This document shows, piece by piece, positions 1 through 20,674 of a DNA stretch of 20,674 nt. How positions within the stretch are numbered: position 1 is the first letter of the stretch; each line of letters starts with the position of its first letter. The stretch covers positions 1 to 20,674 of IMG/VR virus record IMGVR_UViG_3300025112_000242; one strand, given 5' to 3'. The notes beneath the pieces were generated by a model. That model saw only the letters and a list, made by a program, of their open reading frames with translations, was not told where the DNA came from and did no database searches. Position numbers and translations under genes: made by a program. This DNA is from a virus.

Positions 1-413
1 GTTCTTACTTCAGTACCATATCGAGCTTTAATCATTTTACCTGATTTAGCCCAGTCTGTTTTACGTTTGCCCCAATCGCCATACGACATATCTCTTTCTT
101 TTGCAGTGCCTTTACCTTTTCCTAAACGCATGCCAAGAGATTCGTCTTCTCGTGCATAAGTGCCTTGAGCAGCCTTAATCATTTTGCCTAATTTAGCAGT
201 TGTGACAGAGCCACCGTGTTTTTTCCAAAACTCGTACCATTTTTTAGGTACATAGTTGCTTTTTGCTTCGAGATCGTGCTGAAACGGTTTTTTAATCATC
301 GATGCTTCATGTTCGTAATCTGTAGGCATTTTCATTTTTTTGCCTTTTAGATACTTAGATGCAGCATACGCTGTCAAACCCGCTAGAATGGCTTTTTTTA
401 GTTTCTTTGCCAT
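1..413 (-). CDS. Hypothetical Lys-rich phage protein, C-terminus off the window
   Basis: The gene begins at an ATG with a good Shine-Dalgarno (AAAGGAGAT about 6 nt upstream) and stays open for 137 codons to the window edge, so the 3' end is missing. The product starts with a basic/hydrophobic helix (KKAILAGLTAYAASKYLKGKK region, residues 6-26). It contains a repeated motif, GKMIKAAQGTYAR near residue 76 and GKMIKARYGTEVR near residue 125. I do not recognise a family. It is the last gene of the leftward run after TerL, 34 nt downstream of the 754-aa gene, so a structural or virion-associated role is an inference from position only. Confidence 0.7.
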   Translation of the reverse strand, partial: MAKKLKKAILAGLTAYAASKYLKGKKMKMPTDYEHEASMIKKPFQHDLEAKSNYVPKKWYEFWKKHGGSVTTAKLGKMIKAAQGTYAREDESLGMRLGKGKGTAKERDMSYGDWGKRKTDWAKSGKMIKARYGTEVR

Positions 414-447
414 GATATATATCTCCTTTGTTTAAACTATTTCCATA

Positions 448-2712
448 TTACCATTTAAACATATTCACTACTAGACCACCTTCTTTTTTATAAAGCTTGA
501 AAGGCTGTTCTAACATTTGTGGGGTAATTTTCAAGCCAAAAGCTTCGTAGTAAAGACGGGGGTCATTAGCTTCCATTCTCACAATTTTATGGCTTTTGCC
601 TCCTACATAAGCCTCAGCTTCTGCAAGGGTTTTGAAAGCCATTTCGTGCTCGGTTGGGACTTTAGTATATCCCATACTCTTGGCTGGAGAATCTGCTGCA
701 AAGTTGTGCTTCTTAAGAATCTTAAAAGGGAGCTCGGGATTCGATTTAGCTACTTTAATCGGTTGGGCGATTGAATCATACTGTACAGCCAGTTTTTTCA
801 TTCGTTCAGGTAAGACAGCCATCATTTTAGGATTAGTTAAAATTTCTTTACTTTGCTTGTCGGAATAAGCTTTAACTCCTCTCATTCCTGCTTTACCCGT
901 TGCCGTTCCATAAAATTCCCAATCTCCCAGTTTGCCTACGACATTCTCACCAGTAGAGCTTGCTCTTTTTAAAGCATGAAGTCTTTCCACAGGATTAATG
1001 GCAATCCATTGCACGCCATCGTCTGCGGCCGTCTTGGCCATATGCTTAATGAGATGATCTCCCCACACATCTCTTTCTAACAAAGGTAAAAAAGGTACAT
1101 CTTTTCCTTCTTCGCCTGCTCGACGCAGACTTTTGGAAGCATTTAAAGTATTTCTTCTTATTTCTTCAAATTGTTGATCCCACTTACTAAATTGAAATGA
1201 TTCAGCACGATTAAGTTTAGGTTTATGAGCAAGCACTTGCATTTTTTTTAATATTTCATTCATCATATGATTAGCTTGAGCATATTCCTGTTCAGTATTA
1301 AAAGGATTAACTCTCGTTCCTCCCTCTGCTATTTTTTTTAAAGCGGCTTGTTGAACATCGGACTGCCCTTCGTGAACGACATAGGCTTTGCTTCGTCCTC
1401 CTGTCGCCTGATTGCCCATGTCAACGGCTCGTCTACCATAACGTACGTGATAAATTTGATTCTCAAAAGTTACTCCTGCAACTGTTTCGAAGTGACTTCC
1501 TCCGCCTGCATCGCCTGGTTTAACATTTCGTCCATAAGGAATTACTTTTGGATAATAAATCACATCTTCAATATATTTTTCATCACCTAAAACTTTATAA
1601 GTGTCGTGGTCCCCGTATCGTGGAGATTGATTCATTGTTTTTTCCCGACCGAGTTTTCTTAAAAGATTAGTATGATGACCTCTAAACTCTGTCAGTTTAT
1701 TAAGATCCAAACCAATCTTATGGTCTTCTGCCACTTGCTTACTTAATGCTTCTAATGATTTTATCTGTTTTTCAAAAGGCTTGATGGCTTCAACCATACT
1801 CTCTATCGGAGCATTCTTATTGTAGTGATAGTATTGTATTTTATGCATTATCGTTCCGAGTTCGGCTTTGGTGGCTCGGAGGTTTTCGCTATACTTAGTC
1901 AGAGGGAGATACGCGCTAGTGGATTCAACACTACCTTTATAATTAGCAATACTTGCTTCTGCATCATCGATATATTTAGTTAAATCTTTAGCCAACACCC
2001 GAGATTCTTCCACCATTGGAGTCACGTATTCAAAACGTTTTACCCTTAGATTGACCGCAGGTGATTTATTAACCATATTAAGAAGATCTATTTTATTAAC
2101 CTTCATTCCCGCATCTCGAGCGGTCATTAAAAATCCTCCTACGACTTGATCTCCTTTTTCACCTCCGAATTTAAGAATGTTGGCATCTTCGAGTTCGGCT
2201 TTGGTAACATTCATTCTGACTTTTTGAAATCCTGCTTGTCCACTTTTAAATTGAGCCAGACGATTAAAATTGGAAAGTTCCTTAATCCAGATCTTGGCAT
2301 CCAACGGTTTATAGGCAGGATGCTGAGCAATAAAATCATATAGGGACGAACCAAATCGTCCTTTATCTGAGCCTTGAGTTAAAGGTGCAGCCTTTGCATT
2401 AGCTGCAACCAGATCCATTTCTCCTTTGAATGTTTCATATGTTTTTGTAGGATGGGGTCGAGCAATCAGCTCTAACGATTGTGCTGTGGGTGTTTTAGCA
2501 ATCTTAGTAACTTCGGTTACCTTGTCCGTCGCCTGAGGCGTGATCCGTGTTGCGAGAGGTGGGGGTGGTTGTTTCTTAGCAATCTTTGCTAAAATATTGA
2601 GACCAGGTATTTTTTTTCTGGCTAAATAAGCAAGAGCCCCGATCCCCGCTCCAGTGACCGCGAGTCCTGGAACTGCCGATGGTTTTTCATAAGGTTCATA
2701 TTTGTCTGCCAT
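448..2712 (-). CDS. Large 754-aa protein resembling phage 'polyvalent' proteins (LPD-like domains)
   Basis: ATG start overlaps the upstream stop by one base (TAATG). Residues 13-31 form a hydrophobic Gly/Ala segment, followed by a KKQPPPPL linker. Residues about 140-220 (IWIKEL...VTKAELEDANILKF...VNKIDLLNMV) look like the small domain that precedes the catalytic-looking region in phage polyvalent proteins. Residues about 365-620 hold YHVRYGRRAV, then VVHEGQSDVQQ (445-455), comparable to the EIQSDWHQ motif of those proteins. VWGDHLIKHMAKTAADDGVQWIAINP (549-574) corresponds to their W..L.LKR..AA..G.d.IaW segment. The match is from memory and distant. The C-terminus KKEGGLVVNMFKW echoes the EGGEVV tag of the two upstream genes. 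Probably virion-associated or injected; no enzymatic activity can be claimed. Confidence 0.65.
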   Translation of the reverse strand: MADKYEPYEKPSAVPGLAVTGAGIGALAYLARKKIPGLNILAKIAKKQPPPPLATRITPQATDKVTEVTKIAKTPTAQSLELIARPHPTKTYETFKGEMDLVAANAKAAPLTQGSDKGRFGSSLYDFIAQHPAYKPLDAKIWIKELSNFNRLAQFKSGQAGFQKVRMNVTKAELEDANILKFGGEKGDQVVGGFLMTARDAGMKVNKIDLLNMVNKSPAVNLRVKRFEYVTPMVEESRVLAKDLTKYIDDAEASIANYKGSVESTSAYLPLTKYSENLRATKAELGTIMHKIQYYHYNKNAPIESMVEAIKPFEKQIKSLEALSKQVAEDHKIGLDLNKLTEFRGHHTNLLRKLGREKTMNQSPRYGDHDTYKVLGDEKYIEDVIYYPKVIPYGRNVKPGDAGGGSHFETVAGVTFENQIYHVRYGRRAVDMGNQATGGRSKAYVVHEGQSDVQQAALKKIAEGGTRVNPFNTEQEYAQANHMMNEILKKMQVLAHKPKLNRAESFQFSKWDQQFEEIRRNTLNASKSLRRAGEEGKDVPFLPLLERDVWGDHLIKHMAKTAADDGVQWIAINPVERLHALKRASSTGENVVGKLGDWEFYGTATGKAGMRGVKAYSDKQSKEILTNPKMMAVLPERMKKLAVQYDSIAQPIKVAKSNPELPFKILKKHNFAADSPAKSMGYTKVPTEHEMAFKTLAEAEAYVGGKSHKIVRMEANDPRLYYEAFGLKITPQMLEQPFKLYKKEGGLVVNMFKW

Positions 2713-3629
2713 TATAGTAAACTCCTGTCTACGTTTTTACCGATAACCACTTCGCCACCTTCACTATGCTTGGTCGCTGTTTTAGCTTTAAGAGTATCTT
2801 GATACTTCGTTAAATTCGCAAACTGTTTTCCTAAGCTTTCTAATTTTGCTTTGGTTTTAGGTAAATTATATTTTTGAAATTTTTCAATATGCCTCCACTT
2901 ACTTGCTTTACCCCAAACCAAAGGCATCGCTTTTTTATTGTGTTTGATAGTTATGTTGCCTAAATGTCTAATTCTACTTTTAATGGCTTCTGCCACCGCC
3001 AATTTTCGTAAATCATTAGCCGCTATTTTTGTTACTCCTAAAGGTGCAAGCTCAGGAGTTTTCCTCATTTTTTTAGCTTTATATTCAGCAACGGAAAATT
3101 TTTTCTTTTTGAAGACGTGGGGATACTTCTTGGTTGCCAATCGATAGGCTAGTTTCGTTCCCTTTTTAACCAAGGTTCCACGTAGAGCTTTAATCACTTT
3201 TTTCTTTTTAAGTTTTTTAGTTAATATCTGAATACTTTTTTTAATGGCTTTAGGATCCTGAGACATATGAATGCCTCCATACATCCGTTCCATCTCGCCT
3301 CTCCAAGTTTCCCGTCCGTGAGGGTATCCTTGAAATTTAGGATGTTTTAAAGCAATCGCTAATTTAGATGAATGAAGTTTATGTTCTGTAGCTCCTATTC
3401 CATAACGTGCTCCTGCTAATGTTACAGGCTCTCGGCCTCCTCCTACTTCTTTAGGTTTTTGTTTGGACTTAAATTTTGCTTCTGTTTTTGCTCCTTTAAC
3501 ACGTAGTTTAAGTCCCTCCTTATGTACTCCTTTAACACTTTCTTGGACTCTTAATTTACTCTTTTTTTTGTTTATGAGTTTTTGCGCTTCAGAAAGAACT
3601 TTTCTGAGAACTCGACCTTTTATACTCAT
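2712..3629 (-). CDS. Highly basic hypothetical protein with C-terminal EGGEVVIGKNVD tag
   Basis: A 305-aa, very Lys-rich protein. The ATG overlaps the upstream stop by 4 nt (ATGA), and its TAA overlaps the next start by one base, so the three genes look translationally coupled. Long basic stretches occur at residues 1-60 and 135-190 (KKLKKKKVIK, VFKKKKF). There is no recognisable catalytic motif. The last 16 residues, EGGEVVIGKNVDRSLL, match the end of the preceding small protein at 12 of 16 positions. Nucleic-acid contact inside the capsid or a scaffold role would fit the charge and position, but this is inference. Confidence 0.7.
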   Translation of the reverse strand: MSIKGRVLRKVLSEAQKLINKKKSKLRVQESVKGVHKEGLKLRVKGAKTEAKFKSKQKPKEVGGGREPVTLAGARYGIGATEHKLHSSKLAIALKHPKFQGYPHGRETWRGEMERMYGGIHMSQDPKAIKKSIQILTKKLKKKKVIKALRGTLVKKGTKLAYRLATKKYPHVFKKKKFSVAEYKAKKMRKTPELAPLGVTKIAANDLRKLAVAEAIKSRIRHLGNITIKHNKKAMPLVWGKASKWRHIEKFQKYNLPKTKAKLESLGKQFANLTKYQDTLKAKTATKHSEGGEVVIGKNVDRSLL

Positions 3630-3889
3630 AATAAATCCTTATCGACGTTTTTACCAAAGACGATTTCTCCACCTTCAGCTCTGTTAAGAACTTCACCTTT
3701 AAGGTTTACTTTAAGTTTATATTTTTTAATAATCTCTTGTTTAGCTGCATTATAAGCTGAGTCTCTACTTAAGCCTGCCGCTTGGTTCTCGCCCACTAAT
3801 TTTTCAAATATCTTTTGGGCGCGTTTTCCTACTCTTGCCTTTTTAAAGCCAAGATTTAAAATTGGGGTAAAAAATCTCCAAACAGTCAT
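3626..3889 (-). CDS. Small basic protein with C-terminal EGGEIVFGKNVD tag
   Basis: An 87-aa product beginning MTVWRFFTPILNLGFKK. The frame is open farther upstream into TerL, but the ATG at 3889 is preferred: TAGGAA, made partly from the TerL stop codon, lies 4-5 nt upstream and avoids a long overlap. The N-terminus has a short hydrophobic stretch. The middle is a charged helix (KRAQKIFEKLVGENQAAGL). The C-terminus EGGEIVFGKNVDKDLL is nearly the same as the end of the following 305-aa protein. Role unknown; the position directly after TerL suggests head assembly or an internal virion protein. Confidence 0.65.
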   Translation of the reverse strand: MTVWRFFTPILNLGFKKARVGKRAQKIFEKLVGENQAAGLSRDSAYNAAKQEIIKKYKLKVNLKGEVLNRAEGGEIVFGKNVDKDLL

Positions 3890-3897
3890 TTTAGTTC

Positions 3898-5373
3898 CTA
3901 ATAATAAACAAATTTTCTTCGTTCCTGATATTTCTTTTCTTCTTCCCAATCGGTATACGTGGGTACAAAATATCCTTGACGATATCTTAACACAGCCTGG
4001 GTCATAGTATCTACGTAGTCATCATTTTCTCCGTGAGGAAAAGCGGCGCATTCTTCAATGACTTCTTCGGCAAATTTTTCATTTTCAGGATACCAGACTT
4101 GTCCAGATTCAAAGACGGGAGCCACCGCATTGACTCGTGAATGTTTATCTTTGCCTTTAGAAGGCACAAAATCTACGACGGGAATCGCCATTCGTCTAAA
4201 CTCCTGAGCCAGAGGGACCCCTGTGGCTTTAGATTCAATAATAACTGATTCAGGCTCCCAATATTTATACTGATCGAGGGCTACAATTTTAAGTTCAGGA
4301 AAATCGAATTTTCCTCTGACCGCATCCAATAGAATCAAAGCATCCCCCATATCTTCATAAGGTTGAAATACTCCCCACGTGGTAATGGCTGAATAGTCTG
4401 CGGTTTCCTTTTTAGAAAAAGCGGTATCATAACTTTGCATGACGTGTTTTAATTTAGGAATCTTGCCTTCCCATTTTTGCCACCATTCTCTTTTGATGAT
4501 CGCTCCTTCTTCCGAAGTTGGATTCTGCATATATTGAGCAGACCAGTTTCGAATGGGGAGTGAAGCTTTAACTTTTTCAAGTTCGTCAATATCCCAGTAT
4601 TCAGGCCAGACAGGATTACCCGATTCTAGAATCGCAGGAAAAGAAATTTGTTTCCAAACATCCGCTTTCGGTTCGGCTTGAGCTTTCAACAAACGGCCTG
4701 TTAAATCATTCGCAGCCCAACGGGTCATGACCAAAACGATCGAGCCTCCGGGTTGCAAACGTTGTCGAGGTCCTGATGTATACCATTCATAAGCACGCTC
4801 CATGGCTCCCTCGGAGTACGAGTCTTGCTCTGTATGGGGATCATCAATAATCATGAGATCCGCGCCACGTCCAGTGATCGCTCCTCCTACACCGGCAGCG
4901 AAATACTCGCCACCATGATTTGTTTCCCACTTACCCTTAGCCTTGGCGTCTTCTCGTAGTCTAACATCTCCAAAGATCTGTGCATACTCTGGAGAAGCTA
5001 ATAAATTTCTAACTTTACTTCCAAATCGTGTTGCGAGTTCCGTGTTGTGTGATATCTGCATCAATTTCATTTTAGGGTTTCGTCCTATTAACCAAGCTGG
5101 AAAATGTATAGAAGCAAACTCAGATTTAGTATGCCTGGGAGGCATATTAACAATAAGCCTTCCTTTTCTTCTCTCCGAAATCTTAGTAAATTCATTAGCA
5201 ATAATTTGATGATGCCCCCATTCTGAAGGTCTATGTGCATGCCGATAGATAAATTCAGGCCATACTTCCTTTACAAAATACATAAAATTATCTTGGCACA
5301 GCTTAATATGCTCGATCCAGGTCTTTTCAACTCTGTTTCTTAATTGATCAACGGTTAATAAGTCAGTGTTCAT
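3898..5373 (-). CDS. terL: Terminase large subunit
   Basis: This is the packaging motor ATPase and nuclease that translocates DNA into the procapsid through the portal. Counting from the ATG (491 aa): Walker A-like PPRHTKSE at 78-85, Walker B LMIIDDPH at about 173-180, and the coupling motif VMTRW at 215-219. RNase H-fold nuclease acidic residues are D316 (SYDTAF), E380 (IIESKATG) and D451/D452/D455 (GENDDYVD). Length and motif order are normal for the Terminase_6 group. An in-frame TTG at 5391 would add six residues but lacks a better ribosome site; a weak GGAAAA lies about 12 nt before the ATG. The small subunit is not adjacent; it lies about 5.5 kb upstream in the transcription direction. 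Confidence 0.95.
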   Translation of the reverse strand: MNTDLLTVDQLRNRVEKTWIEHIKLCQDNFMYFVKEVWPEFIYRHAHRPSEWGHHQIIANEFTKISERRKGRLIVNMPPRHTKSEFASIHFPAWLIGRNPKMKLMQISHNTELATRFGSKVRNLLASPEYAQIFGDVRLREDAKAKGKWETNHGGEYFAAGVGGAITGRGADLMIIDDPHTEQDSYSEGAMERAYEWYTSGPRQRLQPGGSIVLVMTRWAANDLTGRLLKAQAEPKADVWKQISFPAILESGNPVWPEYWDIDELEKVKASLPIRNWSAQYMQNPTSEEGAIIKREWWQKWEGKIPKLKHVMQSYDTAFSKKETADYSAITTWGVFQPYEDMGDALILLDAVRGKFDFPELKIVALDQYKYWEPESVIIESKATGVPLAQEFRRMAIPVVDFVPSKGKDKHSRVNAVAPVFESGQVWYPENEKFAEEVIEECAAFPHGENDDYVDTMTQAVLRYRQGYFVPTYTDWEEEKKYQERRKFVYY

Positions 5374-5427
5374 AAGGTTAAAATTTTCCAAAATTTTTTT
5401 AGTAGGAGTCCCATATCGTTTAGACCC

Positions 5428-5433
5428 ATTATA
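5428..5433 (-). promoter_or_regulatory. Possible -10 element for terL
   Basis: The minus strand reads CGTATAATGGG, a consensus -10 hexamer about 55 nt before the terL ATG. The hexamer 17 nt further upstream (CTTTAA) is a poor -35, so this is weak unless an activator or phage sigma factor is involved. Confidence 0.3.
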
Positions 5434-5689
5434 CGTGTCTCGAACTGAGTTTAAAGAACATCGCTAGCAATACAACTCAAAGTTGCAACGTGACACCATA
5501 TATTGTAGGTCTGTTTTATGTTGTACTAGATGTTGGTACCTCTATCAAGTCGTTCAGGCGTGAGCTGCCTGCCAGCTGTGACCTGTTGCCTAAATGTCAA
5601 GAGTTAAATGGAATAACCCAGCATTATCAACAACCCAAAACCCAACTTACGAGCTGCTGGTGCTGGTGGGGGGTGGTGCTATGGTGGGT

Positions 5690-5740
5690 GTTTAATGTTA
5701 AAGATTAAGCACAACGTGCAACGTGCAACGTGCAACGTGG
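5690..5740 (+). repeat. Heptad repeat array 1 (GTTTAAT...CAACGTG x4)
   Basis: It begins GTTTAAT, passes through TTAAAGA/TTAAGCA-like units, and ends in four perfect tandem copies of CAACGTG (5712-5739). It is the first of six intergenic arrays of the same design and orientation. A G-rich block precedes it; a perfect inverted repeat starts inside its last unit. Confidence 0.9.
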
Positions 5741-5759
5741 CGTCAGTAGACGCCACGTT
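5734..5759. other. Perfect 11-bp hairpin, 4-nt loop
   Basis: AACGTGGCGTC - AGTA - GACGCCACGTT is a perfect 11-bp stem with a tetraloop, ending 11 nt beyond the stop of the 82-aa gene. In the leftward transcript it would fold just after that stop. There is no U-run behind it, so it is a weak intrinsic terminator at best; it may protect the mRNA 3' end or be a protein site. Confidence 0.75.
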
Positions 5760-5770
5760 ATTGTTAGTTA

Positions 5771-6019
5771 TTACTCTTGTATGATTTGTTTAATAACAGG
5801 TTTAAGATTAGTGATAATCTTTTCTTTTAACTTATCAACAACAGGGTCGTTGGGATATTCCAAAAGAATTTCCTCAACAGCACTCTCAACCATTTTGTAG
5901 AGTATTTGATAATTGATTTTCTTTTCAACTATCGGTCGGTTGGTAGGTCGTTCAACTTGATTACCTCTTGTTGTTGTCAGTTCAGTTCCAAGTAGTGTGA
6001 TTAAATTATTATCGGGCAT
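5771..6019 (-). CDS. Hypothetical protein, 82 aa
   Basis: The ATG overlaps the end of the upstream 113-aa gene by 11 nt, so the pair is probably one operon. The N-terminal third is polar and probably disordered (TTTRGNQVERPTNRP). The rest is predicted by eye to be two amphipathic helices (QILYKMVESAVEEILLEY and VVDKLKEKIITNLKPVIKQ). No family recognised. It is followed directly by the 11-bp hairpin. Confidence 0.65.
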   Translation of the reverse strand: MPDNNLITLLGTELTTTRGNQVERPTNRPIVEKKINYQILYKMVESAVEEILLEYPNDPVVDKLKEKIITNLKPVIKQIIQE

Positions 6020-6350
6020 TATCCACTACCTTAAAACTAACTTTAATTTCAGTACTTTCACTATCAGTTAAATACTGGGCATAAAGTTTAGGGTTACTCT
6101 CTTTGAATTTAGCTAAATCAAATCTCTTTGATTTTCTATCTATTCGTTGAGCATACCCTTCATAACCATTACCCATACCCACTAAAACAATTGCATTTTG
6201 TTTTTCAAAGTATGGAAGTATTTCCTCTTTAATTAAACCACTTTGTTTAGTTAAAGATTTAATACTATCTTTAATGATTCCATAGTTAAGAATAGTAGTC
6301 TTTGCTTTTTTGTCTATTCTTAATTTAGGAATTTGTTTTGTCTTTGACAT
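6009..6350 (-). CDS. Hypothetical protein, 113 aa
   Basis: ATG preceded by AAAAAGGAGTTATAT, a strong Shine-Dalgarno. Charged, Lys-rich product with a central hydrophobic strand and Gly turn (NAIVLVGMGNGYEGYAQRIDRKSKRFD, residues about 53-79) and an acidic/Ser C-terminal part. No motif recognised. It is the first gene of a two-gene unit behind the putative promoter at 6386-6415. Confidence 0.75.
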   Translation of the reverse strand: MSKTKQIPKLRIDKKAKTTILNYGIIKDSIKSLTKQSGLIKEEILPYFEKQNAIVLVGMGNGYEGYAQRIDRKSKRFDLAKFKESNPKLYAQYLTDSESTEIKVSFKVVDNAR

Positions 6351-6385
6351 ATATAACTCCTTTTTGTTAATTGTTTAGACAAAGG

Positions 6386-6415
6386 GATATAACCACACTC
6401 CCATTTAAATATCAA
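6386..6415 (-). promoter_or_regulatory. Putative sigma70-type promoter for the 113-aa/82-aa pair
   Basis: On the minus strand TTGATA (6415-6410), an 18-bp spacer, then TATATC (6391-6386). The expected start would be near 6379, giving a leader of about 28 nt that contains the GGAG ribosome site of the gene at 6350. Confidence 0.45.
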
Positions 6416-6440
6416 ATAAAAAGATTATTATTTTATCCCC

Positions 6441-6529
6441 CACTCCCACAGGGAAGCCGGCAGCTTTCTAAATGTTTAATTTAAAACACACGCACCACGT
6501 TGCACGTGGAACGTGCAACGTGGCAAGAG
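6441..6529 (+). repeat. Composite repeat 2: GC-rich block plus heptad array
   Basis: The GC-rich block around 6441-6470 contains GGGAAGCCGGCAGCT, shared in part with copy 3. From 6474 the sequence divides exactly into 7-mers: GTTTAAT, TTAAAAC, ACACGCA, CCACGTT, GCACGTG, GAACGTG, CAACGTG, GCAAGAG. It sits between the stop of the 200-aa gene and the promoter of the next operon. Confidence 0.85.
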
Positions 6530-6531
6530 AA

Positions 6532-7134
6532 TTAGCAAACCTTAAAGCCACCACACTCACGAAGAAAACAAATAAACTCTTTTATATTTGCTTCAGCGAA
6601 AGGATAGCTGGCGTTCCAGTCGTGTTGCTTTTGTAAGTCGTCCCATTTCTTATAGATGTGTTTAGGATAATCACGAGGCACGATTTTAGGATTGCCTGTT
6701 TCTTTCTTGGCTTCTTCACCTAATGCGTCTTGTTGTTTCTGAAGCCCTGCGTTCCAGTCTTCTGCCCCTTTTCTTTCTTGCTTGTTCACTTCTTCTTGTT
6801 TGCGTGCCGTGCCGTCGTCCACTTTTTTTTGTAACGTGTCGGCAATCGTAACAGCTTCGTGGTCCGAGAACTCAAAGCCACTATTGTCGTGCAGTCGCTC
6901 TTTCTGTTCTTGCGTTAGCCAATCACAATTCTCAATGATGAAATTTGCGAGAGGTCGCCACCACCAGCAATTATTTCTGAAGTACACACCTACGTTTTTA
7001 TCTTCAAACTCTCGCACCTGTTCAAAGTACTTCGTTATCACGTCGTCGCCTAATTTGTGTAAGTCTTTAGGTCGGCTTGGTTCTTGTGTTCCTACTCTTA
7101 TGATTGGATTTACTCCATAAACGTCCATACCCAT
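6532..7134 (-). CDS. Conserved phage hypothetical protein (MGMDVYGxNP family)
   Basis: 200 aa, with ATG and a good AAAGGAGAA about 8 nt upstream. The N-terminus MGMDVYGVNP and the segment VYFRNNCWWWRPLANFI (about residues 50-66) are typical of a widespread, unnamed phage and bacterial family; recognition is from memory. A charged, Gln-rich helical insert (about 105-150) separates this from an Asp/Trp-rich tail with two Cys (FLRECGGFKVC). Function unknown. It has its own promoter-like sequence and is flanked by composite repeats on both sides. Confidence 0.85.
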   Translation of the reverse strand: MGMDVYGVNPIIRVGTQEPSRPKDLHKLGDDVITKYFEQVREFEDKNVGVYFRNNCWWWRPLANFIIENCDWLTQEQKERLHDNSGFEFSDHEAVTIADTLQKKVDDGTARKQEEVNKQERKGAEDWNAGLQKQQDALGEEAKKETGNPKIVPRDYPKHIYKKWDDLQKQHDWNASYPFAEANIKEFICFLRECGGFKVC

Positions 7135-7164
7135 ATTTTATTCTCCTTTCTTATTTATCCCATC

Positions 7165-7193
7165 TTGATACGACAATTTAAAAGAGATTTCAA
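7165..7193 (-). promoter_or_regulatory. Putative promoter of the MGMDVYG gene
   Basis: On the minus strand TTGAAA (7193-7188), a 17-bp spacer, then TATCAA (7170-7165). A start near 7158 would leave a leader of about 24 nt with the AAAGGAGAA ribosome site. Confidence 0.45.
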
Positions 7194-7214
7194 GCGTTTT
7201 TTTTGAATTTCTCA

Positions 7215-7306
7215 CAGCTCTCTGGGAAGCCGGTACAGCTCTCCGGTTACCATGTGTTTAAAGTTCAAGCCCCACCGAGGCGTGGAACGTGCGACGAGCA
7301 ACGAGC
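7215..7306 (+). repeat. Composite repeat 3: GC-rich block plus heptad array
   Basis: GC-rich block CAGCTCTCTGGGAAGCCGG with a second CAGCTCTCCGG, then from 7256 consecutive 7-mers GTTTAAA, GTTCAAG, CCCCACC, GAGGCGT, GGAACGT, GCGACGA, GCAACGA. It has the same order and orientation as the other copies, with a more degenerate middle. Confidence 0.8.
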
Positions 7307-7396
7307 TATGCTCCTTTTATATAAGTTGTAATAAGCATTATCATCACCATCGTAGCCGTAGGAAATCGTAGGAACAAGTACATTCCTAGTAGCCAT
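7265..7396 (-). CDS. Possible 43-aa small protein
   Basis: An ATG at 7396 opens a 43-codon frame beginning MATRNVLVPTISYGYDGDDN. It lies in the gap after the 108-aa gene (TGA at 7407). The first 28 residues look protein-like (Tyr/Asp/Asn-rich); the C-terminal 15 residues are encoded by the heptad array, as if the repeat had invaded the gene end. There is no clear ribosome site. Listed because the gap is otherwise empty. Confidence 0.25.
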   Translation of the reverse strand: MATRNVLVPTISYGYDGDDNAYYNLYKRSIARCSSHVPRLGGA

Positions 7397-7406
7397 AATA
7401 AAAGAA

Positions 7407-7730
7407 TCACGCTGCGTCCTGCTGCCCTAGAATCTCTTGAGCCCGTACTTCAACAGCCCACCAAACGAGAGCGTTCACGAACTGTGCGTGCGAGCCGACA
7501 TCTTTCATGATGGGGATCGCTGCAATGTAATCCATCAGCGTCTCACCGGAGTCCTGCGCGTATTGATATAACAAGTCCCAAATTTCTTTTTCGTGCTCAA
7601 CGTGGAACTTGGTTGTTTCCCAATAATAAATGATACCTGTCACGGCCCCACTGCATCCGTGTGTTGCGATGTCCTTGATTAAAAATATATTGTCCTCTTC
7701 ACCTTTGCGTAACCATTGTTTGATATCCAT
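7407..7730 (-). CDS. Conserved phage hypothetical protein, 107 aa
   Basis: Starts MDIKQWLRKGEEDNIFLIKDI at an ATG sharing one base with the upstream stop (TGATG), with GGAGG 5 nt upstream; a TTG one codon earlier is not needed. Predominantly helical, acidic, with HGCSGAVTGIIYY near residues 25-37 and KDVGSHAQFVNALVWWAVEVRAQEI toward the end. This block (IATHGC..G...GIIYY, WWAVEVRAQEI) recurs in phage hypotheticals I remember, but no function is known to me. Probably co-translated with the 77-aa gene. Confidence 0.85.
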   Translation of the reverse strand: MDIKQWLRKGEEDNIFLIKDIATHGCSGAVTGIIYYWETTKFHVEHEKEIWDLLYQYAQDSGETLMDYIAAIPIMKDVGSHAQFVNALVWWAVEVRAQEILGQQDAA

Positions 7731-7963
7731 CAATGCCTCCTTGCGTGAAGACTCGCAGGGTGCTTCTGCCCTTCGAAGTCGACGTGAAGTATATTCTTAT
7801 CGTGCCTCTTGCACCACAGCTGAAGCCCTAGCTTCGTCCACCCAGCCTCAATGGCTGCGTAATCACGGGGGGACTGATCGCCGGGTAGTTCATCGAGGCA
7901 TTTCTTGCAATGCAAAAACATTTCAATCTTTTTCGTAACGGGGATCTTTCTTTTCCTTTTCAT
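7730..7963 (-). CDS. Conserved phage hypothetical, possible zinc-binding, 77 aa
   Basis: ATG preceded by AGGAGAAGC. The core (LHCKKCLDELP, then AGWTKLGLQLWCKRHDKNILHVDFEGQKHPA) holds CxxC at residues about 19-22 and a later WCKRH, consistent with a small metal-binding fold. A very similar arrangement occurs in other phage hypotheticals as I recall. The first gene of a two-gene unit behind the promoter at 8069-8097. Confidence 0.85.
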   Translation of the reverse strand: MKRKRKIPVTKKIEMFLHCKKCLDELPGDQSPRDYAAIEAGWTKLGLQLWCKRHDKNILHVDFEGQKHPASLHARRH

Positions 7964-8068
7964 ATGCTTCTCCTATTATTAATTAGAAGCCAGCCCTAAC
8001 TATATTATTTAACTGGGCCTCACGGGCTGACCTCATCAAGCTTCAGTCTCCCTCCACTTGACTCCTTA

Positions 8069-8097
8069 TACATAAGACCAGATGGGATAGATGTCAA
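8069..8097 (-). promoter_or_regulatory. Near-consensus promoter for the 77-aa/108-aa unit
   Basis: On the minus strand a perfect TTGACA (8097-8092), a 17-bp spacer, then TATGTA (8074-8069). The predicted start near 8062 gives a leader of about 100 nt before the ATG at 7963, long enough for the stem noted in the gene-free region. Confidence 0.6.
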
Positions 8098-8120
8098 CCC
8101 TAAAAGAAGAAAGATTTTCC

Positions 8121-8204
8121 AGCAGCAGCTCCGTCCGGACTCCTGAAAGTTTAATGTTTAACGCCAGGTCGAAAGCCCAACGTGGAACGTGGAACGAGGC
8201 GTGA
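8121..8204 (+). repeat. Composite repeat 4: GC-rich block plus heptad array
   Basis: CAGCAGCTCCGTCCGGACTC block, then from 8149 exact 7-mers: GTTTAAT, GTTTAAC, GCCAGGT, CGAAAGC, CCAACGT, GGAACGT, GGAACGA, GGCGTGA. The closing GGCGTGAGTAG resembles the GGCGTCAGTAG after array 1. Confidence 0.85.
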
Positions 8205-8254
8205 GTAGTGAAATGAAAGGAAAAGTCATACCCACGCCCCACGAATCTTGTACC

Positions 8255-8359
8255 CCAGCTCTGCACCGGAGTCCAGCTCCCTGCCGGACGAAGGTTAGCA
8301 GGTTCTAAAAGTTTAATGAAACGTGCAACGTGGAACGTCGAACGTGGAACGAGAAACGC
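8255..8359 (+). repeat. Composite repeat 5: GC-rich block plus heptad array
   Basis: CAGCTCTGCACCGGAGTCC and CAGCTCCCTGCCGGACG blocks, then from 8311 seven exact 7-mers: GTTTAAT, GAAACGT, GCAACGT, GGAACGT, CGAACGT, GGAACGA, GAAACGC. This is the cleanest copy, without phase drift. Confidence 0.9.
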
Positions 8360-8385
8360 CGGGCTCATGCTCCGGGCTCACCCGG
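8359..8385. repeat. Direct repeat and short palindrome at the VRR-NUC stop
   Basis: CCGGGCTCA occurs twice (8359-8367 and 8372-8380). The second copy continues into CCCGG, forming CCGGG-CTCA-CCCGG, a 5-bp GC stem with a tetraloop. It overlaps the TGA of the VRR-NUC gene and could stall leftward transcripts; no U-run follows. Confidence 0.6.
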
Positions 8386-8749
8386 ATGCGCAGAGGTTCA
8401 ATAGTTTAACGAGACCCGACGCGTCGTCCGAGGAACGTGCAACGAGCTTCACGGCTCCCGGCTCCTTCACCCTGAGAAGTTTCAGGCCTCGATGCTTGAC
8501 CCCCGAGGCCAAGAAAAACGAGCTTCCACCATGCTTTTGATATTTGAGATGCCAATTAATTTGCCACTTAGATATGCCATAATTCTTGAGATCATTTGAT
8601 TTTAATTCCACCCAAAATACTTTCCCATTCATAGCACAAAACACATCAGGTATTCCATTAATTGTCTTAGATTCTACGCGAAAAAAATAACCTTTTATGT
8701 TTAAATTTTTGATTCGTTTCCAGAGTTTTGATTCCCTCTTTAGAGCCAT
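8378..8749 (-). CDS. VRR-NUC domain nuclease
   Basis: A 123-aa stand-alone VRR-NUC (PD-(D/E)XK superfamily) protein. Visible active-site signature: GIPD at 32-35, VELKS at 47-51, and Q63 in the following helix (KWQINWH), with an N-terminal helix containing E6. Such phage nucleases cleave branched or single-strand-containing DNA during recombination or repair; substrate here is not deducible. The conserved fold seems to end near residue 95 (LLRVKEPG). The remaining residues (KLVARSSDDASGLVKLL) are encoded by heptad array 6, so the native C-terminus may have been replaced by repeat DNA. It lies 29 nt downstream of the cytosine methyltransferase and is probably in the same operon. Confidence 0.85.
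   Translation of the reverse strand: MALKRESKLWKRIKNLNIKGYFFRVESKTINGIPDVFCAMNGKVFWVELKSNDLKNYGISKWQINWHLKYQKHGGSSFFLASGVKHRGLKLLRVKEPGAVKLVARSSDDASGLVKLLNLCASG
8404..8452 (+). repeat. Heptad array 6, inside the 3' end of the VRR-NUC gene
   Basis: Exact 7-mers from 8404: GTTTAAC, GAGACCC, GACGCGT, CGTCCGA, GGAACGT, GCAACGA, GCTTCAC. It has the same orientation as arrays 1-5 but lies within coding sequence, supplying the last codons of the nuclease. Confidence 0.8.
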
Positions 8750-8778
8750 TCTAATCTAGGTCAATGTACCCGACTAAA

Positions 8779-9681
8779 TCAATCAAAATTAAACTCAACT
8801 TTCATTATTGCTTTACCGATTTCTTCCGCAATTTGCGGGACGATAGCATTGCCCAATCCTTTAAGTCTGTGTGTCCTGCCTTGTACCCCATCAGCCACTC
8901 GACCCACGTCGGGTTCAATGTTCCACCAATTGTGTTGGTTAATACTGCTACTGACTCTTCCAGCTTCGCTCCTAAAAATCCTCTCCTCTCCACTCTCTTT
9001 TTTAGATTGATTGATTTTTCTGACATTGCTCCCGATGCTCTTGGAGTCGGCCATAATCTTTTCTCTCTCACTTGATCGTGCAACCGAATCTGAATCGGCT
9101 GACCACTTGGTCTCTTGAAATGCCCCTGATCCAATGCTTTCTTTATTCCTGGAAGATTGCTGCCCCCTGATAGTGCGTCGGGAGTTCGCCACAATCCAGA
9201 CCCTGTCTCTGCGATGCGGGGCACCGACGCCTGCAGCTGGAATAATAAACGATTGTGCTTCGTAGCCTTCATTTGCCAAGTCAAGGTGCATACGTTCGAA
9301 AACCACGCCGTCTTGGATGTTAATAAGGCCTCGCACATTTTCAATAATGATCCACTTGGGGCTAAAGTCTTGGATAACTCTAAACATCTCTGGCCAGAGA
9401 TGTCGGTTGTCATCGGTTCCTTTTTGTTTTCCTGCGACACTGAATGGCTGGCACGGCACGCCACCTGTAATAACTTCAGGTAGTTCGCATCCGTCTTCTT
9501 CAAATTGTCGTTTGGTAATTTCTCGGACATCGTGATATATTTTAACATCCTTCCAATGCTTCTGTAAAACTAATTTACAATATTTATCTATCTCACAAAA
9601 AGCAACTGTTTTAAATCCTGCTCGTTCAAGTCCAATACTGAACCCACCAATACCACTAAATAGGTCTAAGGTCTTTAACAT
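8779..9681 (-). CDS. dcm: DNA (cytosine-5) methyltransferase
   Basis: A 300-aa C5-MTase transferring a methyl group from S-adenosylmethionine to cytosine. Motif I LDLFSGIGGFS (5-15), motif IV GGVPCQPFS with catalytic Cys77, motif VI ENV (114-116), motif VIII RRDRVWIVA (157-165), and motif IX/X RTHRLKGLGNAIVPQI (269-284). The region between VIII and IX (about 167-255), where the target recognition domain sits, is short, Ser/Lys-rich and of low complexity (SADSDSVARSS, MADSKSIGSN). The ATG at 9681 is preferred because motif I starts immediately; it overlaps the gcrA end by 26 nt. A GTG at 9738 would add 19 residues. The same DNA carries a second open frame (see 8805-9413). It could be self-protection against host restriction or control of regulator binding, being next to gcrA. 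Confidence 0.93.
   Translation of the reverse strand: MLKTLDLFSGIGGFSIGLERAGFKTVAFCEIDKYCKLVLQKHWKDVKIYHDVREITKRQFEEDGCELPEVITGGVPCQPFSVAGKQKGTDDNRHLWPEMFRVIQDFSPKWIIIENVRGLINIQDGVVFERMHLDLANEGYEAQSFIIPAAGVGAPHRRDRVWIVANSRRTIRGQQSSRNKESIGSGAFQETKWSADSDSVARSSEREKIMADSKSIGSNVRKINQSKKESGEERIFRSEAGRVSSSINQHNWWNIEPDVGRVADGVQGRTHRLKGLGNAIVPQIAEEIGKAIMKVEFNFD
8805..9413 (-). CDS. Alternate-frame ORF within dcm (LWPTP/LNPTWVEWLMG-type protein)
   Basis: A 202-codon frame lying entirely inside dcm on the same strand. The ATG at 9413 (MTTDISGQ) has AAAAAGGAAC just upstream; the frame is open back to 9548. The product contains SGSLLKMCEALL (20-31), LTWQMKATKHNRLLFQLQ (44-61), LWRTPDA (74-80), LWPTPRAS (120-127) and GGTLNPTWVEWLMG (163-176). 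I recognise this pattern (LTWK.K.T..R.LFQL, repeated LWPTP, LNPTWVEWLMG) as a protein type that recurs beside or within phage and bacterial cytosine methyltransferases. It may be a real overprinted gene or a ghost translation of conserved dcm DNA. Function unknown; low-to-moderate confidence. Confidence 0.35.
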   Translation of the reverse strand: MTTDISGQRCLELSKTLAPSGSLLKMCEALLTSKTAWFSNVCTLTWQMKATKHNRLLFQLQASVPRIAETGSGLWRTPDALSGGSNLPGIKKALDQGHFKRPSGQPIQIRLHDQVREKRLWPTPRASGAMSEKSINLKKRVERRGFLGAKLEESVAVLTNTIGGTLNPTWVEWLMGYKAGHTDLKDWAMLSSRKLRKKSVKQ

Positions 9682-10036
9682 GTATTTGTGAGAAGTGTGC
9701 TTTACAATATGAAGTATGGTTCCACCTTTGTCTTCCACAAAAAAGGTGTGGATCAGTGTTTTCTTTCCATAATGGAAACCTACAATGAATATCCTTTAAG
9801 TCTTCCAATAAAGTAGGATTTGCGGGACCTTCTATTACCACTGGTGTCGCAGGCACAATCGATCGTTTAACTCCCCGTACAGCGCCCTGTTTTCTTGCCA
9901 CAAGATTAAGTCGGTTTGCTTTTCCAATAACCGAATTTTTAGTGGTACCCAATGCTTGAGCAATTTCAGAAGCTGGACAACCTTCGTCCCACATTTCGCT
10001 TAATTTATTTAATTTATAATTTGTCCAGGAGATCAT
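9656..10036 (-). CDS. gcrA: GcrA-family transcriptional regulator
   Basis: 126 aa. The N-terminal helix-turn-helix SWTNYKLNKLSEMWDEGCPASEIAQALG.TKNSVIGKANRLNL (3-45) matches the GcrA start. The C-terminal part has C85-R-F-P, FCG (C100) and SYC..H (C111, H114), matching the Cys-rich end of GcrA. In Alphaproteobacteria GcrA binds sigma70-RNA polymerase and activates promoters with GANTC sites methylated by CcrM. The ATG at 10036 is chosen because the domain starts there; the frame extends farther upstream without homology. It overlaps the upstream gene by 23 nt and dcm by 26 nt, so regulator and methyltransferase are co-expressed. Likely role: redirecting host or phage transcription. Confidence 0.88.
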   Translation of the reverse strand: MISWTNYKLNKLSEMWDEGCPASEIAQALGTTKNSVIGKANRLNLVARKQGAVRGVKRSIVPATPVVIEGPANPTLLEDLKDIHCRFPLWKENTDPHLFCGRQRWNHTSYCKAHFSQIHVKDLRPI

Positions 10037-10376
10037 TTCTAGTAGTACCTTGAGGACGGCCACGTTTAGTAGCCCCCATCCGATAGTGTGAAGTAATAGG
10101 GACGTCCACATTCCAACCCTTACCCCGCAGTATATATTTACGCATTTTTTGTTGAACATAATCAGGGTCTCTTCCTGCCATTTCACAAACATTTCTAAAA
10201 TGGGTGCCTCCTTTAATAAAGAAAGCACACGCCTGATCACGCTCAATTCGACTAGGCCCTTGAACAACATCTAAAGCTGCTCTACTAAGAACCGACACCC
10301 ATAACTCTTGTTCAGGAAGGCTCACTCGACCTAGCCCTTCATCAAAACTTTTGATGTTTTTATTTAATCCTCTCAT
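10014..10376 (-). CDS. Putative DNA-binding protein, paralogue of the 11843-12283 product
   Basis: 120 aa. Residues 20-82 (PEQELWVSVLSRAALD ... HFRNVCEMAGRDPDYVQQKMRKYI) align with residues 17-81 of the protein at 11843-12283: Q..LW..VL..AL.D, then F..(V/I)C...G.DP..V. The pattern is helical and helix-turn-helix-like. The C-terminal tail contains KRGRPQG, an AT-hook-like core. The start lies 6 nt behind a strong -10, suggesting a leaderless mRNA. It is the first gene of the unit running into gcrA and dcm; a regulatory role is inferred from context. Confidence 0.75.
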   Translation of the reverse strand: MRGLNKNIKSFDEGLGRVSLPEQELWVSVLSRAALDVVQGPSRIERDQACAFFIKGGTHFRNVCEMAGRDPDYVQQKMRKYILRGKGWNVDVPITSHYRMGATKRGRPQGTTRNDLLDKL

Positions 10377-10382
10377 ATAACC

Positions 10383-10411
10383 TGTATAAGATAAGATGGG
10401 AAAGCTGTCAA
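10383..10411 (-). promoter_or_regulatory. Promoter of the regulator-gcrA-dcm unit, leaderless arrangement
   Basis: On the minus strand a perfect TTGACA (10411-10406), a 17-bp spacer, TATACA (10388-10383), then GGTTAT and ATG. The predicted start coincides with the first base of the ATG at 10376; there is no convincing Shine-Dalgarno. Confidence 0.65.
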
Positions 10412-10414
10412 TCG

Positions 10415-10486
10415 TTATTTCCTTTTATTCTTAGTTTTCTTCTTCTTCTTCTTGTTTTTCTTCTTAGCTTTTTTCTTTTTAGCCAT
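10415..10486 (-). CDS. 23-aa polylysine peptide
   Basis: A short frame with a strong ribosome site (GGAAGGAGGCACAT directly before the ATG) encoding MAKKKKAKKK followed by NKKKKKKTKNKRK. Of 23 residues about 15 are Lys. AAA and AAG are mixed, as expected for a peptide kept for its charge rather than a poly-A slip. It sits between the 98-aa gene and the TTGACA promoter; the promoter's -35 lies just past its stop. Possible roles: nucleic-acid or polyphosphate binding, or charge neutralisation; unknown. Confidence 0.6.
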   Translation of the reverse strand: MAKKKKAKKKNKKKKKKTKNKRK

Positions 10487-10500
10487 ATGTGCCTCCTTCC

Positions 10501-10797
10501 TTATTTAATCTTCTTTATACTAATGATAATTGAGTTTGGAATCAAGGTAGTATTTCCCAGCTCTTCAATAGCTCCCTCTTCTTTGCCCTTAGCAAAGTCC
10601 CCAAAGATTCTAGTAATACCTTTGCTTTGAGATAAAAGATGTCCTTTCGTAACACACTCAGGAAGTTTAGCCTTATGCACATCGACCACAGGTTGCCATC
10701 CAGCATCCGACACAACATCTCTCCATCTAACTTCCACTAATGGATATCTATCTATTTCCTTTTTGGCTTTTTTGTTTATGAGTTTTCTTTTGATCAT
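10501..10797 (-). CDS. Conserved phage hypothetical protein, 98 aa
   Basis: After a basic N-terminus (MIKRKLINKKAKKE) the core reads YPLVEVRWRDVVSDAGW, LPECVTKGHLLSQSKGITRIFGDFAKG and IGNTTLIPNS-like GNTTLIPNSIIISIKKI. This is a beta-rich conserved phage hypothetical as I remember it; function unknown. No clear Shine-Dalgarno before the ATG. Lies 93 nt after the end of terS and 14 nt before the polylysine peptide gene. Confidence 0.82.
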   Translation of the reverse strand: MIKRKLINKKAKKEIDRYPLVEVRWRDVVSDAGWQPVVDVHKAKLPECVTKGHLLSQSKGITRIFGDFAKGKEEGAIEELGNTTLIPNSIIISIKKIK

Positions 10798-10889
10798 TAG
10801 TTGTTTTAATCGTTACGCTCCCTACACTTGTACTCAATAAATGAGAGTTATGCACCTCATTAAATACCGTCATAAAAGAGTTGAGCTTG

Positions 10890-11411
10890 TTACTTGCTAA
10901 TAGTTGTTTCTGGCGTAACGTTAATGATGTTTTTGGCTTCACCAATTTTTTGCTCGAGCTCCGCAAGTCTCTTTTCAAGTGCTTCACGCGACATACCCTC
11001 CAATCCAAGATGTTTTATTTCTCTTCTATCTACATAGAAACCAGCCATTTGGCCTTTTCTAAATTCAGCATTAATGGCTGCAGTGAATTGGCTTTTACCT
11101 GCGGCACGCTCTCCATATTCTTCTAGCTTTTTATAACTTCTGAGCTTGTCCTTTTCATAGATTTGTAATTCTTGTGAGAGTCTTTTCTCTAAATATCGAC
11201 ATACATGTGGGTTAAGTGTTGGGTTGGTTAAACGGCTAGCTGTTTCAACAGGGCCTTCTGCTTTCTTGGATTGGTATCCAGCCTGTTTAGCTGCCTCAAC
11301 TTTAGATATCTTCCCCCAGTTTTCCACAAGGATATCAACGAAACTCCGTTGTTTCTGGGTTAGTTCTATTGTTGTTTTTAATAAGTTCTTCTTCCCTGCC
11401 ATACCAGTCAA
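10890..11411 (-). CDS. terS: Terminase small subunit
   Basis: 173 aa. Residues 17-75 (LTQKQRSFVDILVENWGKISKVEAAKQAGY ... ASRLTNPTLNPHVCRYLEKR) form the DNA-binding helix-turn-helix typical of phage TerS, followed by an oligomerisation-type helical part (FTAAINAEFRKGQMAGFYVDRREIKHLGLEGMSREALEKRLAELEQ). TerS recognises the packaging site and regulates TerL. The TTG at 11411 has AAGAGG 5 nt upstream; the in-frame ATG at 11402 places that site 14 nt away, so TTG is slightly favoured. Unusual position: separated from terL by gcrA, dcm and small genes. Confidence 0.85.
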   Translation of the reverse strand: MTGMAGKKNLLKTTIELTQKQRSFVDILVENWGKISKVEAAKQAGYQSKKAEGPVETASRLTNPTLNPHVCRYLEKRLSQELQIYEKDKLRSYKKLEEYGERAAGKSQFTAAINAEFRKGQMAGFYVDRREIKHLGLEGMSREALEKRLAELEQKIGEAKNIINVTPETTISK

Positions 11412-11429
11412 TATACCTCTTTTTCTGGT

Positions 11430-11659
11430 TTCCTACTATACCCTATTCCTGAAAAACAGAATAAATAAAAAAATATATGGAGAACAAAGAACGAAAATTC
11501 TATTATTTTCCTGAAAACTAGGAATTTTTCCTAGTAGATTCCTAGCTATTTTGCTTAAATAAGTGTTGGTATTAGTAGTTTTTCCTAGTTTCCTAGTTAT
11601 TTCTCCTTACAAACTTATTTTTTAAAAAATTGTTTTGTAAGCAGTGGGTATAGTAGGAA
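11430..11659. repeat. 14-bp inverted repeat pair containing TATAGT
   Basis: GGGTATAGTAGGAA reads leftward at 11443-11430 and rightward at 11646-11659, identical over 14 bases, about 200 bp apart. The left copy lies about 20 nt before the terS start. The right copy faces the two hairpins. -35 hexamers are weak for both. Confidence 0.75.
11517..11596. promoter_or_regulatory. TTCCTAG motif cluster, possible operator
   Basis: A perfect palindrome ACTAGGAA-TTT-TTCCTAGT (11517-11535) is followed by TTCCTAG at 11539-11545, 11582-11588 and 11590-11596. Five half-sites in 80 bp suggest a protein-binding region. A further TTCCTAG lies near 7383. Confidence 0.55.
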
Positions 11660-11660
11660 T

Positions 11661-11786
11661 TATGTATATCTATTTTGGTATGTGTGGTACAGTTAAAGCT
11701 AAGATTATGGGAATAATCTTTTATTCATATGTAGACTCTCAAAGCTGGGAGCCCAAGATTCTTGCTCCCGGCTTTACTCCTTTTTT
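11661..11786 (+). ncRNA. Candidate small RNA with two hairpins
   Basis: Rightward from the TATAGT at 11649-11654, a transcript of about 125 nt would contain hairpin 11701-11720 (8-bp perfect stem, GGGA loop) and end at hairpin 11741-11775 followed by six T. It runs opposite to the surrounding genes. The -35 is poor, so this rests on structure alone. Confidence 0.25.
11741..11786 (+). terminator. Likely intrinsic terminator, rightward orientation
   Basis: AAAGCTGGGAGC (11741-11752) pairs with GCTCCCGGCTTT (11764-11775) over 12 bp with one G-T pair, then ACTCC and TTTTTT. On the minus strand no T-run follows the stem, so the orientation favours rightward transcripts. Confidence 0.5.
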
Positions 11787-11842
11787 AACTCGGAGAAACG
11801 TATGTCGGAAGTTAAGACCTCCATAACTGGCAAGTCCCCTTT

Positions 11843-12283
11843 TTAAAATTGATGCATACAACTAAGATTGGAAACCATAGCTGTTGTTGCATTGAACACA
11901 GCTAGTCGAGCTTTATGAAGTGCTTGGCGCATTGGAGCTCTTTCTTCTTTAGTAGGTATTTTCTTTAATTCCAGATATTTTTTATAGTATTTAATCCACT
12001 TAACCTGTCGGTCGTTGAAAGTTACGTCTCCGTTTTTTACAGCTTTTATATAACGACCTCTTACTTGTTCGGGATCCCAGCCCGACCACCAACAGATAGT
12101 TTGGAAATCTTTAGTGTCAGCTGCTATCCATTCATGAGCTTCCATTTTATAGATACTAGATTTGCGATCCGATTGTTCTAATCGTGCGTCTTCAAGTGCA
12201 TTAAGTAAAACATGACGCCATAAGCGTTGGTCTGCGGATTGATAATTTTGGGCTACGACTTCTTTTGCAATATCAATGCCCAT
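11843..12283 (-). CDS. Putative regulator, paralogue of the 10014-10376 product
   Basis: 146 aa from the ATG at 12283, which overlaps the upstream stop by 11 nt (ATGGGCATTGA); a GTG at 12313 would add ten residues. Residues 17-81 (ADQRLWRHVLLNALEDARLE ... DFQTICWWSGWDPEQVRGRYIKAV) match the smaller protein before gcrA. Then comes a segment absent from the paralogue (residues 85-146), Lys/Arg-rich (WIKYYKKYLELKKIPTKEERAP, MRQALHKARLAVFNATT), which may be a second helical unit. Possibly a transcription or replication regulator; family not named. It is the last gene of the small-gene operon, before the control region. Confidence 0.75.
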   Translation of the reverse strand: MGIDIAKEVVAQNYQSADQRLWRHVLLNALEDARLEQSDRKSSIYKMEAHEWIAADTKDFQTICWWSGWDPEQVRGRYIKAVKNGDVTFNDRQVKWIKYYKKYLELKKIPTKEERAPMRQALHKARLAVFNATTAMVSNLSCMHQF

Positions 12284-12491
12284 AAGCTTTAATAAGCCGG
12301 CTGAGTAAATCACGATAATGAGTTGATGCCTCCATAGGTAAAGTTAACTGAGAGGTGAGCTCATATTGTCGTTGAATATCATCAATAAATTGATAGATTT
12401 GTGCACCGGTCCATTTCTCCTTTTTAGGAATGGTAACTACTTCCATATCATCATAAAACATAGTATCTTTATTATAATTTAATGGTTGCAT
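12273..12491 (-). CDS. Hypothetical protein, 72 aa
   Basis: ATG at 12491 overlaps the upstream gene end by 20 nt; later in-frame ATGs (12461, 12446) are possible. The product is helical and polar: TIPKKEKWTGAQIYQFIDDIQRQYELTSQLTLPMEASTHYRDLLSRLIKAY. No family recognised. The tight overlap on both sides supports it as real. Confidence 0.6.
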   Translation of the reverse strand: MQPLNYNKDTMFYDDMEVVTIPKKEKWTGAQIYQFIDDIQRQYELTSQLTLPMEASTHYRDLLSRLIKAYGH

Positions 12492-12741
12492 CTGTGCTAC
12501 CCTTCACTACTTTGAGTTTAACTATATTGTTTTTGAACTTTTTAGGTTTGTTGAGTTTATAAATGTAAGCTGCATCCCCCATCATAGCTGGATCAAATTC
12601 TTTTTGATATCCATAATTGATTCCATTGTGAAGAGAGAACATCACATTGGTTACTAGATTATAGTCTTTTTGATTTAGAGAGCGCGCAAGAATGACGAGT
12701 GATTTTGTAAAATCAGTGATACCATCCGTCTTTTTTACCAT
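12472..12741 (-). CDS. Hypothetical protein, 89 aa
   Basis: ATG inside the 3' end of the zinc-ribbon gene (29-nt overlap). Mixed composition: SLVILARSLNQKDYNLVTNVMFSLHNGINYGY, then AAYIYKLNKPKKFKNNIVKLKVVKGS. No recognised domain. Part of the run of overlapping small genes. Confidence 0.6.
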   Translation of the reverse strand: MVKKTDGITDFTKSLVILARSLNQKDYNLVTNVMFSLHNGINYGYQKEFDPAMMGDAAYIYKLNKPKKFKNNIVKLKVVKGSTDATIKL

Positions 12742-12937
12742 CTATATAATCCTCACACCATTTCATTACAGCAATTAAATTATGATTATGCATTCGTGGT
12801 CCGTGATTCGTGATTCCTGATCCGTGACAAAAAAGGCAGGCTCCAGGGATGATACTTCGCGCTCCTTTAATCTTTCCTGTTCCTCTGCATTTCTTGCACC
12901 AGATGACTATTTTTTCTTTAAATGTTTTTGTATCCAT
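12713..12937 (-). CDS. Small zinc-ribbon (DnaJ-type CxxCxGxG) protein
   Basis: 74 aa from the ATG at 12937 (AAAGGTTGCAA upstream); an in-frame TTG two codons earlier is less likely. Two knuckles CKKCRGTG (about 14-21) and CLFCHGSG (about 34-41) copy the DnaJ zinc-finger repeat, suggesting one Zn ion and protein or nucleic-acid binding. Immediately after the second knuckle comes ITNHGPRMHNHN, encoded by a heptad array (CGTGATT-type) at 12795-12829, so repeat DNA seems inserted in frame. No J domain is present. Confidence 0.75.
   Translation of the reverse strand: MDTKTFKEKIVIWCKKCRGTGKIKGARSIIPGACLFCHGSGITNHGPRMHNHNLIAVMKWCEDYIDGKKDGWYH
12795..12829 (+). repeat. Heptad array inside the zinc-ribbon gene
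   Basis: Five consecutive 7-mers CGTGGTC, CGTGATT, CGTGATT, CCTGATC, CGTGACA. Same 7-bp period as the intergenic arrays but a different unit (CGTGATT rather than CAACGTG), and in coding sequence. Confidence 0.75.
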
Positions 12938-13019
12938 TTGCAACCTTTATTATGATGTCACACTCAACTTCTTTTGTCGAGACATCTCCAAAGTCATTGG
13001 TAAGAGTCCCCTTCTTTTT

Positions 13020-13673
13020 TTATTTCTGCACGACTTCGTACTTAACATTTTCAGGCATTTCAGTTAACGAAATACTATCCAGAGCATTCCCTGCTACCGA
13101 TATACGTTCACAGGGGCTAACAAAAGGAGCTACCGAATGTTTCAAGCTGGCAGGAAAGACAAAGATGTCTCGCTCTTCAGGAAAATGAGACTGATAAGTA
13201 ATAAACTTTCTTCCTCCTTCTCCATAGGTAAACATAATACTACCTGGACCTCGAGAAGTTCCTACATATTCCTTATTCTCTTGTTTCAAGGCTTCAGGAA
13301 TCTTTAAATAAATAACAAAGCTCAAAGCTTCCGAATGATCGTGGACAGGATTATATTCGTATTGTTTTTGAAAGTTAACCCACAGAGATTTTAAAAGATA
13401 CTTAACAGGTTCATCCTTCAAGTCCCCTGTAAAGTTTTTCCAAGCTCCGTGATAAAGATGAAAGATGGGATTAAGGAAGGTTTCGAACTTCTTTCGATCC
13501 ATCGCATACTCTTCTCTAATATGCCCCGCTAGGTTAGAGCGGTAATCCCTATTCGAGCTGCGACTGATGTAGGCATGCTCGAGTAAATCTTTATGAAAGG
13601 CTTCACTGATTTTAAAACGAACCACACAGGGTCCCCAGTGAAAGATATGAATAGGAATATTAGGAGGTTTCAT
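13020..13673 (-). CDS. 2-oxoglutarate/Fe(II)-dependent oxygenase-like protein
   Basis: 217 aa. The double-stranded beta-helix signature is visible: NPVHDHSEALSFVIYLKIP (108-126) supplying H111/H113 and D112, then KHSVAPF (178-184) with H179 and ERISVAGN (189-196) with R190 as likely 2OG-carboxylate ligand. Such enzymes hydroxylate proteins, nucleic-acid bases or small molecules using 2OG, O2 and Fe(II), and are frequent in marine phages; the substrate cannot be read here. The start overlaps the SET gene stop by 4 nt (ATGA), so the two proteins are made together. Confidence 0.82.
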   Translation of the reverse strand: MKPPNIPIHIFHWGPCVVRFKISEAFHKDLLEHAYISRSSNRDYRSNLAGHIREEYAMDRKKFETFLNPIFHLYHGAWKNFTGDLKDEPVKYLLKSLWVNFQKQYEYNPVHDHSEALSFVIYLKIPEALKQENKEYVGTSRGPGSIMFTYGEGGRKFITYQSHFPEERDIFVFPASLKHSVAPFVSPCERISVAGNALDSISLTEMPENVKYEVVQK

Positions 13674-13984
13674 ATTTTATAAAAGGTGTAGTGCACGGTA
13701 AGTTCTTCACCCGCTGTGATATTATGCACCGTAACCAAGTTCCAATATTTGTGAGGGTAATTAGGTTTATCTTCATACGTTGATCTTAATTCTACTTTTA
13801 CACAATTCGGTTCATTGGCATGATTAATAAATCCCCCTAAAGGAGTTCTAAGAATATGTTCTCCAATTTTAATATGACAGGTTCCCAAGTTTGTTCCTTG
13901 AGCAATACCTTCTTTGGCAAACAGACCGAGTCCATTTATCTTGGAAGTCTTAATAGTAAGGGTCTCAGGAAGAGGTTTGTACAT
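13670..13984 (-). CDS. Minimal SET-domain protein (putative lysine methyltransferase)
   Basis: 104 aa that are almost wholly a SET fold: SKINGLGLFAKEGIAQG (14-30), GGFINHANEPNCVKVE (50-65) corresponding to the RFINHSCxPN motif, and NITAGEELTVHYTFY (88-102) corresponding to GEELTxDY with His at the usual Asp. The S-adenosylmethionine and pseudoknot elements are present but the SET-I insert is very short and no post-SET Cys cluster exists. AAGGAAGAAACTG provides the ribosome site. SET proteins usually methylate lysines; the target may be a host or phage protein. Coupled to the 2OG oxygenase. Confidence 0.85.
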   Translation of the reverse strand: MYKPLPETLTIKTSKINGLGLFAKEGIAQGTNLGTCHIKIGEHILRTPLGGFINHANEPNCVKVELRSTYEDKPNYPHKYWNLVTVHNITAGEELTVHYTFYKI

Positions 13985-14264
13985 CAGTTTCTTCCTTTAA
14001 AGAGTGAGGTCGTTTATAGGTTTTCCATTTGAGATGCAGGATGTGTAAGCCATCTTCTGTTAGGATTCTAAGTTCCCAGCCCCAGGGCTTCGCAGTCTCC
14101 CAATGTTTGATATAAGTAGGATACTCACTGAAGCTGTCGCCTCGATTAGAGAGATCTTCCCACCCTAACACTTTATCTCGATCGTTATAACTTTTTATAC
14201 CCGCTTCAATGTGTTCGACTAAATTTTTTTGAGGCGGAGTTAATATAGGTTCTGCTTTTTTCAT
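13965..14264 (-). CDS. Hypothetical protein, 99 aa
   Basis: Overlaps the lipoprotein gene by 59 nt and the SET gene by 20 nt. Sequence: PPQKNLVEHIEAGIKSYNDRDKVLGWEDLS, then aromatic HWETAKPWGWELRILTEDGLHILHLKWKTY. Mixed alpha/beta by eye; no family recognised. There is no clear Shine-Dalgarno before the ATG; translation may depend on coupling. Confidence 0.65.
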   Translation of the reverse strand: MKKAEPILTPPQKNLVEHIEAGIKSYNDRDKVLGWEDLSNRGDSFSEYPTYIKHWETAKPWGWELRILTEDGLHILHLKWKTYKRPHSLKEETDVQTSS

Positions 14265-14451
14265 AAATATGGTTTTTTATATCTTTGTCGGTACTCATAA
14301 TTGTTAACACATCAACACCATTGTAGGCTTTGACATAGGCATTTTGACTAACCGCTATGCTGCCACTACTCATTAAAAGGGCAAATTCAGAACAACCTGT
14401 TACCAATAAGGTTAAAAGAATCACAGCTATTAATTTTTGGGGGTTCGCCAT
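14206..14451 (-). CDS. Small lipoprotein
   Basis: 81 aa from the ATG at 14451 (AAGGAGC about 11 nt upstream); an earlier in-frame start at 14484 would spoil the signal peptide. The N-terminus MANPQKLIAVILLTLLVTGCSEF has a lipobox LVTGC with Cys20, so the mature protein is probably lipid-anchored. The mature part includes SGSIAVSQNAYVKAYNGVDVLTIMSTDKDIKNHIYEK. Possible roles: spanin-like, superinfection exclusion or host envelope modification; there is no partner spanin nearby, so none is claimed. Confidence 0.7.
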   Translation of the reverse strand: MANPQKLIAVILLTLLVTGCSEFALLMSSGSIAVSQNAYVKAYNGVDVLTIMSTDKDIKNHIYEKSRTYINSASKKFSRTH

Positions 14452-14666
14452 AAGATGAATTGCTCCTTGATCCATTGAATACAAGATTCAAACTTGCCCT
14501 CAGGATCCGAAACTTTAATATTATTTCGTTCTATGCCATTGATCTTGAGTATAAGCTTTTTTTCATCATGAAGGAAGCACACAGCAACCTCTTCGATATT
14601 AGGGTCTCTTAAGATGCGAAGGCGTTCAACATCCGCAGAGTGAATGCCATCCATTCTATTTACCAT
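14430..14666 (-). CDS. Hypothetical protein, 78 aa
   Basis: The ATG overlaps the end of the previous gene by 11 nt; MDGIH four codons later is an alternative start. Acidic/charged alpha-beta protein (RLRILRDPNIEEVAVCFLHDEKKLILKINGIERNNIKV) ending in a Trp-containing helix. No family recognised. Confidence 0.6.
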   Translation of the reverse strand: MVNRMDGIHSADVERLRILRDPNIEEVAVCFLHDEKKLILKINGIERNNIKVSDPEGKFESCIQWIKEQFILWRTPKN

Positions 14667-14847
14667 TCAGTTTTTTCTTATAAACTTCTACGGATATGCC
14701 CTCTTTTTTTGCCCGGAATTTAATGTAGTCATCCACCAATTTAGAGATCATCCCTGCGGGTGCTCTAAATTTTTCTTTGCACATACCTTTTAAAAGTCGG
14801 TAATCCTCAATTTTTACTGCAACGCTTTTCCATTTACTTATGTCCAT
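14656..14847 (-). CDS. Small protein with ribbon-helix-helix-like pattern
   Basis: 63 aa with a strong AAGGAGAAAC ribosome site. The pattern WKSVAVKIEDYRLLKGMCKEKF-RAPAGMISKLVDDYIKF (strand, helix, turn, helix) resembles short Arc/MetJ-like DNA-binding proteins found in phages. That assignment is from secondary-structure pattern only. May be an autoregulator of this operon. Confidence 0.6.
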   Translation of the reverse strand: MDISKWKSVAVKIEDYRLLKGMCKEKFRAPAGMISKLVDDYIKFRAKKEGISVEVYKKKLNGK

Positions 14848-15028
14848 GTTTCTCCTTGTTTATATCGTTAATTTTATTTTCTAAGAGAGTAACGATTTTT
14901 TGAATGTCCCCCAGCTTACTTTTAATAAGTTCCAGTTTTTTTGAAATTCTGCCTACCTGTAACTCTTTAAAATAATAAGATCCTTTTTGTCCTTCTCCAA
15001 ACCCACTCTTGCCAAAAGGTTTAGCCAT
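14834..15028 (-). CDS. Small coiled-coil protein, 64 aa
   Basis: Starts in the end of the upstream gene (ATGGCTAA overlap). Gly/Lys-rich N-terminus (KPFGKSGFGEGQKGSYYF), then heptad-patterned helix ISKKLELIKSKLGDIQKIVTLLENKINDINKEK, likely a coiled coil. May oligomerise with the 80-aa protein made just before it. Function unknown. Confidence 0.6.
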   Translation of the reverse strand: MAKPFGKSGFGEGQKGSYYFKELQVGRISKKLELIKSKLGDIQKIVTLLENKINDINKEKHGHK

Positions 15029-15263
15029 CTCTTGTTTTTTTCATAATAGCCCCTACTGTGGTTTTATCATACCTAGCTTGAGCATCGTCAAGTTTTCTTT
15101 GAATCTCCGTTTTTACTTCTCCCAGAGCTTTAATCTCTCCTTGCAACACACCACTATGATAAGCCTCAGTTGAAATTTTAGCAAACTCCATGACGGAGTC
15201 GCTAAAATTATTGGGAAGTGTTGTAGTTGTATCTAGTGTTGTAGTTGTATCTTTAGTATCCAT
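15021..15263 (-). CDS. Hypothetical protein with DTTTTL repeat, 80 aa
   Basis: ATG with AGGA about 8 nt upstream. The N-terminus is Asp/Thr-rich and contains DTTTTL twice, from an exact 18-bp tandem duplication. The rest is helical (VMEFAKISTEAYHSGVLQGEIKALGEVKTEIQRKLDDAQARYDKTTVGAIMKK), likely coiled coil. First gene of the long small-gene operon behind the triple TATAAT region. Confidence 0.65.
   Translation of the reverse strand: MDTKDTTTTLDTTTTLPNNFSDSVMEFAKISTEAYHSGVLQGEIKALGEVKTEIQRKLDDAQARYDKTTVGAIMKKTRDG
15217..15252. repeat. 18-bp perfect tandem duplication
   Basis: AGTGTTGTAGTTGTATCT occurs twice in a row (15217-15234, 15235-15252), in frame, encoding the doubled DTTTTL in the 80-aa protein. 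Probably a recent slippage duplication. Confidence 0.9.
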
Positions 15264-15379
15264 AATTATAGTCCTGTTTTTTTATAAGTTAATAGAGGGA
15301 AAATTACTAAATGTGCTAAAATTATAACTCTTAGCTCTAGCGGTGCTGCCCAAAATATCTCTATCATTATTTCGATACC

Positions 15380-15412
15380 ATTATAGTAAATCCCATTATA
15401 ATATAAATTATA
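15380..15412 (-). promoter_or_regulatory. Promoter region with three TATAAT hexamers
   Basis: Minus-strand TATAAT at 15385-15380, 15400-15395 and 15412-15407 within 33 bp, in the 183-bp gap between the 63-aa and 80-aa genes. No strong -35 matches any of them. Likely start region for the long leftward operon 15263-11843. Confidence 0.45.
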
Positions 15413-15446
15413 GTACAAATAATAAGAAACAAAGTAAAGCGAAATA

Positions 15447-15638
15447 TCATTTAATTCCTAGGTTTTTTAATGCTATTGCATACTTCTTTTCGTCCTTAAC
15501 AACTTTTCCACATAGTTTGCAGATCAAAGGATTACGATCTTTTCTCATCGCTGCTGTAATACAAGTTCCTGCGTTCTGCCCACTATCTTGGAGTTGGGCT
15601 ATCATCTGTGCGAATTCTTCCTTAGTAGATGAGGCCAT
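15447..15638 (-). CDS. Small CxxC protein, 63 aa
   Basis: MASSTKEEFAQMIAQLQDSGQNAGTCITAAMRKDRNPLICKLCGKVV: an N-terminal helix, then ICKLCGK (39-45), a single zinc-knuckle-like CxxC, with another Cys at 26. It overlaps the end of the membrane-peptide gene by 17 nt. Weak ribosome site. Unknown function. Confidence 0.6.
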   Translation of the reverse strand: MASSTKEEFAQMIAQLQDSGQNAGTCITAAMRKDRNPLICKLCGKVVKDEKKYAIALKNLGIK

Positions 15639-15729
15639 AAGTTGCCCATATAATTAAAATTAAACTAATCTTCGGAAAGATAGCCATAAGTAATAACAAT
15701 AAAACAAAAGGCCAGCCCCAATTACTCAT
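15622..15729 (-). CDS. 35-aa membrane hairpin protein
   Basis: ATG at 15729 overlaps the upstream stop (ATGAGTAA, 8 nt); GGAG lies 9 nt upstream. The product MSNWGWPFVLLLLLMAIF then PK then ISLILIIWATYGLIY is two short hydrophobic segments around a Pro-Lys turn. Its size, extreme hydrophobicity and tight packing between two genes suggest a membrane micro-protein; holin-like or membrane-perturbing roles are only speculation. Confidence 0.55.
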   Translation of the reverse strand: MSNWGWPFVLLLLLMAIFPKISLILIIWATYGLIY

Positions 15730-15994
15730 GCCATTTGTCTCCGTTGCTTTGTTCTCGTCTCTCAGCTAGTTCATCGTACACTAATTGAGTAGCCAGGCTC
15801 GTACTAAAAGGATGAATAATAATTCCTTCGCCATTAGTTAATTTTATTCCTTTAATAGCATCTACATACATATCAAAATCTGTGGAATCTTCTAGTGGAG
15901 ATCCTGAAGGATCATTTAAAGGGATACGGGCTAATTGTTGGTCGACTTTCCCTATGATAGTATTCAACAAGGAGCTCTTACTTTTAAGTTTCAT
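15722..15994 (-). CDS. Hypothetical protein, 90 aa
   Basis: ATG one base behind the predicted transcription start, so probably leaderless; no Shine-Dalgarno. Alpha/beta composition (LLNTIIGKVDQQLARIPLND, DFDMYVDAIKGIKLTNGEGIIIHPFSTSLATQLVYDELAERRE). No family recognised. It is followed by the overlapping 35-aa membrane protein and the CxxC protein. Confidence 0.65.
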   Translation of the reverse strand: MKLKSKSSLLNTIIGKVDQQLARIPLNDPSGSPLEDSTDFDMYVDAIKGIKLTNGEGIIIHPFSTSLATQLVYDELAERREQSNGDKWHE

Positions 15995-16001
15995 ATAGTC
16001 T

Positions 16002-16030
16002 TATATATGTGGGATATACTGCTAAGTCAA
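16002..16030 (-). promoter_or_regulatory. Leaderless promoter of the 90-aa gene
   Basis: On the minus strand TTGACT (16030-16025), a 17-bp spacer, TATATA (16007-16002), then 7 nt and ATG. It lies in the 43-bp divergent gap shared with the rightward gene at 16038. On the plus strand TATACT (16015-16020) could be the -10 for that gene, without a good -35. Confidence 0.55.
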
Positions 16031-16037
16031 CCAAAAA

Positions 16038-16253
16038 ATGAAGTATATTTTGATAATATGGGTGTGTTCATTCATTCAAGGAAATGCATGTTTAGCCCCA
16101 ATTGAATACCCTGTTTTATATGATAGTTGGTATGAATGCTCTCGTGCTGCCCATCAAGAATCTATCTCAATGATGTCCAAACTAGGGTATAAAAATGTTA
16201 ATGATTATCAAATAGGGATCAAATATGTATGTAAAGGAGTTGCTACTTACTGA
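16038..16253 (+). CDS. Secreted small cysteine protein A
   Basis: 71 aa, first of the only rightward genes. An N-terminal signal peptide (MKYILIIWVCSFIQGNA, cleavage probably near residue 17) leaves a mature part with C18, C34 and C65. The segment YDSWYECSRAAHQESISMMSKLGYKNVNDYQIGIKYVCKGV parallels protein B. Likely periplasmic or secreted, with one disulphide. No strong ribosome site. Comparable short secreted proteins occur in other marine phages as I recall; an envelope role such as superinfection exclusion is inference. Confidence 0.75.
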   Translation: MKYILIIWVCSFIQGNACLAPIEYPVLYDSWYECSRAAHQESISMMSKLGYKNVNDYQIGIKYVCKGVATY

Positions 16254-16274
16254 GTATCCCTATAGAGTCTGTGG

Positions 16275-16511
16275 ATGACATTCACAGCCTTTATTCTATT
16301 TGGTCACATCTGTATTGCCACCCCACAACCCTTTGATGAATGCTGGAATATCTATCGTACCCCCCAGATTCGCTATCCTAGCGAACGTACATGCCTGAAA
16401 GCTGCTAGAGACTACATACACGGCGCACAACAACATTATAAGCGTCTAAAGCTCTCTGTGAGCCAAATAGAGCTATATTGTATAGGAATAGATCCGGTAG
16501 AGCCCCTATGA
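16275..16511 (+). CDS. Secreted small cysteine protein B
   Basis: 78 aa, 21 nt after gene A. Signal peptide MTFTAFILFGHICIA, then C23, C40 and C69 in spacing close to protein A (17 and 29 residues versus 16 and 31). The shared pattern is Y....(E)C..AA..., QI...Y.C.GI. It is probably a diverged tandem duplicate, secreted like A. Weak ribosome site; perhaps translated from the same mRNA as A. Confidence 0.75.
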   Translation: MTFTAFILFGHICIATPQPFDECWNIYRTPQIRYPSERTCLKAARDYIHGAQQHYKRLKLSVSQIELYCIGIDPVEPL

Positions 16512-16519
16512 TTAAACTA

Positions 16520-16549
16520 TTGACATTGTATCCCAACATGCCTTATTAT
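16520..16549 (+). promoter_or_regulatory. Near-consensus rightward promoter
   Basis: TTGACA (16520-16525), an 18-bp spacer, TATTAT (16544-16549). The expected start (about 16556) falls on the ATG at 16555, giving either a leaderless mRNA or use of the ATG at 16576 after a 20-nt leader. Confidence 0.7.
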
Positions 16550-16554
16550 TACTT

Positions 16555-16821
16555 ATGAAGTACTATCGTATCAGAATGATAGTGCAAGGACGTCTCTATA
16601 TTGAGGCAATTGAGGCTAAAGACCTTGACAGCGCCTTTAAGATTCTGACTAAAAAGGCGGCTGATGGTCTTATAAAGATAAAAGAAGATGTGGGCTTTTA
16701 TCAAAAGAAAAAAGTCCAGATCACTTATGAGGAGGTAAAGCATGGTACTTCAGGAATTAGTGCAAACGAAGTTAGACCTGGAACACAAGTGGGCAAAGAA
16801 AGCTTTAACATCGCAACGTGA
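16555..16821 (+). CDS. Small cytoplasmic hypothetical protein
   Basis: 88 aa, or 81 aa if the ATG at 16576 is used. The first 60 residues are a compact beta-alpha-beta pattern (YYRIRMIVQGRLYIEAIEAKDLDSAFKILTKKAADGLIKIKEDVGFYQKKKVQITYEEV), which looks like a small folded domain. The tail after KHGTSG overlaps the next gene by 80 nt in another frame. It has its own strong promoter. No family recognised. Confidence 0.7.
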   Translation: MKYYRIRMIVQGRLYIEAIEAKDLDSAFKILTKKAADGLIKIKEDVGFYQKKKVQITYEEVKHGTSGISANEVRPGTQVGKESFNIAT

Positions 16822-16915
16822 GGACATGAAATGGTTAGATATTAAAATTAAAGATGTTAAAAAATTAGTTGATAATGAGATAAACCAGGACGAAAAATTT
16901 TCGATTGCAACATGA
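16742..16915 (+). CDS. 57-aa helical hypothetical protein
   Basis: ATG behind GGAGGTAAAGC, the strongest ribosome site in the rightward cluster. Product MVLQELVQTKLDLEHKWAKK, then ALTSQREDMKWLDIKIKDVKKLVDNEINQDEKF: one long charged helix, probably a coiled coil. Begins inside the preceding gene (80-nt overlap, +1 frame). Last rightward gene; converges on the LAGLIDADG gene with only 10 nt between stops and no visible terminator. Confidence 0.65.
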   Translation: MVLQELVQTKLDLEHKWAKKALTSQREDMKWLDIKIKDVKKLVDNEINQDEKFSIAT

Positions 16916-16925
16916 ATAACTACAT

Positions 16926-17267
16926 TTAATGTTCGTAGTGATCTACGATACGCTGTAACGTTTCCTTTTTTACAATACTAAAGGGTAGGATATATTTGGC
17001 CAATTTATAGGCATCTCTAAAAGAACATCTCCATCTCCAATTATCAAAATTTTGTTTGTGGCGAGCTCTTCGTAGATTTAAAGTTCCGAAACCGGCTTTC
17101 TCTTTAAGCCATTCCATTACTCCTTTATGATTCATTTGAATTTCAACATGAATACTGGAACATTTATAAAATTTATTATTTGAACATTTCTTTACTCTTC
17201 TTCTACAATCAATCCAACCTTCTCCGTCAACAATACCAGCAAAATACCGAGCATCATTTTCAGTCAT
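16926..17267 (-). CDS. LAGLIDADG-type homing endonuclease-like protein
   Basis: 113 aa with a single LAGLIDADG-like motif YFAGIVDGEGWID (8-20), followed by beta strands (HVEIQMNHKGVMEWLKEKAGFGTLNLR) and the FRDAYKLAKYILPF / KKETLQRIVDHY helices usual for this family. Single-motif members act as homodimers making staggered cuts; the acidic residue at the motif (D15 or E17) is retained. It is free-standing, overlaps the small gene after polA by 8 nt, and interrupts nothing visible. The mobile gene may target an allele lacking it near polA. Confidence 0.8.
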   Translation of the reverse strand: MTENDARYFAGIVDGEGWIDCRRRVKKCSNNKFYKCSSIHVEIQMNHKGVMEWLKEKAGFGTLNLRRARHKQNFDNWRWRCSFRDAYKLAKYILPFSIVKKETLQRIVDHYEH

Positions 17268-17433
17268 GAACTCTCTTTCGTTTTTTAGTGCTTAACTGTA
17301 CAGCTTTACCGAGTCTTTTAGCTGCGCTCTTATGTTCTGGGTCCATCCCACCGCTTAATGCCCTGACAGTGAAGAGATTAATAATCTCCATGATCTCATC
17401 GTGAGTTAATTTAACAGTGATTAACTTCTTCAT
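17260..17433 (-). CDS. Hypothetical protein, 57 aa
   Basis: ATG overlaps the polA stop by 4 nt (ATGA), with GGAGAGG upstream. MKKLITVKLTHDEIMEIINLF, then a basic helix (HKSAAKRLGKAVQLSTKKRKRVHD). Short DNA- or protein-binding accessory protein; family not recognised. An upstream TTG start is unnecessary. Confidence 0.65.
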   Translation of the reverse strand: MKKLITVKLTHDEIMEIINLFTVRALSGGMDPEHKSAAKRLGKAVQLSTKKRKRVHD

Positions 17434-19304
17434 TTTGCCTCTCCCCAAGATCCCCCCGTTTTAACATCCACAACAAAGGGGAGTTTAAATTCTATGCAAT
17501 TTTCCATTATTTTTTTAATCTTTTTAATATCTTTCGTATCAGTTTTACTAACATTGAAACAAAGCTCATCGTGGAGCTGTAGGATAGGAAGATAGCCAGC
17601 CTGATAACAAGACAACATCGCTTGTTTAGTTTGGTCGGCTGAGGAACCCTGAATTAAACGATTCAAAGCTTTATAGGTATAAGCTCTTTTGATATTTTCT
17701 CGTCCATATTTAGCGACCGCATTCTCAAATGTTTCAGCTGTATGTAGCCCAAAGTCTTTAGGTTCCCATAGATCAAATCGACATTTCCTTCCCTTTTTAG
17801 TGCGAATAACTCCTTTATCACTAGCTGTTTGCATACAACGATCTGAGAGCATCTTCACGAAAGGAACCTTGCGATTATATTTAGAGATTAGCAGGGTAGC
17901 TTCTTCTTTGGATACCCCCAATGAGGTTGCTAATTTATTTTTTCCCATACCATACATCAGGCCAAGGCCTATCGTTTTAGCTTGAACTCTCTCTATACCT
18001 ACTAGATCTGCTACTGTTTGGTGAAAGTCAGTACTCGCCTTATGGTAAGCTTCTACAAGTTCAGTGCTTCCTTCATAGCCATTACCAATGGAAGCTGCGT
18101 AGTGAACCGTCATCCGTGGTTCTTGTTGCGAGTAGTCAAAGGATCCCCACTTGTGTCCTTCCTCAGACACAAAGAGAGATCGAATCATAGGGCCAAACTC
18201 TTTGTTCCGGGCGGGGACTTGTTGAAGATTAGGATGAGCCATACTGAGTCTCCCCGAGACTGTTCCCCCGTTGTCGGATCTTAATTGATTTATTTCTCCA
18301 TGGATCCTTCCCTTCACCTGGTATTTCATGATAGAAGATAAGAAGGTATTGTGAAATTTATTTATTTCTCTCGCCTTAACGACAAGTTTAGCAATTTTAT
18401 GTTTACAATTAATCAACCAGTTCTGGGTAAATGACGGTTCACCAGATTTCGGAGTACGCGGATACTCTATCTTCAGCTTATCGAAAGCTTTGGCAATCTG
18501 GCGTGCTGCCCAAATGTCTATGTCTAGTCCTGATTCTTTTTGTATTCCCAACCTTATTTCTTTTTCTTGGGTCTGCATTTTTAGCTTTAATTTTTCAGCT
18601 AATTCCACTTGTACTCTTACCCCTCGTTGACGCATTGCAATCAATACTGGGAGTAAATTAGATTCTAATTCCCATACCGTTCCTAGACTTTGTTGTACAA
18701 TTTCTTTTTTAAGTTGTTGCCATAATAGGTACGTGAGTCGTGCATCTTGTTCCGCATAAAATCCGACATACTCTGCAGGAAGCTTCCACATTTCTCCTTT
18801 GGGATCCACGCCATGTTCTTTGGCTGCAATGATCAAGTCGGTTTCAGCTTTGATTTCGCCTAGATAATCTTTGGACAAAGCGTTTAAGGAATAAGACCAA
18901 CGGTTTTCATTTACGATGGCTGCAGCAATCATGGTATCAACAATCGGTCCTTTGACTTTAATATCTTCTTGTTCCAACCAACCTACATCGTATTGAGCAT
19001 TATGAAATATTTTAGTAGCGGGAAGAGCGCACACACTTCTCATATACTTCTTAACTTGTTGAGGGATCATATTGCCCCCACCGTAATGAGCAAAAGGGTA
19101 GTAACCTTGCCAGCCTTCAACAGCCACAGCAAAGCCAATGATATTTCCATTTCCTGTAGCCCAGCCAGCTCCTCGTCCAGAACTAATTCCTTCGTCTCGG
19201 GTTTCTAGATCGATGGCAATTTCTTTAGCTTGAGATAGGTCTTTGTATTCAGCAGGGCAAGACCAGATGTGTTTTTTAAAATTCATGGAGAGCTGTAGAC
19301 TCAT
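17430..19304 (-). CDS. polA: Family A DNA polymerase with 3'-5' exonuclease
   Basis: 624 aa replicative polymerase lacking a 5'-3' exonuclease domain. Exo motifs: IAIDLET (D32, E34), HNAQYD (D106), YAEQDAR (D187). Polymerase motifs: A, SFDYSQQEPRM (D390), with QQEP instead of the commoner QIEL; B, RVQAKTIGLGLMYG (439-452); C, LQLHDEL (D579, E580). In the O helix R-x3-K-x3-L-x3-YG, the residue equivalent to E. coli Phe762 is Leu447. The ATG overlaps the DUF3310 stop by 4 nt, with AGGG upstream. Replicates the phage genome with the helicase encoded upstream. No intein or thioredoxin insertion is seen. Confidence 0.96.
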   Translation of the reverse strand: MSLQLSMNFKKHIWSCPAEYKDLSQAKEIAIDLETRDEGISSGRGAGWATGNGNIIGFAVAVEGWQGYYPFAHYGGGNMIPQQVKKYMRSVCALPATKIFHNAQYDVGWLEQEDIKVKGPIVDTMIAAAIVNENRWSYSLNALSKDYLGEIKAETDLIIAAKEHGVDPKGEMWKLPAEYVGFYAEQDARLTYLLWQQLKKEIVQQSLGTVWELESNLLPVLIAMRQRGVRVQVELAEKLKLKMQTQEKEIRLGIQKESGLDIDIWAARQIAKAFDKLKIEYPRTPKSGEPSFTQNWLINCKHKIAKLVVKAREINKFHNTFLSSIMKYQVKGRIHGEINQLRSDNGGTVSGRLSMAHPNLQQVPARNKEFGPMIRSLFVSEEGHKWGSFDYSQQEPRMTVHYAASIGNGYEGSTELVEAYHKASTDFHQTVADLVGIERVQAKTIGLGLMYGMGKNKLATSLGVSKEEATLLISKYNRKVPFVKMLSDRCMQTASDKGVIRTKKGRKCRFDLWEPKDFGLHTAETFENAVAKYGRENIKRAYTYKALNRLIQGSSADQTKQAMLSCYQAGYLPILQLHDELCFNVSKTDTKDIKKIKKIMENCIEFKLPFVVDVKTGGSWGEAK

Positions 19305-19507
19305 AGGTAGTCCCTGTCAATAATCATATCAATGTAATGTTTTGCTTTTTCCAAATCTTTAGCTCCTCCCTTTGATGAATGACGACAAATATATTTAATA
19401 GCATTTCCTTCAGCGAAGAGCAACTTGTTCTTATTGATAAACTCACTCGGCTGAATCTTCATATCCTTGTAGTGTGTTCCTCCCACCTGTTTTTTATAAA
19501 CACTCAT
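19301..19507 (-). CDS. DUF3310 family protein
   Basis: 68 aa from ATG 19507. Signature VGGTHYKDMKIQPSEFI (8-24), then AIKYICRHSSKGGAKDLEKAKHYIDMII. DUF3310 proteins are common in phage replication clusters; sometimes fused or next to nucleotide-metabolism genes, but their activity is not established to my knowledge. Coupled to polA by a 4-nt overlap. Confidence 0.92.
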   Translation of the reverse strand: MSVYKKQVGGTHYKDMKIQPSEFINKNKLLFAEGNAIKYICRHSSKGGAKDLEKAKHYIDMIIDRDYL

Positions 19508-19508
19508 T

Positions 19509-19745
19509 TCATTCAATAGTTAAACCATTATCTAAAACAACCTTATCCTCTGTCTCTATCCAAACTCTAGCTCCACAAGGTAAAGGTTTAGTTGGTTTAT
19601 AAACTAATTTAGATTTTCCTAGAATATCAACTTCGTGTGCATAGTTATTAGACTTACTTGTTTTAACAGTTATAACTGGTTTGTTTGTTCCGTATTTTTT
19701 ATTATGACGAATATGGTGCATATTAACGTGAATTTTTTTTTTCAT
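19509..19745 (-). CDS. Conserved phage hypothetical protein, 78 aa
   Basis: ATG shares one base with the Dam-like gene stop (TAATG). The pattern KKIHVNMHHIRHNKKYGTNKPVITVKTSKSNNYAHEVDILGKSKLVYKP then PLPCGARVWIETED is one I have seen in other phage replication regions; predominantly beta. Function unknown. Confidence 0.8.
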   Translation of the reverse strand: MKKKIHVNMHHIRHNKKYGTNKPVITVKTSKSNNYAHEVDILGKSKLVYKPTKPLPCGARVWIETEDKVVLDNGLTIE

Positions 19746-20251
19746 TATTTGTTTCTAAATATCACAATCATTAAAGGTTTAATATAAGCAATTTTTTTAA
19801 GGTTATCTGGGCTGCCATCATCCTTTCCGAATCTAAAACCTTTTACTGGCTTTTTTAAAAATCGGATTTCACAATTAGGATTAGTGTAAATAAAATCATG
19901 GAAGTATTTAGTATGGGTTGACGCAGGTAGTAAAAAAACACCTGTAAAATTTCTAGTATGATAAGCTTTTTCTACAAACTTTCCTATCTTGCCATCAAAC
20001 AAAGGGTGAATATAGGCTATCTCTTTAGACCAATCTTTCGTTAAACAGTCATCTTGAATAGTGTAATATCTAGGGAGTAAATGATTTTTATCGGAGGCAC
20101 AGCAGTCAATGGTGAAATCAAATTCTTTAGTTAAGTCGGCCCATATAGTTTTAGGGGTTCTTACCCATTCCATTACCTTTGAAGTTTGAAAAGACAACTG
20201 GTTTTTTTGATGCTTTAATTTTTTATTTATTTTCCTCATCAGGCTTCGCAT
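19745..20251 (-). CDS. Dam-like N6-adenine methyltransferase family protein (PF05869-type), altered catalytic motif
   Basis: 168 aa. Fold signature: VMEWVRTPKTIWADLTKEFDFTIDCCASDKNHLLPRYYT (26-64), DDCLTKDW, then FLLPASTHTKYFHDFIY (106-122) and IRFLKKPVKGFRFG (128-141). Where the family usually has (N/D)PP(Y/F), this protein reads IHPLFDG (81-87), so the motif that normally positions the target adenine amino group is not standard. It may be a marine-phage variant that still works, or a protein that only binds. The ATG at 20251 has AAGGA about 10 nt upstream; 20239 is an alternative. Confidence 0.8.
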   Translation of the reverse strand: MRSLMRKINKKLKHQKNQLSFQTSKVMEWVRTPKTIWADLTKEFDFTIDCCASDKNHLLPRYYTIQDDCLTKDWSKEIAYIHPLFDGKIGKFVEKAYHTRNFTGVFLLPASTHTKYFHDFIYTNPNCEIRFLKKPVKGFRFGKDDGSPDNLKKIAYIKPLMIVIFRNK

Positions 20252-20387
20252 TAGATTTTTTCCTTTTTAAACGTTTCTGTGCTTCTTCTACAATTTTAAA
20301 AATATCTCTTAACTTCTTCTCTGCCTTAATTGTTTTGATCATTTCTCCTAATTGTTTATAATAAGTGGGTTTATCGTTCTTGGACAT
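20223..20387 (-). CDS. 54-aa Lys-rich hypothetical protein
   Basis: Short gene between helicase and Dam-like genes, overlapping both (17 and 29 nt). MSKNDKPTYYKQLGEMIKTIK, then AEKKLRDIFKIVEEAQKRLKRKKS and an acidic tail: a single charged helix. GGGGGAG lies about 12 nt upstream. No family recognised. Confidence 0.65.
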   Translation of the reverse strand: MSKNDKPTYYKQLGEMIKTIKAEKKLRDIFKIVEEAQKRLKRKKSNAKPDEENK

Positions 20388-20674
20388 AAGTTAAATAATC
20401 TCCCCCAATTGGATAATTATATTTATAATTTGTATCCAATAGATGAATTGTTTTTCTAGCACGAGTTGAGGCCGTATACCAGACTTTTTTTTCATTTGTC
20501 TTCTCTTCTCGTGATTTGGTTCTAAAATTAGAAGGATAATTAGCTTTGGAATATAAAACTACGTGATCGGCTTCCCCTCCTTTAACAGAATGAATAGTGT
20601 CAATAATAATTTTGGGAGGATTGTCTAATTCTTTTTGGCCATAACGTTTTAATAATCTTATAAAGTAGAGAACC
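20371..20674 (-). CDS. UvrD/Dda-like helicase, C-terminal part, N-terminus off the window
   Basis: The last 100 residues of a superfamily 1 helicase; the start is outside. IIIDTIHSVKGGEADHVVLYS is motif V-like (TIHsvKGgEad of UvrD_C_2 domains), and EKKVWYTASTRARKTIHLL is motif VI with the TRA(R/K) arginine. Together with polA this is the replication unwinding or repair helicase. The terminal TAA lies 17 nt inside the 54-aa gene. Confidence 0.9.
   Translation of the reverse strand, partial: VLYFIRLLKRYGQKELDNPPKIIIDTIHSVKGGEADHVVLYSKANYPSNFRTKSREEKTNEKKVWYTASTRARKTIHLLDTNYKYNYPIGGDYLTYVQER

Follow-up and report, generated by a model that had tools for sequence, protein, structure and literature searches.

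A gene overprinted on a viral cytosine methyltransferase gene probably encodes the second subunit of a two-polypeptide enzyme

The multispecific C5-methyltransferases of Bacillus phages contain tandem target-recognition domains (TRDs), exchangeable modules that are present in variable numbers between motif VIII and motif IX. An overprinted enzyme subunit of the kind described here is known, to our knowledge, from one E. coli system of 1995. The smaller subunit (beta) of that enzyme, M.EcoHK31I, is reportedly likewise read from an alternative frame within the gene for the larger subunit (alpha). M.EcoHK31I is a YGGCCR C5-methyltransferase of E. coli (Lee, Kam & Shaw 1995). Its larger polypeptide contains motifs I-VIII and X, its smaller polypeptide contains motif IX alone, and the predicted TRD was assigned to the larger subunit (PMC3404938). 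M.AquI (CYCGRG) is also a C5-methyltransferase made of two polypeptides, and its smaller subunit contains the distal variable region together with motifs IX and X (PMC3404938).

We analyzed a C5-methyltransferase gene in a stretch of viral DNA of 20,674 nucleotides (IMG/VR record IMGVR_UViG_3300025112_000242, positions 1-20,674). We refer to this whole stretch as the window, and all coordinates are those of the window. The initial annotation of this DNA had pointed to a 202-codon reading frame, with its own ATG and an AAGGAA site, inside the methyltransferase gene (there called dcm), and had left undecided whether it was a real overprinted gene or a widespread ghost frame. The frame is present and lies within a longer one that is also open. 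We refer to the methyltransferase gene as alpha and to the overprinted gene as beta. The features of the locus are as follows.

8779..9681, minus strand: alpha, C5-cytosine methyltransferase; ATG at 9681 (possible GTG at 9738), stop at 8779; PF00145, E 2.7e-53.
8805..9530, minus strand: beta, overprinted +1-frame gene; 241 amino acids from the ATG at 9530, alternative starts at 9548 and 9413; based on a match to phrog_1008, a frame open and conserved among relatives, and frame-specific N/S.
8805..9413, minus strand: the 202-amino-acid form of beta in the initial annotation; AAGGAA at 9417-9422 precedes the ATG, which is not conserved in relatives.
9643..9669, minus strand: alpha motif I, LDLFSGIGG, almost invariant in alignment A4.
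9451..9453, minus strand: codon for the catalytic Cys in alpha motif IV, PCQ; invariant in A4 and aligned with the PCQ of HhaI.
9196..9216, minus strand: alpha motif VIII, HRRDRVW (A4), where phmmer homology with HhaI stops.
8920..9138, minus strand: alpha segment where a TRD would be expected, predicted to be disordered (pLDDT < 50, residues 182-254); the beta frame here encodes most of the TRD-like cassettes (N/S alpha 4.90 vs beta 0.48).
9054..9191, minus strand: beta cassette B, WRTPDALSGGSNLPGIKKALDQGHFKRPSGQPIQIRLHDQVREKRL, from a family with 33 members among viral betas.
8919..9053, minus strand: beta cassette D, WPTPRASGAMSEKSINLKKRVERRGFLGAKLEESVAVLTNTIGGT, from a family with 26 members among viral betas.
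8883..8918, minus strand: motif-IX-like element of beta, LNPTWVEWLMGY, near-invariant in alignment A3 and register-for-register with canonical motif IX.
8815..8856, minus strand: alpha motif X, LGNAIVPQIAEEIG (A4); helix 282-297 with pLDDT ~90, synonymous constraint down again to ~1.1-1.2.

No stop interrupts the +1 frame of alpha over 254 codons, a stretch that includes the 202-codon frame at 8805-9413. The third frame contains 20 stops. When the codons of alpha were redrawn synonymously according to the codon usage of the window, 11.1 +/- 2.7 stops were expected in the inner frame, with a minimum of 2 in 5000 redraws. Permuting alpha's own synonymous codons gave an expectation of 7.3 +/- 1.8. 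The alternate frame overlays the TRD and motif IX segment of alpha exactly as had been described: alpha MADSKSIGS is read as LWPTPRAS in the inner frame, and alpha IEPDVGRVADGV is read as TLNPTWVEWLMG.

Several other features of the window were noted. A homologue of the GcrA cell-cycle regulator (9656-10054, minus strand; PF07750, E 1.3e-19) is directly upstream of alpha and overlaps its start. Just 3' of alpha is a small nuclease-like gene (8378-8749, minus strand) with weak similarity to Hjc resolvase that was below our cut-off (E 0.007), and downstream of alpha there is an unexplained near-repeat stretch at 8316-8480 (AACGTGCAACGTGGAACGTCGAACGTGGAACG...). Neighbouring genes at 13020-13984 (minus strand) encode a 2OG-Fe(II) oxygenase (PF13759) and a SET-domain protein (PF00856), and positions 19745-20251 encode a Dam-type adenine methylase (PF05869).

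We found the same nested arrangement in many other loci. Using the inner frame as query, we found at least 580 relatives in viral contigs. In the best viral loci, the alpha methylase was always in the same register, the inner frame was open between its own stops, and the third frame had 8-37 stops. In bacterial genomes, a scan identified 80 loci, all of them +1-nested; judging by record titles, they represent at least eight phyla. The architecture is also present in E. coli prophages. In the collected set, 179 of 183 loci satisfied a filter for length and +1 nesting. Because the viral-contig and bacterial-scan loci had been retrieved with the inner frame as query, we additionally fetched loci with only the motif I-VIII region of alpha. 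All of the complete loci obtained in this way had an open inner frame and the motif LNPx[WF]V[EA][WF]LMG; two further loci were cut by contig ends and two lacked the region. Whole-genome searches covered two phyla, with matches in 5 of 395 genomes of one and 24 of 398 of the other. Here 39 of 40 loci were +1-nested, and the remaining one was a weak match of 47 residues. In a control set of 29 ordinary C5-methyltransferases, the +1 frame had 5-24 stops and none contained LNPxWVEW. There was no free-standing beta among the loci collected or the whole-genome matches; every clear match was nested +1 in an alpha. The idea that beta also occurs as an in-frame part of alpha was rejected, as no such case was found.

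Some loci had unusual structures. In KT997847.1 (L087), the part of alpha containing motifs I-III is in the frame of beta, the rest is in the usual frame, and the two parts are annotated as two genes. Either the record is wrong or the frameshift is real. In two others (L117 and L136), alpha is interrupted or changes frame near its 3' part and beta is still open. A Roseovarius chromosome (OX638333.1) has the alpha/beta locus at five places with identical match scores (L123-L127), which may reflect a prophage present in several copies or an error of assembly.

Coding constraint switches frame after motif VIII. Among close relatives, it is on alpha before this point and on beta across the TRD/motif-IX segment. 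Position 1 of an alpha codon is position 3 of a beta codon. In 51 independent close pairs, the difference rates at alpha codon positions 1, 2 and 3 were.073,.034 and.230 before the overlap, and.237,.121 and.119 from motif VIII to motif IX. We also compared counts of nonsynonymous and synonymous differences (N/S) by frame. For alpha in viral pairs, N/S rose from 0.22 ahead of the overlap to 0.43 in III-VIII and 4.90 in TRD-IX. The corresponding values were 4.71, 3.21 and 0.48 for the inner frame, and 8.0, 9.2 and 5.0 for the third frame. These values are for viral pairs only, and bacterial pairs were computed separately. For bacterial and prophage pairs, N/S in TRD-IX was 1.35 in alpha, 0.78 in the inner frame and 6.44 in the third frame, indicating that both alpha and the inner frame are constrained there. 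In addition, the identity of synonymous codons in alpha was near expectation before the overlap, 1.3-2.5 times expectation over most of the overlap, and 1.1 past the stop of beta. In one group of loci (L203-L210), alpha EPDVGRVADGV had decayed and beta LNPTFVEFLMGFP was intact, a case in nature of drift in one frame beneath the other.

The initial annotation had hinted at constraint acting through the other frame. This holds for the TRD/motif-IX segment and fails before motif VIII, where alpha carries it. Two outcomes had been named that would refute a real inner gene: substitutions only at third positions of the dcm frame, and frequent stops in the alternate frame of relatives. Neither was found. 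In the TRD segment, as the rates given above show, substitutions did not gather at third positions of alpha, and the inner frame was free of stops in relatives.

Alpha contains motifs I-VIII and X, as does the larger subunit of an M.EcoHK31I-type enzyme. Its catalytic domain has the same fold and motifs as M.HhaI and M.HaeIII, which are single chains with their own TRD and a canonical motif IX. In contrast, alpha has no canonical motif IX, and EPDVGRVADGV is found at that place. Its similarity to M.HhaI and M.HaeIII stops at motif VIII (phmmer for HhaI). In an AlphaFold2 model of alpha, pLDDT was 87-98 for most of the core and ~90 in the motif-X helix (residues 282-297), and the core matched the HaeIII/HhaI fold (~169 columns, E 1e-14). 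The pLDDT was below 50 for residues 182-254, between the core and this helix. Where a TRD would be expected, alpha has a weakly constrained spacer that the model predicts to be disordered.

The C-terminal end of beta has a motif-IX-like sequence, (G)GxLNPxWVEWLMGFP. In the sole hhalign alignment, LNPxWVEWLMGFP was placed register-for-register on canonical motif IX, RxLTPREcARLxGFPd (P 0.0085). The probability was only 4.7% because the match is 16 columns long. Beta matched phrog_1008 over residues 17-229 of 247 (E 6.3e-23), as did the betas of five relatives. This family is labelled 'DNA methyltransferase', and the label is silent on beta as a non-catalytic partner encoded in an inner frame. 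Sequence searches with beta in Pfam, NCBIfam and PDB gave nothing significant. A model of the beta monomer was poor (pLDDT 65, pTM 0.34) and a fold search with it gave no match; with a model of such low confidence, the search was uninformative. A weak fold alone is expected if beta needs a partner. Since beta did not fold confidently alone, a TRD fold has not been shown.

Upstream of LNPxWVEW, beta has one to five modules, each starting W-x-T-P. The cassettes in 71 betas from viral contigs belonged to about 17 multi-member families and were found in more than 40 arrangements, that of the window being B-D. The cassette array spans beta between FQL and LNPxWVEW (L001-L080). Any exchange of cassettes has to involve both reading frames at once. 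As in the multispecific phage methyltransferases, these are exchangeable, recognition-like modules that vary in number and lie between motifs VIII and IX. Unlike those, they are in the other frame and on a separate polypeptide, and they are recognition-like by position only. The constraint in viral pairs and the disorder of alpha suggest that recognition is located in beta rather than in alpha, without support from a TRD fold or binding data. Viral pairs point to beta, bacterial pairs are constrained in both frames, and the fold of beta is unresolved.

The start of beta is uncertain in the viral group. The ATG at 9413, taken as the start in the initial annotation, is probably not the main one: in 47 viral relatives the codon at this position was AAG in 18, ATG in 11 and GTG in 8. 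The inner frame has further ATGs upstream, at 9530 and 9548. An ATG near 9530 was present in 38 of 44 viral relatives (vs 25.9 expected) and, judged from sequence alone, is the most regular candidate. An ATG at the D-V motif of alpha was ruled out as a universal start (ATA 68, ACA 36, ATG 27). Many Firmicutes loci have a textbook internal start for beta, AAGGAG followed by ATG (e.g., ACAAAGGAGAGTTTTTATG), just ahead of EQLTLF. The inner protein begins M-x(5-7)-E-QLTLF, often with AAGGAG before it, in many of L092-L171 and L085-L091 (e.g., L103 and L094). QLxLF is the published consensus for binding to the bacterial sliding clamp (PMC11139829). It was present in the betas of 29 of 58 bacterial and phage loci, vs 0.60 expected from synonymous recoding, and in those of 4 of 46 viral relatives. 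It is absent from the beta of the window, which has NLKKTDANYLKLLQ at that place. In many cellular, mostly Firmicutes, betas the peptide might hold the enzyme at the replication clamp. This is inferred from the motif, and there are no clamp-binding data.

We infer, with a probability of roughly 0.82, that the locus encodes both subunits of a two-polypeptide C5-methyltransferase of the M.EcoHK31I type; there are no data on expression, binding or activity. We further infer that beta supplies motif IX, and our results suggest that it also provides target recognition through interchangeable W-x-T-P cassettes. The initial annotation, in considering a real gene, had not recognized its product as the motif-IX/TRD subunit of the same enzyme. 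Ribosomes would begin alpha at its own start and read the whole overlap, which has to remain free of stops in the alpha frame for motif X to be reached. They would begin beta at an internal start inside alpha. Alpha would contribute AdoMet binding and the catalytic Cys, beta would dock into the gap in alpha and contribute DNA recognition and motif IX, and the heterodimer would methylate the phage genome. It is possible that beta is a specificity subunit built of interchangeable cassettes that phages swap to alter or add targets, that the alpha segment is only an open, disordered linker, and that many cellular betas are tied to the clamp by an N-terminal QLxLF. We offer this fuller version tentatively and would not give it even odds.

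As in M.EcoHK31I, there are two polypeptides, one with motifs I-VIII and X and the other with motif IX. M.EcoHK31I belongs to a restriction-modification system, whereas no restriction enzyme was recognized beside the methyltransferase gene of the window. In addition, its published TRD is in alpha, whereas constraint and predicted disorder put that of the window in beta, and the account of M.EcoHK31I in PMC3404938 makes no mention of the cassette arrays or QLxLF starts found here. Unlike M.AquI, the window locus keeps motif X in alpha, and its two genes overlap almost entirely.

Could the inner frame be an untranslated ghost, open only through the residues of alpha and codon bias? Much of what the inner frame encodes upstream of the TRD is dictated by motifs IV, VI and VIII, which are conserved in alpha, and the inner N/S of 3.21 in III-VIII of viral pairs is close to unconstrained. 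However, 0 stops were observed vs 11 from synonymous recoding, and the ordinary C5-methyltransferases (n=29) have 5-24 stops in the +1 frame and no LNPxWVEW. Alpha EPDVGRV may be lost while beta LNPTFVEF persists, and for the TRD-IX segment a ghost is refuted by the inner N/S of 0.48 vs 4.90 in alpha. The frame-specific pattern of substitutions and the decay in L203-L210 indicate that a ghost frame cannot account for the data, and we give it almost no weight. Thus, of the two options in the initial annotation, frame-specific substitutions and the absence of stops support the overprinted gene.

If the inner frame is translated, it need not make a separate beta. The main rival, which is not excluded, is a transframe product: a +1 shift near motif VIII and a shift back before motif X would give a single chain with I-VIII, TRD, IX and X. 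Such a chain requires constraint to pass to the inner frame near motif VIII and to return to alpha at motif X, and this is what is observed. But two precise shifts would be needed, alpha is free of stops even through its weakly constrained segment, synonymous constraint from the inner frame starts well upstream of motif VIII, and many Firmicutes loci have the internal AAGGAG and ATG ahead of QLTLF. We consider the single chain improbable. A separate beta might instead be an independent protein (a methylase regulator or inhibitor, a clamp-binding protein or a host-takeover protein) that merely shares DNA with alpha. Its lack of a confident fold alone would fit, as would the clamp-like QLxLF of many relatives (29/58 vs 0.60 expected), which is not a methyltransferase motif. 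Against this, beta was never seen without alpha, it holds the motif-IX-like element that alpha is missing, and alpha itself lacks a TRD fold. M.EcoHK31I, as far as a title cited in PMC3404938 (ref. 18) indicates, is a tested precedent that requires both proteins. We regard an unrelated function for beta as quite improbable and favor the two-subunit enzyme. Its role is likely protection of phage DNA from host restriction, because no restriction enzyme was recognized beside the gene.

The inner frame is already listed in some phage records, for example as 'g55 internal gene' in Paenibacillus phage Shelly. Two methyltransferases are annotated in K1G and in Xanthomonas phage PhiXhv-28, and another record has an 'Mte8-like protein'. 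In the E. coli RefSeq loci examined only alpha was annotated, and one was marked as a pseudogene. A literature search found no paper on this overlap as a family, which is weak evidence given its limited coverage. Enzymes of this kind have a precedent in M.EcoHK31I. The aspects that appear to be new are the wide distribution, the switch of constraint between frames, which places recognition in beta, the cassettes, and the QLxLF start.

Our results indicate that a subunit in an overlapping frame is a common architecture across hundreds of phages and bacteria, mostly unannotated. Since beta is unannotated in the E. coli loci and has no Pfam or NCBIfam model, recoding cloned 'dcm' genes would silently destroy the enzyme. 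For the study of overlapping genes, the family also offers a clean natural test case: constraint visibly changes frame inside one gene, and cassette exchange seems to affect both frames simultaneously.
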